Shown here in pieces: positions 1 through 64,000 of a stretch of DNA of 64,000 nucleotides. Source of the stretch: Urbifossiella limnaea (GTDB lineage: Bacteria; Planctomycetota; Planctomycetia; Gemmatales; Gemmataceae); assembly GCF_007747215.1 (NCBI RefSeq), contig NZ_CP036273.1, forward strand, positions 2,650,322 through 2,714,321. The letters are read 5' to 3'. Each line of letters opens with the position of its first letter. Position 1 is the first letter of the stretch. The translations under genes and the position numbers were made by a program. The notes beneath the pieces are model-generated. The model saw nothing but the letters and a program-made list of their open reading frames with translations, made no database searches and was not told the origin of the DNA.

Positions 1-846
1 GCCGGGGTGCCGGTGCTCGTCGAGAAGCCGATCTGCCGCACGCTGGCCGAGGCCGACGAGCTGATCGCGCTCGCCGAGAAGACCGGCGTGCCGCTCCAGG
101 TCGGGCACATCGAGCGGTTCAACCCGGCGTTCGAAGACCTCCTCCGCCGGCCGATCACGCCGAAGTTCGTCGAGGCCGAGCGACACGGCCCGTACACCGG
201 CCGCAGCGTCGACATCGGCGCCGTGCTAGACCTCATGATCCACGACCTGGACCTGCTGCTGGCGCTGATCGGCGGCCCGGTGCGGGGCGTGTCGGCGGTC
301 GGGGCGTCGGTGTTCGGCGGGCACGAGGACATGGTGAACGCCCGGCTCGAATTCGACAACGGCTGCGTCGCGCACGTCACGGCGAGCCGGATCAGCCAGC
401 GGGCCAAGCGGCGGCTGCGAATCTGGGCCCCTGAGGGGTACGCCGGCATCGACTTCGTGACCCGCAAGCTGACGCTGGTGCAACCCGGTGATGAGCTGCG
501 CCGGTACGGCCTGCGGCCGGAGAAAATGGACGCCGCGGCGCGGGCGCGGCTCAAGGACGAAGTCTTCGGGCGGTACCTACAGGTGCTCCACCGCGACGAG
601 GACCGCAAGTGCGACCAGCTGACGAGCGAGCTGCGGCACTTCGTGGACTGCGTGAAGACCGGCCGGCGGCCGCGCGTCACGGGCGAGGACGGCCGTGACG
701 CGCTGGAACTGGCCGAGCGCGTGCTGGGGGCGCTGCGGTGTCACGCCTGGAACGGCAGCCCCGAGGGGCCGGTCGGGCCGGGCGCGTTCCCGAAGCCGAC
801 CGGGTGGCTGTTCCAGCCCACGAGCGAGCGCCGCGAAGCGGCCTGA
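1..846 (+). CDS. Gfo/Idh/MocA family oxidoreductase, 5' truncated by window edge
   Basis: This is the C-terminal part of an NAD(P)-dependent sugar oxidoreductase; the start lies left of the window. The frame is open from base 1 and stops with TGA at 844-846. The visible part begins in the typical VLVEKP segment, where the EKP lysine binds cofactor and substrate. It continues with GHIERFNPA and a D-x-x-x-H-D-L-D helix (near LMIHDLDLL), which form the Gfo/Idh/MocA active site. The family oxidises or reduces pyranose rings, often nucleotide sugars. The GHIERFNP wording resembles UDP-GlcNAc 3-dehydrogenases of the WlbA/GnnA type that feed lipid A or O-antigen synthesis, but this is inference because the Rossmann half and the neighbours are missing. 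Confidence 0.9.
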   Translation, partial: AGVPVLVEKPICRTLAEADELIALAEKTGVPLQVGHIERFNPAFEDLLRRPITPKFVEAERHGPYTGRSVDIGAVLDLMIHDLDLLLALIGGPVRGVSAVGASVFGGHEDMVNARLEFDNGCVAHVTASRISQRAKRRLRIWAPEGYAGIDFVTRKLTLVQPGDELRRYGLRPEKMDAAARARLKDEVFGRYLQVLHRDEDRKCDQLTSELRHFVDCVKTGRRPRVTGEDGRDALELAERVLGALRCHAWNGSPEGPVGPGAFPKPTGWLFQPTSERREAA

Positions 847-849
847 GTT

Positions 850-883
850 GCCGCTTGCGGCGTAGCGCTACACTGCAAGCGGC
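850..883. terminator. Nested inverted repeat between convergent genes
   Basis: Arms GCCGCTTGC (850-858) and GCAAGCGGC (875-883) pair perfectly over 9 bp, and the loop contains the 10-bp palindrome GTAGCGCTAC (862-871). The element fills most of the 40-bp gap between two genes that end towards each other, so a bidirectional terminator is likely. It has no T tract. It could instead be a dispersed REP-like palindrome. Confidence 0.45.
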
Positions 884-886
884 GGA

Positions 887-1408
887 TCAAACGGCGGCCT
901 TCAGTGCCGCGACGGCCGTCTCGTAGTTCGGCTCGCTGGTCACTTCCTTCACGTACTCGGCGTGCGTCACGGTGCCGCTCTTGTCCACCACGAACACCGA
1001 CCGGGCGAGCAGCGGCAGCGGCAGCCCTTCGATCAGCACGCCCCAGTTCTCGCCGAACGAGTGGTTGTGGACGTCCGACAGCGTCGTCATGCTCGTCACG
1101 CCCTCGGCGCCGCAGAACCGCTTCTGGGCGAACGGCAGGTCCAGGCTCACCGTGTAGACCGCGACCGAGTCGCCGAGCCCCTTCAGCGCGTCCTCGAACT
1201 TCTTCGTCTGCATGCTGCACACCGGCGTGTCGAGCGACGGCACCACACTGAACAGCCGGGCCTTGGCGGGGGTGTCGGCCAGGGTGACCGGCGAGAGGAC
1301 GTTCAGGCACTTGAAGTCCGGCGCCTTCGAGCCGACCTTCACCTCCGGCCCGACCAGGGTGACCGGCCCGCCCTTGAACGTGACCGCACCTTCGCGCTTC
1401 GTGCTCAT
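887..1408 (-). CDS. tpx: Thiol peroxidase (atypical 2-Cys peroxiredoxin)
   Basis: This is a 173-residue thioredoxin-fold peroxidase of normal Tpx length. It reduces hydrogen peroxide and organic peroxides using thioredoxin. The peroxidatic cysteine is C64 in SLDTPVCSMQT and the resolving cysteine is C99 in RFCGAEG, matching the C61/C95 pair of E. coli Tpx. The Tpx-type N-terminus with GGPVTLVG and the segment APDFK are present. There is no signal peptide, so it should be cytoplasmic. It is convergent with the oxidoreductase gene and separated from the next minus-strand gene by about 78 bp, so it probably has its own promoter. Confidence 0.95.
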   Translation of the reverse strand: MSTKREGAVTFKGGPVTLVGPEVKVGSKAPDFKCLNVLSPVTLADTPAKARLFSVVPSLDTPVCSMQTKKFEDALKGLGDSVAVYTVSLDLPFAQKRFCGAEGVTSMTTLSDVHNHSFGENWGVLIEGLPLPLLARSVFVVDKSGTVTHAEYVKEVTSEPNYETAVAALKAAV

Positions 1409-1486
1409 CGCCGACCTCCGGGGGAGTGGGGACGTGGCTCAGCGTAGGGGCGACGCCCGCCGATTGCAACCGGTGGACATTCCGGC

Positions 1487-2164
1487 CTAGTTCGCACTGA
1501 AATCCGGCGGGAACCGCCGGCCCACCCGCGCGGCCGAAGACTTCAGCGCGTCGGTCATCCGCTCGGCGCGCAGGTCGACGTGCGGCTCGCTCAACAGCGA
1601 CTGCTTGACCTCCAACGGCAGCGGCAGCCCGTACGCCAGGATGTCGCAGACGTGACCGAGCGGCAGGTCGCCGCCGAACAGGTCTTCGACCTGCCGACGG
1701 GCCGAAGCGTCCGCCGTGAAGTGCGGCGTCACCGCCTCCGCCAGCGCCCTCCGTAATCGCTTCAGTCGCGCCAGGTCGGCGGGGGCCACGTCGGGGATCA
1801 ACTCGGCGCGGGCCACACGGTACTGCCGGTCGGTCGGCACTTCCTCGATCAAACGCACCCGAGACAGGCCGCGGAGGCGGAGGTTGTAGCGGCCGTCGGC
1901 CAGCTTCTCGTGCCAGCCGACGCGGCCGAGGCACGCCACCTCTTCGATCGGCGGCCGGCCGTCGTAGTCGTCCTCCCACCCGGGATGGAGGAGTGCCAGC
2001 GCGAACGTGCCGTCAGCCCGCAACGTGTCGGCCATCAACTGCCGGTAGCGCGGCTCGAAGATGTGGAGCCCCTGGACGACGTGGGGGAACAGCACCAGGT
2101 TCGGCAACGGGAACAGGCGAACGTGGCCGTCGAAGTTCGCCAGCGCCGCCAGGTCGTCGGTCAT
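1487..2164 (-). CDS. LON peptidase substrate-binding (LonN) domain protein
   Basis: This 225-residue stand-alone protein resembles the N-terminal substrate-binding domain of Lon but has no AAA+ or protease domain. The hallmark is at residues 16-45, FPLPNLVLFPHVVQGLHIFE followed by PRYRQL. The remainder is the helical subdomain. The function of such stand-alone proteins is not established; they may bind or hold unfolded clients. The ATG overlaps the TGA of the upstream DUF309 gene (ATGA), indicating translational coupling. A longer open frame continues upstream, but it only shadows the DUF309 gene. Confidence 0.88.
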   Translation of the reverse strand: MTDDLAALANFDGHVRLFPLPNLVLFPHVVQGLHIFEPRYRQLMADTLRADGTFALALLHPGWEDDYDGRPPIEEVACLGRVGWHEKLADGRYNLRLRGLSRVRLIEEVPTDRQYRVARAELIPDVAPADLARLKRLRRALAEAVTPHFTADASARRQVEDLFGGDLPLGHVCDILAYGLPLPLEVKQSLLSEPHVDLRAERMTDALKSSAARVGRRFPPDFSAN

Positions 2165-2508
2165 GGGGTACCGGGGGTGAGGGCGATCCGCGGGGGCGGG
2201 CCGGGCGGGTCGGCCAGCGCGGCCTCGACCTGCCGCCAGAAGTCGTCCACGGCGAGCCCGTGGTGGTGGGGGGCGAACGGGGCCATGTACGCCCGGCCGG
2301 ACGCGAACAGCCGCTCGGCGCCGGCCGGATTCCGTCTGCCCCAATGGTAGAGAGCAACGGCCGCCTGGATCAAGGACTGGTAGAATCGCCGGTCCGCGGC
2401 CGGGCAGTCGGTCCACAGTTCTTCCCACACGTCGTGGGCTTCGAAGAACTCGCCGCGGTTGAACAGGTCGATCCCGGCGAGGTAGCGTGGGTCCGGCGTG
2501 TCGGGCAT
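2161..2508 (-). CDS. DUF309 domain-containing protein
   Basis: This is a 115-residue helical protein with the DUF309 signature: LFNRGEFFEAHDVWEELW at residues 15-32, then YQSLIQAAVALYHWGRRN around 43-60. Family members are small and cytoplasmic, with no assigned biochemical role. It is the first gene of a two-gene unit with the LON-domain protein, joined by a 4-bp overlap. Its 5' end is 56 bp from the start of the divergent T2SS F-like gene. Confidence 0.85.
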   Translation of the reverse strand: MPDTPDPRYLAGIDLFNRGEFFEAHDVWEELWTDCPAADRRFYQSLIQAAVALYHWGRRNPAGAERLFASGRAYMAPFAPHHHGLAVDDFWRQVEAALADPPGPPPRIALTPGTP

Positions 2509-2564
2509 CGGCGGAACCGGGTATGCTGTATCGGGGGACCGAACCGCACCCGGGTGTCTTACCG

Positions 2565-3596
2565 ATGTTCACCGCGAAGTGCCCGCTGCCGGCTCTCGTC
2601 GCCTGGTGCCGGACCCTCAAGCACAGCCTCGGGGCCGGCCTCAGCCCGGTGCGGATTTTCAAGCAGCAAGCCAAGTCCGGCCCGCGGCCGTTGCGCGAGA
2701 TCGCCCGCGACGTGGCGGCGAAGCTGGAGAAGGGGAGCAGCCTCGAAGACGCCTTCGAGCCGTACCGCGACCGGTTCCCGCCGCTGTTCCTGGAACTGGT
2801 CGCCGTCGGCGAGAAGAGCGGCCGGCTCGTGGACACCTTCGACGAACTCACCATCTACTACGAGACCGCCGACCGCGTCCGCCGCGACTTCCGCGCCCAG
2901 ATGGTGTACCCGGCCATCCAGTTCGTCGCCGCCGTGGTCATCGTCACGCTCCTGATCTTCGTGCAGGGGATGCTGTCGCCCAAACCGGTGGACGTGACGG
3001 GCATCGGCCTCACCGGCACGGCCGGGGCGCTGACGTTCATGGCGGTGTCGTTCGGGCTCGTCGGCGGGGCCATCCTCCTGATCCGGGCGGCGCTGAACAG
3101 CCTGAAGTGGAAGTCGAAGATCGAGGGGGCGCTGCTGATCGTGCCGGCGTGGGGCGGGGCGCTGAAGGCTTTCGCCATCCACCGCTTCCTCATCGCCGTG
3201 CGGATGACGCACGAGGCCGGCCTGCGGGCCGAGCACGTGCTCCGCTACAGCTTCCGGGCGACGGCGAACTCGGTGTTCATGCGCGGCGAGCCGCGGGCCG
3301 TGGCGGTCGTGAAGAAGGGCGGCGCCATCTACGACGCCCTGGAGGCGAGCGGCGCCCCGTTCCCCGACGAGGTGAAGGATTCGATCCTCGGCGCGGAGGA
3401 GGCCGGCATGATGACCGAGGTGTGCGACCGGCTGTCCGAGAGCTACCGCGAGGAGGGGAGCCGGCAGTTGAAGGCGGCGGCCCAGTACACCGGCTGGGCG
3501 CTGTACGCGCTCGGGGCGCTGTTCATCATCGTGGCCATCTTCAGCATCGCGCGCGGCGTGTTCGGGCAGTACGACGCCGCGATGAAGGGGCTGTAA
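2565..3596 (+). CDS. Type II secretion system F family (GspF/PilC-like) inner-membrane protein
   Basis: This 343-residue protein carries two GspF/PilC-type helical cytoplasmic domains. The first, about residues 10-110, contains ELVAVGEKSGRL; the second, about 210-300, contains GAEEAGMMTEV. They are separated and followed by membrane segments near 120-145, 160-180 and 315-340. GspF proteins are the inner-membrane platform for assembly of pili or pseudopili. No ATPase or prepilin gene is adjacent, so it probably acts with components encoded elsewhere. ATG 2565 is chosen because upstream in-frame codons overlap the divergent DUF309 gene. A TATGCT hexamer at 2522-2527 may be its -10. Confidence 0.87.
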   Translation: MFTAKCPLPALVAWCRTLKHSLGAGLSPVRIFKQQAKSGPRPLREIARDVAAKLEKGSSLEDAFEPYRDRFPPLFLELVAVGEKSGRLVDTFDELTIYYETADRVRRDFRAQMVYPAIQFVAAVVIVTLLIFVQGMLSPKPVDVTGIGLTGTAGALTFMAVSFGLVGGAILLIRAALNSLKWKSKIEGALLIVPAWGGALKAFAIHRFLIAVRMTHEAGLRAEHVLRYSFRATANSVFMRGEPRAVAVVKKGGAIYDALEASGAPFPDEVKDSILGAEEAGMMTEVCDRLSESYREEGSRQLKAAAQYTGWALYALGALFIIVAIFSIARGVFGQYDAAMKGL

Positions 3597-3601
3597 CCGC
3601 G

Positions 3602-5179
3602 CTACTGCCCGCCGTCCGCGTCACCGCGCCGCGGCACGACCACGGCCACGTCGCACAACCCCCAGGGCGTCGAGCCGATCAGCTTGTCGACGAGCCCCAC
3701 GCCTGTGCCGCGCCGCAGACTCACGGCCTCTGCAATCTCCAGGCTCGGCGGCAGCGTGTTGCGGAAGCCGGCGAGCGCGTCGCGGTGCGTGAACAGGATC
3801 ACCGTCCGCTCGCGGTGGTGGCAATCGACGATCAACTGGTTCGCGTCCTTCGTGCGGACGCGGTCGAAGTCGGCCCGGCCGGCGTAGAACGCGAGCGAGT
3901 CGCAGTTCCGCGGGAAGCTCACCACCGTCCCCGGCTCCGTCACGAACCGCGCCACCAGGTCCGGCCGGCCGAACGGCGACCGCTGCTCCGCGTACCACGG
4001 CAGCCCGACGTGGATCACCCCGAGCAGCAACCCCGCCATCACCACGACGCCGGCGCGTGTCGACCTTGCGGCGTGCCAGCGGGTGCGGGCCACGAACTCG
4101 CCGAGCGCCAGGCACAGGAACGGGTACGCCGGCAGCACGTACGTCGGCAGCTTGCTCCCGCTCACGCTGAAGAACAGCACGCACCACCCGCCGGCGAGGA
4201 GCCAGAAGCCGCCGGCCGGGCTCCGCAGCGCCGCCGCGTCGGGGCCGCCGGTCAGGAGGTTCCGCAGGTAGACGGCGAACAGCACGGTGCCGGGCAAGAG
4301 GCCGCCGACGAGGATGGGCACGTAGTACCACACCGGCTGGAGGTGGTCGAACGGCTGGAGGAACCGCTGGACGTTGTGTTCCCAGAAAAAGTGCTTCAGG
4401 AACGCCGGCTCCCGCTGGTAGATGGCGACGTACCACGGCAGGTTCACCGCCACCACCACGGCCGCGAAGAGGGCGTAGTGCCGCGGCTTCACGACCGCCA
4501 TCAGCCGGCCGGTGGTCAGCAGCCCGAACGCCCACAGCGGCACGAATAGCAGGATTTCGCTGATCGGCCCCTTCGTCAGGAACCCGAGCCCGGACGCGGC
4601 CGCGGAGCCGAGCCACCAGCCGAGTTTCAGCCGGCCCGTCCGCACCGCCTCGAAGCCGGCGATCACCGACAGCGTGACGCACAGCACGAGCAGCCCGTCG
4701 AGCAGCAGCAACCGGGCGACGGCGACGAAGCCTGGCGCGACGCTCAGGAGCAACGCCGCCCAGAACGCCGGCCGCTCACCGACGCTGCGGCGGCCGAGCA
4801 GGTACACGGCGAGAATCGTGAGGTGGACGCACACCGCGGGCACGAGCCGGGCCGCGTCGGGGCTGACGCCGAAGACGCGGTAGCTGAGCGCGACGAGCCA
4901 GTACATCAGCGGCGGCTTGTCGAGGTACGCCTCGCCCTGGAGTGTCGGCACGACCCAGTCGCCGCTCGCCAGCATCTCGCGCGGGATTTGGGCGTAGCGG
5001 CCCTCGTCCGGCTCCAGCAGGTAGAACCCGCGCGTCGGGTAGAGCAGGGCGGCCGGCAGGAGCAGCACGACCAGCAGGGCGGAGACGCGGACGCGCGTGT
5101 CGGCTTCCGCGGTGCCCGGGAACAGGACGCGGGTGAACAGGAACGGCAGCCACGCCAGCGGCGTGCGGGGTTCGGTCAC
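3602..5179 (-). CDS. ArnT/PMT-family polyprenyl-phosphate sugar glycosyltransferase
   Basis: This 525-residue polytopic membrane glycosyltransferase (GT-C fold) has the first-loop signature EPDEGRY (residues 56-62) followed by the IPREMLASGDW and YLDKPPLMYW motifs of the ArnT/4-amino-4-deoxy-L-arabinose transferase group. These enzymes move a sugar from a polyprenyl-phosphate donor onto lipid or protein on the periplasmic side. Many hydrophobic helices follow, and the C-terminal 150 residues are soluble. GTG at 5177-5179 is chosen because GGAGG lies six bases upstream; an in-frame TTG at 5236 lacks this. The acceptor cannot be told from sequence. It is convergent with the T2SS F-like gene. 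Confidence 0.9.
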   Translation of the reverse strand: MTEPRTPLAWLPFLFTRVLFPGTAEADTRVRVSALLVVLLLPAALLYPTRGFYLLEPDEGRYAQIPREMLASGDWVVPTLQGEAYLDKPPLMYWLVALSYRVFGVSPDAARLVPAVCVHLTILAVYLLGRRSVGERPAFWAALLLSVAPGFVAVARLLLLDGLLVLCVTLSVIAGFEAVRTGRLKLGWWLGSAAASGLGFLTKGPISEILLFVPLWAFGLLTTGRLMAVVKPRHYALFAAVVVAVNLPWYVAIYQREPAFLKHFFWEHNVQRFLQPFDHLQPVWYYVPILVGGLLPGTVLFAVYLRNLLTGGPDAAALRSPAGGFWLLAGGWCVLFFSVSGSKLPTYVLPAYPFLCLALGEFVARTRWHAARSTRAGVVVMAGLLLGVIHVGLPWYAEQRSPFGRPDLVARFVTEPGTVVSFPRNCDSLAFYAGRADFDRVRTKDANQLIVDCHHRERTVILFTHRDALAGFRNTLPPSLEIAEAVSLRRGTGVGLVDKLIGSTPWGLCDVAVVVPRRGDADGGQ

Positions 5180-5267
5180 GATCGCCTCCGGTCCGAAAGC
5201 CGGAGGGGTTATGCCCGGAGCGGGGGTTGGGGTCAACCCGGGGTTGTGGGCGAGCGAGACGTGAGGC

Positions 5268-6026
5268 TCAACCCGCCGCGGTGGCCGGCACCGGCGCTCC
5301 CCCCGACCGGCCGGTCCAGCGGCTGACGTTCGGGCCGCCCTGATACAGATCCGCGAGCGTTTGCTTGGCCGTGGGGTCGATCGCGCTGGCGAAGAGCGCC
5401 CTCACGGTCTGGTCGGCCGGGTACTCGATCCGCTTCAACTCCACCTGCACGCCGGCCTCGGTGACCGTCAGCACGGCGTAGCCGGCCCGCGGGTCGCCGT
5501 CGCGCGGCAGGCCGACGCTCCCGGGGTTGATCACCGTCGTGCCGTTCACGTCCAGCGAGTACGGCTGGTGCGTGTGGCCGACGCACACGAAATCGGCCCC
5601 GAGGCCGGCCAGCCGCGGCGCCCAGAACGCCGGGTCGGCGGGGGCGTACTCGTCCATCGGGTCGCGCGGCGTGGCATGGACCAGCAGGAACCGCCGCCCC
5701 TCGACGTTCACCATCCGCGAGGTCGGCAGGTCGGCGAGGAAGCGGCGTTGGCACGGGTTCAGCGCCGCGACGCTGAACGGACGGGTGCAGGCGGTCAGGA
5801 AGCGGAAGCCGCCGACGCCCTGCACTTCGACGTCCTGCGCGACGCCGTGGTCATGGTTGCCGCGGACGCAGGCGTGGGCGTGGCGCTTGACCCAGTCCAC
5901 GCAGGCGCCCGGCTCGGGACCGTAGTCCACGAGGTCGCCGAGTACCAGACACAGGTCGTGGGGTTCGCGGATCGCCTCGAGGGCGGCCCGGTTGCCGTGA
6001 ATGTCGGCCAGGAGCAGGACGCGCAT
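5268..6026 (-). CDS. Metallophosphoesterase (YfcE/MJ0936-like)
   Basis: This 252-residue calcineurin-like phosphoesterase shows all metal-binding motifs: DIHGN (D8, H10), GDLVDYGP (D31), GNHD (N57, H58, D59), a later VHAT, and GHTH. The RGNHDHG and INPGSVG blocks place it with the small YfcE/MJ0936-type phosphodiesterases. The C-terminal extension beyond the fold is about 60 residues. ATG at 6024-6026 is preceded by AAGGAG; codons further upstream are not supported by homology. The natural substrate is unknown. Confidence 0.92.
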   Translation of the reverse strand: MRVLLLADIHGNRAALEAIREPHDLCLVLGDLVDYGPEPGACVDWVKRHAHACVRGNHDHGVAQDVEVQGVGGFRFLTACTRPFSVAALNPCQRRFLADLPTSRMVNVEGRRFLLVHATPRDPMDEYAPADPAFWAPRLAGLGADFVCVGHTHQPYSLDVNGTTVINPGSVGLPRDGDPRAGYAVLTVTEAGVQVELKRIEYPADQTVRALFASAIDPTAKQTLADLYQGGPNVSRWTGRSGGAPVPATAAG

Positions 6027-6132
6027 GGGCACTCCTTGCCCGTGGATTGTAGAACCACTTTCGACGCGCGGGCAGAGCGAGATGGGGAAATCCGCGCGAA
6101 AGCCCATTTTACCCGAGAGGTCAACCCGACCG

Positions 6133-6939
6133 CTATCGCCCGACCGGCCCGACCGCTACCCGCGTCACTCCCGGCACGCCGCGGACCAGATCGGCGAAGT
6201 CCCAGGCGTCGGCCGGCCGCCGGGCCGTGCCGGTGATGACGACCGTTCCGCCGTCGCGGAACTCGGCCCGCAGGCCGGCGAAGCGGGTGTCGGAGCGGCG
6301 GGCCGTCTCCACCGATTCGGCGAACGCCGGCCGCGTGGTGAGCACGCCGGGCGGGTAAGGCGACACCCCCGCCGACGCCGCGGGCGATGACGCCACCGGT
6401 GGCTGGAGGATGTTCTCCCCCGGATTCGCCGGCCGGCGGGCGACCACCGACCGCTCGCCCGTTAGCGGCTCGGCCTGCGGTGCGGCGGCGATCAAGTCGC
6501 CCGTCGGTGGCGCCTCTGCGGTCGAACCCGGCCGAAGCGGGATCACCACAGGCGGCAGCACCGGCAGCGGCCGCGCCGCCGACAGGTTCGACTTCAGCAG
6601 CGGCTCCGAGCCGATCTGAACGAAGCAGCCGTTGCGCACCTCGCGGACACCGGGCACGGCGCGAACGAGGTCGGCGGCCCGGGTCTTTTGCGCGGTCGTG
6701 CCGACGGGACCGCCCACCACCGCGACCCGGTCCACGACGCTGACCACGAGAATGAAATCCCGCAGCGCCGGGTCGGCGTCCAACACGGCGAGAGCGTCGC
6801 GGGCCAGCTTCACGTCGTCGACGGCGATACCGTCCGCGGCGCGGCCGTGCGACACCAGCCCGGCTGCAGTCGCGGCCAGCAGGGCTGCGGCGGCAAGCTG
6901 GCGGTAGCGGCCTGGGGGAGATTCGCGGGCGGGTAACAT
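6133..6939 (-). CDS. Secreted protein with two BON domains
   Basis: This 268-residue protein has an N-terminal signal peptide (basic start, then a hydrophobic stretch to about residue 35). Two BON-like domains follow, at about residues 40-110 (containing RAADLVRAVPGVREV) and 205-268 (containing DFADLVRGVPGVTRV). A proline- and alanine-rich linker separates them. BON domains are periplasmic or membrane-associated lipid-binding modules (OsmY, secretins). ATG at 6937-6939 has GGAGG upstream. It is divergent from the NHL protein gene across about 225 bp, in which I see no further gene. Confidence 0.8.
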   Translation of the reverse strand: MLPARESPPGRYRQLAAAALLAATAAGLVSHGRAADGIAVDDVKLARDALAVLDADPALRDFILVVSVVDRVAVVGGPVGTTAQKTRAADLVRAVPGVREVRNGCFVQIGSEPLLKSNLSAARPLPVLPPVVIPLRPGSTAEAPPTGDLIAAAPQAEPLTGERSVVARRPANPGENILQPPVASSPAASAGVSPYPPGVLTTRPAFAESVETARRSDTRFAGLRAEFRDGGTVVITGTARRPADAWDFADLVRGVPGVTRVAVGPVGR

Positions 6940-7164
6940 GGTGTGCCTCCCGGTGCGGACCGACCGGGCGGGACGACCGTCACCAGTCGTCCGGCCCGCG
7001 TGTTCATTCTTCACCGTCCGGACGACTCCGAGAACCGGACTTGAGCCCGATTCGCGCCACTTGCCGGATTTGTGGGTCCGCGCGCGCCGGGTAGCGAAGC
7101 ACGTCCGCTCGGCGAAGGGCGACCGGTCGGGTAAGCTGTGAGGGCACCCGCCGCCGAGGGAACC

Positions 7165-8691
7165 ATGCGCCGCCTCACGCTCGCCGCCGTGTTCGGGTTC
7201 GCCGCGGTCGTCTCTGGTCAGCCCCGGCCCGACGACGCGGCCGTGAAGGCGAAGCTCACCGGCCACTGGCGCGAGATCAGTTCGGAGCTACCGCGCGAGA
7301 AGCAGCTCGACCCGAATGGTGGCCTGACCTGGGACCTGTTCACGCGACTGACACCGGCCGGCCCCGCGACCGCGGGCTTCCAAACGGACTGGGACAACGA
7401 AGCCCAGCAGTGGGTCGGCGAACTGACCCTGAACGCGAAGGCCGACCCGATGTGGCTGGACTTCCGGTTCAAGGACGCCGGCCGCGACCGGGTGAAGGTG
7501 GGCATCATCCGCTTCGAGGGGAAGAACGCCCGCTGGGTGCGAACCTGGGGGACGGACGCGGTGAAGTACGACGCCGCCCGCGGCGACGTGCCGGAGCGGC
7601 CGAGGTCGTTCACCGACCCGAAGGGGAACCCGATCGGCTACGTCTTGGAGCCGATCAAGTCGCCCGCCGCGAGGGCCGAAAAGCTCGTCCTCGTCGCCGG
7701 CGGGGGAAAGGCGGACGACCCCGTCGCCACGAAGTCGCTGCTCGTGCAACCGTTCGGCGTGGACTTCGGCGCGGACGGCACCGCCTTCATCGTCGAGATG
7801 GCGAAGGGCGAACGGCTGCGGTCGCTCACCCCCGACGGGAAGCTGACAACCCTTGCCGGCACGCTCGGGAAGAAGGGGCACAGCGGCGACGGCGGCCCCG
7901 GCGAGCGTGCGACGTTCAACGGCATGCACAGCCTAGCAGTGGGCCCGGACGGCCGCGTCTTCCTCGCCGACACGTGGAACAACTGCGTCCGCACCTTCGA
8001 CCCCAAGACCGGCACCGTCGCGGCCTTCGCCGGCACCGGCGAGAAGGGGTTCAGCGGCGACGGGGGGCCGGCGCTGAAGGCGAAGTTCGGCGGCTGCTTC
8101 TGCGTGTCGTTCGACCCCGCCGGGACCGCGTGCTACGTCACCGACCTGGACAACCGCCGCATCCGCAAGATCGACGTGAAGACGGGCGTCGTGAGCACGG
8201 TGGCCGGCAACGGGGAGAGGGGCGTGCCGAAGGACGGCGAGCCTGCGGCGAGTCAGCCGCTGGTGGACCCGCGGGCACACGCCGTGGACCGGGCCGGCAA
8301 CCTGTACATCCTCGAACGCGGCGGGCACGCCCTGCGGGTGGTGTCGCCGGACGGTCGCATCCGCACCGTGGCCGGCACCGGCCGCGCCGGCTCGGGCGTC
8401 GGGGCGGCACTCGCGGCGGCCATGAACGGCCCCAAGCACCTGTGCATCGACCGCGACGGCAGCGTACTCATCGCCGACACCGAGAACCACCGCATCGTCC
8501 GCTACCTGCCGGCGAAGCGTGAGCTGGAACTGGTCGCGGGAACCGGTCGGCGCGGCACCGCGGGCGTGGGCGGCGACCCGCGCGCGGCGGAGTTCAACCA
8601 GCCGCACGGGGTGATCGTCCACCCGCGGACGGGCGAGCTGTACATCTCGGATGCCAGCAACGGGCGGGTGTTGAAGATCGTGCGGGAGTAG
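7165..8691 (+). CDS. Secreted NHL-repeat beta-propeller protein
   Basis: This 508-residue protein has a signal peptide (residues 1-18) and an N-terminal domain of about 150 residues with no clear family. About five NHL-type blades follow from residue 190. Blade signatures include HSLAVGPDGRVFLADTWNN, VSTVAGNGERG and IADTENHRIVRY, with repeated VAGTG/GDGGP segments typical of planctomycete NHL proteins. NHL propellers mediate binding rather than catalysis, and no enzyme motif is visible. ATG 7165 is chosen over GTG 7138 because it starts the signal peptide and has GAGGG upstream. It is probably periplasmic or extracellular. Confidence 0.88.
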   Translation: MRRLTLAAVFGFAAVVSGQPRPDDAAVKAKLTGHWREISSELPREKQLDPNGGLTWDLFTRLTPAGPATAGFQTDWDNEAQQWVGELTLNAKADPMWLDFRFKDAGRDRVKVGIIRFEGKNARWVRTWGTDAVKYDAARGDVPERPRSFTDPKGNPIGYVLEPIKSPAARAEKLVLVAGGGKADDPVATKSLLVQPFGVDFGADGTAFIVEMAKGERLRSLTPDGKLTTLAGTLGKKGHSGDGGPGERATFNGMHSLAVGPDGRVFLADTWNNCVRTFDPKTGTVAAFAGTGEKGFSGDGGPALKAKFGGCFCVSFDPAGTACYVTDLDNRRIRKIDVKTGVVSTVAGNGERGVPKDGEPAASQPLVDPRAHAVDRAGNLYILERGGHALRVVSPDGRIRTVAGTGRAGSGVGAALAAAMNGPKHLCIDRDGSVLIADTENHRIVRYLPAKRELELVAGTGRRGTAGVGGDPRAAEFNQPHGVIVHPRTGELYISDASNGRVLKIVRE

Positions 8692-8746
8692 AAAATCGGT
8701 CCGGGGAGATTTGACTCCTCCGGAATTGAGTATACATCTGTATATA

Positions 8747-8785
8747 AGCCCGATTGGCGCCGTGTCAACCGGGCTCGACCTTTTC
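8747..8785 (+). terminator. Probable intrinsic terminator after the NHL gene
   Basis: AGCCCG (8747-8752) pairs with CGGGCT (8770-8775), with an inner TTG/CAA extension, and TTTT follows at 8781-8784. It lies about 55 bp after the NHL stop codon. The rest of the 8692-8877 gap includes an unusually AT-rich patch around 8725-8747. Confidence 0.4.
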
Positions 8786-8824
8786 CCCTTCCGCCCACAA
8801 CCCCATTCCTTTCGCCCCGTACGC

Positions 8825-8853
8825 TCGACACGCCGCTCGCGGCCGTTTATGCT
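8825..8853 (+). promoter_or_regulatory. Sigma70-like promoter for the PQQ-propeller gene
   Basis: TCGACA (8825-8830) and TATGCT (8848-8853) are spaced by 17 bp, matching five and four positions of the consensus hexamers. The -10 lies 24 bp before the ATG at 8878. Confidence 0.45.
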
Positions 8854-8877
8854 CATCTTCCCACCCCGGAGCCTCTC

Positions 8878-10092
8878 ATGTTCCCGCGCGTTCTCGCCGG
8901 ACTCCTCGCACTCACCCTCCTCGCTGCCGACTGGCCCCAGTTCCGCGGGCCGGCGCGCGACGGCGTTTCGAAGGAGAAGGGGCTGCTCCAGAGCTGGCCG
9001 GACGGCGGCCCGCCGCTGGCGTGGACGGCGAAGGGGCTCGGCGGCGGGTACAGCACCGTCAGCGTCAGCGGCGACCGCATCTACACCCTTGGCAATAAGG
9101 GGAAGGAGTCGCACGTTGTCGCCCTGAGCCGCGCCGACGGCTCCGTCCTGTGGTCGGCAGAGGTCGGCCCCGCCGGCGGCAGCCTGGGTTGCACCCCGAC
9201 CGTCGAGGGCGGCCGCGTCTACGCCCTCGGCCAGATGGGCGACCTGGTGTGCATCGACGCCGACGGCAAGAAGGTGTGGCAGCGCAACCTGGCCACGGAG
9301 TTCGGCGGCAAGAAGGGCGGCTGGAACTACTGCGAGTCGCCGCTCGTGGACAGCGACCGCGTGATCGTCACCCCCGGCGGCAAGGAGGCGACGATGGTGG
9401 CGCTCGACAAGAACACCGGCAAGGAAGTGTGGCGCTGTCCCATCCCCACGAAGCACACGGAAGCCGGCTACTCGTCCGTCGTGGTGGCGACCGTCGGCGG
9501 CATCCGCCACTACGTGCAGCTGTTCAACGGCGGCCTGGTCGGCGTCAGCCTCGACGGCCGGGTGCTGTGGACGTTCGAGAAACTCGGCGGCAACACGGCC
9601 AACGTGCCCACGCCGATCGTGATGGGCGACCACATCTTCAGCAGCATCGGCTACGGCCGCGGGGCGTCGCTGCTCCACCTGACCGCGGAGAACGGCCGCA
9701 TCACCGTCCGCGAGGTGTACTACGCCCGGGAGCTGACGAACAAGCACGGCGGCGTGATCCAGGTGGGCGATTACGTGTACGGCGACACCGACGACAGCGG
9801 CCACCCGTACTGCGCCGAGGTAAAGACCGGGAAGGTGATCTGGAAGCGCGGCGACGAGGGGAAGGGCGGCGGGTCGGCGTCGGTGACGTTCGCCGACCGG
9901 CGGCTGTACTTCCACTACGACAACGGCACCGTGGCGCTGGTGGACCCGTCGCCGGGTGGCTACCGCGAGGTGGGCTCGTTCACGGCCCCGCGGCGCGGCG
10001 GCCCGTCGTGGGCGCACCCGGTGGTGAGCGACGGCCGGCTGTACGTCCGCGAGGGCGACCTGCTGTACTGCTACGACGTGCGGGCGAAGTAA
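8878..10092 (+). CDS. Secreted PQQ-like (BamB-type) beta-propeller protein
   Basis: This 404-residue protein has a short signal peptide (residues 1-18) followed by DWPQFRGPARDG, the standard start of planctomycete PQQ-like propellers. Repeated blades end in motifs such as GSVLWSAEVG, KKVWQRNL, TGKEVWRCPI and GKVIWKRG, the W-bearing blade edges of the PQQ/BamB repeat. No catalytic residues of quinoprotein dehydrogenases or heme motif are seen, so a binding or scaffold role outside the cytoplasm is likely. GGAG lies upstream of the ATG. The next gene follows after 33 bp on the same strand and is likely cotranscribed. Confidence 0.9.
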   Translation: MFPRVLAGLLALTLLAADWPQFRGPARDGVSKEKGLLQSWPDGGPPLAWTAKGLGGGYSTVSVSGDRIYTLGNKGKESHVVALSRADGSVLWSAEVGPAGGSLGCTPTVEGGRVYALGQMGDLVCIDADGKKVWQRNLATEFGGKKGGWNYCESPLVDSDRVIVTPGGKEATMVALDKNTGKEVWRCPIPTKHTEAGYSSVVVATVGGIRHYVQLFNGGLVGVSLDGRVLWTFEKLGGNTANVPTPIVMGDHIFSSIGYGRGASLLHLTAENGRITVREVYYARELTNKHGGVIQVGDYVYGDTDDSGHPYCAEVKTGKVIWKRGDEGKGGGSASVTFADRRLYFHYDNGTVALVDPSPGGYREVGSFTAPRRGGPSWAHPVVSDGRLYVREGDLLYCYDVRAK

Positions 10093-10125
10093 CTCGGCAC
10101 CCCAGCGCCCACTCGGAACCCCCCC

Positions 10126-12267
10126 ATGCTGCCGCTCGCCCTGCTGCTGCTCGCACCGGCTCAGCCGCCCGTCGCGCCGGCCCCGCGGCCGGTCGGGCTC
10201 GACCCCGCCCTCGCCGACTGGACGCCGCGCCCCATCGGCAAGGAGCCGTGGGAGCGGGCCACCGACAAGGACTGGATCGACGCCCGCTTCCGCACGATGG
10301 ACACCGGCCCCGTCCTGAACTGCACGATGGACTACCCGTTCGGGTCGGGCCGGCAGCGCGTCTACAAGGCAAGCGTGGTCCGCCTCACGGACGGGAAAGG
10401 CGGGGCGGTGTTCGACCGCTCGACGTGCCAACTCGCGGCCGCGTGGACCGGCGGCTACCTCAAGCACAGCGACCGCCGGTTCGGCCTCCTGAACACGCCG
10501 ACGCCCGTCGGGAAGATGCTGTTCGCGTCGCCGTCCGGCCCCGGCTGGGCGAACCCCGACGGCGACTGGACGCCACCCCTGGGCCGCTTCACCGCCCCGC
10601 TGCCGAAGGAGTGGGTGAAGTATCGTGGGCATTACCTCGACGGCGACCGCGTGACGTGGGCGTTTGACGTGAACGGGGTGCGGGTTCACAAGTCGGCGCG
10701 TCCGGACGCCGAGGGCCGGCTCGTCTGCACGCTCTACACGGCACCGAGTTCGAAGCCCCTGGTCTTCCGTACTCCGAACGGTGGAGTGACTCGCCTTTCC
10801 GCGTCGGACCAAGGGCACCTGTTGCCGTTCGTAGGCGACCTGGGCCACCCTGTGAACGGAACCGTCTCGAACGATCCCACCGAGCCCGGCCCGAAGCGGT
10901 GGGGCGAGCCGATCGTCACGAAGCTGGTCCGCGGCGCCGAGACCGGCCCCTTCGCCGTGGACACGCTCACCATCCCCTACGAGAACCGCTTCGGCGCGCT
11001 GTTTTTCAGCACCGGCGTGGACTTCCTCCCCGACGGTCGCGTCGCCATGTGTACCTGCCACGGCGACGTGTGGCTCGTGCGCGTGGACGACGCCGCGGGG
11101 ACGTGCGCGTGGCAGCGCTTCGCCACCGGCCTATACCACCCGCTCGGCCTGAAGGTCGTGGCCGGCAAGGTGGTCGTCCTGGAGCGCGGTCAGCTGACGC
11201 GGTTGCACGACAACAACGGCGACGGCGAGGCCGACTTCTACGAGTGCGTCTGCAACGACTGGCACACCGGCGGCGGCGAGCACAGCTACGACACCTGCCT
11301 CGAAACCGACCCGGCCGGCAACTTCTACTTCTTCAAGACCGGCGACACCGACACGCCCTCCGGCGGCACCCTCATCAAGGTGTCGAAGGACGGCTCGAAG
11401 GCGGAGACGTTCGCCACCGGGTTCCGCCACCCGATCGGCATGGGGATGTCGCCCACCGGCATCCTGACGGGCGCCGACCAGGAAGGGAACTGGATGCCGG
11501 CCACGCGGATCGACGAGTACCGGCAGGGCGGCTTCTACGGCGACATGCGGGCGCACCACCGGGCGACGCCGCCGAAGACGTTCGACCCGCCGCTGTGCTG
11601 GCTGCCGCGCGAGGTGGACAACTCGGCCGGCGGGCAGGTGTGGGTGCCGGCGAACTCGTTCGGCCCGCTCGCGGGCAAGCCGCTGCACTTCAGCTACGGC
11701 CGCTGCCAGGCGTTCGTGCTGCTGCGGCAGGAACTCGCCGGCGGCCGGGTGCAGGGCGGCGTCGCCCCGCTGGACATGCACTTCCTCTTGGGCAGTTGCC
11801 GCGGCCGCTTCCACACGGACGGCTCGCTCTACGTGTGCGGCCTGAACGGCTGGCAGACCGCGGCGAAGGCCGACGGCTCGTTGCAGCGCGTGCGCTACAC
11901 CGGCAAGCCACTCGACGTGCCGGCGGCGATGGCTGTCGAGGGTGATACGATCCGCCTGAGCTTCACGCACCCGCTGGACGCGAGGACGGCGGCGGACGCG
12001 GCGCGGTATCAGGGCTCGGCGTGGAACTACCGCTGGTCCGGCGATTACGGCTCGATTCGCTGGAAGCCGAGCGACCCGACGACGGAAGGGGCCGACGCCG
12101 TCCCCGTTCGCTCCGCGGCGCTAAGCGTGGACGGCAAGACGCTCACGATCCGGTTCGAGAAGCTGTCGCCGGTCATGCAGATGCACGTGGGCTACAACCT
12201 GACCGCGGCCGACGGTCGGCCGGTGGTGGGGTCGGTCTACCTGACGATTCATTCGACCGAGAAGTGA
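10126..12267 (+). CDS. DUF6797-type secreted beta-propeller protein
   Basis: This 713-residue protein starts with a short hydrophobic leader (residues 1-14). An N-terminal domain resembles DUF6797 (RFRTMDTGPVLNCTMDYP near 55-72). A glucose/sorbosone-dehydrogenase-like propeller follows, with DFLPDGRVAMCT, HPLGLKV, LHDNNGDGEADFY and GFRHPIGMGMSPTG. In related planctomycete proteins these modules are often followed by a CxxCH cytochrome segment; here the C-terminus is instead an Ig-like domain and no CxxCH is present. The role is probably carbohydrate handling or electron transfer outside the cytoplasm. It is probably in an operon with the PQQ propeller gene upstream. Confidence 0.8.
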   Translation: MLPLALLLLAPAQPPVAPAPRPVGLDPALADWTPRPIGKEPWERATDKDWIDARFRTMDTGPVLNCTMDYPFGSGRQRVYKASVVRLTDGKGGAVFDRSTCQLAAAWTGGYLKHSDRRFGLLNTPTPVGKMLFASPSGPGWANPDGDWTPPLGRFTAPLPKEWVKYRGHYLDGDRVTWAFDVNGVRVHKSARPDAEGRLVCTLYTAPSSKPLVFRTPNGGVTRLSASDQGHLLPFVGDLGHPVNGTVSNDPTEPGPKRWGEPIVTKLVRGAETGPFAVDTLTIPYENRFGALFFSTGVDFLPDGRVAMCTCHGDVWLVRVDDAAGTCAWQRFATGLYHPLGLKVVAGKVVVLERGQLTRLHDNNGDGEADFYECVCNDWHTGGGEHSYDTCLETDPAGNFYFFKTGDTDTPSGGTLIKVSKDGSKAETFATGFRHPIGMGMSPTGILTGADQEGNWMPATRIDEYRQGGFYGDMRAHHRATPPKTFDPPLCWLPREVDNSAGGQVWVPANSFGPLAGKPLHFSYGRCQAFVLLRQELAGGRVQGGVAPLDMHFLLGSCRGRFHTDGSLYVCGLNGWQTAAKADGSLQRVRYTGKPLDVPAAMAVEGDTIRLSFTHPLDARTAADAARYQGSAWNYRWSGDYGSIRWKPSDPTTEGADAVPVRSAALSVDGKTLTIRFEKLSPVMQMHVGYNLTAADGRPVVGSVYLTIHSTEK

Positions 12268-12269
12268 GG

Positions 12270-12701
12270 TCACTTCTTGTCGCGGTCGAAGTCCCACGGC
12301 TCCATCCGGGTGATGTCCTGGATGGCCCCGCTCCACATCCCGCGGTGTCCGGTCATCTTGGCGCTGAACCGCCCCTCGATCAGCGCGTAGCGGTTGTTGA
12401 CCGCCGCCTCGCGACTGCCCGGGACGGCCACGTCGCTCGCCGCCAGCCACAGGCCGTTCCGGGACAGCGCCCTCACGTAGTCCTCGCGGTGCAGGTAGAC
12501 CGATGTCCCCTCGTGCTCGACGCGGACGAAGCCGTGGACCCGCACTCGCTTGCCGTCGAAGGCGTCTGGGTTGGCGATCAGACGGATGAGGGACACGTCA
12601 ACCAGCCGGTCCGGGTCGGGAGGAACCGGTCGTTGCTGGGCCGCTGCGGTCAGGGCCAGTGCCGCGGCCTCGACGGCGGGCAGAATGACGCGTGTGGTCA
12701 T
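12270..12701 (-). CDS. Small secreted protein with OB-fold-like core
   Basis: This 143-residue protein has a cleavable-looking leader (residues 1-22, ending ALTAAAQ). Its core begins VSLIRLIANPDAFDGKRVRVHGF and continues with a YLHREDY segment. The DGKRVRVHGFV strand pattern suggests an OB-fold of the kind seen in small bacterial proteins of unknown function. I do not recognise a named family. ATG at 12699-12701 is the start consistent with the leader. It is divergent from tatA and convergent, at a 2-bp gap, with the DUF6797 gene. Confidence 0.65.
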   Translation of the reverse strand: MTTRVILPAVEAAALALTAAAQQRPVPPDPDRLVDVSLIRLIANPDAFDGKRVRVHGFVRVEHEGTSVYLHREDYVRALSRNGLWLAASDVAVPGSREAAVNNRYALIEGRFSAKMTGHRGMWSGAIQDITRMEPWDFDRDKK

Positions 12702-12807
12702 CGCGCGAGCTCCACGGTGGGCCGAACGGCGCCAGTGTAGCGGCGGCGCGGTAACGGGTGGGTAACAGCCGCGTCCGCGATTCCGGCGGATTTCGGCCAC
12801 CGCGCCG

Positions 12808-12837
12808 TTGCCCCCGTGGGCGGGCATAGGATATACT
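12808..12837 (+). promoter_or_regulatory. Probable promoter for tatA
   Basis: TTGCCC (12808-12813), an 18-bp spacer and TATACT (12832-12837) form a plausible sigma70-type promoter. It lies about 95 bp upstream of the tatA start, leaving a moderately long leader. Confidence 0.4.
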
Positions 12838-12931
12838 GCCGGAAGCCTGCCAGGCGGACATCCGGTGGGGTTACCTTCAACCTCCTCCTGAAGACGGTTC
12901 TTCAACCCACCCCTCACCGAGGAGGCATGCG

Positions 12932-13222
12932 ATGCTGTACGGTTTCATCCCGGGGCTCGGCGGCCAGGAAATGCTCCTGCTGCTGGTGCTCGGCATCCTG
13001 CTGTTCGGCCGGAAACTGCCGGAGATCGGCCGGTCTCTGGGCAAGACGATGGTCGAGTTCAAGAAGGGGATGCGCGGTATCGAGGACGAGGTGAGCGAGG
13101 CGTCGGCCCCGCGGGCTTCGATCGAGCCGGAGCCGGTGCGGCCGCCGCAGCGGGTCACCCCCGCCGCCGCCCCGAAGTTCGACGACGCCCCGGCGCCGAC
13201 CACGTTGCCGCCGAAGGTGTGA
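12932..13222 (+). CDS. tatA: Sec-independent protein translocase TatA/TatB-type subunit
   Basis: This 96-residue protein has the TatA architecture. A single membrane helix (about residues 12-25) ends in LLFGRKLPEIGRSLG, where the FG hinge is diagnostic. A basic amphipathic helix follows (KTMVEFKKGMRGIEDE), then a proline-rich tail. TatA forms the size-adjustable pore of the twin-arginine pathway in the inner membrane. TatA and TatB are hard to separate by sequence; the short tail favours TatA. GGAGG precedes the ATG. No tatC is adjacent. A possible local client is the DUF1552 protein at 56.7-58.2 kb, which carries an RR-type leader. Confidence 0.9.
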   Translation: MLYGFIPGLGGQEMLLLLVLGILLFGRKLPEIGRSLGKTMVEFKKGMRGIEDEVSEASAPRASIEPEPVRPPQRVTPAAAPKFDDAPAPTTLPPKV

Positions 13223-13289
13223 ACCTTGACGACCCGCCGGTCGTCCGTTAGAAACACCACTCGCCCGCGGCCAAAAGCGTGGGCGAACC

Positions 13290-13361
13290 GGGCGGTTAAC
13301 TCAGCGGTAGAGTGCGTTCTTCACACGGACGAAGTCACAGGTTCAAATCCTGTACCGCCCA
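13290..13361 (+). tRNA. tRNA-Val (anticodon CAC)
   Basis: A full cloverleaf can be drawn. The acceptor stem is GGGCGGT (13290-13296) with ACCGCCC (13354-13360). The D arm is ACTC/GAGT around AGCGGTA. The anticodon stem is CGTTC/GGACG with loop TTCACAC and anticodon CAC at 13322-13324. The T arm is ACAGG/CCTGT with loop TTCAAAT, and the discriminator base is A13361. CCA is not encoded. CAC reads GUG valine codons. No integrase or duplicated tRNA end is seen nearby. Confidence 0.95.
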
Positions 13362-13432
13362 CTCTGCTAAATCCCTTCGCCGAAGGCTTTCAACCTTGCC
13401 CCGCGAGTCGCGGGCGCGTCGTCCAGCCGACC

Positions 13433-13459
13433 GGTTCCGTGCAACGCTTACACGGAACC
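13433..13459. repeat. Perfect 9-bp stem-loop downstream of tRNA-Val
   Basis: GGTTCCGTG (13433-13441) and CACGGAACC (13451-13459) flank a 9-nt loop. There is no T tract. It may stop or process the tRNA transcript. Nothing else is recognisable in the 13362-13654 gap. Confidence 0.4.
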
Positions 13460-13654
13460 AGCTCAGGATCTCAATCGATGGCCCAGTCTCGGTAAGTTGG
13501 CGAGGTACGCGACGTGTGGCCCGCCCGGCACCCGGACGGTGTCGCAACCCCCCGCGGCCCCGACAACGAGCCGTGACCCGTCGCCCGCAGTCATCTCGGA
13601 CTCGGCCAACGGGCGGGCGTGTCCGGCCCCGGCTGGGCTTGGTACACCAATCCG

Positions 13655-14710
13655 ATGCTCGACCCCGCAACCCCCGCCGTGGTGTTGGCCCCGATGGAGG
13701 GGGTGACCGACGCCCCCATGCGGGCCGCCCTCGGGGAGTCCGGCGCCTTCACCTACGCGGTCGCCGAGTTCCTCCGCGTTGCCCACACCGTCCCCGGCCG
13801 GGCCGTCGTCCGCCGACACGTGCCCGAACTACTGTCCGGCGGGCGAACCCCGAGCGGCCTCCCCGTTCAACTCCAACTCCTCGGTGGCGACCCGGGTCGG
13901 ATGGCCGAGGCGGCGGCTGTAGCCCACGCCGCCGGGGCCGCCGCCATCGATCTGAATTTCGGGTGCCCGGCCAAGACCGTGAACCGACACGACGGCGGGG
14001 CCGCGCTGCTCCGCGACCCTCCCCGGGTCCGCGCCGTCGTCGCCGCGGTCCGGGCCGCCGTCCCGCGGGGCGTGCCGGTGTCGGCCAAACTCCGACTCGG
14101 GTGGGACACCCCCGATGCAATTGACACGGTCGCAGCGATGGCGGCCGAGGGCGGGGCGACGTGGCTGACGGTGCACGGCCGGACGCGGGCGGCCGGGTAC
14201 GCCCCGCCGGCCTACTGGCGGCCGATCGGGCGGGTGCGAGAGCGGCTCGGGCTGCCGGTGGTGGCGAACGGGGACATCTGGACGGTCGCGGACTTTCGCC
14301 GGTGCCGGGACGAGACCGGGTGCCAACACTTCATGCTCGGCCGGGGCGCGCTGGCCGACCCACGGCTCCCCCGGCAGGTGGCGGCTGAACTCGGGCTAGC
14401 CCCGGCGGTCCCGCCCGACGACGCGAATCGTCCGGTCGACTGGGCCGCTGAGCTACGTCGGCTGGTCGGCTGGGTGAGCCGGTTCACCCCCGCGAGCCCC
14501 GGGGGAACCGTCCGGCGGCTCAAACAGTGGCTCGCGATGGCGGCTCGGCACGGGGGCTTCGCCGGGTTCGAGGTGGTGAAGCGGGTCGAGACGCTGGACG
14601 ACCTTCTCGCCGCGGTCGTCGCCGTGCGCTCGCTCGGCGCCGAACGGCCCCCGGGCTCGGCGCGAACCCGACACGTGCGTGAGTGTCTGGTCGGGAACGA
14701 CCGATGCTGA
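13655..14710 (+). CDS. tRNA-dihydrouridine synthase, DusC-like
   Basis: This 351-residue flavoenzyme reduces uridine to dihydrouridine in the tRNA D loop. The FMN-binding TIM barrel begins VVLAPMEGVTDAPMR and includes the EFLRVAHTVPGRAVVRRHVPEL region resembling E. coli DusC (U16-specific). The catalytic segment is DLNFGCPAKTVNRHDGGAALL, with the Dus active-site cysteine in GCP. VSAKLRLGW, TVHGRTR, NGDIW and MLGRGAL complete the barrel. ATG 13655 starts just before the first barrel strand; a GTG at 13619 is possible. It sits just downstream of a tRNA gene. Its TGA overlaps the ATG of the next frame. Confidence 0.9.
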   Translation: MLDPATPAVVLAPMEGVTDAPMRAALGESGAFTYAVAEFLRVAHTVPGRAVVRRHVPELLSGGRTPSGLPVQLQLLGGDPGRMAEAAAVAHAAGAAAIDLNFGCPAKTVNRHDGGAALLRDPPRVRAVVAAVRAAVPRGVPVSAKLRLGWDTPDAIDTVAAMAAEGGATWLTVHGRTRAAGYAPPAYWRPIGRVRERLGLPVVANGDIWTVADFRRCRDETGCQHFMLGRGALADPRLPRQVAAELGLAPAVPPDDANRPVDWAAELRRLVGWVSRFTPASPGGTVRRLKQWLAMAARHGGFAGFEVVKRVETLDDLLAAVVAVRSLGAERPPGSARTRHVRECLVGNDRC

Positions 14711-15627
14711 CCATCCGCCCGGCCCGCGAGTCGGACGTGGCTGCGTTGGTCGCCCTGGCCCGCCGGTCGTGGGTCGGCGCGTTTGCGGCTGCGCCGGCCG
14801 CGTTCGTCCGCGACCGGCTTGCCCGCGAGTTCGAGCGCGACTGGTATCCCCGGTACTGGCCGGACATGGCAGTGGCTGAGGAGGGCGGGGTGGTGGTCGG
14901 CGTGGTCCAGCCCGCAGGCGACGAGGTGAACGGGTTGTGGGTCGCACCCGCGGCCCAGGGGAGGGGTGTCGGAACGGCGCTGCTGCGGCACGCCGAACGC
15001 GGCATCGCCGCGGCCGGGCACGGGCGGCGGCCCGCACGTGCAGGTGTTCAGCGGCCGAGACAACCACCCCATCAACAGCTTCTTCGCCTACGCCCGAGCT
15101 TCAGCGGCGGCGTGACGGTGGCGGCCGGGGACGTGAACGGCGACGGCCGGGCGGACATCATCACCGGGGCCGGGTTCGGCGGCGGCCCGCACGTGCAGGT
15201 GTTCGACGGCGTGGACGTTCGCGTCCGGTCGAGCTTCTTCGCCTACGAGGACACGGTCCGCAACGGCATCTTCGTGGCGGCCGGCGACTTCGACGGCGAC
15301 GGTCTGGCCGAGGTGCTGACCGGGCCGGGGGCCGGCGGCGGCCCGGCGGCCCGGGTGTTCGAGGCCGAGACCGGGGCGCAGCTCGCGTCGTTCTTCGCCT
15401 TCCCGCCCGCCGCCGCCCAGAACGGGGCGCCGTGGCAGTCCGGGTTGCGGGTCGCGGCCACGCGGCGGGCCGGCGTCGCCGCCGACGTGCTGGCGGTCGG
15501 CACCGGTCCGGGGACGAGCCCCGACAACACGCCGCGGGTCCGGCTGTTCACCCTCGACGGGGCGCAGCTCGACGAGATCCTCACCGACGACCCGACCTTC
15601 CTCGGCGGCGTGTTCGTGGGCGGCTGA
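14704..15627 (+). CDS. Chimeric frame: truncated GNAT acetyltransferase joined to FG-GAP/VCBS repeats
   Basis: This frame encodes 307 residues. Residues 1-105 are a GNAT N-acetyltransferase start (LTIRPARESDVAALV) up to the acetyl-CoA loop QGRGVGTALL and the following helix; the terminal GNAT strands are missing. From about residue 138 the protein is a secreted-type FG-GAP protein with GDVNGDGRADIITGAG and GDFDGDGLAEVLTGPG calcium-binding repeats. The 30 residues between are low-quality, arginine-rich sequence. The +1-shifted frame there (15014-15092) reads as a further FG-GAP repeat (PGTGGGPHVQVF). A lost C near 15092-15094 would explain the shift back. The frame is open but probably encodes a fusion relic rather than a working enzyme. 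It overlaps dus by 7 bp. Confidence 0.6.
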   Translation: MLTIRPARESDVAALVALARRSWVGAFAAAPAAFVRDRLAREFERDWYPRYWPDMAVAEEGGVVVGVVQPAGDEVNGLWVAPAAQGRGVGTALLRHAERGIAAAGHGRRPARAGVQRPRQPPHQQLLRLRPSFSGGVTVAAGDVNGDGRADIITGAGFGGGPHVQVFDGVDVRVRSSFFAYEDTVRNGIFVAAGDFDGDGLAEVLTGPGAGGGPAARVFEAETGAQLASFFAFPPAAAQNGAPWQSGLRVAATRRAGVAADVLAVGTGPGTSPDNTPRVRLFTLDGAQLDEILTDDPTFLGGVFVGG

Positions 15628-15852
15628 CCGGCAGCGGCGGTGCCGTCGACGGGTCATCCAGACGCGGCACAGCAATTCGGCGGCCCGCAGGACGTGGGCC
15701 GTGGTGCCCGTGGTGAGGACGAGCCGCAGGGCGCGGACGGCGTCGACGAAGCCGGCGGCCACGGCGGGGCCGTTGGCCGGTTCGCACGGGTCGGCGGCGC
15801 GAACGGTCGCAAGCGCGGACCGGAGGTCCGCGAGGTCGGCGGCGGGGGGCAT
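15628..15852 (-). pseudogene. Possible remnant of a short helical protein
   Basis: From an ATG at 15850-15852 the minus strand encodes about 70 residues of well-behaved helical sequence (DLRSALATVRAADPCEP, later VDAVRALRLVLTTGTT and LLRAAELL-like helices). Further on it becomes arginine-rich and runs antisense to the FG-GAP gene. I do not recognise a family and no good ribosome site is visible, so a degraded or disrupted gene is more likely than a live one. I see nothing in the remaining gap up to 16062. Confidence 0.3.
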
Positions 15853-16062
15853 GGGGAGACCCGCGGGATGTGTTCGGGCGATTTGTGCGCATGTCCAATA
15901 ACCTCCCGGTGGGGGTTGTCAAGGAAATCGGTGCGGAATCCGGGGCGTAGTAGATCCGGCGACTCACGTCGGTCAAACGCCGACCCGCACGATTCGTCTT
16001 GAACCCGCCCGACTCGCCGCCTACACCAGTTCCGCCGCCCCGCCCCGCCCGGAAAGCCACCC

Positions 16063-16794
16063 GTGACCCGCAACCGCATCTTCGGCCCGGCTGCCGCCGC
16101 GGTCGTCGCTCTTGTCGTCGTGCTCGCCACCGCCTCCGCTCAGGACACCGACCCGGAGTTCGAGTGGGTCGAGAAGGTGGTGTTGCGGCCGAAGTTCATC
16201 GGCGCCGCGACCGAGACCGGCGCCTTCCAGTGGGTGAAGGGGCAGCCGCTGAACGTGTCCGTGACCGGCGGCACGAAGGAGCACCGCAAGGCGGTCGCCG
16301 CCGTCGTGGAGGACTTCCACGCCGCGATCAAGGGGACGCCGCTGAAGGGGATGAAACTCCTGCCGGCCGGCGCGGGCGGCACCACCGTGATGGTGAGCTT
16401 CATGCCCAAGGCCCGCATCCCGGCTGCTCTCGCCCAGGCGGGGTGGTCGGCCAAGGACGTGAAGCTGTGGGAGAGCGACAAGCAGAGCTTCGCGTCCCAG
16501 GTGTTCCCGTACCCCACGTCGAAGCACGTCACGGCCCGGTCGCTCATCTTCGTGTCGTCGGACGCGGCCGACGCCGGGGAGGTGGAGTGGGGCGTGGCAC
16601 TTTCGGTCGCGGCCAGCCTCGGCGTGCAGTTCACAAGCGATTACAAGGAGTCCGGCTTCTTCGGCGGGACCGAGGGGGGGCCGCGGCTGAAGGCCGCCGA
16701 CAAGCGGCTGCTGGCGTGGTACTACACCCACGTGCCGCCGGGCACGAAGGAAATCGGCCCGCTGTACGAGAAGCACTACCCGAAGGGGAAGTGA
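16063..16794 (+). CDS. Secreted protein of unknown function (weak DUF2927-like pattern)
   Basis: This 243-residue protein starts with GTG and a clear signal peptide ending ATASAQD at about residue 28. The mature part includes a WVKGQPLNVSVTGG segment, then VVEDFHAAIKGTPL, and late in the chain a VEWGVALSVAASLGVQF helix. The order of strand, helix and late E-x-x-x-A-x-x-LG helix recalls DUF2927 putative metalloprotease-like proteins, but no HExxH is visible and the resemblance is weak. GGAAAG precedes the start. It is probably periplasmic. Confidence 0.7.
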   Translation: MTRNRIFGPAAAAVVALVVVLATASAQDTDPEFEWVEKVVLRPKFIGAATETGAFQWVKGQPLNVSVTGGTKEHRKAVAAVVEDFHAAIKGTPLKGMKLLPAGAGGTTVMVSFMPKARIPAALAQAGWSAKDVKLWESDKQSFASQVFPYPTSKHVTARSLIFVSSDAADAGEVEWGVALSVAASLGVQFTSDYKESGFFGGTEGGPRLKAADKRLLAWYYTHVPPGTKEIGPLYEKHYPKGK

Positions 16795-16823
16795 CGGGCG
16801 TGGGGCACCCCGTGCACGACGCC

Positions 16824-18593
16824 TCAGTACGCCTGCAGCCGCCGGCCGAACCGCCGCCGCACGCCCGACTGGTCCAACGTCGGACGGTCGGCGGCGCCGC
16901 TCCCGTGGATGGTGAGCGACTTCAACCTCGGCAGCACGGCGGGGTCGGCGAGTACCGGCCAGGTGCGCGACTCGATGTCCTCCGCGTCGTGGAACGACAG
17001 CGTCAAGTCCGTCACGTTCGCCAGCCGCTCGGACCGCACCACCCGCTCGCCGGCCGTCACCGACGGCGCGGTGTGTCCCGGGTCGATGCCGACCCGGAGT
17101 TGGAGCCGGTTCACCGCCTCCAGGCCGGGCATGGCGAGGAACCGCTCGACCGCGGCGTCGCTCGCCAGCGTCACGCCGCGGAGGGTGCGGGCGCGCTCGG
17201 GCGGGTGGCGGGGGTCGAAGGCGTCGAAGTCGAGGCGGCCGAGGTAGTCGTCGGTCACCTCCAGCGATTCGAGGCGGGCGAGGCCCGGCCACTCGGCGAG
17301 GCGGCCGAGCAGGGCGTCGTCGGCCGCCTCGTGGAGCCGCAGCCGCACGAGCCGCGGCATCACCCCGGGGCGGAACAGGTGGCGCAGCCCGGACGGGTTG
17401 TGGTACACGTCCCCTTGCGAGTCGCCGGCAATGTCGAGAGTGCGGAGATGGCGGAGCCAGCCGGCGCGGCTCATGGCGCGGAACGCCCGGCCGCCGGGGT
17501 TGTGGATCTGGAAGGATAGCCGCCGGGGCGGAGGCATGGCGTCAACGAGTTCTTGCCAGTCGGTGTCACGCCGGGGGTGCCCGTAGCCCTCCTCCCGGCC
17601 GACGCGGAGGTCGCTCAGCTGCCCGACCACCCGCGACCGGGCGAGGGTGTGAATGAGGTTGCCGGGCACGGCAAGGGACCGCAGTGAACGGAGTACGGTG
17701 CTGCCGAACAACGGTTGCCACCCGCCGAGCTGCGACAGCGTCGCCCGTACGTCCAGGGCCTGGAGCCGGGCGAAGACGCGGTCCCCGGCGAGCCGCTCGA
17801 AACACTCGGCGGTGAGCCCGCAGCCCCGGAGGTTCAGCCGCCGCAGGCCGGTGGCGAACGCGGCCCCGGCGATTTCGAGGACGCGCACCGAGTGGGCGAG
17901 TTGCTCCCGCTCCCCGCCGCGGACGGACAGGTCGAGCGACCGCAACCCGCGCAGGTGGGAGGCGGAGCAGAATGCCCGGAACGAGCTCGTGGTGAACCCT
18001 TCCACCCGGCCCCGCCGGCGAGGGTGCTGGAACGAGGTGAAGTGCCCGGACGGGCCGAACTCCCGCAGCCGGGTGAGGCGCGGGTTCGACGCCAGGGCGG
18101 CCAGCCACGCCCCGAGCGGCACCGCGAAGAAGCGCGTGACGACGACACAACTCCGAACGCGGGCGAACATCGGGTGCGCAACGACCGCCCGCACCGCGTC
18201 CGCGTCGGTCTCCTCCCACCCGTCGTCGCCGCACACCTCGACGCGGCTCACCGGCTCGGCGCGGAACAGGTCGTCGGCGTGGCGGACGAAGTCGGCCGCG
18301 GAGATGCGGACGCGGTGGAGGAAGCCGCGGCGGAACTCCCAGTCGTGGAGGTACTCGCGCGCGTTCCCGAGCCAGCGGGCGTCGCCCGTCGCGAGCTGGT
18401 CGTCGGCTTCGTCGAGCAGGTCCGCCCGGGCGCGGCTGCCGGGGGCGGCGCGGGCGGCGGCGCACTGGACGCGGACGAACGCGGCTCGGTCGGGGTCGCC
18501 GTGGTCGTCGAGCCAGTCGGCGAAGACGAGCCGCGGCGTGTCGTCCCGCGGGCGGGCGGCGACGGCGGCGAGGAGGGCGTCGCGGTCGGTCAT
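16824..18593 (-). CDS. TIGR02996 repeat-companion protein with degenerate leucine-rich repeats
   Basis: This 589-residue protein opens with the planctomycete/myxobacterial repeat-companion domain TIGR02996: RDALLAAVAARPRDDTPRL, then VFADWLDDHGDPDRAAFVRVQ, at residues 3-45. The rest is leucine-rich-repeat-like, with many segments of the form L-x-x-L-x-x-L-x-V (for example FARLQALDVRATLSQL and LRHLRTLDIAGDSQG). In this family the short N-terminal domain precedes LRR or other repeats; its function is unknown. GGAG precedes the ATG. There is no signal peptide, so it should be cytoplasmic. Confidence 0.85.
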   Translation of the reverse strand: MTDRDALLAAVAARPRDDTPRLVFADWLDDHGDPDRAAFVRVQCAAARAAPGSRARADLLDEADDQLATGDARWLGNAREYLHDWEFRRGFLHRVRISAADFVRHADDLFRAEPVSRVEVCGDDGWEETDADAVRAVVAHPMFARVRSCVVVTRFFAVPLGAWLAALASNPRLTRLREFGPSGHFTSFQHPRRRGRVEGFTTSSFRAFCSASHLRGLRSLDLSVRGGEREQLAHSVRVLEIAGAAFATGLRRLNLRGCGLTAECFERLAGDRVFARLQALDVRATLSQLGGWQPLFGSTVLRSLRSLAVPGNLIHTLARSRVVGQLSDLRVGREEGYGHPRRDTDWQELVDAMPPPRRLSFQIHNPGGRAFRAMSRAGWLRHLRTLDIAGDSQGDVYHNPSGLRHLFRPGVMPRLVRLRLHEAADDALLGRLAEWPGLARLESLEVTDDYLGRLDFDAFDPRHPPERARTLRGVTLASDAAVERFLAMPGLEAVNRLQLRVGIDPGHTAPSVTAGERVVRSERLANVTDLTLSFHDAEDIESRTWPVLADPAVLPRLKSLTIHGSGAADRPTLDQSGVRRRFGRRLQAY

Positions 18594-18727
18594 GGGCGGG
18601 TCTCCGGGGTGGTGATTCTACCACCGGTCCGCGGTCTCTCGCCGTCGAGACATCCGTCCGTAAAACGGACTGCTGATCGGTCGCGGCGGCGCGGCCGGGG
18701 CTACTCCGACCCCCCACACGGGCGACC

Positions 18728-21394
18728 ATGAGCACGAAGCACGTCTACTTCTTCGGCGGCGGCACGGCGGACGGCGACGGCAAGCAGAAGGAACTCCTCG
18801 GCGGCAAGGGGGCCAACCTCGCCGAGATGTCCAAGATCGGCATCCCCGTCCCCCCGGGCTTCACCATCACCACCGAGGTCTGCGCCGCCTACTACGACGC
18901 CGGCAAGAAGATCCCCGACGCCGCCGTCCCCGAGATCGACGCCGCGCTCAAGAAGGTCGAAGAGGTCGCCGGCAAGAAGTTCGGCGACGCCGCCGACCCG
19001 CTCCTCGTGTCCGTGCGGTCGGGCGCCGCGCTCTCGATGCCCGGGATGATGAACACCATCCTCAACCTCGGCCTCACCGACGCCTCGGTCGAGGGGCTCG
19101 CCAAGAAGACCGGCAACCCCCGGTTCGCCTACGACAGCTACCGCCGCGTCATCGACATGTTCGGCAGCACCGCGATGGGGTGCGAGCACGAGGCGTTCGA
19201 GCACGAGATTCACTCCCTCAAGCACGAGAAGAACGTCAAGCTCGACACCGACCTGACTGCCGACGACCTGAAGGAGTTGGTGAAGCGGTACAAGGCGGTC
19301 TACAAGAAGCACGTCGGCGACGACTTCCCGCAGGACGCCCGCAAGCAGCTGTACCTGGCCATCAACGCCGTGTTCAACTCGTGGAACGGCAACAAGGCGA
19401 TCGAGTACCGCCGCATCGAGCGGATCACCGGCCTGAAGGGGACTGCGGTCAACGTGCAGGCGATGGTGTTCGGCAACACCGGCAACGGGTCCGGCACCGG
19501 CGTCGCGTTCACCCGCGACCCGAACACCGGCGAGAACGTCTTCTACGGCGACTACCTCATCAACGCCCAGGGCGAGGACGTGGTCGCCGGCATCCGCACG
19601 CCCGAGCACATCGACCAGCTCGAGCAGGAGATGCCGGCCGTCTACAAGCAGCTGATGGAGATCCGGCAGACGCTCGAGAAGCACTACAAGGACATGCAGG
19701 ACATCGAGTTCACGGTACAGGAAGGGACCCTGTACATGCTCCAGACCCGCGGCGGCAAGCGGACCGGCAGCGCGGCCGTGCGGATCGCCGTCGAGATGGC
19801 GAAGGAGGGCCTGATCGACGAGCAGACGGCCGTGAAGCGCGTCGCCCCGGACAGCCTGAACCACCTGCTTCAGCCGCAGCTCGACCCCAAGAGCAAGGTG
19901 AAGCCGGTGGCCCAGGGCATCGCCGCCAGCCCCGGCGGCGCGTCGGGCAAGGTGATCCTGTCGGCCGAGGCCGCAGTGGCGCACGCGGCGAAGTACCCGA
20001 ACGACCCGATCATGCTCGTCCGCAAGGAGACGAGCCCCGAGGACGTGGCGGGGATGCACCTGGCGAAGGGGATTCTGACCAGCACCGGCGGCAAGGCGAG
20101 CCACGCCGCCGTCGTCGCCCGCGGCTGGGGCAAGCCGTGCGTCGTCGGCTGCGAGGCCGTGAAGATCGACGAGAAGGCCCAGACCGTCACCATCGCCGGG
20201 AACGTGGTGAAGGCCGGCGAGTTCCTGACGATCAACGGCACCACCGGCGACGTGATGATCGGCAAGGTCGAGACGATCGCCCCGACGATGACCGGCGACT
20301 TCGCCACGCTGATGACGTGGGCCGACAAGGTCCGGAAGCTCAAGATCCGCACCAACGCCGACAGCCCGGCCGACTCGCTGAAGGCCCGCGAGTTCGGGGC
20401 CGAAGGCATCGGCCTGTGCCGGACCGAGCACATGTTTTTCGGCGAGGACCGCATCGCGGCCGTCCGCGAGATGATCCTCAGCACGACCGTCGAGGGCCGC
20501 AAGGCGGCGCTGGCGAAGATCGAGCCGTTCCAGAAGGCCGACTTCGTCGGCATCTTCGAGGCGATGGCCGGGCTGCCGGTGACGATCCGCCTGCTCGACC
20601 CGCCGCTGCACGAGTTCCTGCCGCAGAAGGACAACAAGGCCGGCGCCGAGGCCGTCGCCAAGCAGATCGGCGTGACGGTCGAGAAGATTTTCGAGCGTGT
20701 GGACGAGCTGCACGAGATGAACCCGATGATGGGGTTCCGCGGCTGCCGGCTGCCGCTGGTGTTCCCCGAGATCGGCGACATGCAGGTGCGGGCCATCATC
20801 GAGGCCGCGATCGAGGTGAAGAAGAAGGGGAAGACCGTGCTCCCCGAGATCATGATCCCGCTGGTCGGCGTGCTGGAGGAGCTGACGATCCTGAAGAAGC
20901 GGGCCGTCGCCGTCGCCGAGGAGGCGATGAAGAAGGCGGGCGTTCAGGTCGAGTACCAGATCGGCACGATGATCGAGCTGCCGCGGGCGTGCATCGCGGC
21001 GGACAAGATCGCGGAGGAGGCCGAGTTCTTCAGCTTCGGGACGAACGACCTGACGCAGATGACGTTCGGGTTCAGCCGGGACGACATCAAGGGGTTCATG
21101 CCGACGTACCTGGCGGACAAGGTGCTGCCGATCGACCCGTTCCAGACGATCGACTTCGCCGGCGTCGGCGAGCTGATGAAGATCGGCATCGCGAAGGGCC
21201 GGGCGAGCCGCAGCGCGAATCACGGCCAGCACCTGAAGGTGGGCATCTGCGGCGAGCACGGCGGCGACCCGGACAGCGTGGTGTTCTGCCACCAGATCGG
21301 GATGGACTACGTCAGCTGCTCGCCGTTCCGGGTGCCGATCGCCCGGCTGGCCGCGGCCCAGGCCGCGCTCGGCGCGGGGCAGCGGGACAAGTAA
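18728..21394 (+). CDS. ppdK: Pyruvate, phosphate dikinase
   Basis: This 888-residue, full-length PPDK interconverts pyruvate, ATP and Pi with phosphoenolpyruvate, AMP and PPi. The N-terminal nucleotide-binding domain starts KELLGGKGANLAEM. The swivelling phosphohistidine domain contains STGGKASHAAVVARGWGKP with catalytic H459. The C-terminal TIM barrel holds GLCRTEHMFF, FGTNDLTQMTFGFSRDD and VGICGEHGGDP with the proton-donating C841. The reversible reaction supports gluconeogenesis or PPi-dependent glycolysis. It stands alone, with a strong terminator directly after it. Confidence 0.97.
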   Translation: MSTKHVYFFGGGTADGDGKQKELLGGKGANLAEMSKIGIPVPPGFTITTEVCAAYYDAGKKIPDAAVPEIDAALKKVEEVAGKKFGDAADPLLVSVRSGAALSMPGMMNTILNLGLTDASVEGLAKKTGNPRFAYDSYRRVIDMFGSTAMGCEHEAFEHEIHSLKHEKNVKLDTDLTADDLKELVKRYKAVYKKHVGDDFPQDARKQLYLAINAVFNSWNGNKAIEYRRIERITGLKGTAVNVQAMVFGNTGNGSGTGVAFTRDPNTGENVFYGDYLINAQGEDVVAGIRTPEHIDQLEQEMPAVYKQLMEIRQTLEKHYKDMQDIEFTVQEGTLYMLQTRGGKRTGSAAVRIAVEMAKEGLIDEQTAVKRVAPDSLNHLLQPQLDPKSKVKPVAQGIAASPGGASGKVILSAEAAVAHAAKYPNDPIMLVRKETSPEDVAGMHLAKGILTSTGGKASHAAVVARGWGKPCVVGCEAVKIDEKAQTVTIAGNVVKAGEFLTINGTTGDVMIGKVETIAPTMTGDFATLMTWADKVRKLKIRTNADSPADSLKAREFGAEGIGLCRTEHMFFGEDRIAAVREMILSTTVEGRKAALAKIEPFQKADFVGIFEAMAGLPVTIRLLDPPLHEFLPQKDNKAGAEAVAKQIGVTVEKIFERVDELHEMNPMMGFRGCRLPLVFPEIGDMQVRAIIEAAIEVKKKGKTVLPEIMIPLVGVLEELTILKKRAVAVAEEAMKKAGVQVEYQIGTMIELPRACIAADKIAEEAEFFSFGTNDLTQMTFGFSRDDIKGFMPTYLADKVLPIDPFQTIDFAGVGELMKIGIAKGRASRSANHGQHLKVGICGEHGGDPDSVVFCHQIGMDYVSCSPFRVPIARLAAAQAALGAGQRDK

Positions 21395-21420
21395 CCGTCG
21401 CGGACGACGAACGGCACGAG

Positions 21421-21455
21421 CCGCGGGGGGCGTTCCCCCCGCGGTTTTCTTTTTT
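21421..21455 (+). terminator. Strong intrinsic terminator of ppdK
   Basis: CCGCGGGGGG (21421-21430) and CCCCCCGCGG (21435-21444) form a perfect 10-bp stem around a 4-nt loop, followed by TTTTCTTTTTT (21445-21455). This is a textbook Rho-independent terminator, 27 bp after the ppdK stop. Confidence 0.93.
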
Positions 21456-21498
21456 CCCGCGGTGTGGTAAGAGGGCGGTGGCCCAGGAGGCTCGACCA

Positions 21499-22116
21499 AT
21501 GACCGCGCCCGCTGTGTTCCCGTCCCCGGACGTACTCGACGCCCTGGCCGCGTTCGGCGCCCGCCGGCTGACCGTGGCCGAGTACCACACCATGCACGAC
21601 GCCGGCATCCTGATGGAAGGGGAGCGGGTGGAGTTGCTCGACGGGTACATCGTGGAGAAGCCGATGCGCAACCCCCCCCACGACGTGACCCTCCAGCGAC
21701 TTACCAAGCGGCTATTGCGGCTCGGACTTGCGGGTTGGGAGGTGCGGATTCAGTCGGCCGTCTCGTTCCAGGAGAGCGAGCCGGAACCCGACGGGTCGGT
21801 GGTCCGAGGCGACGAGGCGAGGTACGCCACCCGCCACCCCGTGCCGGCGGATTTCGGCATCATCATCGAGGTGTCCGATTCGAGCCTGCTGTTCGACCGG
21901 CAGGTGAAGGGGAAGATGTACGCCGAGGTGGCCGTGCCGGTGTACTGGATCGTGAACGTTGTAGACCGGCAGGTCGAGGTCTATTCCGACCCCGACCCGG
22001 CCGCGACGCCGCCGGCGTACCGCACCCGCACTGACTACCACCCCGGCGACGACGTGTCCCTCGTCCTCGACGGCGTGGCCGTCGGCACGATCCCCGCCGC
22101 CGACCTGCTGCCCTGA
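21499..22116 (+). CDS. Uma2 family (DUF820) putative endonuclease
   Basis: This 205-residue protein has the Uma2 layout: RRLTVAEYHTMHDAGIL, then RVELLDGYIVEKP, EPDGSVVRG, IIIEVSDSSLLFDRQVKGKMYA and VPVYWIVNVVDRQVEVY. These carry the PD-(D/E)xK nuclease-fold residues (D in EPD, E in IEVS, K in KGKMYA). Family members are very numerous in planctomycetes and cyanobacteria; their cellular role is unsettled. AGGAGG lies eight bases before the ATG. It is independent of ppdK, from which a terminator separates it. Confidence 0.9.
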   Translation: MTAPAVFPSPDVLDALAAFGARRLTVAEYHTMHDAGILMEGERVELLDGYIVEKPMRNPPHDVTLQRLTKRLLRLGLAGWEVRIQSAVSFQESEPEPDGSVVRGDEARYATRHPVPADFGIIIEVSDSSLLFDRQVKGKMYAEVAVPVYWIVNVVDRQVEVYSDPDPAATPPAYRTRTDYHPGDDVSLVLDGVAVGTIPAADLLP

Positions 22117-22119
22117 CGG

Positions 22120-22674
22120 TCAGCGGGTGTACCACTCGCGGATACGGACCACCAGGTCGAGGAACTCGTCCACGACGCCTGACGTGCGAATCTGCGGCCC
22201 CAGCATCCCCTCGACGACGCCGGCGACTTCGCCCCCGCGGCGAACGTAGGTGATCTCGAACCGGGCCGTCGTCTTATCCCCGACCGTCATCTCGACCGGC
22301 GTCGCCGTGCCGATCTCGACGCCGGTCTTCTCCACCGCGGCGAGTACGTCGGCGCGGATCGGGGTGAGGATGCGGGCGTAGTCCGCCTCGGGCAGTTTCC
22401 ACACCCGCGTAACCGGAAACTCGCCCGGCTTCTGGCAGGCGAAGTGGGTGTGCCAGGAGTGTTCGGTGCTCGACCCGCCCGACCCGTGGAGGGACTTGAA
22501 CGGCACCCAGCCGGCGCCGACGAGGTGCTTCTCGATCGACTTCAGAGCCACGCCGTCGAGCGCCTCGCGGACCGGCGACGTGTGATCGGACGGCGCGAAG
22601 CCGACCCGCGACCCGCCGTTCGTGACGCACCCGAGTGCCGCTGCCGGAACAAGTGCCCACAACCAGCGGAGCAT
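22120..22674 (-). CDS. Putative lipoprotein, tandem paralogue 3
   Basis: This 184-residue protein has a lipobox-type leader (LVPAAALGC, cysteine near residue 16), so it is likely membrane anchored. It is the last of three consecutive minus-strand genes encoding alike small lipoproteins. Shared traits are the leader, a GxxP-x-D segment just after the cysteine, a central STEHSW/GEHEW/GEQEW block followed by a strand, a late GxVxGxxG strand, and a C-terminus in EW-x-TR. No named family is recognised. ATG at 22672-22674 has GAGG upstream. Confidence 0.75.
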   Translation of the reverse strand: MLRWLWALVPAAALGCVTNGGSRVGFAPSDHTSPVREALDGVALKSIEKHLVGAGWVPFKSLHGSGGSSTEHSWHTHFACQKPGEFPVTRVWKLPEADYARILTPIRADVLAAVEKTGVEIGTATPVEMTVGDKTTARFEITYVRRGGEVAGVVEGMLGPQIRTSGVVDEFLDLVVRIREWYTR

Positions 22675-22688
22675 CGGTCGATCCTCGG

Positions 22689-23246
22689 TCAGCGGGTACA
22701 CCATTCGGTTGCGATCACCTTGACCCGCGTGAACCCGGGTTGTGACGGCGACGGGCCGACGCTCCCGACCACCTCACCCTGTACGGCCATGTCGCGGCGG
22801 AAGTACTGGAGTACGAAGGCGACCGGCTCGCCCCAGTGCTTCCCCTTCAAGCTCAGCGCGTCGGACGACGGCGACCCGGCGGAGCCGACCGCCTCGACGC
22901 CGTCAACCTTCACCGCGTGCCACGCCGCGTCCCGCACGGCCGTCATGACGCGCGCGAAGTGCGAGTCCTCTACGAGGACGGCGGTCCCGTCCGTCCCGAC
23001 GTACCGCACGTCTATCTGCCATTCCTGTTCGCCGGTGCTTCCGACGCACCCCTGCCCGCGGAACTCCGGAGTCGTTCCCGGTGGGGCGGCGTCTCGCATG
23101 GCAGCTTCCACGGCCCGTGGGACGACCGATTCCAGCGCCGTCACCACGACCCGGTTGTGCCGGTCCGTCGGCGGCAGCCCGGCCCGCGACCCGACGCTGG
23201 CGCAGCCGAGGAGCAGGCTTGCGAGAAGGACGCAGACCCGACGCAT
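22689..23246 (-). CDS. Putative lipoprotein, tandem paralogue 2
   Basis: This 185-residue protein has the leader VLLASLLLGC (lipid-modified cysteine about residue 15). It carries the family traits: GLPPTDRHNR after the cysteine, AAPPGTTPEF, STGEQEWQIDVRYVG, GEVVGSVG, and a terminal ATEWCTR. It contains two further cysteines (one in GQGCVGS and one in the terminal WCTR) that the neighbours lack. GGAGG precedes the ATG. It lies 14 bp upstream of paralogue 3. The function is unknown, probably in the envelope. Confidence 0.75.
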   Translation of the reverse strand: MRRVCVLLASLLLGCASVGSRAGLPPTDRHNRVVVTALESVVPRAVEAAMRDAAPPGTTPEFRGQGCVGSTGEQEWQIDVRYVGTDGTAVLVEDSHFARVMTAVRDAAWHAVKVDGVEAVGSAGSPSSDALSLKGKHWGEPVAFVLQYFRRDMAVQGEVVGSVGPSPSQPGFTRVKVIATEWCTR

Positions 23247-23258
23247 CGGCCGCCTCCA

Positions 23259-23783
23259 CTATCGGGTACGCCACTCGGTCTGGACGACGGTGACCTTCGT
23301 GTACCCGGCGTACTGGCGGGACGGCTCGATGACGCCGACCACGTCGCCGGCGACCGTGCCGTTCGCCCGCGTGTAGCGGATCACGAAGCGGTCGTCGGCT
23401 ACCGGCTCTTCCGGCTGCGGGGGGTGGTACTCGATGTTCTCCAATTCGGTCAGCATCGCGTGTTCGAGTGCGTTGCGAACGGTGCGGGTCCAGCCGGGCG
23501 GCATCGGCTCGGTACGGCCGTCGGGGTGGTGGTAGCGGACGTGGCGCGTCCACTCGTGCTCGCCGGAACTGCCGCTCGACATCCACCCGAGCTCGGCGAC
23601 CTTCGTGCCCGGCGGGGCGGCGGCGATGATTGCCGTGTTGACGTGCCGCGGAACGGCGTCCATCATGCGGTTGCGCATGACGTACCAGCCGTCGTCCATC
23701 GGCGCCTGGCCGACCCGGAAGTCGCCCGGAACGCACCCGGTTTGTAACGCGACGGCAACGACGCACGCGGCGGCCAGTCGCAT
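23259..23783 (-). CDS. Putative lipoprotein, tandem paralogue 1
   Basis: This 174-residue protein is first of the tandem set, with leader VAVALQTGC and lipid cysteine near residue 17. Family landmarks are VGQAPMDDG, AAPPGTKVAELG, SGEHEWTRHVRY, GDVVGVIEPS and the terminal QTEWRTR. The 12-bp gap to the next gene argues for one transcript of three. GAGG precedes the ATG. I do not recognise a domain; the repeated strand pattern suggests a small beta-rich envelope protein. Confidence 0.75.
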   Translation of the reverse strand: MRLAAACVVAVALQTGCVPGDFRVGQAPMDDGWYVMRNRMMDAVPRHVNTAIIAAAPPGTKVAELGWMSSGSSGEHEWTRHVRYHHPDGRTEPMPPGWTRTVRNALEHAMLTELENIEYHPPQPEEPVADDRFVIRYTRANGTVAGDVVGVIEPSRQYAGYTKVTVVQTEWRTR

Positions 23784-23920
23784 CGAACGCCCTCGGAATC
23801 ACAGGGAATGCCGCATACCGCGGGGCCGCGCCGGCCGCAACCCCGGCCGGTCAGGTGTTGACCACGGCTCTCCGCGCCCGGATGATGGTACGTTTCGCAC
23901 CCCGACCCCGGAGCCCCCGT

Positions 23921-24673
23921 ATGTGCTGCTTCTCCCGGCCCGTGCAGTCCGTCGCCGACACCAACATCTTCGCCCGGGCGTCCCGCGACGGCCGGCAGGT
24001 CCTCGCCTACCAGATGAAATTTCGGGCCGGCGAGGACCTGGCCATGATCCTGCCCCTGCCGACGCCGCCGCGCAGCCCCGAGAACGCCGTCCGGTTCATC
24101 AACCTGGAAAAGTACCCCGAATTCTTCGCGGACCTGAAGAAGGGCTTCCCCGAGCCGCCGCCGCCGAAGTCGGCCAAGAGCGACCCGGCGTCGCGGGCCG
24201 GGGGCGTTGGCGCGCCGCTGGCGGTGGTGGAGGTCGGCGGGTTCGAGGCGTCGTTCGTGCCGACGGTCGGCGACTTCGGCCGGCTCGACGCCCGGTTCCG
24301 CATCCCCGCCGAGACGTGGGACCGGCTGCCGCAGTACCGCGAGTTCGGGTTCGCCGTGTTCCGCCTCCGCAAGCCCGAGCGCGGCGAGAAGAAGGTTCAC
24401 CCGATGGCGTTCGAGTTCCCGCGGGCCGACCGCGGCGTGCTGTTCTTCCCCACGGTCCACATCCACGACGGGAGCGTGCCGGCGCGGGCGCGGTTCGACC
24501 ACGCCCTGTACTGCCAGGCACCGGAGGCGCCGCGCACGGGGTGGCGCGAGTCGCCGGGGCTGGCGAGCGGGTTCGCCGACGCCCGCAAGGCGGAAGGGCT
24601 GCTGGACCCGGACGGCCACGTCTACCTGCGCGAGATGCGGGGCACGTTCGACAACCGCGACGTGGGCGTCTGA
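23921..24673 (+). CDS. Conserved protein of unknown function
   Basis: This 250-residue protein starts MCCFSRPVQSVADTNIFAR, followed by DGRQVLAYQMKF and EDLAMILPLP, a conserved-looking start with a Cys-Cys pair at residues 2-3. A proline-rich insertion near residues 75-85 separates it from a second strand-rich part (FGFAVFRLRKPE, PMAFEFPR, LFFPTVHIHDG). There is no signal peptide and no known catalytic motif. ATG 23921 is chosen because sequence upstream in the same frame is arginine-rich and unlike a protein. Confidence 0.72.
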   Translation: MCCFSRPVQSVADTNIFARASRDGRQVLAYQMKFRAGEDLAMILPLPTPPRSPENAVRFINLEKYPEFFADLKKGFPEPPPPKSAKSDPASRAGGVGAPLAVVEVGGFEASFVPTVGDFGRLDARFRIPAETWDRLPQYREFGFAVFRLRKPERGEKKVHPMAFEFPRADRGVLFFPTVHIHDGSVPARARFDHALYCQAPEAPRTGWRESPGLASGFADARKAEGLLDPDGHVYLREMRGTFDNRDVGV

Positions 24674-24686
24674 CACCCGACCCGGT

Positions 24687-24757
24687 GAGCCGGGGGCGTC
24701 CGCCCCCGGATTCTCACGGTGTGCTGTGCGAAAACCCGGGGCGGACGCCCCCGGCTC
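24687..24757. repeat. Large inverted repeat made of two GC-rich hairpins
   Basis: A 23-bp arm (24687-24709) is repeated in inverse orientation at 24735-24757 with one mismatch. Each arm is itself a hairpin (CCGGGGGCG TC CGCCCCCGG on the left). On the minus strand the right arm is followed by TTTT, on the plus strand by none. It lies between two same-strand genes and may be a terminator or a REP-type element. Confidence 0.55.
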
Positions 24758-24849
24758 GCCTTCGCCGGTTGCGTTCCCCCCGTCCGGTCGTCCCCTTATA
24801 CTCACAGCACACTTGCGCCCGCGGTCCCGCACGCGCCGAGGTCCGAACC

Positions 24850-27800
24850 ATGCCGCACGCCCGTACCCGCGCCCTCGCCCTGGCGGTCATCGCCGGCGCG
24901 CTCGTCACCGCGGCCCGGGCACAACCCGACCCCGAACCGGCGGCGCTCGCCGAGCGGTTCGCCGCCGAGCGCGCCGCGGCCGACAAGGCCGGCTTCCCCG
25001 CCGGCCGCCTCGCCCCCGCCGACGACCTGGCCGCCAAGGCTGCGGCGGCCCTGAAGGCCGGCAACGGCCGCGGCGCTGCCCGCTACTACCGCGACGCCCG
25101 CTGGCAGCTGCCGTTCCTCCCCGCCGGGCTGCCGCCGCACGTCACCCGCGTCCTCGGTGAGAGCCGCGTCCGCCACGCCGACCACGTCAACTCGCTCGCC
25201 TACCGCCGCGACGGGGCCGTGCTCGCGTCCGCGTCGAAGGACGGCACCGTCCGCCTGTGGGACCTGGGCAACGGCCGCGAACTCCTCACGTACCGCGGCC
25301 ACGCCGACGCCGACGCCCCGCGCGGGGCCGACGTGTTCAAGGTCGCCGGCGTCGACTTCGCGCCGGACGGCAAGACCGTCGCGTCCGTCGGCGGCAAGGA
25401 ACTCCACCTGTGGGACGCGGCCACCGGGAAGGTCGTGAAGACGCTCGCCGTCGTGGAGAAGGACGACCGCCCGCTCCGGGCCGTGGCCTACGCCCCGGAC
25501 GGCAAGGCGGTCGCGGTCGGCGGCGACGACGGCGTCGTGCGGGTGTACGACCCCGCGAGCGGCAAGGAGACGTTCAAGTCCGGCCCCCGCAACGCCCGCA
25601 TCGAGCGGGTGGCGTTCTCCCCGAACGGCAAGCTGATCGGCGCCGCCGACAGCACCGGGAACGTCGGCGTGTACGCCCCGGGGCTGCCGAACCCGATGCC
25701 GATGTCGGTGCCGGCGGTCGAGCGCGGCGGGCCGTGCCTCGGCGTGGCGTTCGCGGCCGACGGGCGGGCCGTGTTCACCTGCGGGGCCGACAACAAGGCC
25801 CGCCTCACCAGCGGCCCGAAGGCCGACGGCACGCCGGACCCGGACATCCTCAAGGACTTGAAGCAGTACGTCGGCCACACCGACGCGGTGACCGACCTGG
25901 CCCTCACCGCCGACGGCAAGACGCTCGTCACCGGCTCGGGCGACGGCACCGTCCGCGTGTGGGAGACGGACACGGCCAAGCAGGTGCGGCTGTTCCAGGG
26001 GCACGTCGTCGAGCAGGTGTCGAAGTCCGGGGTGACGGCGGTGGCGGTGCGGCTCGACGGCAAGCAGGCGGCCAGCGCCGGGCACGACGGCTCGATTCGG
26101 CTGTGGGACTTGAACGCGGCCGACGAGAACCGCCCGCTCGCGGGCGCCGCCGGGCCGGTGTGGGCGGTGGCCCTGACGGCCGACGGCAAGCTCGCCGCGG
26201 CCGCGGGGGCGGACAAGACCGTCCGCCTGTACGACCCCGAGACCGGCGCCGCCGCGGGGGAGCTGACCGGGCACGCCGCCGCGGTCACGGCGCTGGCCTT
26301 CCTCGCCGACGGCAAGCTCGCCTCCGCCGGCGGCGACCGCGTCGTCAAGTTGTGGGACACCGCGACCCGGGCGGTCGTGAAGGAGTTGCCCGGTCACGAG
26401 TTGCCCGTGCTCGCGCTCGCCACCGACGGCAAGTTGTTGGTGAGCGCCGCCGCCGACCGCACCGCCCGCGGCTGGGACGCGGCCGCCGGCAAGGGGCTGT
26501 GGACGTGGACGGGTAAGGCGGCGGCGTGTGCCGCTGCGGTGCGGCCGGGCGGCAAGCAGGTCGCCGTCGGAACCGCGGACGGCAACCTCGCCGTACTCGA
26601 CGTCACCGGGGGTGAGCCGAAGGAAGTCTGGTCCGGCAGCGCCCACACGGCCGGCGTCGCGGCCGCGGCGTACGCGCCGGCCGGCGCCGCGCTGGCGACG
26701 GTCGGGGGCGACGGGGTGATGCAGTTGTGGGAGCTGGACGAGGCCGGCCGGCCGAGCCCGGGTCACCGCTTCGAGGGGACGCCGCGGGCCGACAAGGGCG
26801 GGTTCGCGCCGCTGTCCGCCGTCGCCTTCACGCCCGACGGCCGGTTCGTCGCCAGCGCCGGGGCCGACGCCGTCGTCCGCGTGTTCGACACCCGCACGAA
26901 GGCCGAGGTGCGCGGCCTCCGCGGCCACGCCGAGTGGACCACGGCGCTGGCGTTCGGCCCCGGCGGGCGGCTCCTGGTGTCCGGCGGCGCCGACAAGAAG
27001 GTGCTGGCGTTCGAACTGACGCCGCAGGAGGGGGCGACGCCGGTCGGGCACATGCTGAAGATCAACGCCGTGGCCGTGAGCCCGGACGGGAAGACGGCGG
27101 CGACCGGCTCGGACGACAGGACGGTGAAGCTGTGGGACGTCGCCACCGGCCGCGAGCTGGACACGCTCGCCGGCCCGACCGACAGGCCGCAGGCGCTGGC
27201 CTTCCTCGGCGCCGACCGCCTCGCCGTCGGCTCGTTGGCCCTGTCCGGCGGCTCGGGCCAGCTGCACTTCTGGAAGGGGCGGCCGGCGAAGCTCGTGTCG
27301 TCCGTCACGCCCGGCGAGGTGTACGCGCTGGCGGCGCTGCCGGACGGCTCGAAGCTGGCCGCGTGGACCGCCCGCGCCGTGCAGGGCGAGGTGGTGAAGG
27401 CCAGCGCGTACGAGGTGTACGACGCCGGCGGGAAGTCGCTGACCGTGGTCCGCGACGCGGGACGCGATGTGCGGGCGGTGGCGTTCGCGGCCGACCTGTC
27501 GCTGGCGGTTGCGGGCGACGCCACCGGCACGATCCGCCTGTGGGACCTGGCGACGCAGAAGCAGGCCGGCGGCGACTGGCCGCTGTTCGCGGAACCGCTC
27601 GCCGATTTGGGGCTGACGGCGGACAAGGCGAAGCTCGTGGCCGCCGACGCGGCCGGGCACGTGAAGGTGGCCGACGTGGCGAAGCGTGCCGTGGTAGCCA
27701 CCGCGGCGGCGGACGCGAAGGGGGTACGGGCGCTGGTGGTGTCGCCGGCCGGCGACTCGTTCGTGACGATCGGCCGCGACGGCGGCGAGGTGAAGGCGTG

Positions 27801-27945
27801 GCCGCTGGCCGCGGCGGGGGAGCTGAAGCCGTCGCGGGTCTGGGCGCTGCCGGTGGGTGTTCTGGCGGCCGCGTACACTCCGGACGGCCGGTCGCTCGTG
27901 ACGGCCAACGCCGACGGCACGGCTTACGTGCTGGCGCTGCCGTAG
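24850..27945 (+). CDS. Large secreted WD40-repeat protein
   Basis: This 1031-residue protein has a signal peptide (residues 1-24, ending AARAQP). A 75-residue alanine-rich helical segment follows, then about fourteen WD40 repeats from residue 105 to the end. Blades show the S-x-D-G-T-V-R-L-W-D pattern: SKDGTVRLWDLGN, GDGTVRVWETD, GHDGSIRLWDLN, SDDRTVKLWDVATG, GTIRLWDLAT. This is enough for two seven-bladed propellers in one chain. No kinase or protease domain is attached, unlike many planctomycete WD40 proteins. A scaffold role in the periplasm or outside is likely. A TATACT at 24797-24802 may be the -10. Confidence 0.88.
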   Translation: MPHARTRALALAVIAGALVTAARAQPDPEPAALAERFAAERAAADKAGFPAGRLAPADDLAAKAAAALKAGNGRGAARYYRDARWQLPFLPAGLPPHVTRVLGESRVRHADHVNSLAYRRDGAVLASASKDGTVRLWDLGNGRELLTYRGHADADAPRGADVFKVAGVDFAPDGKTVASVGGKELHLWDAATGKVVKTLAVVEKDDRPLRAVAYAPDGKAVAVGGDDGVVRVYDPASGKETFKSGPRNARIERVAFSPNGKLIGAADSTGNVGVYAPGLPNPMPMSVPAVERGGPCLGVAFAADGRAVFTCGADNKARLTSGPKADGTPDPDILKDLKQYVGHTDAVTDLALTADGKTLVTGSGDGTVRVWETDTAKQVRLFQGHVVEQVSKSGVTAVAVRLDGKQAASAGHDGSIRLWDLNAADENRPLAGAAGPVWAVALTADGKLAAAAGADKTVRLYDPETGAAAGELTGHAAAVTALAFLADGKLASAGGDRVVKLWDTATRAVVKELPGHELPVLALATDGKLLVSAAADRTARGWDAAAGKGLWTWTGKAAACAAAVRPGGKQVAVGTADGNLAVLDVTGGEPKEVWSGSAHTAGVAAAAYAPAGAALATVGGDGVMQLWELDEAGRPSPGHRFEGTPRADKGGFAPLSAVAFTPDGRFVASAGADAVVRVFDTRTKAEVRGLRGHAEWTTALAFGPGGRLLVSGGADKKVLAFELTPQEGATPVGHMLKINAVAVSPDGKTAATGSDDRTVKLWDVATGRELDTLAGPTDRPQALAFLGADRLAVGSLALSGGSGQLHFWKGRPAKLVSSVTPGEVYALAALPDGSKLAAWTARAVQGEVVKASAYEVYDAGGKSLTVVRDAGRDVRAVAFAADLSLAVAGDATGTIRLWDLATQKQAGGDWPLFAEPLADLGLTADKAKLVAADAAGHVKVADVAKRAVVATAAADAKGVRALVVSPAGDSFVTIGRDGGEVKAWPLAAAGELKPSRVWALPVGVLAAAYTPDGRSLVTANADGTAYVLALP

Positions 27946-28013
27946 GGGAGGCCCGACGGCGCTTCCCGTTTCGGCGCGCGGGCGTAAGACATCCCCCACC
28001 CGCGAGGCCGGCG

Positions 28014-28526
28014 ATGGACCTGAACGCGCTCATCCGCGACGTGCCCGACTTCCCCAAGCCGGGCGTCCTGTTCAAGGACATCACCCCCCTCCTCGCCGAC
28101 CCCAAAGCCTTCGGCTACGTCGTCGCCCGGATGGCCGCTCACTACGCGAAGGCGTCGCTCGGTGCGATCGCCGCCGCCGAGGCCCGCGGGTTCCTGTTCG
28201 CGGCGCCGCTGGCACTCGAGCTGAACCTGCCGCTCGTGCCGCTCCGCAAGCCGGGCAAGCTGCCGTACAAGACGCACTCGTTCCGCTACGACCTGGAGTA
28301 CGGCTCGGCCGAACTCCACATGCACATTGACGGCGTCGCCGCCGGGGCGCGGGTGCTGCTGGTGGACGACGTGCTCGCCACCGGCGGCACGATGGCCGCG
28401 GCCGGGAAGTTGATCGAGCAGGCCGGCGGGACCGTCGCCGGGTGTGCGTTCCTGATTGAACTCGGGTTCCTCGGCGGGCGGGCGCACCTGCCCGGGTACG
28501 AGGTGTTCAGCCTCCTCACCTACTAA
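28014..28526 (+). CDS. apt: Adenine phosphoribosyltransferase
   Basis: This 170-residue enzyme is of normal Apt length. It salvages adenine with PRPP to AMP. The N-terminus has IRDVPDFPKPGVLFKDITPLL, typical of Apt; AAEARGFLFAAPLA follows. The PRPP loop is VLLVDDVLATGGT (residues 114-126). It is the first gene of a same-strand run through the zinc-ribbon protein, hisI, a membrane protein and tatD, with gaps of 19, 19 and 11 bp and one overlap. Both apt and hisI deal with AMP-type nucleotides. Confidence 0.96.
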   Translation: MDLNALIRDVPDFPKPGVLFKDITPLLADPKAFGYVVARMAAHYAKASLGAIAAAEARGFLFAAPLALELNLPLVPLRKPGKLPYKTHSFRYDLEYGSAELHMHIDGVAAGARVLLVDDVLATGGTMAAAGKLIEQAGGTVAGCAFLIELGFLGGRAHLPGYEVFSLLTY

Positions 28527-28545
28527 CCACGCCGGCGGGGGAGCG

Positions 28546-29172
28546 ATGCCGCTGACCGTGCCGTGCCCGGGGTGCCGGGAGCCGCTGGACGTGGACGACG
28601 AGCACCGGACCTGGAAGGTCCGGTGCCCGCGCTGCGCCGCCGAGTTCGTCCCCGACGAGCCGCGCCCGGCCGACGCCTTCGCCCCGCGCCGGCCGCCCGA
28701 CGACGACTTCGACGACCGCCCGCGCCGGCGGCGCCGGCCGAGGTCGGCGGCCGACGACTACGACGACGCAAAGAGGGATGTGCACGGCCCGAGCGTGTTC
28801 CTCGAACTGCTGGGCTGGCTCGGCATCCTGGCGTCGGTCGGCATCGCATTTCTGTTCGCCGCGATCGGCATGGCCCCACCGCCCGGGAAGCCGAACCAGC
28901 CGCCCGAGGCGGCGGTGTTCGCGCTCGGGTTCGCCGGGTGCATCGGCGTGCTGGGGGTGGGTGTGCACATCCCGATCATCATCGGCGCCCGCCACCTGCG
29001 GCGGCTGTCGAGCCGGCCGTGGGCGATGGCCGCGGCCGTGCTGGCGGTTCTGGTGTCGAGCATCTTCCACCTGGCGGCGGGAATCTGGGCGATCATCGTC
29101 ATCAACCGGCTGCACGTGAAGAACGCGTTCGACGACTACGCCGAGACCGGCGGCCCGCCCCACAACGACTGA
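28546..29172 (+). CDS. Zinc-ribbon membrane protein
   Basis: This 208-residue protein begins with a CPxC / CPxC zinc ribbon (CPGC at residues 7-10, CPRC at 27-30). An acidic, arginine-rich linker (about 40-75) is followed by three to four membrane helices (about 85-105, 120-145, 155-180), ending with a short soluble tail. This build is common in planctomycete proteins of unknown role. GGGGGAG precedes the ATG. It probably sits in the inner membrane with the ribbon in the cytoplasm. Confidence 0.75.
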
Positions 29173-29191
29173 CGCGGACAACGAGGGGAGT

Positions 29192-29566
29192 ATGCTGATC
29201 GACTTCGACAAGAGCGGCGGGCTGGTCCCGGCCGTGGCCCAGGACGCGGACACCGGCGAGGTGCTGATGCTCGCGTGGATGAACCGCGAGGCGTTCGACG
29301 AGACCGTCCGCACCGGCCGGGCCGTGTACTTCAGCCGCAGCCGCAACCGCCTCTGGCGGAAGGGCGAGGAGAGCGGCAACGTGCAGGAAGTGAAGGGCGT
29401 GTTCGTGGACTGCGACGCCGACACGGTGCTGCTGAAGGTGAAGCAGGTCGGCGGCGCGGCGTGCCACGAGGGCTACCCGAGTTGCTTCTTCCGCGAGCTG
29501 GCCGGCGGCGAACTGAAGGTCGTCGGCGAGCGGGTGTTCGACCCCAAACAGGTGTACAAGAAGTAG
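29192..29566 (+). CDS. hisI: Phosphoribosyl-AMP cyclohydrolase
   Basis: This 124-residue single-domain HisI carries out the third step of histidine synthesis, opening the ring of phosphoribosyl-AMP. Metal ligands are visible: DCDAD (C74, D75, D77) binds Mg, and C91 and C98 in [10 protein letters not shown] bind Zn. The start [17 protein letters not shown] and [17 protein letters not shown] are family blocks. The HisE domain, often fused, is absent and must be encoded elsewhere. No other his gene is near; it sits in the apt-tatD run. GGGGAG lies just before the ATG. Confidence 0.96.
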
Positions 29567-29577
29567 GACCGCCCGCG

Positions 29578-30429
29578 ATGCTGCTCACCTTTCTCCTCGT
29601 GCTCGTCGGCCTGTTCGCGCTGCTGTGGGGCGTCACCGCCGTCGCGCAGGCGTACGTCTACCAGCAGCCGACCGACCGGCTGCCGGCGAAGGCCGCGGTC
29701 GCGGCCCTGATTGTAAGCGGGTACGTCATCTTCTGGGTCGCGCTCGACCGCAAGAGCCCCGGGAAGTACGACGACTTCCTGGCCTTCGCCGGGTACACGA
29801 CCACCACGTTCGACGAGTTCGACGCCGTCCGCTGGGAGGCGGACCCGGCCGTGCGGAACAAGGCCGAGTTCAAGAAGGACGCGGCCGGAAAGCCGGCCGA
29901 GACGGTCACCCACTTCAAGCGGGTCGGCAAGTCGCCGCCGCGGTTCGCCGACGAGAAGACGGGCAAGGACTTCGTCCTGTCCGACGGCGGCACGCTGACC
30001 GCGGCGGTGGTGCTGAAGCCCGACCTGCAAGGGCCGGCGGTGCGGTTCAACGCCGGGTTCAAGGAGGACGCCCGCGGCAAGACCTACTTCCCGAAGGGGA
30101 ACGACGGCCGCCGGTTCGTGGAGGAGAACGGCAGCCGGTACGTGTCGCTGGACCAACCCGGCGTCGTGTACATCCCGTCGGCGACGACGGTGTTCCTGGC
30201 GATCCTCATCAACCTCGGCATGTTCGCGGCGTGGTACGTGGCGTTCTGGCCGGTACTGCGGTTCGGCGCCGGGTTGGCCGCTCTGCTGACGCTGGCGTTC
30301 GCCATCTTCACGATCTTCGTGGTGATGCCGGTACTGTTCAAACCCGGCCGCGCGCCAAAGCCCGTCGAGGAAGCCGTCGCGCGGGTAGAGCCGGCGGCAC
30401 ACGCCGGCCTCTCGCCGTGTCGCGCATGA
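29578..30429 (+). CDS. Membrane protein of unknown function
   Basis: This 283-residue protein has membrane helices at about residues 2-22 and 38-55, a soluble domain of about 130 residues outside the membrane, then two more helices at about 202-225 and 228-255. The soluble part has the strand-rich segments VRWEADPAV, TAAVVLKPDLQGP and RYVSLDQPGVVYIPS. No family is recognised. Its TGA overlaps the ATG of tatD (ATGA), so the two are translationally coupled. Confidence 0.72.
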   Translation: MLLTFLLVLVGLFALLWGVTAVAQAYVYQQPTDRLPAKAAVAALIVSGYVIFWVALDRKSPGKYDDFLAFAGYTTTTFDEFDAVRWEADPAVRNKAEFKKDAAGKPAETVTHFKRVGKSPPRFADEKTGKDFVLSDGGTLTAAVVLKPDLQGPAVRFNAGFKEDARGKTYFPKGNDGRRFVEENGSRYVSLDQPGVVYIPSATTVFLAILINLGMFAAWYVAFWPVLRFGAGLAALLTLAFAIFTIFVVMPVLFKPGRAPKPVEEAVARVEPAAHAGLSPCRA

Positions 30430-31199
30430 TCGACACCCACGCACACCTGTTCGACGACCGGTTCGCGGCCGACCTGCCCGCGGTCCTCGGCCGCGCCGCG
30501 GCCGCCGGCGTCGAGCGCGTCGTCTGCCTCGGTATCGACGCTGAAACGAGCCGCGCCGCCGTCCGCATCTCCGAGGCGCACCCACTCGTGGTCGCGGCCG
30601 TCGGCATCCAGCCGAACCACACCGCGGAGGCCGACCCCTGCGACTGGGACGAGGTGGTCCGCCTCGCGGAGTCGGAGCCGAGCGTGGCGGCGATCGGCGA
30701 GACGGGCCTGGACCGCTACTGGGACCGGGCGCCGTTTGCGCTGCAGGAAGACTACTTCGCCCGCCACATCGATCTCGCCCGGCGACTCGGCAGGGCGTTC
30801 GTCATCCACTGCCGCGAGGCCGAGGCCGACGTGGTAAAGGTACTCCGCGCCGAGTACGACCGGCACGGCCCGGTCCGCGCCGTGATGCACTCGTTCAGCG
30901 GCGACGCGGCCACCGCCCGCGCCTGCCTCGACATGGGGCTGTACGTGTCGTTCGCTGGCATGGTGACGTACAAGACGGCACAGCAACTCCTCGACGTGGC
31001 GGCCGGGGTGCCGCTCGACCGCTTGCTGATCGAGACGGACGCCCCCTACCTGGCCCCGGTGCCGCACCGCGGCCAGCGGAACGAGCCGGGGTACGTCGTC
31101 CACACGGCGGCGTGCCTCGCGGAGGTGAAGGGCGTGCCCGTCGGCGTCATCGACGAGCACACGACGCGGAACGCCCGGGCGCTGTTCGGGCTCGGCTGA
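30426..31199 (+). CDS. TatD family metal-dependent hydrolase (DNase-like)
   Basis: This 257-residue TIM-barrel hydrolase starts MIDTHAHLFDDRF with the metal pair H5/H7. It continues with AIGETGLDRYWD (metal-bridging glutamate), FVIHCREAEADV (histidine ligand), VMHSFSGDAATA and LLIETDAPYLAPVPHRGQRN (catalytic aspartate). These are all the landmarks of TatD/YcfH-type 3'-5' exonucleases or D-aminoacyl-tRNA-deacylase-like members. It is the last gene of the apt run. Confidence 0.93.
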   Translation: MIDTHAHLFDDRFAADLPAVLGRAAAAGVERVVCLGIDAETSRAAVRISEAHPLVVAAVGIQPNHTAEADPCDWDEVVRLAESEPSVAAIGETGLDRYWDRAPFALQEDYFARHIDLARRLGRAFVIHCREAEADVVKVLRAEYDRHGPVRAVMHSFSGDAATARACLDMGLYVSFAGMVTYKTAQQLLDVAAGVPLDRLLIETDAPYLAPVPHRGQRNEPGYVVHTAACLAEVKGVPVGVIDEHTTRNARALFGLG

Positions 31200-31200
31200 G

Positions 31201-32067
31201 TCAGTCGAAGTTTACCGGGGCGGCGTCCGACTTGTGGCAGAGCCGCTGGAACTGCACCGGGTCCACGGTGTAGCGGATGATGCGGACGGACCCGTCTCCG
31301 AGCAGTGCGTTCATGCCCCCGACGTGGGCGGAGCCGAAGCGATAATACTCGTCGTCCGGCACGCCGGCGTCGCGGCGGTCCTGGGCCGGCGTCCACCCGC
31401 CGGTGCCGTTCGTGCGGCTGCCGCGGATGATGTCGGCGTCGATCCCGGGGCCGGCCCACGACTCGTTGTCGGCGCAGCACGTCTTGTCCAGGTTCACGAT
31501 CTTCTCGCCGACGAACAGCACGTTCGACAGGCCGTCGCGGACCGCCGAGAAGCGGATGACGCCGGGGTACGTCGGGGTGCTGAGGCCGTCGCGGCTGAGG
31601 ACGATCGGGCCGGTGCAGTTCCGGGTCGGCCGGGCGTTCGGGTTCGTGCCGCCGTTGCCGGCGTAGTCGCTCTTGGCGCTGGATCCGACGACCCGCGGGC
31701 CGCTCCGGCTCGGGCAGCCGTACACGGCCAGCGGCGTGACCCGAATCGTCGCCACGCTGGTGACGCGGGTGAGCGGCTCCTGCTCGACGAACTGCAGGAT
31801 CTCGTACGTCCACCCGAAGTCGAGCCGGTTGACGGCCGGGTTGTTGCCGACGCCGCCGTCGCTGCCGGCGGTGGGAACGAAGCCGGCGGTGTCGTGGTAG
31901 GCGTGGAAGGCGATGCCGATCTGCTTGAGGTTGTTGGCGCACTTCGCCCGGGCCGCCGCCTCGCGGACCTTCTGGACGGCGGGGAGCAGCAGCCCGATGA
32001 GGATGGCGATGATGGCGATCACCACCAGCAACTCGATGAGCGTGAACGCACGCGGCGCGCGGGACAT
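31201..32067 (-). CDS. DUF1559 prepilin-like protein
   Basis: This 288-residue protein has a type IV prepilin N-terminus: [20 protein letters not shown] with the cleavage site before F8 and the +5 glutamate. DUF1559 follows, with the [20 protein letters not shown] helix. The C-terminal H-x9-DG-type motif appears as [17 protein letters not shown]. Planctomycetes carry many such paralogues, which are thought to form pseudopilus-like or surface structures. GGAG precedes the ATG. No pilus machinery is adjacent; the T2SS F-like protein at 2.6-3.6 kb is the only related component in the window. Confidence 0.94.
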
Positions 32068-32125
32068 GGGCGGGCTCCGACAGGAGAATGCGAGTGCGAG
32101 ACGTGTTCTCCCCGAATCCTAACGT

Positions 32126-32695
32126 CTACCGCGAGCCGCCCGCCAGCGCGTTTCCGCCCCAGGTGCGCAGGTTCACGGCTTCCGTGCGTCCCGCGAAGCC
32201 GGCGAGGGCGCGGGTGAAGTAGCCGTCCACCCAGCCACGCGCCGCGGCTTCGTCCCACGGTGTGCCTGGGGGAACGTCCACAGACTTCAGCAGGAGTAGC
32301 TGGTCGGCACGAACCGCGCGTGCAACCCACGCCGCCAGCGAGTCGGTAGTTACCTCCCAACTGTGTGGCAGCGGGACGGGGTACGAGCGGCAGTAGGTCG
32401 TTACGTCAAAGACGCTGACGCGGTCGCCCGTCGCCGTGAGGCTGTCCGTCAGACCGGCGCCAAGAAGTTCACTGAGAAACATGGCCGCCGGCCACAGCGA
32501 ATCGATCGCCAGCCAGTGAGCTTGCTCCTCGGTAAAGCCGTGCACGCGGTGCAGCATCCTAACGGCGTCCGCGAACCCGCCGCCGCCCGAGACGACGAGC
32601 ACCGGGGCGGGGTCGAGCGCGGCGACGAACGCCCGCAGCGCCGGGCCGAGGCCGGGCCAGTCGTACAGGCTGCCGCCGACCTTCACGACGATCAC
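32126..32695 (-). CDS. Amino-acid-kinase-fold protein, MfnE-like
   Basis: This 189-residue protein begins VIVVKVGGSLYDWPGLG, the phosphate-binding GGS loop of the amino acid kinase superfamily, followed by VLVVSGGGGFADAVR. It is shorter than aspartate or glutamate kinases and resembles MfnE-type kinases, which phosphorylate the furan alcohol precursor of methanofuran in methanogens. The GTG start (32693-32695) overlaps the TGA of the upstream MfnF-like gene. That partner makes a role in methanofuran/methylofuran synthesis the best guess. MfnE activity has not been shown for bacterial members, as far as I know. Confidence 0.78.
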   Translation of the reverse strand: MIVVKVGGSLYDWPGLGPALRAFVAALDPAPVLVVSGGGGFADAVRMLHRVHGFTEEQAHWLAIDSLWPAAMFLSELLGAGLTDSLTATGDRVSVFDVTTYCRSYPVPLPHSWEVTTDSLAAWVARAVRADQLLLLKSVDVPPGTPWDEAAARGWVDGYFTRALAGFAGRTEAVNLRTWGGNALAGGSR

Positions 32696-33702
32696 GCCCG
32701 CCCCTCCGCCGCCAGCACCGCGACCGCGTAGGCCGGCGCGCACGCCGACACCGTCGGGCCGAGTTCGTCGTTCAGTGAGACGGTGCGTTCGATTGGTGCT
32801 CCTCCAAATACGCGATCGATCACCTGTCGCGCAAGGAATTCACCCGTGCCCGAAACGATCGCTGTCCGTAACTCGGGTGCCTGCTGCTGGTCGTAGTACA
32901 CCCCCCGTGCTGCGTCCGCGAGTTGCCCGCGGAGGCGATCGTGGACACGGGTGGCGAAGTGAATCAGGTGGTCGTCGCCGAGTTCCTCGCGGTCCGCCCC
33001 CAGCACATGGGCCAGTCGGGTCAGGGCGTGCTCAACCGTGAGCGGTCTACCGTTCGCAGTATCCGTGTCGTGTTCGTTCTCGGGCAACAAACCGAGTACG
33101 ACGTACACGTCTGCCGTGGTGGCGAAAAGTTCCGCACACACGCGATCGGGGTAGACGGCAAACACCGGGGTGCGCCGCACCCCCGCGTACACGAGCTCCC
33201 GTACCTGAAGGCGGGTCCAATCGGTCAGCCCGTAAGTGGACGGCAGCCCGCTGTCGAGCGGGATCAGGTCGCTCGTCGTGCTTCCAATGTCAATCAGGAT
33301 GCCGCCGTGGTACGGGGCGAAGCGGCCGGCGAACGTCGCCAGCGCGTGCCAGTTCGCGGCGGCGACCGTCAGGTGATTCGCGCGTGATTCCGAGATCGTG
33401 TGAAACGCCCCGTCCGTGCCCCACACCCGCACCGGCCGGCCGGCCGCGGCGTGTTCGGTTGCGTCGAGGATGGCGTTCACGCCCTGCCGCTTCGTCTCGA
33501 AGCAGTCGCAGAGCTCGCCGGTCATCGTCACCGCTAGCTCGGCGGCGTCCGGGAATTGCGCCACCAGCTCGGCGAGAGCGGCCGGGAGCCTGTCCGGTTG
33601 CTTCCACAGGGCGAACGGCACCGACGCGGCCCGGCCGTCGGCCGTCGCCGCCTTGAGGTTCGCCCCGCCGATGTCGAGTCCTAAAATGCCCGCTGTGCCC
33701 AT
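32692..33702 (-). CDS. Hydantoinase/oxoprolinase-like H4MPT-linked C1 pathway protein, MfnF-like
   Basis: This 336-residue ASKHA-fold protein has phosphate motifs GLDIGGANLKAA (residues 5-16) and GILIDIGSTTSDLIPL (about 130-145). It matches the pattern of the H4MPT-linked C1 transfer pathway family (TIGR03123), which includes archaeal MfnF, the enzyme joining the furan unit to glutamyltyramine. Planctomycetes are known to carry H4MPT-linked formaldehyde oxidation genes. It is coupled by a GTGA overlap to the MfnE-like gene and divergent from the Hsp70-like gene across only 40 bp. ATG at 33700-33702 is the start just before the first strand. Confidence 0.85.
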   Translation of the reverse strand: MGTAGILGLDIGGANLKAATADGRAASVPFALWKQPDRLPAALAELVAQFPDAAELAVTMTGELCDCFETKRQGVNAILDATEHAAAGRPVRVWGTDGAFHTISESRANHLTVAAANWHALATFAGRFAPYHGGILIDIGSTTSDLIPLDSGLPSTYGLTDWTRLQVRELVYAGVRRTPVFAVYPDRVCAELFATTADVYVVLGLLPENEHDTDTANGRPLTVEHALTRLAHVLGADREELGDDHLIHFATRVHDRLRGQLADAARGVYYDQQQAPELRTAIVSGTGEFLARQVIDRVFGGAPIERTVSLNDELGPTVSACAPAYAVAVLAAEGRA

Positions 33703-33742
33703 CGGGGCAGGATATTCCGCCGACCGGCCCGCGAAAGACCCC

Positions 33743-36528
<2,786 letters not shown>

Positions 36529-36532
<4 letters not shown>

Positions 36533-37659
36533 CGCCGCTCGTAGTAGTTCCCCGGCAGCCGCCGCACGAGGCGCTTCAACTCCAGCTGCATCAGCGCCTT
36601 CGCCAGCTCGCCCGCGCCGAGCCCGGTGTCGCGGCTCAGCTCGTCGGCGTGCCGCTTCGACGCGAGTTGGTCCCACAGCGCCTGCTGCGCCGGATCCAGG
36701 TTCGTCGGCGCGGCCGGCGGCGGGTCCGGGAACAGCGTCGGCTGGGGCGCTGCCCGCGGCTTCCATTCCAGCGGTGCGAGGCCGTTCAGGTCGTCGAGGA
36801 CGTCGGCGGCGGTGCGAACGAGCCGGGCGCCCTTGCGGATCAGTTCGAGGCACCCGGCGCTGGCCGGGCTGTCGGTCGGCCCGGGCACCGCGAACACCTC
36901 CTTCCCCTGCTCCAGGGCGTGCTCCACGGTGATGAGAGCCCCGCTCTTGACGTTCGCCTCCACGACCACGACGCCGCGGCTCAGCCCGCTGATGATGCGG
37001 TTCCGCGCCGGGAACATCCCCGGCTGCGGGGCCACCGTCATCGGCGTTTCCGTCATCAGCGCGCCCGCCGCCGCGACCTGGTCCGCGAGTTCGGTGTGCT
37101 CCGGCGGGTAGATGCTCGCCAGCCCGCCGGCCAGTACCGCGATGGTCCGGCCGCCGCCTTCGAGGGCGCCGCGGTGGGCCGCGCCGTCGATGCCGCGCGC
37201 CAGGCCCGAAACGACCGTGATGCCGGCCCGCGCCAGCCCGCGCGCGATGTCCGCGGCAACCTTCTTGCCGTAGGCGGTACACCCCCGCGAGCCGACGATG
37301 CCGACAGCGGTCGCGTCGGCTTCGGCCCACGCCCCGCGAACGTACAGCAGCGGCGGCGCGGTCGTCAGCGGCACCAGCGGCGGCGGGTAGTCGGGGAAGC
37401 CCAGCGGGACGGGCGTCACACCGAAGGACGCGATCAACTCCAGCTCGCGCTTCAGGTCCACGGCCCGCAGCGCGGCGGCCAGTTCGGAGGCGGTCTTGTC
37501 GCCGATGTGAGGGATGGTGCGCAGCTGAGCGGCGGTGGCCTGCCGGGCCGCGGCTGCGGAGCCGAATCGTTCCAGGAGGGCGGCGGTGAGTTTCGGCCCG
37601 AGGCCGGGAACCAGAGCGAGTGCGAGGTGGTCGCGGACGGCGTCGGGTACGGGCGGCAT
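36529..37659 (-). CDS. dprA: DNA processing protein DprA/Smf
   Basis: This 376-residue, full-length DprA has an N-terminal helix-hairpin-helix part (LVPGLGPKLTAALLERFG), the Rossmann-like DprA core GIVGSRGCTAYGKKVAADI (about residues 120-138) with VSGLARGIDGAAHRGAL and FPARNRIISGLS, and a C-terminal winged helix (about 310-376). DprA loads RecA on incoming single-stranded DNA during natural transformation. No com genes are next to it, although a prepilin-like gene and a T2SS F-like gene are in the window. It is convergent with the Hsp70-like gene with a 4-bp overlap. Confidence 0.95.
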
Positions 37660-37737
37660 CTCGCGATCGTACCCGGCCGGCGGGCGGCTGTCAGCGGGCT
37701 TCCGATTTGAAATCGGCGGCGGCGGCGAGTGAGCCGG

Positions 37738-37932
37738 TTATTGTCCGCCGTCGTCGGACCCGGACGGCGGCTCGGCGCCGGGCGGCGCGAGCTTCATCCC
37801 GCGCCGCGCCAGCGCCTGCCGCAGCAGGAACTCGATCTGCCCGTTCAGGCTCCGCAGGTCGTCCTCGGCCCACTTCTGAACCGCGGCCAGCACCGCCGGA
37901 TCGACCCGCAACAGGAACGCCTTCTTCGCCAC
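37738..37932 (-). CDS. Small ribbon-helix-helix (Arc-like) protein
   Basis: This 64-residue protein begins [19 protein letters not shown], then [20 protein letters not shown], the strand-helix-helix layout of Arc/MetJ-type DNA-binding proteins. The tail is proline-, glycine- and aspartate-rich. It lies 15 bp downstream of the SPFH gene on the same strand. An RHH protein next to an SPFH protein is an arrangement I recall from other bacteria, so it may regulate its own operon. Confidence 0.82.
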
Positions 37933-37947
37933 GGCTGCACCCCCGGC

Positions 37948-38883
37948 TCAGGTGTACAGGGTGCCGGTGTTCAGCACCGGCTGCGGCGTGCTGTGGCCGC
38001 ACAGCACCACCAGCAGGTTGCTCACCATCGCCGCCCGCCGCTCGCCGTCCAGCTCGACCACCTTCGACTGCTCCAACTGCTCCAGCGCGTGCTGCACGAT
38101 ACCGACGGCCCCGGCCACGATCTGCGCCCGCGCCGCCACGATCGCCCCGGCCTGCTGCCGCTGCAACATCGCGGCCGCGATCTCCGGGGCATACGCCAGG
38201 TAGCTGATCCGCGCCTCGATCATCTCCACCCCGGCCGGGGCCATCCGCGCCTGGATGTCCTGCTTCAGCTGCAGCGCCACCTCCTCGATGTGGCCGCGGA
38301 GCGAGTGCGACGCCTCCGCCGGGGCGTCGTAGTAGTAGCGGCTCGCCAGCGCCCGCAGGGCCGCGTCCGCCTGCGTCTCGACGTAGCCCTCGTAGCTGTC
38401 CACGTTGAACACCGCGCCGGCCGCGTTCGTCACCTTCCACACCACCACCGCGGCGATCTCGATCGGCGTACCGTCGGCGTCGTTCACCTTCAGCGGCTGC
38501 CGCCGCTGCGTCGCGGCCGCGGTCACGTTCCCGGAGGCGTCCTTCTTCTCCTCGGTCCGCTGCACGCCGGTCTCGAACGTCCGCACCCGCAGGCTCACCC
38601 GCGTCCGCCAGTAGAACGGGTTGCCGTAAAAGAACCCGACCTCCCGGATGGTGCCGACGTAGGTGCCGAACAGTTGCACGACGCGGGCCTGGTTCGGCCC
38701 GTTCACGACGAACCCGAACAGGCTCACGAGCCACATCAAACCCAGCGGCACGATGACCCAGATCAGCAGCGGCTCCCGCCACTTGGCCGCCAGCGCGATC
38801 AGCCCGATGATGCCGCCCAGCAGCGCGAGCACCCAGGCCAGCCCCATCCATCCCGACCCCAGCCGAAGTTCGCGGTCGTCCAC
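37948..38883 (-). CDS. SPFH/Band 7 membrane protein
   Basis: This 311-residue protein has two close membrane helices (about residues 15-35 and 40-60), then [20 protein letters not shown], the first strand of the SPFH domain. The [10 protein letters not shown] core and a long helix ending in [27 protein letters not shown] follow; the last stretch is typical of stomatin/prohibitin-like proteins. SPFH proteins build oligomeric scaffolds in membrane microdomains. GTG at 38881-38883 is chosen because AGGGGGA lies just upstream; longer upstream frames look non-coding. It is the first gene of a two-gene unit with the RHH protein. Confidence 0.88.
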
Positions 38884-38910
38884 GACGCATCCCCCTGATT
38901 GCGGAGTGAT

Positions 38911-38916
38911 ATCATA
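38911..38916 (-). promoter_or_regulatory. Possible -10 element of the SPFH/RHH operon
   Basis: Read on the minus strand this is TATGAT, 27 bp before the GTG start, in a short AT-rich patch. No good -35 is seen at the usual distance. Confidence 0.35.
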
Positions 38917-39036
38917 TTGAAATCTTACCCGCTGCTGTGGTGTTCGTCCTGCACTCGGCCGCATTTTCGGAAACGGCCCGGAATCGAACGGGGTGGCAGG
39001 GCCGGTTTCTGATACCCGGTAAAAGCGCACCGGCGT

Positions 39037-39042
39037 TATAAT
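39037..39042 (+). promoter_or_regulatory. Possible -10 element of the Ser/Thr kinase gene
   Basis: A perfect TATAAT stands out in GC-rich surroundings, 97 bp before the kinase ATG. No clear -35 hexamer is seen. Confidence 0.4.
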
Positions 39043-39139
39043 CGCCCGAGGGTTTCCTCCCTGCCGCTATCGTTCGCGTCGTCCCGGGATTCCGGGTGTT
39101 TCCCTACCTGGCGGGGCGGGGTCTGTAAGGGTTACGCCC

Positions 39140-42037
39140 ATGTCCGCCAGGTGCCCCCACTGCGGGGCCGGGCTCGCGCCCAAAGACTTGAAGCCCGGCC
39201 GCTATGCCCCCAAGTGCCTGAAGTGTCAGACGGCGTTCGTCCTCCACGTCCAGTGGGCGACGTACCCCGACGCCGCCGCGATGGCCGTCGCCCAGGACCC
39301 GCCGCTCGTACCCGTTAAGGCGACCGACCCCACCACCACCGGCGCGTTCACCGAGCCGGAAGCCGTGAGCCCGGCGGCCCGCCAACCCTCGAAGTCGGTC
39401 GTCGTCGGTGGCGCGATGCCGAGCCCGGGTGCGACCGGCGACTTCACCGAGCCCGACGGCCCCCGCGAGATGTCACCGCCCGCCGGCGTGGCGGAGCGCA
39501 CCGGCGAATTCACCGACTCGCCCGAAACCGGCGGCGCGACCGGCGAGTTCACGGAGGCCGACGCCCCGGCAGCGCGCGGCGTTCCCGACCGGACCGACGC
39601 CCTGGCCACCGGCGACTTCACGGCCGCGCCCGGGGGTACGGACAACGTCGACTTCAGCGTCGGCCCGAAGCCGGTGCTGACGCCGAAGGTGAAGCCGAAG
39701 CTGATCGCGGCCAAGTCCGGAGACGCCAGCGAGGTCCTCGGTGACGCCGACGCGCCGGCCCGCCTCGGCGGCTACGAGGTGCTGCGGGTACTCGGCAGGG
39801 GCGGGATGGGAGCCGTGCTCCTGGGCCGGCAGATCTCGCTCGACCGCAAGGTGGCGCTCAAAGTGATGCACCCGAAAGTGGCGCAGAACCCCAGCTTTGT
39901 GGCCCGGTTCACCCGCGAGGCGTACGCCGCGGCCCAGCTGACGCACCACAACGTCGTGCAGGTCTACGACATCGGCGAGGACCGTGGGCGGCACTTCTTC
40001 AGCATGGAGTTCGTCAACGGCCAGTCGCTCGGCGAGCGGCTCAAGGAGGAGGGGAAACTCTCGCCGGAGGCCGCGGTCGGCCTAATCCTGCAGGCGGCGC
40101 GCGGGCTGCGGTACGGGCACAAGCAGGGGATGGTCCACCGCGACATCAAGCCCGACAACCTGATGGTGAACGACGAGGGCGTCGTGAAGGTGGCCGACCT
40201 GGGCCTCGTAAAGCTGAGCAGCGGCGACGTTCCGTCACAGGCCGGGTCGCCGGCCGGCGACGACGACGACGACGGCATCACCCAACTCACCCACGCCGGC
40301 GCCGTGATGGGTACCCCGGCGTACATGGCGCCGGAGCAGGGGAAGGACAGCGGCACCGTGGACCAGCGGGCCGACGTGTACTCGCTCGGCTGTACCCTCT
40401 ACGTGCTGCTCACCGGCAAGCCTCCGTTCGAGGGCAAGACGGCGCTCGAGATCATCACCAAGCACCAGACGCAGGCAGTGGTCCCGCCCGAGGTGGTGGT
40501 GAAGCGCGTGCCGAAGGCGCTGAGCGCGATCCTGCTGAAGATGATGGCGAAGAAGCCGGCGGACCGCTACGCCTCGATGGACGAGGTGGTCGCCGCTCTG
40601 GAAGGCTTCCTCGGCGTCGAGCGAGGCGGCACGTTTAATCCGAAGGAGTCCCAGGCCGACGAACTGGAGAAGTTCTGCTGCCAGTACAACGTCCGCGGCA
40701 AGGGGAAGCTCAAGGCCGTCGCCGCACTGGCGTTCGCGGCGGCGTGCGGCCTCGGCGTCGTCGGCGCGGGCCTGGCCGGGATGCCGGGGCTCGCAGGCGG
40801 CATCCTCGGGTTGCTGGTGATGACGCCGCTGGCGTACTTCGTCACGCACGGGGTACTGTGCGGCAACGTCGTGTTCACCCGCGCCCGGGTGCTCGTGTTC
40901 GGCATGGGCTTCACCGACTGGCTGATGGTGGTCGGCGGCGGGCTGCTGTTCCTGGCGACGCTCTACCTGTTCGGCCTGTTGTGGAGCTGGATCGCCTTCG
41001 CGGTCGCGGCGGCGGCGCTGGCGGCGGGGCTGTGGTACGCCGCCGACCGGGCGGCCGCGACGGCCCAGAAGGAGCCGCTGGACGACGCCCGCAGCCTGTT
41101 ACGGTCGCTGCGGCTGCAGGGGCTCGACGAGGAGGCGCTGCGGCAGTTCGTGTGCAAGTACGCCGGGCCGAACTGGGAGCCGTTTTACGAGGGGTTGTTC
41201 GGGTACGAGGCGAAGTTGGCCGCGCGGGCGTACCGCAAGGGCGACACCGGCGAGCCGTGGACGAAGCAGGGCACCTGGCGCGAGCCGGTGGTACAGGCGC
41301 TCGACGCCCGGCTCGAAGCCCGGCGGCTGGCGCGGGAGCGGAAGCACTTGCAGCGGATCGAGGCGAAGGCCCTGGAGGCCGAGGGCGTGAGCAAGGCCGA
41401 GGCGAAGGCCAAGGCGGCGGAGCTGGCCGAGGGGATGGTGGAGCAGGCGGCCGAGGCGACGCAGGCCCGCAAGGAAGGGAAGGAGGTCAGCGTCCGCGAG
41501 ATGGTCGCCGCCGCGAAGGAGCGCCGCCGGCCGAACCCGGGCAAGAACATCGCCGGCAAGCCCCTCCGGAGTATGGGGCCGAAGTACTTCCTCAACGCGG
41601 TGCTGGGCCAGCGGACGCGGTTCGTGCTGGGCGCCGCGGTGTTCGCCGCCGGCCTGCTGTGGATGAGCCAGAACGGCCTGCTGAGCAAGGACAACAACGT
41701 CCTGCAGAAGCTGACGGCGTTCGACTTCGCGGGGGCCGGCACGGCGCTGGACAAGGCGGCCGGGAAGCCGCTGCAGTTGGTCGGGTTGCCGGCCGAGCTG
41801 GTGAAGCCGCTGAGCGGCTACCCGGCGCCCGTGACTGGGTTCCTGTTGATGATGACGGGGGTCGTTTGCTTCGGCTGGCGGCCGAGCGCGGCGGCGCTAC
41901 CGGGCGCGGCGCTGGCACTGCTCGGGCCGTCGCTGCTACACGGCGCGGGCGTCGAACTGCCGATCAGCCCGGAGGCGGTGTGTCTGGCCGCGGGGGCGGT
42001 ACTGATCGCCGTCGGCGGGTGGTTGCTGCGGAGTTAG
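39140..42037 (+). CDS. Membrane Ser/Thr protein kinase with zinc ribbon and TGxFT repeats
   Basis: This is a 965-residue protein. Residues 1-35 form a CPHC/CLKC zinc ribbon. Residues 60-165 are disordered and hold five T-G-x-F-T repeats (67-71, 99-103, 121-125, 134-138, 157-161). The Hanks kinase domain spans 211-470: glycine loop GRGGMGAV, K241, HRDIKPDN (333-340), DLG at 353, and GTPAYMAPEQ (391-400), with an acidic DDDDD insertion in the activation segment. The remaining half has several membrane helices (about 530-650, 830-850, 890-965) around a charged helical part. All catalytic residues are present. It is followed after 106 bp by the FtsK-kinase operon, which it may regulate. Confidence 0.92.
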   Translation: MSARCPHCGAGLAPKDLKPGRYAPKCLKCQTAFVLHVQWATYPDAAAMAVAQDPPLVPVKATDPTTTGAFTEPEAVSPAARQPSKSVVVGGAMPSPGATGDFTEPDGPREMSPPAGVAERTGEFTDSPETGGATGEFTEADAPAARGVPDRTDALATGDFTAAPGGTDNVDFSVGPKPVLTPKVKPKLIAAKSGDASEVLGDADAPARLGGYEVLRVLGRGGMGAVLLGRQISLDRKVALKVMHPKVAQNPSFVARFTREAYAAAQLTHHNVVQVYDIGEDRGRHFFSMEFVNGQSLGERLKEEGKLSPEAAVGLILQAARGLRYGHKQGMVHRDIKPDNLMVNDEGVVKVADLGLVKLSSGDVPSQAGSPAGDDDDDGITQLTHAGAVMGTPAYMAPEQGKDSGTVDQRADVYSLGCTLYVLLTGKPPFEGKTALEIITKHQTQAVVPPEVVVKRVPKALSAILLKMMAKKPADRYASMDEVVAALEGFLGVERGGTFNPKESQADELEKFCCQYNVRGKGKLKAVAALAFAAACGLGVVGAGLAGMPGLAGGILGLLVMTPLAYFVTHGVLCGNVVFTRARVLVFGMGFTDWLMVVGGGLLFLATLYLFGLLWSWIAFAVAAAALAAGLWYAADRAAATAQKEPLDDARSLLRSLRLQGLDEEALRQFVCKYAGPNWEPFYEGLFGYEAKLAARAYRKGDTGEPWTKQGTWREPVVQALDARLEARRLARERKHLQRIEAKALEAEGVSKAEAKAKAAELAEGMVEQAAEATQARKEGKEVSVREMVAAAKERRRPNPGKNIAGKPLRSMGPKYFLNAVLGQRTRFVLGAAVFAAGLLWMSQNGLLSKDNNVLQKLTAFDFAGAGTALDKAAGKPLQLVGLPAELVKPLSGYPAPVTGFLLMMTGVVCFGWRPSAAALPGAALALLGPSLLHGAGVELPISPEAVCLAAGAVLIAVGGWLLRS

Positions 42038-42048
42038 CACACGGGACG

Positions 42049-42070
42049 CCCGGGGACGGCGGTCCCGGGG
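42049..42070 (+). terminator. Imperfect GC-rich hairpin after the kinase gene
   Basis: CCCGGGGAC (42049-42057) can pair with GTCCCGGGG (42062-42070) with one bulge, 11 bp after the kinase stop. Only a short CTTTCC follows, so termination would be weak or Rho-assisted. Confidence 0.3.
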
Positions 42071-42105
42071 GCTTTCCACCCCCGCGCCCGCTTTCGCCGC
42101 CGCGG

Positions 42106-42114
42106 TGGTATAAT
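42106..42114 (+). promoter_or_regulatory. Extended -10 promoter of the FtsK-kinase operon
   Basis: TGGTATAAT matches an extended -10 (TGnTATAAT) exactly and lies 29 bp before the first gene of the operon. The -35 region is GC-rich and not recognisable, which an extended -10 can tolerate. Confidence 0.55.
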
Positions 42115-42143
42115 CCGGTAGACACGTCCCCGGAGCCGGCCCC

Positions 42144-42416
42144 ATGTCGCAGGCGATCGTCGACCCCGGCGAACTCCGCCGGTTTGCAGCGAACCTGAAG
42201 CGGTTCAACGCCGACCTGCAGGCCGACTCGGCCGGCCTTCACAGCCAGCTCGTCGCCCTCGGCGACTCGTGGCGCGACCAGGAACACGAGCGCTTCAAGC
42301 AGGAGTTCGAGGAAGTCGTCCGGACCCTGGAGCGCTTCCTCGACCTGTCCGGCGAGTACATCCCGTTTCTCCTCCGCAAGGCCGAGCGGATCGAGGAATA
42401 CCTGTCGCAGCGGTAA
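42144..42416 (+). CDS. WXG100-like small helical protein
   Basis: This 90-residue protein is made of two helices broken at ALGDSWRDQEHERF (residues 34-47), in the place where WXG100/ESAT-6 proteins carry W-x-G; here it reads W-R-D. The C-terminal helix ends YIPFLLRKAERIEEYLSQR. ESAT-6-like proteins are secreted by, or are structural partners of, FtsK/EccC-type ATPases. That fits the operon, whose last gene encodes such an ATPase. GGAG precedes the ATG. No signal peptide is present, as usual for WXG100 proteins. Confidence 0.8.
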   Translation: MSQAIVDPGELRRFAANLKRFNADLQADSAGLHSQLVALGDSWRDQEHERFKQEFEEVVRTLERFLDLSGEYIPFLLRKAERIEEYLSQR

Positions 42417-42422
42417 CGCACC

Positions 42423-42962
42423 ATGTCCGCGGACGTGAGATCGATCGCCGCGCTGCGCGACTGGTACGCCGCCCTCGCCGGCTACGGCGAGAGCCTGGCC
42501 GAGTCGCTGGCCGGCGTCGAACTGGAGCTCCGCCGGGGCTTCGACTGGCTCGACGAGCAACTCGGCCGCTGGCAGAAGGCGGTCCGCGACTGCGAGGACG
42601 AGGTGGTACAGGCGAAGGCCGAGCTGTCGGCCCGCAAGTTCACCGGCTGGGACGGCCGCGAGCCGGACACGACCGTTCAGGAGCGGGCGCTGCGTCGGGC
42701 GAAGGCGCGGCTCGAATACGCCGAGGATCAGGTGCGGGTCGTACGGTCGTGGATCGGCCGGCTGCCGAAGCTGATCGACGAGATGTACCGCGGCCCGGCG
42801 AACCGTCTCGGCGGGTTCCTCGAAGCCGACCTGCCGCGCGGCCTCGCCGCCCTCGGCCGGCAGGTCGAGACGCTGGAGACGTACGCGGGCCTGCGGACCG
42901 ACTTCGCCCCCGCCGCCGCCCCGCCGGCACCCCCGCCCCCGCCGCCGGAGGCCGCCCCGTGA
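42423..42962 (+). CDS. Coiled-coil protein of the FtsK-kinase operon
   Basis: This 179-residue protein has heptad-rich helices over residues 1-145 (for example LRRGFDWLDEQLGRWQKAV, EDEVVQAKAELSARKF, LEYAEDQVRVVRSWIGR) and a proline-rich tail (160-179). It starts 6 bp after the WXG100-like gene, and its TGA overlaps the GTG of the next gene. The tryptophan-containing helices could pack with the WXG100-like neighbour. I know no named family. Its position argues for a structural or substrate role with the ATPase. Confidence 0.72.
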   Translation: MSADVRSIAALRDWYAALAGYGESLAESLAGVELELRRGFDWLDEQLGRWQKAVRDCEDEVVQAKAELSARKFTGWDGREPDTTVQERALRRAKARLEYAEDQVRVVRSWIGRLPKLIDEMYRGPANRLGGFLEADLPRGLAALGRQVETLETYAGLRTDFAPAAAPPAPPPPPPEAAP

Positions 42963-43186
42963 GGTTCGGCACCACCCGCAGCCAGGTGTACGACGCCCAG
43001 AAGACGGCGCAGGCCCACTGGCTCGCCGTCACCGACGACTGGAACGACGCCGCCCGCCGCGACCACGACGACACCGTGGTGTCACCACTGGACGCCGGCG
43101 TGAGCGAGGCGCTGCGGGCGATCGACCAGCTGAGCGTGCTGTTCACCCAGATTCGCGGCGAGTGCGAGTACCCGGGGAACCTGTGA
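42959..43186 (+). CDS. Small helical protein of the FtsK-kinase operon
   Basis: This 75-residue protein starts with GTG overlapping the previous stop. It has helices around TAQAHWLAVTDDWNDAARRD (residues 16-35) and VSEALRAIDQLSVLFTQIRGEC (about 48-69). The DDWND segment again recalls the tryptophan turn of WXG100-like proteins. Its TGA overlaps the GTG of the large ATPase gene. It is likely made in step with the ATPase, and its partner or substrate. Confidence 0.72.
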   Translation: MRFGTTRSQVYDAQKTAQAHWLAVTDDWNDAARRDHDDTVVSPLDAGVSEALRAIDQLSVLFTQIRGECEYPGNL

Positions 43187-46100
43187 GCCCTTCACCATCA
43201 CCCGACGAGGGCACGGTCGTCCTCCCGGCCGCCGCCGCCCTCCGCTCCGCCGCGGCGGCCGACGCCACGCCCGCCGTGGCCGTGCCCGGGTTCGAGCTAC
43301 TGGAGGTGCTCAGCCATGGCGGCATGGGCGTCGTCTACCGCGCCCGCGAGACGGCCCTGGACCGCGTCGTGGCGCTGAAGATGATCGCCCCGGCGGCGCT
43401 GGCCATGCCGGACGTGCGCGAGCGGTTCGAGCGCGAGGCCCGCGCCGCCGCCCGGCTCCAGCACCCGAACGTCGTCGCCCTGTACCACACCGGGCTCGAC
43501 GCCCCCTGCCCGTTCCTCGTGCTGGAGTACGTGCCCGGGTTCGACCTCGTGCGACTGGTGCGCGAGCGCGGCTCGCTGCCGTGGCGGGAGGCCGTGGAGT
43601 ACGCCCGCCTGGCAGCCCAAGGGCTGCGGCACGTCCACGAGTGCGGCCTCGTCCACCGCGACGTGAAGCCATCGAACGTCATGGTCGTCCCCGCCGACGG
43701 CGCGGGGCCGGCGAGCGTCAAGCTCCTCGACCTCGGGGTGGCCCGCCTGGTGCTTCCGGCCTCGCACCCGTCCGACTCCGCCCTGACGGAAGCGGGCGTG
43801 TTCCTCGGCACGCCGGAGTACGTGGCCCCGGAGCAGGCCGAAGACCCGCGCCGGGCCGACGCCCGGTCCGACCTCTACGGCCTCGGGGCCACGCTGTACT
43901 TCCTGCTCAGCGGGGCGCCGCCGTTCTCCGGGCAGACGCCGCTCGAGGCCGTCCGCCGCGCCGCCACCGACCCGCGCCCGTCGCTCCGCGGCCGCCGGCC
44001 GGACGTGCCCGCGGCGCTGGACGTCGTCGTCCGCCGCCTCCTCGCCGCCGACCCGGCCCGGCGGTTCGCGTCGGCCGCGGACGTGGCCGACGCGCTGGGC
44101 CGCGTCCTCCGGGGCGAGCCGCTGCCGCCGGAACTGTCCGACCCGACCGCCGTCCATCGCCCCACGGGAACCTCCCGCATGGCCGCGAACCAGTACGACC
44201 GTTTACGTACGGCGCTGGCCCGCCTGGCCGACGCCGCGAAGGCCCGCGCCGCCGCCGAGGCCGCCGCCGCCGCCGCGTTCCGCGAGGCGAGCGACCGTGC
44301 CGACCGCGAACTCGGCCGGGCCAAGAAGTCGCTCGCCGCCGCCCGCGAGAAGGAACAGGCGGCCATCGAGGAGAACTACACCCTCGCCGTCACCGACCTG
44401 AACGGGCGGGCCGACGCCGAGCTGTACGCGGCCACCCGCACCCGCGACGAGCGGCTCACGTCGCTGTCGCTGCGGTACACTTCCGCGGAGCAGAAGGGGC
44501 GGACCGAGTACCAGGACAAGCTGTGGGCGCTCGACTCCGTGCTCGAGGGTTCGCTGAAGCGGGCGGCCGATCAGAAGGAGTCGCTCGGTCGAAAGGCCGC
44601 CGCCGCGGAGGAGCAGGTGGCCGGCCTGTGGGCCGAGGCCGGGCCGCTGGTCGAGAAGGCCGGCACCTCCCGCGAGGCGGTGAGCGGCGCGGCCGCCGCC
44701 GCGGCGACCGACGACGACCCCATCACCCGCGTGCAGAAGGCCATCGCCGCCGCCGAAGACGCGATCGGGACGCTGCGGAAGGACGCGGGCGGCAAGTTGT
44801 TCGTCCTACTCGGCAGCACCCGGCGCCGGCTGCTCGCCGAGGCCGAGGCCGTGGGCGCGCGGCTCGGCGAGGCGGAGGCAGCGGTCGCCGAGTTGAAGCG
44901 GTTCGCAGCCGCCGAGTACGCCGCGGAGACCGAACGGGCGCGCGAGAAGCACGCCCGGAAGCGCCGCGAGGCACAGGAGCACTACGAACCGCTGCTCGCC
45001 ACGCAGAAGGAGCAGTACGAGGCGGAGCGGGCGCGGATCGGCGCGGAGTTCGAGGCGGCCGCGACCGCGGTCCGGAGCAAGCGCGGCGTCGAGGGCGCGA
45101 CGACGGAGAGCGACTACAAGCAAGGCCGCCGCCTCTCCGCGGCGCGGAATAAGGCCGAGCTGAAGGCGGCCGAGGAGACGCACGAGGACAAGATCGGCTA
45201 CGCGACCGAGGCCCGCGACGCCGCGTGGGAACGGCTGTCGGCCGCGTGGCACGGCATCGCCGTCGAAGCGACGACGACGCTGATCGCCCTCCGCGCCGAG
45301 GCCGCCGCCGACTTCCCCGACTGGGCGACGGTCGCCGGCGGGCGTGCGCTGCCCACGACGGTCCCCGGCGGCATCCGCTACGGCGTCATGGCCGTGGACC
45401 CGCACCTGCTCCCCGACGGCGTCTCGGCCGACGCCCGGCTCGCGCCGCCCCCCGACCTCGCGGGACCGACGCCGGCGTTCCTGCCGTTCCCCGACCGCTG
45501 CTCCGTCGTGCTGAAGGCCCGCGACGACGGCCGCGCCGCGGCGGTCGCGGCGCTCCAGGCGATGATGCTGCGGTTCCTCACCGGCCTGCCGCCGGGAAAG
45601 GTGCGCTTCACCATCGTCGATCCCGTCGGCCTCGGCGACAACTTCGCGTCGTTCATGCACCTCGCCGACCACGACGAGAAGCTGGTGACCGGCCGCATCT
45701 GGACCGAGCCGCGCGAGATCGAGGCGCGGCTGACGGACCTGACGGACCACGTCGCCAGCGTGATCCAGAAGTACCTGCGGAACCAGTACAAGAGCATCGA
45801 GGAGTACAACCGCGTGGCCGGCGAGGTGGCCGAGCCGTACCGCGTGCTCGTGGTCGCCAACTTCCCCGCGAACTTCAGCCCCGAGGCGGCGAAGCGGCTC
45901 GTGAGCATCGCGCAGAGCGGCCCGTCGTGCGGCGTGTGCGTGCTCGTCGGCGTGGACGCGCGGGCGGCCATGCCGCGCGATTTTGTGCTGTCCGACCTGG
46001 AGGCGCCGAGCCTCGTGCTGAACTGGAAGGACGGCCGGTTCAGCCCCAAGGAGCCGGCCCTCGCCCCGTTCCCGCTGACGGTGGACGCCCCGCCCGACGC

Positions 46101-47904
46101 CGCGACGGTGGCCCAACTGGTGCGCCGCGTCGGGCAGGCGAGCAAGGACGCGGTCCGCGTCGAGGTGCCGTTCGAGTACATCGCCCCGAAGCCGGACGAG
46201 GTGTGGACGAAGAGTGCGGCGAAGGGCTTTGACGTGCCCGTCGGCCGGGCCGGGGCGACGCGCCGGCAGGCGTTCGTGCTCGGCCGCGGCACCGCGCAGC
46301 ACGCGCTCGTCGCCGGCAAGACGGGCTCCGGCAAGTCCACGCTGCTGCACGCCCTCATCACGAACCTGGCGCTCAACTATAGCCCGGACGAGGCCGAACT
46401 GTACCTCATCGACTTCAAGGAGGGGGTCGAGTTCCAGTGGTACGCGACGTACCAGCTGCCGCACGCCCGGGTCGTGGCCATCCAGAGCGAGCGCGAGTTC
46501 GGGCTGAGCGTGCTCCAGCGGCTCGACGGCATCCTCCGCGAGCGCGGCGAGCGCTTCCGCGACGCGGGCGTGAACGACCTCGCCGGCTACCGCGAGTTCT
46601 TGAAGGGGCAGGCGACGTGCCCGCGAATCCTGCTCGTGGTCGACGAGTTCCAGCAGTTCTTCGTCGAGGACGACAAGCTGGCCCAGGAGGCGGCACTGCT
46701 CCTCGACCGGCTCGTCCGCCAGGGCCGCGCGTTCGGGTTGCACGTGCTGCTCGGCTCGCAGACGCTGGGCGGTGCGTACTCGCTGGCGCGGAGCACCATC
46801 GACCAGATGGCCGTCCGCGTCGCACTCCAGTGCTCGGACGCCGACGCTCAGCTGATCCTCAGCAAGGACAACAACGCCGCCCGGCTGCTGAGCCGGCCCG
46901 GCGAGGCGATCTACAACGACCAGAACGGGCTCGTCGAGGGGAACGACCCGTTCCAGGTGGTGTGGCTGTCGGAGGAGAAGCGCGAGAGCGTGTTGCGCGA
47001 GCTGGGCCGGCGCGCGGCCGGGAAGTACCCGCCGCCGCTGGTGTTCGAGGGGAACAGCGACGCCGACCCGGCCCGCAACCCGGCCCTGGCCCGCGTGCTG
47101 GCCGCCGAGACGTGGGCGGAGCCGAAGGCCCCCGCGGCGTGGCTCGGCGACCCGGTGGCGATCAAGGAGCCGACCGTCGCCGTGTTCCGCCCCCAAGGGT
47201 CGGCGAACCTGTTGCTGATCGGCCAGAACGAAGACGCCGCCCGCGGCCTGTTCGCCGCCGCGCTGCTGGGGCTCGCGGGGCAGATCGCGCCGGCCGGCAC
47301 ACCCGTCTTCACCCTGCTCGACGGCACGCCGGACGACGCCGACGACGCCGAGACGCTGCGCCGGCTCGCCGCGAAGGTGCCCGGTCACGCCCGCGCCCCG
47401 GACCGCCCCGCGCTGCCGGCGGCGATCGCCGAACTCGCCGCGGAGGTGGAGCGGCGAGCGAAGGGGGAGGGCGGCCGCGCCCCGCGGTTCCTGTTCGTGT
47501 TCGGCGTCCACCGGTTCCGCGAGTTGCGGAAGGCCGAAGACGATTACTCGTTCAGCCGCCGCGGCGCCGAGCGCGAGCCGAGCCCGGCCGAGCGGTTCGC
47601 CGCGCTGCTGAAGGACGGCCCCGGCGTCGGCGTTCACGTGGTGGCGTGGTGCGACTCGTTGACGAACCTGAACCGCGCGTTCGACCGGTCGCTGCTCCGC
47701 GAGTTCGGGATGCGGGTGCTGTTCCAGATGAGCCCGACCGACAGTAGCACGCTGATGGACAGCCCGGCGGCGTCGCGGCTCGGCCGGCACCGGGCGCTGT
47801 TCCTCCAGGAAGAACAGGAGCGGCCGGAGAAGTTCCGCCCGTACGGCGTACCCGAGGCCGGGTGGGTCGACGCGGCTGTGGTTGCCGTCGGGAAGAAGAA
47901 ATAA
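43183..47904 (+). CDS. Ser/Thr kinase - coiled coil - FtsK/SpoIIIE (EccC-like) ATPase fusion
   Basis: This is a 1573-residue protein. Residues 36-310 are a Hanks kinase with SHGGMG (44-49), K66, HRDVKPSN (158-165), DLG (183-185) and APE (215-217), all catalytic residues present. Residues about 335-740 are an alanine- and charge-rich coiled coil. From about 745 three ATPase-like modules follow. The first has no P-loop but keeps a YRVLVVANFP strand. The second is a full FtsK domain with Walker A GKTGSGKS (1045-1052), Walker B RILLVVDEF (D1154/E1155) and a GSQTLGG sensor segment. The third lacks GKS. This three-module plan resembles EccC of type VII secretion. No membrane helix is obvious. GTG overlaps the upstream TGA. 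Confidence 0.93.
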   Translation: MSPSPSPDEGTVVLPAAAALRSAAAADATPAVAVPGFELLEVLSHGGMGVVYRARETALDRVVALKMIAPAALAMPDVRERFEREARAAARLQHPNVVALYHTGLDAPCPFLVLEYVPGFDLVRLVRERGSLPWREAVEYARLAAQGLRHVHECGLVHRDVKPSNVMVVPADGAGPASVKLLDLGVARLVLPASHPSDSALTEAGVFLGTPEYVAPEQAEDPRRADARSDLYGLGATLYFLLSGAPPFSGQTPLEAVRRAATDPRPSLRGRRPDVPAALDVVVRRLLAADPARRFASAADVADALGRVLRGEPLPPELSDPTAVHRPTGTSRMAANQYDRLRTALARLADAAKARAAAEAAAAAAFREASDRADRELGRAKKSLAAAREKEQAAIEENYTLAVTDLNGRADAELYAATRTRDERLTSLSLRYTSAEQKGRTEYQDKLWALDSVLEGSLKRAADQKESLGRKAAAAEEQVAGLWAEAGPLVEKAGTSREAVSGAAAAAATDDDPITRVQKAIAAAEDAIGTLRKDAGGKLFVLLGSTRRRLLAEAEAVGARLGEAEAAVAELKRFAAAEYAAETERAREKHARKRREAQEHYEPLLATQKEQYEAERARIGAEFEAAATAVRSKRGVEGATTESDYKQGRRLSAARNKAELKAAEETHEDKIGYATEARDAAWERLSAAWHGIAVEATTTLIALRAEAAADFPDWATVAGGRALPTTVPGGIRYGVMAVDPHLLPDGVSADARLAPPPDLAGPTPAFLPFPDRCSVVLKARDDGRAAAVAALQAMMLRFLTGLPPGKVRFTIVDPVGLGDNFASFMHLADHDEKLVTGRIWTEPREIEARLTDLTDHVASVIQKYLRNQYKSIEEYNRVAGEVAEPYRVLVVANFPANFSPEAAKRLVSIAQSGPSCGVCVLVGVDARAAMPRDFVLSDLEAPSLVLNWKDGRFSPKEPALAPFPLTVDAPPDAATVAQLVRRVGQASKDAVRVEVPFEYIAPKPDEVWTKSAAKGFDVPVGRAGATRRQAFVLGRGTAQHALVAGKTGSGKSTLLHALITNLALNYSPDEAELYLIDFKEGVEFQWYATYQLPHARVVAIQSEREFGLSVLQRLDGILRERGERFRDAGVNDLAGYREFLKGQATCPRILLVVDEFQQFFVEDDKLAQEAALLLDRLVRQGRAFGLHVLLGSQTLGGAYSLARSTIDQMAVRVALQCSDADAQLILSKDNNAARLLSRPGEAIYNDQNGLVEGNDPFQVVWLSEEKRESVLRELGRRAAGKYPPPLVFEGNSDADPARNPALARVLAAETWAEPKAPAAWLGDPVAIKEPTVAVFRPQGSANLLLIGQNEDAARGLFAAALLGLAGQIAPAGTPVFTLLDGTPDDADDAETLRRLAAKVPGHARAPDRPALPAAIAELAAEVERRAKGEGGRAPRFLFVFGVHRFRELRKAEDDYSFSRRGAEREPSPAERFAALLKDGPGVGVHVVAWCDSLTNLNRAFDRSLLREFGMRVLFQMSPTDSSTLMDSPAASRLGRHRALFLQEEQERPEKFRPYGVPEAGWVDAAVVAVGKKK

Positions 47905-48020
47905 CCACAGAGTCACAGCGGGCGCAGCGAGAAGGCAGAGGACCGAGACAATGCAGGGCTCGGACCAACGTCTTTTTTCGGCTTTGTGTCTTCTCTCTGC
48001 GCCCTCTGTGACTCTGTGGT
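47904..48020. repeat. 31-bp imperfect inverted repeat between the FtsK fusion and P450 genes
   Basis: The arm at 47904-47934 is repeated in inverse orientation at 47990-48020 with two mismatches. It begins ACCACAGAGTCACAG on the outer sides. The inner 55 bp contain a T-run (TTTTTT at 47972-47977). The left arm starts on the stop codon of the ATPase gene and the right arm ends 5 bp before the P450 ATG. It may be a terminator-like hairpin or a small dispersed (MITE-like) element. Confidence 0.65.
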
Positions 48021-48025
48021 GAATC

Positions 48026-49393
48026 ATGCCTTCCGACCAACTCCCGCCCGGCCCCCGCGGCAGTTCCTGGCTCGGCGGCAGCCTCCGCGACTTCACCGCC
48101 CGCCGGCTCGACTTCTTCCTCGACGTGGCCCGGGACTACGGCCCCCTCGCCAGCTTCCGCTTCGGCCCGCGGCGGATGTTCCTGGCGTCCGACCCGGCAC
48201 TCATCGAGCAGGTCCTGGTGACCGACGCCAAGCATTACATCAAGCACTTCGGCGCCCGCATGTACAAGCCTGTGCTCGGCAACGGCCTGGTCACCAGCGA
48301 AGGCGAGTTCTGGCTCCGCCAGCGCCGCCTCAGTCAGCCCGCGTTCCTGAAGCAGCGCGTGCACTCGTACGCCCCCGCGATGGCCGAACTGACGCGGCGG
48401 ATGCTCGCCGATTGGCGGCCGGGGAAGTGGGTGGACGTGCAGTACGAGTTCAGCGGCCTCACCAGCGCGATCGCCCTCAAGACGCTGTTCGGCCTCGAAA
48501 GCACTGAGGACCGGGCCACGTTCGTCGAGGCACTGCGGGAGGCGTTCGACCTGATGAGCGCCCGGTTCCGCACCGTGCTGGCGGTGCCGCGCTGGGTGCC
48601 GACGCCGGCCAACCGCAAGCTGAAGCGCGCCATCCGCCACCTCGACACCGTCATGGACGGGTTCATCGCCGCGGGGAAGAAGCGCGCCGCCGAGCGCGAA
48701 GGGCAGGGGAGCACGGCCGGCGAGGCGGTCGATCTGCTGACGCGGCTCCTCGCCGCGCGCGACGAGGACGGCTCGGCGATGACGCCGCGGCAACTCCGCG
48801 ACGAGGCCATGACGCTGTACCTCGCCGGCCACGAAACGACGGCGCTGACGCTGAGCTGGGCGTGGCTGTTGCTGGCCCAAAACCCCGCGGCCGAGGACCG
48901 GCTCGTCGCTGAGTGGAAGGCCGTTCTCGGCGGCCGCTCGCCGACGCCCGACGACCTGCCGAACCTGCCGTACACGGACGCCGTGATCGCCGAGGCGATG
49001 CGCGTCTACCCGCCGGTTTACCTCATCGGCCGCGAGGCGACGAAGGAGTTGGAACTCGGCGGCTACCGGGTGAAGAAGGGGTACACAATCTTCATGAGCC
49101 AGTGGGTCAACCACCGCGACCCGGCGTACTTCCCGGACCCGGGGGCGTTCAAGCCGGAGCGCTGGCTGGACGGGCTGGCGAAGCGGATTCCGAAGTACGC
49201 GTACTACCCGTTCGGCGGCGGCCCGCGGGTGTGCATCGGCAACACGTTCGCGCTGATGGAGGCGGCGATCCTCCTGGCGACGGTCGGCCAGCGATACCGG
49301 TTCACGCTCGACCCCGCGGCGGTCATCGACTTCGACCCGCAGATCACGCTGCTGCCGAAGTACGGCATCCCGGCGACGCTGGCCGCGCGCTGA
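48026..49393 (+). CDS. Cytochrome P450
   Basis: This 455-residue soluble P450 monooxygenase shows the I-helix LAGHETTALTLSW, the ExxR of EAMRVYPPV, the PERW segment (FKPERWLDG), and the heme loop FGGGPRVCIGNTFALMEA with the axial cysteine C403. The N-terminus (DQLPPGPRGSSWLGG) has no membrane anchor. It resembles the fatty-acid/terpene group of bacterial P450s, but the substrate cannot be read from sequence. No ferredoxin or reductase gene is adjacent. No good Shine-Dalgarno site is seen; the ATG follows the inverted repeat directly. Confidence 0.95.
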   Translation: MPSDQLPPGPRGSSWLGGSLRDFTARRLDFFLDVARDYGPLASFRFGPRRMFLASDPALIEQVLVTDAKHYIKHFGARMYKPVLGNGLVTSEGEFWLRQRRLSQPAFLKQRVHSYAPAMAELTRRMLADWRPGKWVDVQYEFSGLTSAIALKTLFGLESTEDRATFVEALREAFDLMSARFRTVLAVPRWVPTPANRKLKRAIRHLDTVMDGFIAAGKKRAAEREGQGSTAGEAVDLLTRLLAARDEDGSAMTPRQLRDEAMTLYLAGHETTALTLSWAWLLLAQNPAAEDRLVAEWKAVLGGRSPTPDDLPNLPYTDAVIAEAMRVYPPVYLIGREATKELELGGYRVKKGYTIFMSQWVNHRDPAYFPDPGAFKPERWLDGLAKRIPKYAYYPFGGGPRVCIGNTFALMEAAILLATVGQRYRFTLDPAAVIDFDPQITLLPKYGIPATLAAR

Positions 49394-49399
49394 CGTGTG

Positions 49400-52345
49400 T
49401 CACAGTTCCGCGGGGCACACCGTCTCGGCCTCGGAGCGGTCGGCGAAGCCGAGGTGCCAGCCGTCGGCCGGCGGCGGGGCGAACTCGGCCAGTCCCGCCT
49501 CGATCCTCGCCAGCTCCCGCGCCAACTCCGCGCACCGGGAGGCCGCCCCGCTCAGCTCGCCGCGCGTGCCGATGTCCTCCAGCGCCCGCGCCGCCTCGGT
49601 GGCGCCGGGCTGGCTGAAGAACGCCACCATTCCCTTGACGGTGTGGGCCGCGTCCCGGACGCCGTCGGCGTCGCCGTTGCCAATCGCGGCCCGGAGCGCG
49701 GCCATCTGCGTGTTGCAGTCCTGGTAGAAGACGCCGACCAACTGGCGGAGCACGTCGCGGTTGCCGCCGACCCGTTCGAGCACCGTCGTGCGGTCGAACG
49801 TCGCGTCGGCCGGCGTCCGGACGTCGTTCGTGTCCTGCCGGTGCCGCGCGTTTGTGTCCTCGGCGCCCGACTCGGCGGGCACCGCGACGCGCCGCAGTAC
49901 CGCGTGCAGGTCGTCGTCGCGGACCGGTTTCGAGACGTAATCGTCCATCCCGGCGTTGAGGCACTCCTCGCGGGTGCCGGACATGGCGTGCGCGGTGAGG
50001 GCCACGATCGGCATTCGGCTGCGGCCGCCGGCCTCGGAGCGGCGGACGGCCGCAGCCAGCTCGAAGCCACTCATGTCCGGCATCTGCAAGTCGGTGAACA
50101 TCAAATCGAATGAGCGGTCGGCGAGGGCCGTGAGCGCCTCACGGCCGTCGGCGGTGACGGTGACGCTGTGGCCCCACCGCTCCAGCTTCCTCGCCGTTAC
50201 CAGCTGGTTGAACCGGTTGTCCTCCACCACCAGAACCCGCAACCCGGTCGGACCGGCCGGCGGCGTCACGCGCGGCGCCGGCGTCGGTACGCCCCCGGTG
50301 AGCTGCGTCGGGTCGACGGCGAGCTGAAGCACACGGGCCAGGTCGACCCGGCGGACCGGCTTCCGCAGGTGGGCGACGCCGAGCGTCCGACAGCGCTCCA
50401 CGTCCCGCGGCAGGTCGGCCGAGGAGAGCAGCACCACCACCGACCGTGCGAGGCGGCGGGCGACGGCCTGCTCGGCGAGCACGAAGCCGTCCGGCTCGGG
50501 GAGGGTGGCGTCGACCAGCAGCAGGGGAAGCGGCGTGCCCGCGGCCGCTGCGGCTTCCAGAGCTGCCAGCGCGGACGGCGTGTCGTCCGCGGTCGTCGGC
50601 TGGAAGTTGAGCCGCTCCAGCATACCGGCCAGGGCGCGCTGCGTCGTGAGGTTGTCCTCGGCCACCAGGACCGGTCCGCCCTCGGTCAGGTAGAAGTCGG
50701 ACAAGGACAGTGACGCGTGCGAGTGGCTCGGCACCCCGAACCGGGCGGTGAAGTGGAACGCACTGCCGCGGCCGACGGTGCTCTCGGCCCACACCTCGCC
50801 GCCCATCAGCCGAACGAGGTGCGCCGAGATGGTGAGGCCGAGGCCGCTGCCGCCGTACTTCCGCGAGGTGCCGCCGTCGGCCTGCGTGAACGGCTCGAAG
50901 ACGGCTTGCAGCTTGTCCGACGGGATGCCGATGCCGGTGTCCACGACGCTGACCAGCAGGTTCGCGACGCCGGCGGACCGCTCGCCGACGCGGACGCGGA
51001 CGAACACCTCGCCGGCGTGCGTGAACTTGATGGCGTTGCCGACGAGGTTGACCACCACCTGACGCAGCCGGCCGGCGTCGCCGACGAGCACGTCGGGCAC
51101 GTCGGCCGGGATGTCGCAGCCGAGTTCGAGCCCCTTCGTGTGAGCCCGTAGGGCCAGACCTTGCAGCGTGTCGTCGAGCACGGCGCGGAGGTCGAAGTCG
51201 GCCGGGTCGAGGTCGAACTTGCCGGCTTCGATCTTTGACAGGTCGAGGAGGTCGTTGATGACGCCGAGCAGCGCCGTGGCCGACTCGCCGACGATGCCGA
51301 GGCACTCTCGCTGCTCGCCGGTCAGCCGACCGCCCTCGAGCACGAGTTCGGTCATCCCCATGATGGCGTTCATCGGGGTGCGGATTTCGTGGCTGACGTT
51401 GGCCAGGAACTCACTCTTGGCCCGGTTCGCGGCCTCGGCCGTGGCCCGCGCCTTCTCCACCGGGGTGAGGTCGTCGAACGTCGCCAGCGCGCCGCGGCAG
51501 CTGCCGTCGTCGGCGAGGATGGGCGTGGAGTTGACCGAGAGCGTCTTCCCCTCGCCGGCCCGGAGGCCGAGGACGTGCCCGGTCTGCGGGGCGGCGTCGC
51601 GCAGCACTTTGACCCACGGGTGCTCCGCCTCGGAGATCGGCACCGCCCCCGCGGACCACGGCAGGTCGGACGCCCGGCGGCCGCGCAGGTCGTCGGCCGG
51701 CACGCCGACCGCTCGGCCGAAGGCGTCGTTGGCCAGGGCGATGACGCCGTGCCGGTCCAACACTACGACGCCTTCGGAGAGTGTGTTCAGTGTCGCCTTG
51801 ACGCGGTCGGGTACCACGCGGGCCTCGGCCAAATCGATCTTGCGCAGCACGGTCCTCAGGTAGACCGCGGTGGCGGCGAACCAGCCGACCGAGCAGAACG
51901 CCAGGAGTGGAAGCATCGACCCGCCGGCGTACCGCCACGCGCCCGAGAACGGCAGCGGCCGGCACGCCACCTCGACGCGCGCCCACGCGCTGCCGTCCGC
52001 CTTCGGAACCTCGGCCTGTAAGTGGGTGGGCGTCGCCGTGTCGGTCGCGTCGGCCCAGTGCTGGGTGTGCCCGCCGGTGTCGGCGACGAGGCGCCCGTCG
52101 GCGTTCCGGATGCCGATCGACAGAACCTCGGGGCTGCGGCGGGCAACCGCTCGGGCGAACGACTCGGCGGCGGCGGGCGACTCGCCGCGGTACGACAGGA
52201 CGGCGCACTCGACCGCGACGGCCTCGCACACGGCCTGCCGGCGGGCGAGCTCGGCCGCGTCCGGGTCCGCGAGCACGCCGACGTTCCGCGCCAGGAACAG
52301 CACGCAGAGGAGGAGGCTGACGAGGCCGAAGCAGACGCGATTCAT
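49400..52345 (-). CDS. Hybrid sensor histidine kinase (PAS-HisKA-HATPase-REC-REC-HPt)
   Basis: This 981-residue protein has membrane helices at residues 5-23 and 143-163 enclosing a periplasmic sensor of about 120 residues. A PAS domain follows (about 185-300). HisKA has H319 in [11 protein letters not shown], and HATPase has the N-box ([13 protein letters not shown]) with DTGIGIP and GGSGLGL. Receiver 1 has D612, receiver 2 has D752 in [11 protein letters not shown], and a C-terminal HPt domain has H901 in AAHTVKG. This is the full BarA-type phosphorelay in one chain, with every phospho-site present. It starts 23 bp after the cadherin-like gene on the same strand. An HD-GYP regulator is encoded divergently nearby. 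Confidence 0.94.
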
Positions 52346-52368
52346 TGCGGGAAGCTCGGGGTGCGCGG

Positions 52369-54615
52369 TCAGCCGACCATCGCCTGCAGGGAGTCGTCCG
52401 GGCCGCCGTCGCGGGGCCGCCTGGCGTCGCGCTCCCATGCGAAGATGACGTCCAGCGGGTCGAACCTCCGCATCACCGCCGGGCGAGCCAGCAGGGCGCT
52501 GAGGAACCAGTACACGGCCCGCGTGTTCAGTAGCACCATCCCGGCGACCGCCACGGTACCCGACACGACGATGGAGTCGGCGGTGGCCCGCTCTGCCGCT
52601 TCGGCCCGGAGTTCGTCGCGGACGCGGTCCAGAGGCGCGAGCAGCGTCGCGGGCAGGTTCACCGCCGCTTGTGGCGTCGTGATCGCAGGCGTGATCGGCA
52701 CCGGCGCCGTCGCCGGAACCGTGGGCGGCAACGCCACGGCGGCCGCCGGTGCCGACGGTTCCGGCGCCGTGGGCACCGGTTGGGGTTGCGTGGCGGGGGA
52801 CGGCTGCGGCGCCGGCGCTGGTGCCTCGGGCAGTACCGGAGCGTCGCCGGCGGCGTACACACGACCCGCGTCTGCCGCGGTCGGCGTGCCTGCCGGCTGG
52901 GAGTTCCCGGTCGGCGTGCCGGACGAGACGGCGGGCACCGGACTGACGGTTCCCCCGGGAGCGCCACCGAGCGGGCTATCGCCGTCGGAAGAGTCCGAGG
53001 CTCTCGGCGCGACCGAGTCGGGCGGCGTGGCAGCAATCGTCGGCCCGGCCGTGCCGGTCGGCGACGGTACCGGTGGCAAGAGATCGGGTGTCGGCGGGGG
53101 TTCGGGCGTGGGCGGGTTCGCTACCGTTACCGTCACCTGTACCAGCCCCGAGCGGAGCTGACCGTCGGTGACGAGGTAGGTGAACGTATCAGTCCCGTGG
53201 AACCCGGCGTCCGGCGTGTACGTCATGGACCCGTCGGCCGCGACCGTTACAGTCCCGTGCGCGCCGCCGGCGACCAACTCGGCAGCCAGCACGTCGCCGT
53301 CGGGGTCGGAGTCGTTCGCCAGGACGGTCGCGGCCGAGACCGTGACCGGCGTACCGGCGACGGTGGTCGCGGTGTCCACCCCGCCGACCGGTGGCCGGTT
53401 GGTACTGTGGACGAAGATCCGCACCCTTGTGCCGCCGGTGACGCCGCCGCCGTCCGCCGCCGAGTAGCCGAACGAGTCGGTCCCGGCGTACCCGACGTCG
53501 GGCGTGTACGTGAACGAGCCGTCGGGGTCGAAGGTCAGCGTGCCGTGGCCTGGGTCGCTGTTGAGAACGGCCGTGAGTGTCCCGATTCCCGAAGGCGTGT
53601 CGTTGGCCAACACGCCGGGTGCGGTCACCCTCAGGGTGCCGCCGGCGGCGACGGCGTAGTCGTCGTCCACCGCAGCCGGCCGGGCGACGGCGCCAACGAC
53701 GTTCAGCGTGACGGTGACCGGCGCCGGGCTCATGCTGCCGTCGGTCACGCGGTACGTGAACGAGGTCGTGCCGGACCAGCCGGCGGGTGGCGTGTAGGTG
53801 AACGCGCCGCCGGTGGTCAGCACGAGTGTGCCGACGGCGGGGGCGGTCTCCAAAAGTGCCGTCAGGGTGTCGCCGTCCGGGTCGGTATCGTTGCCGAGGA
53901 GGCCGGGGGCGCCTGCCGAGAGAGTTGTGTCCTCCGCCACCGTGTAAGCGTCGGGCGACGCCACCGGTGCCCGGTTCGCGGCGGCGACTGTCACGACCAC
54001 GGTCGCCGGGGCGGACGTGATGACGCCGTCGGTCACGACGTAGGTAAACGAGTCGGTGCCGGTGAAGGTCACGAACGCGGTGTACACGAACGAGCCGTCC
54101 GGGCTGAGGAGCAGCAGGCCGTTCGACGGCAGCGCCACGGCGGACGCGGTGAGTACCGCCCCGCCGGGGCTCAGGTCGTTCCCGAGAAGCCCCCCGGGAA
54201 CTCCGACCACCAGGTCGAGGGAAAGGACACTCGTGCGGACGGCCGTCGTGTAGGCGTCGTCCACGGCCGTCGGTGGGGTCGTGTCGACGGCCACGATCAG
54301 CGCAGCAGGCAAGGCCGGCGCGGCCGAGATCATCGCCCCGCCGCCCGCTCCCGAGGTGTCGAACGCGGCGAGGTACGTCACCTGCCCTAGGCCGCTCACG
54401 ACCAACGGCGCGGACGCGGCCGGGGCGGCCGTGACGGGGGCAGGTCGGGGGCTGAGAGTGGGGAGCGGGAAGTCCACGACCGCGAGCGGTAGCTGTCCGG
54501 CTACCGTCGCCGTGGTGACCGCGGCAGGCAGCGGGTCCAGGCTGGCGCTCGGCTGGACGCGGGACTCCAGAGCTTCGACGGCGAGCCGGCGGCGGACGGG
54601 GGGGACGTGGGTCAT
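52369..54615 (-). CDS. Cadherin-like tandem-repeat surface protein with C-terminal membrane helix
   Basis: This 748-residue protein begins [18 protein letters not shown], an LEPR/LEDR-type N-terminal signature of large planctomycete extracellular proteins. About four cadherin-like/tandem-95 repeats fill residues about 110-500 ([65 protein letters not shown]), each with calcium-binding DPDGD-type loops. A proline- and threonine-rich stalk (about 500-660) leads to a hydrophobic helix near 680-710 and a charged tail of about 38 residues. It fits a membrane-anchored adhesin with a cytoplasmic tail, and shares an operon with the hybrid histidine kinase. Confidence 0.85.
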
Positions 54616-54827
54616 GCCTCGAATCGGGGCGGGTGGCTTAACCCATAGCACGCCCTTCGCCCGATGCGGCAATCGCGAGCGGTTTCGGCCGAATCGGCCG
54701 CGGATTCAGGCCGGGGCCGAATTCGGCCGCCGCCGGAATCGCCGCGCCCGGCGCCCGCTTGAACCCGCGCCGGCGTGACCTACGCTTGGGTGACCGGTCC
54801 GCCCTCCGGCCGCGGGGTCTCGCGCCC

Positions 54828-55841
54828 ATGAAGGTGCTCATCGCCGACGACAACCACTTCTACCGCTGCGCGCTGGAAGCGACGCTCCGGGAGTGGGGGT
54901 ACGAGGTGACCGCGGTCGCCGACGGCGAGGCGGCGTGGGCCGTGCTCGAGTCGGACGCCGCCCCCCGCATCGCCGTCCTCGACTGGATGATGCCGAAGGC
55001 CGACGGCGTGGAGGTTTGCCGCCGGCTCCGCGCGATGCCGCGGCCCGAGCCGACGTACGTCATCATCCTCACCTCACGCGACGGCAAGGCGAGCGCCGCC
55101 GAGGCGCTCGAGGGCGGGGCCGACGACTACGTCACGAAGCCGTTCGACCGCGGCGAGCTGGCCGCCCGGCTGCGTGTCGGCCGGCGGATCGTCACCCTGC
55201 AAACGAGCGAGACGGTGGTTTACTCGTTCGCCCGCGCCGTAGACGGCAAGAGCCCGTTCACCCGCGGCCACTCCGAGCGCGTGAAGGGGTACGCCCTGGC
55301 GCTCGCGTCCCGGCTCGGGCTGTCGGGCGCGGACCAGGAGTTGCTGCGCCGCGGTGCCATCCTCCACGACATCGGCAAGATCGCTGTACCCGACGCCATC
55401 CTCAACAAGGCCGGCCCGCTGACGCCGGACGAAATGGCCGTCATCCGCGAGCACCCGGTGCAGGGCGTGCGGATGATCGAGCCGATCGAGTCGGTCCGCG
55501 ACGTGATCCCGCTCGTCCGCTGGCACCACGAGCGGGTGGACGGCACCGGCTACCCCGACGGCCTTGCCGGCGAGAAGATTCCGCTGCTGGTGCGGGTGCT
55601 GGCCGTGGCCGACGTGTACGACGCGCTGAGCAGCGACCGGCCGTACCGCGCGTCGCTGCCGACGGACGTGAGCCTCTCCATCCTGCGGAAGGACGCGGTC
55701 GGCGGCGGGCTCGACCCGGAGTTGGTGGAGGAGTTCTGCGCCCTGCCGATGCACAGACTGAACACGATCGGCGTCGGGGCTGTGATGCAACCCCACGAGC
55801 GTACGCCGGGGACCATGCGCATGAAGGCGGCGCCGGTTTAG
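54828..55841 (+). CDS. Response regulator with HD-GYP cyclic-di-GMP phosphodiesterase domain
   Basis: This 337-residue protein has a receiver domain (residues 1-118) with acidic pair D7/D8, phospho-acceptor D52 in VLDWMMPKADG, and K104 in VTKPFD. An HD-GYP domain (about 125-320) follows with GHSERV, LHDIGK (H180, D181), the paired RWHHERVDGTGYPDG (H233, H234; GYP 241-243) and VADVYDAL. It should break down cyclic-di-GMP on phosphorylation. It is divergent from the cadherin-like/hybrid-kinase operon across 212 bp, so it may be the output of that kinase. ATG 54828 directly starts the first receiver strand. Confidence 0.94.
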   Translation: MKVLIADDNHFYRCALEATLREWGYEVTAVADGEAAWAVLESDAAPRIAVLDWMMPKADGVEVCRRLRAMPRPEPTYVIILTSRDGKASAAEALEGGADDYVTKPFDRGELAARLRVGRRIVTLQTSETVVYSFARAVDGKSPFTRGHSERVKGYALALASRLGLSGADQELLRRGAILHDIGKIAVPDAILNKAGPLTPDEMAVIREHPVQGVRMIEPIESVRDVIPLVRWHHERVDGTGYPDGLAGEKIPLLVRVLAVADVYDALSSDRPYRASLPTDVSLSILRKDAVGGGLDPELVEEFCALPMHRLNTIGVGAVMQPHERTPGTMRMKAAPV

Positions 55842-56713
55842 TTCACCATCCCGAACGCGACGGCGCCGAGGTGCTGGTCGCTCTTGTGCGTCTCGCGCCA
55901 CCGCACGCCGTCCTCGGAACGCATCAGCCGGCCGCGCCAGCTCGCCCCCACGAACACGCCGTGGCCGAACGCCGCCGCCTGCGGGCCGTTCTCGGCCGCG
56001 TGCCGCTCCCAGCGGCGGCCGTCGGCTGACGTGTAGGTCGCCGTCGCGCCGATCGCCACGAACCGGTCGGCGGCGAAGACCACGCTGTTCAGGTGCTCGC
56101 CCTCCTCGCCGCGGACCGGCTCCGACCACGTCACTCCGTCCGCGCTTGTCATGCGCAACCCGTGCAGGCCGACGCCGACGAACACGCCGGCGCCGAACGC
56201 CACGTCGACGAGCGTGTCGAGGGCGCGGGCCTCGGCGGCATCGGTCCAGGTTCGCCCGTCCGGGGAGGCGGCGCGGCGGCCGCGGTCGCCGACGGCGACG
56301 AACCGGCCCGCGCCCCAGGCGGCGCGGCGAAGGATGTGCCGGCCGGGGATGTCGTGCGGGCCGTCCCAGGCGACGCCGTCTTTCGACAGCATCACGAACG
56401 GCTTCGAGCTGCCGACCGAGCCGGGGTCGCCGCCGAGGCCGAGGAACGAGCCGTTGCCGAACGCCAGCCCGCGGAGGTACTGCACGTACTTCGCCTCGTG
56501 CTTGCCAGTCCGCCAGGCGCGGCCGTCGGCCGTGGCCGCCAGGATGTTGTCGCCGCCGTAGCTGCCGACGGCGACGAGCAGGCCGTTCCCCGCGGCCGCG
56601 GCGCGGTACGTCTCGCCTTCGCGGCCGGCCTGACGGTCGGCCCAGGTAACGCCGTCCGCGGACGCGAGGCGGACGCCGTCCTGGCCGGCGGCAATGAACA
56701 GCGGGCGGGGCAT
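55838..56713 (-). CDS. Beta-propeller protein with S-x-DG-x-x-W repeats
   Basis: This 291-residue protein has six or seven repeats of the form G-x-F-V-A-V-G ... S-x-D-G-x-x-W (for example LASADGVTWADR, MLSKDGVAWDG, AASPDGRTWTDA, RMTSADGVTWSEP, YTSADGRRWER, MRSEDGVRWRE), as in sialidase/Ycf48-type propellers. There is no signal peptide, so it may be cytoplasmic. It follows the DUF1552 gene by 9 bp and ends in a 4-bp overlap with the convergent HD-GYP gene. Catalytic sialidase residues are not evident. Confidence 0.8.
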   Translation of the reverse strand: MPRPLFIAAGQDGVRLASADGVTWADRQAGREGETYRAAAAGNGLLVAVGSYGGDNILAATADGRAWRTGKHEAKYVQYLRGLAFGNGSFLGLGGDPGSVGSSKPFVMLSKDGVAWDGPHDIPGRHILRRAAWGAGRFVAVGDRGRRAASPDGRTWTDAAEARALDTLVDVAFGAGVFVGVGLHGLRMTSADGVTWSEPVRGEEGEHLNSVVFAADRFVAIGATATYTSADGRRWERHAAENGPQAAAFGHGVFVGASWRGRLMRSEDGVRWRETHKSDQHLGAVAFGMVN

Positions 56714-56722
56714 GGGGTTGAA

Positions 56723-58153
56723 TCAGGTGAGGTCGGGGAGACGGCCGTCGTAGCGGCGGTGGGCGCTGGTGTGGCTCTCGCCGAAGCGGCCGACCTTCGC
56801 CCCCATACGGTCCAGCAACTCGACGTACAGGTTGGCGACCGGCGTCTGGGGCGTGTACGCCACGTGTCGGCCCGGCCGAACCGAGCCGCCGCCCTTGCCG
56901 GCCAGTACCACGGGGTAGTCGCGGGTGCCGTGGCCGCCGTCGGCCATGTACGACGTGTAGAGCAACAGCGTGTTGTCGAGTAGCGAACTGCCGCCCTCGT
57001 CGATCGCCTTCATCGCCCGCACCGTTTCGGCGAACAGCTTCGTGTACCAGGCGTGAATCTGTCGCAGCGCCTCGCGGGCGATCGGGTCGGCGTCCTCGAC
57101 GCGGCCGGCATTCCCCTGGTGCTCCAGCGTGTGGCAGTGCGTCTCGTAGCCGACGGTGACCACACCGGGGAACAGCGCCTCGTCGCTGCCGCAGGCGAAC
57201 GTGCAGACGCGCGTCGTGTCCGTCTGGAAGGCCAGCACCATCAGCTCGGCCATGAGGCGGATGTAGTCCTCGTGCCGTTCCGGGTCGCGGGACACGGGGT
57301 TGGTGATCTGCCAGATCGGCACGTTCGCCGCGGGGAGGTTGCCGGGCACGGTCAGGCGAGACGGGCCGGGGTTGAGCGCGTCGCGCGCTTCGACCTGCTG
57401 CCGGGCCTCGGCAAAGGCGATGCGGCGCTCGATGGCACGGACGGCTTCCAAATACTGGTCGAGGCGGCGCTGGTCGGCGGCGCCGAGGCCGCGGCGCAGG
57501 TCGTTGGCCTCCTCGCGCACCAGGTCCAGGACGCTCCGGTCGGGCGTGTCGGGGCGCGTCGTCGGGGCAGGCGGCGGGGTAGTCGCGCGGGCGGCCCAGT
57601 TCGGCACCACCGGGCGGCGGCCGCGGAACATGCGGTCGAAGATCAGCCGCGGGTTCGCCTCGAACGGCACCGGCACGTCGGCGGCGCGAAACGAGTACTT
57701 GTTCTCGTGCCCGGCCAGGCCGATCTCCAGCGACGGCAGGAACGTCTGGCCCCCGACCGCCCGCGCGGCCACCTGATCGACCGACGGCCCGGCGACGAGT
57801 TTGCCGTCCACCTTGCGGACGACCTCGGCGCCGGTGAGGTGCAGCAGCGAGCAGTGCTCGTGGGCGTTCAACCCGCCCTCGCTGCGGCCGTGGTGGCTGA
57901 GGCCGGAGAGGATCAACAGGTCGTCGCGGGCGAACTCCAGCGGCCGGAGGATCGACGGCAGCTTGTCCGGCAGGCGGCCGGATTCCTTGGGCTTACACGA
58001 TTCGAGCACGGTGCCGCCGGTGACGGTCCAGATGCCGAGGCGGGTCGGCGGCTTCGGCGACGCCGCGGGGGCGAGTTGTTCGAGGAACGGCAGCGCGACT
58101 GTGGCGCCGGCGGTGCCCAGGAACGCGCGGCGGGTGGGTGGGTGGCGGTGCAT
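56723..58153 (-). CDS. DUF1552 protein with Tat-type leader
   Basis: This 476-residue protein begins MHRHPPTRRAFLGTAGATVALPFLEQL. The RRAFLG leader points to export by the Tat pathway. DUF1552 landmarks include KLPSILRPLEFARDDLLILSGLSHHG, NAHEHCSLLHLTGAE and LLLYTSYMADGGHGTRDYP. These proteins are almost always encoded beside a DUF1592 cytochrome-type protein in planctomycetes and verrucomicrobia, as here (60-bp gap). Their joint function is not established; oxidation chemistry outside the cytoplasm is likely. A BlaI-like operator lies just upstream of its start. Confidence 0.93.
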   Translation of the reverse strand: MHRHPPTRRAFLGTAGATVALPFLEQLAPAASPKPPTRLGIWTVTGGTVLESCKPKESGRLPDKLPSILRPLEFARDDLLILSGLSHHGRSEGGLNAHEHCSLLHLTGAEVVRKVDGKLVAGPSVDQVAARAVGGQTFLPSLEIGLAGHENKYSFRAADVPVPFEANPRLIFDRMFRGRRPVVPNWAARATTPPPAPTTRPDTPDRSVLDLVREEANDLRRGLGAADQRRLDQYLEAVRAIERRIAFAEARQQVEARDALNPGPSRLTVPGNLPAANVPIWQITNPVSRDPERHEDYIRLMAELMVLAFQTDTTRVCTFACGSDEALFPGVVTVGYETHCHTLEHQGNAGRVEDADPIAREALRQIHAWYTKLFAETVRAMKAIDEGGSSLLDNTLLLYTSYMADGGHGTRDYPVVLAGKGGGSVRPGRHVAYTPQTPVANLYVELLDRMGAKVGRFGESHTSAHRRYDGRLPDLT

Positions 58154-58164
58154 GAGGAAAAGAT

Positions 58165-58178
58165 ACCACAGTTGTGGT
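58165..58178. promoter_or_regulatory. BlaI/MecI-like operator upstream of the DUF1552 gene
   Basis: ACCACA GT TGTGGT (6-bp arms, 2-bp centre) preceded by T gives TACCACAnnTGTGGTG, close to the TACnACAnnTGTnGTA pattern of BlaI/MecI/CopY-type repressors. It lies 12 bp upstream of the DUF1552 ATG, between the DUF1592 and DUF1552 genes. Confidence 0.4.
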
Positions 58179-58213
58179 GAAGTAGGCCCGTGACTTCGCC
58201 GCTCGCGGGAAGA

Positions 58214-60121
58214 TCAATCCCGCTCGTTCCGCCGGTGCCCGAACGGGTAGCTCCTCACCACGCCCAGCACCAGCGTCGAGAACTTGAACCCGTCCTTCAA
58301 CTCAGCCGTGATCGCCCGCACGGCCGCGGCGTCGGGCGCCGCCAGCTCGCGGCCGAGCGCGTAGCTCAGCAGCTTCTCCGTCAGGTTCTCGGCGAATCGG
58401 TCCTTCCGCTTGAGCAGCACCTGCCGCATCTCCCGAGCCCCGTCGAACGCCTCGCCGCCGGGCAGCTTGCCAGTCGCGTCGATGCCCTTGCCGCTCTTGC
58501 GGAACCGGCCGACGGCGTCGAAGTTCTCCAGGCCGAAGCCGAGCGGGTCGATCTTGGCGTGACACCCGGCGCACGCCGGCCGCGCGGCGTGGTTCGCCAA
58601 CTGCTCGCGGAAGGTCATCGCGTCCTTCCCCTTCTTAGCCTCGTCGAGTTGCCCGGCGTCCGGCGGCGGCGGGGGCGGGGGCGTGCCGAGGATGACGTCC
58701 AGCACGTACTTCCCTCGCAGCGTCGGGCTCGTGCGGCTGGTGTGCGACGTGACTGCCAGCACCGCCCCCATGCCGAGCACGCCGCCGCGTGTTGCGTCGG
58801 CGTGCTTCACCTTCCGCAACTCGGGGCCGCTCACGCCGGGGATGCCGTAGTGCCTTGCCAGGTCGGCGTTGACGTAAGTGTAGTCGGCGTCCAGCAACTC
58901 CAGGATGCTGCGGTCCTCGGTGCGGAGGCCGTCGAAGAACCGTGCGGCCTCGTCGTGCATGGCGCGGCGCAACTGCGGCGTGAAGGTCGGGAAGAACTCG
59001 ACCGACGGCCGCGCGTCCGGGAGCTTGCGGAGGTGCAGCCACTGGGCCGCGAACGACTCCGTGAGCGCCTCCGCCTTCGGGTCGGCGAGCATCCGCCGGG
59101 CCTGCTTCTCGACGCCGGCGGTGTCGTTCAACTCGCCGCGGTCGGCGGCCGCGAACAGCTCGGCGTCCGGCATCGTGGACCACAGGAAGTACGACAGCCG
59201 CGTCGCCAACTCGTGCCCGCTCGCGCGGTACGCGTCGGCGCCGGGCCGGTCGCGTTCGACGCGCAGGAGGAAGTTCGGCGACACCAGCAGCGCCTTCAGC
59301 ACCGGCCGGAGTGCGGTGGGTAAGTCCGCGCCGCCCGCGGCCGCGCGGTCGAAAACGGTTAAGAGTCGGTCCAGCTCGCGCGCCTCGACGGGGCGACGGT
59401 AGGCGCGGCGGGCCAGCGGTTCGATCACCCGACGTGCCGCGTCGCGGGGCCGGAGGCCGGCGGTGTCGGGGAAGACTCGCTCGAACGGCGTCGGCCCCTT
59501 GCCGGCCTTCGCGCCCTTCTTCGGGGCGGTGGCGTACAGCGCGTCGACGATCAGGTCGGCGGCGGCGAAGTGCTTCTCGACGAGCGCGTCCGTAACGGTG
59601 AGGGCCGCGGCGAGGTTGTCGAACGCCTCGCCGGCCACGTCGTCGGTGATGCCGACGGCACCGGCCGCGTCGAGGTCCACGCCGAGGAGGTCGCGGACGG
59701 TGCGGTTGTACTCGTAGCGGTTGAGCCGCCGCACGACCGACCGGCCGGGGTCGGGCCGACGCCGGTCCTGCTCGTCGGCCGCGTCCAGCCGCGACGTGAC
59801 CCACTTCACCAGTTCGGTGCGCTGCTCCGCGGTCGGCTGCTTCGCCCCTTCGGGCGGCATCTCACCAGACTTGAGCTGCTCCGCGACGGCGCGCCACAGC
59901 TTTCGCTCGCGAAGGACAGTGGCTTCGTCGGCGAACGGGGCGAGGTTCACGCCGCCCTTCGACGTCTTTTCGCCGTGGCACCGGCCGCACAGTTCGGTGA
60001 CGTGGGCGCGCACGTCGGCGAACCCGCCCGTCGCGGGAGGCGGTTGGACCGGCGTCGGCGACGCGGCGAGCCAGCCGACGGCGGCGGCCAGAAAAGCGGG
60101 AAAGAGGTGACGTTGTGGCAT
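58214..60121 (-). CDS. DUF1592 family c-type cytochrome-like protein
   Basis: This 635-residue protein has a signal peptide (about 1-25) and the CGRCHGEK heme-binding motif (about residues 46-53) of planctomycete cytochromes. The domains then run in the usual order: DUF1587 (VVRRLNRYEYNRTVRDLLG), DUF1595 (RRVIEPLARRAYRRPV), DUF1592 (HELATRLSYFLWSTMPDAEL), DUF1588 (GGVLGMGAVLAVTSHTSRTSP) with a second CAGCHAKIDPLGF heme site, and DUF1585 (FAENLTEKLLSYALGRE). It is probably a periplasmic di-heme redox protein working with the DUF1552 partner downstream. ATG at 60119-60121 begins the signal peptide. Confidence 0.94.
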   Translation of the reverse strand: MPQRHLFPAFLAAAVGWLAASPTPVQPPPATGGFADVRAHVTELCGRCHGEKTSKGGVNLAPFADEATVLRERKLWRAVAEQLKSGEMPPEGAKQPTAEQRTELVKWVTSRLDAADEQDRRRPDPGRSVVRRLNRYEYNRTVRDLLGVDLDAAGAVGITDDVAGEAFDNLAAALTVTDALVEKHFAAADLIVDALYATAPKKGAKAGKGPTPFERVFPDTAGLRPRDAARRVIEPLARRAYRRPVEARELDRLLTVFDRAAAGGADLPTALRPVLKALLVSPNFLLRVERDRPGADAYRASGHELATRLSYFLWSTMPDAELFAAADRGELNDTAGVEKQARRMLADPKAEALTESFAAQWLHLRKLPDARPSVEFFPTFTPQLRRAMHDEAARFFDGLRTEDRSILELLDADYTYVNADLARHYGIPGVSGPELRKVKHADATRGGVLGMGAVLAVTSHTSRTSPTLRGKYVLDVILGTPPPPPPPDAGQLDEAKKGKDAMTFREQLANHAARPACAGCHAKIDPLGFGLENFDAVGRFRKSGKGIDATGKLPGGEAFDGAREMRQVLLKRKDRFAENLTEKLLSYALGRELAAPDAAAVRAITAELKDGFKFSTLVLGVVRSYPFGHRRNERD

Positions 60122-60164
60122 CGGTCGGACGCGTTTGGTGCGGGCGTTGTGCCCCGAAACGGCA

Positions 60165-60201
60165 GCGGGCCGGGTCGGGAACAAACCCCGACACGGCCCG
60201 C
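60165..60201 (-). promoter_or_regulatory. Long hairpin in the leader of the DUF1592 gene
   Basis: Arms 60165-60179 and 60187-60201 pair over 15 bp with one mismatch around a 7-nt loop. On the minus strand it would lie 44 bp before the DUF1592 ATG. It could be a regulatory leader structure or, read on the plus strand, an end element. A TAATAG hexamer (minus strand, 60213-60218) is a possible -10, but it would leave most of the hairpin in the transcript. Confidence 0.4.
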
Positions 60202-60244
60202 CGGCAGTGACCCTATTAGGATTCGACGCGGCGCCGGAATACCA

Positions 60245-60427
60245 ATGATTCTAGGCCCAAACGCGCCAGTGGCAGGGGAGGACGACGCAGATTCCGACGC
60301 AAGTGGTCCTCATCGGATAGTCGAAACGGCCAACGACCCCGATCTGGCCGCCGTGACCGCGGCGTGGCCGACCCTCACCGAACCGATACGCAGGGCCGTG
60401 CTGGCGCTGATCGGATGCGTACAGTAG
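60245..60427 (+). CDS. Small hypothetical protein with DPDLAAVTAAWPTL motif
   Basis: This 60-residue frame has an acidic start (GEDDADSDASGP) and a helical end, DPDLAAVTAAWPTLTEPIRR followed by AVLALIGCVQ. From memory, a DPDLA-x-x-x-AAWP-x-LP-x-x-IR tail recurs in short planctomycete proteins, often beside recombinase genes. That, rather than any known domain, supports it as a gene. The Shine-Dalgarno site is weak. It is divergent from the DUF1592 gene. Confidence 0.5.
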   Translation: MILGPNAPVAGEDDADSDASGPHRIVETANDPDLAAVTAAWPTLTEPIRRAVLALIGCVQ

Positions 60428-60754
60428 GGTCCACGGCGGGCCGGATCGCGGTTGCCTTGTCGTCACCGCTTCGGTGGTTGGTGGCTTGAACTTGGCCAAC
60501 CATCGGCCTCTTATTTGCGTGAGTATTACGACTCGCCGTCGAACCCGGGGGGATGTGTTGACCTCTCGGCTAGCCTGTTCTAGGCTTCTCGAACAGTCCG
60601 GCGGATTCGCCCCATCTACCCTTCGCCCGTAGTCGGCCACCATCGCTCAGCCCGGGGAAGCCGGGATCGTTGCTAGTTCTCTTTTCGCCCGCACCCATCA
60701 CCGCTCACCGCGGGACCAGTCCCCGTGGCCGTAGCACCGTTGTCAGGACACTTC
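60428..60754. other. Non-coding leader region with a possible promoter
   Basis: There is no convincing gene here. TTGACC (60558-60563), a 17-bp spacer and TAGGCT (60581-60586) form a possible plus-strand promoter for the large secreted protein starting at 60755, implying a leader of about 165 nt. A CCCGGGGAAGCCGGG stretch (60652-60666) could fold in that leader. Confidence 0.35.
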
Positions 60755-62998
60755 ATGGCTATTTCCGTTCGTGTGCGGCCCCCGGCCGCCCGTACCGTAC
60801 GTCTCGGCGTCCTGCGGCTCGAGGACCGGGCCGTGCCGGCACTGCTCGGCACCACCCTGTTCCCGGCCGACAACCCGTGGAACCAACGGGTCGCTGACGC
60901 CCCGGTGGCGGCGAACTCGGCCGCGGTGATGAACAGCATCGTCACCTCGTTCGGCGACAATCGGCTCCATCCGGACTTCGGCCAGGACGCTCGCACCGTC
61001 GGGGCGGACCTGTACGGCATCCCTTACAACGTGGTTCGCGGCAACAGCGTGCCCAAGATCAGCGTGGTAATCGACGACTACGCCGACGAGAGTGACATCC
61101 TGGCCACCCCGATCCCGGCCGACGCGGTTCTCGAAGGCGACTACCAGAACGGCCCGCGGGCCGGGCTCGCCAACCGGGGTGACTCACACTTGCTCGTCTA
61201 CGACATCGACAACCAGATCGGGTACGAGTTCTTCGGCGCCTCCCGGCCGTCGGAGAACGCCGACGGGCGTTGGCACGCCGCCCAGCAGTCGGTCTGGGAC
61301 ATGCGGGGGAACACCTTCCGCCCCCTCACCTGGACGAGCGCCGACGCCGCCGGGCTGGCCATCCTCCCGGGCCTGGTGCGGCCCGACGAGGCGCTGCCGG
61401 TGTCGCAGGGCGGGCAGGGGGTCATCAACCACGCCATCCGGTTCACACTCCAGAACAGTGTGATCCTCAACCAGTTCGTCTACCCGGCGTCGCACACCGC
61501 CAACCCGGGGAACACGAATGCCGCGGTCCAGCCTCCGATGGGGTCGCGGTTCCGGCTCAAGGCCGGGGTGGACATCTCCACCCTCAGCCCGCAGTCCCGG
61601 GTCATCGCCCAGGCGATGAAGGAGTACGGGCTGATCCTCGCCGACAACGGGAGCAATTTCTTCTTCTCCGGGGCCAGCCACTCGGTGGACGCGAACAACG
61701 CCTACACCTTGACGTTCGACGACAACGACATCCAGAGCACGACCACCGGCCTGAAGCGGCTCCGGTACAGCGACTTCGAAATGGTGGACCTTACGCCCGC
61801 CGTGACCGGCTTGAGCGTCACCGCCGGAGCGGCCGGGGACACCGTCACCGTGACCGGCCGGAACTTCGGCGGGACCGCCGGGCGCCTGTCCGTGCTGTTC
61901 GGCAGCAACCCGGGGACGAATGTCACCATCCTCAGCGACAGTCAACTGACGGTCAGGGCTCCGGCCGGGTCGGGGGCGGTGGACGTGAAGGTAAAGTCGG
62001 GCGTGGATGCCCCGGGGGTGACTCAGAACGTCAAGAACCCGGTCTTCGGCTACGGCCTGTCCCCGGTCACCGCCGCGGGCCGGTTCACGTACGGCGTCAG
62101 CCCGCCCCCGCCGGCGAACACGCCGCCGACCGTCGGCGATGTGGCCACCCAGACCGTCAGCGCGGGCGGTTCGACCGGCCCCCTGCCGTTCGCCGTGGCC
62201 GACGCCGAGACTGCGGTCGGGAGTTTGGGAGTGACGGCCGCCTCGTCGAACACGACGCTGGTCCCGTCGAGCGGACTAATGCTCGGCGGGTCGGGCGGGA
62301 GCCGGACGATTACCGTCACCCCGGCTGCCGGCCAGACCGGTACGGCAACGATCACGCTGACCGTGACCGACGCTGGCGGCCTCACCGCCACCGACACGTT
62401 CACTCTGACCGTCACCAGCCCGCCCCCGCCGCCCCCGGCCAACGCCGCACCAACCGTATCGGCCCCGGCCTCGGCCACCCCGAACCCGATCGCGGGGACG
62501 ACGACCACGCTCCGCATGCGCGGGTCCGACGACGGCGGGGAGGCAAACCTCCGCTACACCTGGACGATGCTCACCGGCCCCGCCGGGGCGGCCCCGGTCT
62601 ACAGCGCCAACGGGACCAACGCGGCGAGGGACATCACGGTGACGTTCAACCGGGCGGGCATGTACCTGTTCCAGGTCACCGCCGCCGACGCCGGCGGGCT
62701 CACCATAACCAGTTCGGTAAGCGTGAGCGTGGTGCAGACCCTCACCAGCATCACCGTCACCCCGTTGTCCACGACCCTCCGCCTTGGGACGCAGACCCGG
62801 TTCGCGGCACTGGCCCTCGACCAGTTCCGGGTGGCCCTCACGACCCAGCCGACCTTCACCTGGACGGTAGCCAGCGGCCCCGGGACGATCGACCAATCCG
62901 GGCTCTACACCGCGTCGGGGAGGAGGACCGGCACGGCGCTGGTCCAGGCCAGCGTCGGCGCGGTGAAGGGCACGGCGACGGTCCGCGTTAGGCGGTGA
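60755..62998 (+). CDS. Large secreted protein with LEDRxVP leader, conserved domain and IPT/Ig-like repeats
   Basis: This 747-residue protein begins with basic residues and RLGVLRLEDRAVPALLGTTL, the LEDRxVPA signature of planctomycete extracellular proteins. A domain of about 320 residues follows (FPADNPWNQRVADAPV, LHPDFGQ, GIPYNVV, RGDSHLLVYDIDN, TWTSADAAGLAILPGLVRPDE, PPMGSRFRLKAGVDIS, YGLILADNGSNFFFSGA). It reads as one conserved module that I know from secreted proteins but cannot name. After it come an IPT/TIG domain (about 360-450), two Ig/cadherin-like domains and a Big2-like domain (TVTPLSTTLRLGTQTRF) at the end. No membrane anchor or dockerin is seen. Confidence 0.85.
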   Translation: MAISVRVRPPAARTVRLGVLRLEDRAVPALLGTTLFPADNPWNQRVADAPVAANSAAVMNSIVTSFGDNRLHPDFGQDARTVGADLYGIPYNVVRGNSVPKISVVIDDYADESDILATPIPADAVLEGDYQNGPRAGLANRGDSHLLVYDIDNQIGYEFFGASRPSENADGRWHAAQQSVWDMRGNTFRPLTWTSADAAGLAILPGLVRPDEALPVSQGGQGVINHAIRFTLQNSVILNQFVYPASHTANPGNTNAAVQPPMGSRFRLKAGVDISTLSPQSRVIAQAMKEYGLILADNGSNFFFSGASHSVDANNAYTLTFDDNDIQSTTTGLKRLRYSDFEMVDLTPAVTGLSVTAGAAGDTVTVTGRNFGGTAGRLSVLFGSNPGTNVTILSDSQLTVRAPAGSGAVDVKVKSGVDAPGVTQNVKNPVFGYGLSPVTAAGRFTYGVSPPPPANTPPTVGDVATQTVSAGGSTGPLPFAVADAETAVGSLGVTAASSNTTLVPSSGLMLGGSGGSRTITVTPAAGQTGTATITLTVTDAGGLTATDTFTLTVTSPPPPPPANAAPTVSAPASATPNPIAGTTTTLRMRGSDDGGEANLRYTWTMLTGPAGAAPVYSANGTNAARDITVTFNRAGMYLFQVTAADAGGLTITSSVSVSVVQTLTSITVTPLSTTLRLGTQTRFAALALDQFRVALTTQPTFTWTVASGPGTIDQSGLYTASGRRTGTALVQASVGAVKGTATVRVRR

Positions 62999-63113
62999 GT
63001 CAGCATGAACCGCCCACCCACGACCGCCCCGCGGGAAGCCGCGGGGCGGCTGGCCAGCTGGCCGACGGCCCCGCCTCCCTTCTTGTCTCGAGCGGCGGCC
63101 AGGGGTCCGGGTG

Positions 63114-63497
63114 ATGCACAATGCTGACCGGCCACATCCTCGAGCCGCTCGCCAACCGCCAGCAGGCGCCAGGCCGGAGGACGCCCTCCGGGTGTCGTTC
63201 GTCCCGTCCCCCTCGGTCATGCAGGTCGAGTTGGACGGCGAACCGGTGGCGGAGGCGGCTACGCTACTCGTAGCGGTGGCCAAGGCGTACCTGGCGGATG
63301 TTGACGAGCGGGAGAACGGCCGGCGTCGCCAGCGGCTCGCCAAGTTGGGAGTTATCCGGTCCATAATCGAGTCGCTACGTGCTTTCCACTCGGCCGAGCG
63401 GCTCCTTGCGGCTGGCATTCGGGTTATGAAGAGGCATCCCCTCAGCTCCCCTAGCTTCCGTCCGGCGCGGAAGGAAGTCCGTGGCACGCTGTGTTAG
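63114..63497 (+). CDS. Hypothetical small protein
   Basis: This 127-residue frame starts at ATG 63114 (a GTG at 63111 is also possible). After an arginine- and proline-rich start it reads RVSFVPSPSVMQVELDGEPV, then AATLLVAVAKAYLADVDERE and a basic helix, a plausible small folded protein. There is no recognised family and no strong Shine-Dalgarno site. The C-terminal 25 residues are basic. It sits in a low-density region at the right edge. The flanking gaps 62999-63113 and 63498-63725 show nothing I can name. Confidence 0.4.
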   Translation: MHNADRPHPRAARQPPAGARPEDALRVSFVPSPSVMQVELDGEPVAEAATLLVAVAKAYLADVDERENGRRRQRLAKLGVIRSIIESLRAFHSAERLLAAGIRVMKRHPLSSPSFRPARKEVRGTLC

Positions 63498-63725
63498 AGA
63501 AAACGCCGACACTCGGCGCACCGCAGGCGCCACCCTCCGCGACGCCGGAGAGAACACTGGCGTTGGCGGGCGGACCGCGCAACACAGGCGGCTCAACGGG
63601 CCGCTCGCCTGACTCCTTCGGAAAGGTCCCCGAAATCGCACTGTAAGAAGATCGCCAGATCGACAGTGGTTGGTCGGGGGAACCGGGGCAACCACCGAGC
63701 TGTTGCACCACTGCGGGAGGCGACC

Positions 63726-64000
63726 GTGACCGTCGAACAGTGGAAGGGTCGGCCGTACCTGTCCGGTGTGCGCCGGGTTCGCGGGCGGGTCGTCATGGAG
63801 TACCGCGGCCCGTTGTGCGCAGAGGACGCCGATTACTACCGTGGGCGAGCGGACGACATCCGGGCTATGCGCGAGCACGACCGACGAGAAGCGCGGGCGA
63901 CGGTCGCCCGTGCCGACGCCGAACTCGCCGCCGGCGCCGCGTTCGACCGGTTCGCCGGCCGGGTGTTCCGGGTGGTGATGATCCAAACCGGCCACCGGCT
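63726..64000 (+). CDS. Hypothetical protein, 3' truncated by window edge
   Basis: The frame is open from GTG 63726 to the window end (91 codons seen). GGGAGGCGACC directly before the start is a strong ribosome site. The protein begins TVEQWKGRPYLSGVRRVRGR, then VVMEYRGPLCAEDADYYRGR and a long charged helix (IRAMREHDRREARATVARAD). Short planctomycete proteins with a Y-x-x-x-R-R-x-x-G-R-V-V-x-E-Y start are familiar to me but have no named function. It lies in a likely accessory stretch with the small genes to its left. Confidence 0.65.
   Translation, partial: MTVEQWKGRPYLSGVRRVRGRVVMEYRGPLCAEDADYYRGRADDIRAMREHDRREARATVARADAELAAGAAFDRFAGRVFRVVMIQTGHR

What the first reader, a model, noticed from the sequence alone, without database searches (positions are those of the whole stretch)
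42144..47904. Kinase-coiled coil-FtsK fusion with three small WXG100/coiled-coil partners: a candidate kinase-gated type VII-like translocase
Four genes overlap or nearly touch: a 90-residue WXG100-like protein, a 179-residue coiled-coil protein, a 75-residue helical protein and a 1573-residue protein. The last joins an intact Hanks kinase (K66, HRD, DLG, APE), about 400 residues of coiled coil and three FtsK/SpoIIIE-like modules, of which only the middle one keeps Walker A (1045-1052) and Walker B (1154-1155). EccC ATPases of type VII secretion have three such modules and work with WXG100 proteins, but a Ser/Thr kinase in the same chain is unusual. The inference is that phosphorylation gates the motor or its substrates. 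No EccB/D/E, mycosin or obvious membrane helix is present, so secretion is not assured; a DNA- or envelope-related motor remains possible.
Basis: partly seen in the sequence, partly recalled or inferred. Interest (0 to 1): 0.85.

Follow-up and report, generated by a model that had tools for sequence, protein, structure and literature searches.

The report
Kinase-fused WXG100 motor of planctomycetes
A planctomycete carries a four-gene machine resembling the motor core of type VII protein secretion, and in this genome and a few relatives the motor has a protein kinase joined to it; the four genes nearly always occur together in the planctomycetes sampled, but what they move is unknown.

Summary
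In detail: four tight genes, with the coordinates and motifs stated. WXG, coiled coil, small protein and FtsK behave as one set: of 294 planctomycete genomes 40 have this FtsK, 39 the WXG protein and 38 each of the other two, with none of the three in a genome lacking the FtsK, even where the genes are far apart. The motor is EccC/EssC-like with one P-loop. The family was noted before (2012 footnote; 2024 CoCoNuT paper).

New here: (1) the kinase is an accessory, fused in 6 of 61 loci of the family and 0 of 35 outside, with catalytic motifs kept; (2) most planctomycete homologues have a predicted two-helix membrane hairpin inside the coiled coil, deleted in this genome and its sister, so 'no membrane helix' is a local loss; (3) no nuclease domain was found in 28 coiled-coil homologues, unlike a plasmid relative with a nuclease and immunity gene.

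Best reading: a WXG100-coupled translocase with optional phospho-control. Export and gating are inferred, not shown; a purely intracellular role stays a serious rival. New variant of a known kind.

The parts
42144..42416 (+). WXG100-family protein, 90 aa, motif WRD instead of WxG
   Evidence: Pfam PF06013 E 1.9e-8; alignment A1, 55-81% identity to the window over 27 other planctomycete rows; WRD in 55 of 55 (51 family loci and 4 others), and 15 WRD plus 9 WQD in 24 further loci; only PF06013 match over the cut-off in the genome, a second one scoring 12.8 of 27.3 bits
42423..42962 (+). coiled-coil protein CC179, predicted long two-helix hairpin plus Pro-rich tail
   Evidence: alignment A2; helices 99-164 and 177-250 of the 272-residue read-through model, mean pLDDT 74; no Pfam family at E 1e-3
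42959..43186 (+). small helical protein S75, 75 aa; M1, W21, W28 and D30 invariant in 25 rows; possibly WXG-like
   Evidence: alignment A3; 4-nt overlap with CC179 in 37 of 48 family loci where both are seen; profile link to WXG weak, 17.9%; no Pfam match
43183..47904 (+). kinase-coiled coil-FtsK/EccC-like ATPase, 1573 aa
43294..44070 (+). Hanks-type Ser/Thr kinase domain (residues 38-296)
   Evidence: Pfam Pkinase E 1.1e-39; motifs kept in the six fused copies where visible
44179..45282 (+). presumed coiled coil (residues 333-700); M333 corresponds to the start of kinase-less homologues
   Evidence: composition, alignments; no coiled-coil predictor was run
44782..44826 (+). place where most homologues have a predicted two-helix membrane hairpin, missing here and in sister genome G089
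   Evidence: hydropathy and alignment
45250..46149 (+). motor module 1, ATPase-like, no P-loop
   Evidence: model of residues 690-1573; EccC5 DUF domain Z 16.4 over model residues 13-300
46156..47019 (+). motor module 2 with the only P-loop; Walker A 46315-46341, Walker B 46642-46647
47038..47901 (+). motor module 3, ATPase-like, no P-loop
   Evidence: EssC D3 Z 17.7 over model residues 597-866
39140..42037 (+). UPK: Ser/Thr kinase with an N-terminal zinc-ribbon-like stretch and hydrophobic stretches, gene directly upstream; candidate accessory kinase
   Evidence: Pfam Pkinase E 2.1e-48, zinc ribbon only below cut-off; hydropathy; relatives over nearly the full length upstream in L080, L081, L091, L092 (in the last two about 1.3 kb further off), only its first ~37 residues in L072, L090, L093

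Best explanation
A minimal type VII-like machine. The FtsK protein is an EccC/EssC-type ATPase (hexamer inferred from the family) with one hydrolysing module, acting on or together with a WXG100 protein and two other helical proteins (CC179, S75) that work as one set. In most planctomycete homologues examined, the ATPase is predicted to be fixed in the cytoplasmic membrane by a two-helix hairpin with coiled coils on the cytoplasmic side, and it most likely moves the helical proteins, or something they chaperone, through or into the envelope. Phosphorylation is an optional control layer: a kinase joined to the ATPase N-terminus in a few lineages, a separate upstream kinase (UPK) in some others. 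In this genome the membrane hairpin is gone and both kinases are present, so membrane attachment, if needed, must come from another protein; UPK is a candidate. Shown by sequence: gene set, motor homology, single P-loop, intact kinase motifs, co-occurrence, hydrophobic hairpin in relatives and its absence here. Inferred: membrane insertion, translocation, what is moved, phospho-control, UPK's role.
For: The top eight Foldseek matches of the motor model are EccC/EssC (E 5.6e-31 to 6.5e-16), then FtsK. NCBIfam EccCa/EccCb match the active module at E 5.9e-30 and 6.3e-29, far below the family cut-offs. WXG100 in the operon. Presence in 294 genomes of at least 80% completeness: FtsK 40, WXG 39, CC179 38, S75 38, none of the three in a genome lacking the FtsK at the thresholds used; in G191, one contig, the four genes are over 400 kb apart yet all present. 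Hairpin: N-part hydropathy of 1.9 or more in 52 of 61 homologues against 2 of 61 for the motor part; 32 of 35 outside the family. Kinase motifs kept in all fused copies where visible. In fused loci L072, L090 and L093 the upstream kinase gene is reduced to a short zinc-ribbon-like protein, which would fit interchangeable kinases. Known systems tie kinase-fold proteins to this ATPase: YukC pseudokinase binds the YukB N-terminus (PMC9600267, passages); TscD/TsdD kinases in T7SSc/d (PMC11217815, passages).
Against: No membrane or secretion component was found as a conserved neighbour within the flanks fetched, and no EccB or YukD match passes its cut-off in the genome (best YukD-like 20.0 of 27 bits). 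The ATPase here and in G089 has no membrane hairpin, yet the set is kept, and the five plasmid relatives read also lack it, so a membrane-bound ATPase is not needed for the family to be kept. The WXG protein has WRD. The whole-length EccC match has TM-scores of only 0.36-0.37, and by Z the best rows are the DNA motor FtsK (29.9) ahead of EccC (27.6). The kinase is absent from most homologues. The window and L092 keep both kinases, which does not fit simple interchange.
Confidence: 0.5

Rival explanations
1. An intracellular (non-secretory) stress or defence machine: the ATPase remodels or assembles WXG/coiled-coil complexes in the cytosol, as may happen in the TerY-P/CoCoNuT-linked relatives, and the kinase is its sensor. 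The planctomycete version would have lost or replaced the nuclease part.
For: Caballeronia plasmid locus: vWA-WXG100-coiled-coil-like protein-two small genes-FtsK-DUF1887-vWA-PP2C-kinase-AAA; Helicobacter plasmid: WXG-WHH nuclease-SUKH immunity-small gene-FtsK; profile matches of WXG (E 1.1e-26, 1.1e-17) and FtsK (2e-164 to 2e-70) in a search of 43 proteins only; no membrane helix in these or in the window protein.
Against: No nuclease domain in 28 CC179 homologues scanned and no conserved immunity-like neighbour in the family; most planctomycete homologues carry a predicted membrane hairpin. PADLOC hits look like generic kinase or ATPase matches.
Confidence: 0.25
2. A type VII relative that has become a fixed, regulated housekeeping export or envelope-building function in planctomycetes, with the WXG protein as structural co-factor rather than cargo.
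For: One copy of each small protein per genome, present and absent together even when unlinked; only WXG100 over the cut-off in the genome, so no family of WXG-tagged effectors is seen; no nuclease domain.
Against: Patchy in the phylum (40 of 294) and, by my reading, only weak matches (E 4e-11 to 2e-7) in 19 of 95 family genomes, some of them incomplete; so not needed across the phylum.
Confidence: 0.15
3. A DNA or chromosome/division motor of the FtsK kind, with helical accessory proteins.
For: The best rows by Z are FtsK with DNA (29.9 over 273 residues).
Against: A separate FtsK-like frame exists in the genome (place 271859, 28% identity); Foldseek ranks EccC/EssC first; WXG100 partner.
Confidence: 0.07

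Closest known systems
Mobile WXG100 / YueA-like ATPase systems (Zhang 2012 PMC3482391 Table 1 footnote 6; Bell 2024 CoCoNuT paper PMC11090510 section 10; passages read)
   Same: Three ATPase modules with only the middle one active, N-terminal coiled coil, WXG100 partner, a coiled-coil protein and a second small helical protein; planctomycetes are named in the 2012 footnote.
   Different: The planctomycete sets seen here have one copy of each small protein per genome, no nuclease domain in 28 CC179 homologues, mostly a predicted membrane hairpin (said to be lacking in the CoCoNuT relatives), and in a few lineages a kinase fused to the ATPase.
Type VII secretion T7SSa/T7SSb (EccC / EssC)
   Same: EccC/EssC-like ATPase, WXG100 protein, predicted two-helix membrane segment before the motor in most homologues.
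   Different: No EccB or YukD over the cut-off and no other conserved neighbour; three modules where the 2024 survey gives four NTPase domains for EccC/EssC relatives; WRD motif; hairpin lost in this genome.
T7SSc / T7SSd with kinases TscD / TsdD (Garrett 2024 PMC11217815, passages)
   Same: Ser/Thr kinase genetically tied to a WXG100-EccC-like ATPase; UPK has a comparable kinase-plus-hydrophobic-segment layout.
   Different: Those kinases are separate proteins in Actinomycetota and Bacillota; here one is in the same chain as the ATPase, in Planctomycetota.
YukC/EssB pseudokinase of T7SSb (Tassinari 2022 PMC9600267, outline and passages)
   Same: A kinase-fold domain contacts the N-terminus of the ATPase.
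   Different: YukC cannot bind ATP and is a separate protein; its contact is thought independent of phosphorylation. Here the kinase keeps its catalytic motifs and is covalently joined.

Membership tests
Type VII secretion system (T7SSa/b) | EccC/EssC-type FtsK ATPase with tandem modules | tested here: met
   Foldseek top eight are EccC/EssC, E 5.6e-31 and down, TM 0.25-0.39 of the query; NCBIfam EccC models E 5.9e-30 and 6.3e-29, below the family cut-offs
Type VII secretion system (T7SSa/b) | ATPase is membrane-bound | tested here: not met
   window protein and sister L066 have no N-part stretch of 1.6 or more; 52 of 61 homologues have one of 1.9 or more, so not met here but predicted met in most of the family
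Type VII secretion system (T7SSa/b) | WXG100 protein encoded with the ATPase | tested here: met
   PF06013 over cut-off; present in 39 of 40 genomes with the FtsK
Type VII secretion system (T7SSa/b) | WxG motif in the turn | tested here: not met
   WRD in 55 of 55; WRD 15 and WQD 9 of 24 others
Type VII secretion system (T7SSa/b) | EccB (T7SSa) or YukD-type (T7SSb) component | tested here: not met
   no match over cut-off in the genome: EccB best 12.9 bits, YukD best 20.0 bits, cut-off 27 each; EccD, EccE, mycosin, EssA, EssB and EsaA were not searched for
Type VII secretion system (T7SSa/b) | secretion of the WXG100 protein | not testable with these tools
   needs fractionation
Mobile WXG100 / three-module YueA-like ATPase systems | three modules, only the middle one with a P-loop | tested here: met
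   (61 of 61; 35 of 35)
Mobile WXG100 / three-module YueA-like ATPase systems | N-terminal coiled coil on the ATPase | tested here: inconclusive
   composition and alignment fit, but no coiled-coil predictor or model of this part was run
Mobile WXG100 / three-module YueA-like ATPase systems | second WXG100-like protein without the motif | tested here: inconclusive
   S75 vs WXG profile comparison 17.9%; S75 not modelled
Mobile WXG100 / three-module YueA-like ATPase systems | coiled coil-nuclease with a partner gene | tested here: not met
   no Pfam nuclease in 28 CC179 homologues, window included; no conserved immunity-like neighbour
Mobile WXG100 / three-module YueA-like ATPase systems | mobile element | tested here: inconclusive
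   lies in the single 7.8 Mb contig and each small protein has one copy per genome; mobility genes were not looked for
Hanks-type Ser/Thr kinase (fused domain) | lysine, HRD, DFG-type and APE motifs | tested here: met
Hanks-type Ser/Thr kinase (fused domain) | phosphotransfer activity | not testable with these tools
   needs assay

The most novel reading that the evidence does not exclude
Planctomycetota have their own non-toxin type VII-like system of four mutually dependent proteins, membrane-anchored through a hairpin in the ATPase coiled coil, in which an active kinase has been joined to the ATPase N-terminus, the place where the YukC/EssB pseudokinase docks in Bacillota. In the lineage of this window the machine has shed its membrane hairpin and runs as a soluble, kinase-bearing motor.
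Probability: 0.3. Interest if true: 0.8.

Novelty: new variant of a known kind. Interest (0 to 1): 0.6.

Why it matters
Type VII secretion is described mainly in Actinomycetota and Bacillota. A four-protein relative in Planctomycetota, without a nuclease domain and with one copy of each small protein, would give a minimal set for asking what the ATPase and WXG100 proteins do by themselves. The kinase fusion is a natural link between phosphorylation and this ATPase, which other systems make with separate kinases or pseudokinases; and the natural loss of the membrane hairpin in two sister genomes offers a direct test of whether membrane anchoring is needed at all.

Tried and rejected
Tried without result or rejected: (a) kinase fusion as a core feature: rejected, 6 of 61 family loci and 0 of 35 FtsK frames outside. 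(b) A single clean origin of the fusion: not shown; the motor tree (29 proteins that I chose: the window's and 28 of the other 60 loci) needs at least 3 changes and the kinase tree (38 rows) at least 2, with standalone kinases of roughly 690-1070 aa open frame nested among the fused ones. (c) A fifth conserved partner: clustering of open frames within the fetched flanks of 65 loci gave no further family in more than 16 loci; kinase frames merge with the FtsK cluster there through the fused proteins, so kinase neighbours were judged. The 16- and 9-locus downstream families look like an FAD-type oxidoreductase and a terpene-cyclase-like protein by eye (no family search). (d) WXG-CC179 contact: the read-through chain gave two helical hairpins at mean pLDDT 74 and pTM 0.52 and no structural match at E 0.001 or better, so no claim. 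(e) S75 as a WXG relative: weak, 17.9%. (f) CC179 as a WXG relative: weak, 8.7%. (g) PADLOC hits look like generic kinase/ATPase matches. (h) Which EccC modules the three modules correspond to is unsettled: the whole-length alignment runs over D1-D3, module 1 alone matches the EccC5 DUF domain, and EccCa and EccCb models match the active module about equally. (i) Phage relatives of the motor: 191 records, none covering 80% of the query. (j) The window WXG finds only the same Caballeronia and Helicobacter plasmids. (k) CC179 and S75 in plasmid relatives: CC179 weak (best 4.6e-5), and the S75 profile hit the Caballeronia WXG protein (1.5e-6), not the small gene in S75's place; the WXG profile was not significant in Rhodococcus pseudokoreensis (0.014). 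Five plasmid records were read of 361 that matched the motor. (l) Literature, PMC open library only: among the listings seen, only Zhang 2012 ties planctomycetes to this ATPase; passages of PMC7159879 gave nothing on it; Anantharaman 2012, cited by the CoCoNuT paper, was not read.

Rows dropped or limits: thresholds were 1e-40, 1e-10, 1e-8 and 1e-3. G295 (fragmented) lacks WXG and CC179, G177 lacks CC179 and S75, G265 fell below the S75 threshold although sees it. The FtsK is not strictly single: G164 has two near-complete copies, one cut at a contig end, so its 'unlinked' set may be an assembly break. L096 and L103 are cut in the FtsK N-terminus and cannot be scored for the kinase; of the 35 outside frames L191, L192 and L194 are broken or short. 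15 of the 76 family genomes that I count as having the FtsK were not fetched. That the family is Gemmataceae is inferred from named relatives. The 61 proteins are not the 61 loci: they are those of 1000 aa or more and include four other Planctomycetota loci (L060, L062-L064). Of the 9 without a stretch of 1.9, six have none of 1.6 or more (window, L066, L098, L105, L107, L113), L103 is cut, and L106 and L115 are borderline (1.81, 1.87). L002 was left out of the kinase tree because L233 is the same place.
Full report
What is there. The window lies in a 7.8 Mb single-contig genome, a Gemmataceae-type planctomycete judging by its nearest named relatives. Four genes on the + strand, 42144-47904, nearly touch or overlap: a 90-aa WXG100 protein, a 179-aa coiled-coil protein (CC179), a 75-aa helical protein (S75) and a 1573-aa kinase-coiled coil-FtsK protein. 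A kinase gene with a zinc-ribbon-like start and hydrophobic stretches (UPK, 39140-42037) sits directly upstream.

The motor. Pfam finds FtsK_SpoIIIE in two stretches, best at 1020-1194. One P-loop occurs in each of 61 homologues and in each of 35 FtsK frames outside the family. The model of residues 690-1573 (mean pLDDT 82, pTM 0.63, 23 sequences) has EccC and EssC as its first eight Foldseek matches, though with low TM-scores (0.36-0.37 for EccC over three modules), so domain order fits better than their arrangement. By Z the first rows are FtsK (29.9 over 273 residues), then EccC (27.6 over 501) and TcpA (26.2 over 253). NCBIfam EccC models match the active module at E 5.9e-30 and 6.3e-29, below their cut-offs. 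Kinship with type VII ATPases is well supported; which of their modules are present is not settled.

The partners. I count 76 of 95 genomes of the window's family as having this FtsK (best E 1.6e-37 or better; the other 19 have 4e-11 to 2e-7) and fetched 60 besides the window's. In 47 of these 61 loci all three small genes lie upstream; CC179 and S75 overlap by 4 nt in 37 of 48. In 294 planctomycete genomes the FtsK is found in 40, WXG in 39, CC179 in 38 and S75 in 38, one copy each for the three small proteins, and none of these in a genome without the FtsK. Of 35 loci outside the family, 23 have all three neighbours, 3 have one, and 9 have none; all nine genomes of the last kind have WXG, CC179 and S75 elsewhere, though G164 may be an assembly break. 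In G191, a single contig, the four genes are over 400 kb apart. Three genomes of the same class without the FtsK, tested with looser thresholds, lacked WXG and CC179. Kinship of the genomes was not corrected for, but joint retention of unlinked genes is hard to explain other than by joint function.

The kinase. It is fused in 6 of 61 family loci (window, L070, L072, L090, L092, L093) and in none of 35 FtsK frames outside. The lysine motif is kept in 5 of 5 copies where the N-lobe is visible, HRD, D(L/M)G and (A/S)PE in 6 of 6 (read from the alignment). The kinase joins in front of residue 333, which is the start of kinase-less homologues. The window's nearest relative in the motor tree, G089, is unfused (100/99), and the fused label needs at least three changes there (29 rows). 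In the kinase tree all fused copies fall in one clade (100/100) together with standalone kinases, which are nested among them (38 rows). So either the same kinase type was joined more than once or it was lost many times. In L072, L090 and L093 the upstream UPK gene is reduced to a short protein like UPK's first ~37 residues, whereas the window and L092 keep both kinases and L070 is cut.

The membrane hairpin. Most homologues have hydrophobic stretches, typically two about 24 residues apart, in the middle of the coiled coil: at least one of mean hydropathy 1.9 or more in 52 of 61, against 2 of 61 in the motor part; 32 of 35 outside the family, the exceptions being broken or short frames; 0 of 5 plasmid relatives. 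The window and G089 lack this block in the alignment; four more proteins have none of 1.6 or more. The other five fused proteins keep it. So absence of a membrane helix is a local loss, not a property of the family. This is a hydropathy inference; no dedicated predictor was run.

Relatives elsewhere. Five plasmid homologues, in Caballeronia, two Rhodococcus, Deinococcus and Helicobacter, were read with their neighbours. By profile, in a search of 43 proteins, the FtsK (E 2e-164 to 2e-70) is related in all five and WXG in four (1.1e-26, 1.1e-17, 4.2e-13, 8.4e-8; 0.014 in the fifth); CC179 and S75 only weakly or not. There the protein in CC179's place can carry a nuclease: Helicobacter WHH domain E 1.1e-11, followed by a SUKH-type gene. 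Of 28 planctomycete CC179 proteins scanned, none has a nuclease and 3 have an Imm33-like domain.

What is known. [quoted passage not shown] Bell 2024 (PMC11090510, passages) describes the same layout with coiled coil, two WXG100 proteins and a coiled coil-nuclease between vWA genes, without membrane segments. Garrett 2024 (PMC11217815, passages) lists kinases, phosphatases and FHA proteins in new T7SS subtypes of Actinomycetota and Bacillota. Tassinari 2022 (PMC9600267, outline and passages) shows the YukC pseudokinase binding the ATPase N-terminus. The kinase fusion, the planctomycete quartet and its hairpin were not seen in the search listings.

How it most likely works. A WXG100-coupled ATPase machine, predicted membrane-anchored in most planctomycetes that have it, with phosphorylation as an optional control. 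Export is favoured by homology, the WXG100 partner and the hairpin; it is weakened by the loss of the hairpin here, the lack of EccB and YukD over their cut-offs and the WRD motif. The intracellular reading (rival 1) remains serious. Verdict: a new variant of a known kind, with a well-supported gene set and an unproven mechanism.

Noticed in passing
39140-42037: UPK kinase gene upstream; relatives over nearly the full length upstream in L080, L081, L091, L092, only a short zinc-ribbon-like protein in L072, L090, L093.
   Followed up: partly
G000:C1:2806614 (outside window), L233: Standalone kinase (715-aa open frame) in the same clade as the fused kinases.
   Followed up: partly
33854-36532: Hsp70-like protein with DUF3731.
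   Followed up: no
37948-39030, - strand: SPFH/Band 7 protein divergent from UPK.
   Followed up: no
48026-49393: Cytochrome P450 downstream of the FtsK gene.
   Followed up: no
49400-52438, - strand: Hybrid histidine kinase with receiver and Hpt domains.
   Followed up: no
L063 5327-6352: CC179 homologue with an Imm33-like domain, E 5.1e-7; 3 of 28 CC179 rows have it.
   Followed up: partly
L157: Caballeronia plasmid locus combining WXG100/FtsK with DUF1887, vWA, PP2C and kinase genes.
   Followed up: partly
L160: Helicobacter plasmid with WXG, WHH nuclease, SUKH-type gene, small gene and FtsK.
   Followed up: partly
whole genome: 123 matches to the fused protein in one genome, nearly all in its kinase part.
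   Followed up: no
G164: Two near-complete copies of the FtsK in one genome, one of them (L186) without the small genes beside it.
   Followed up: no
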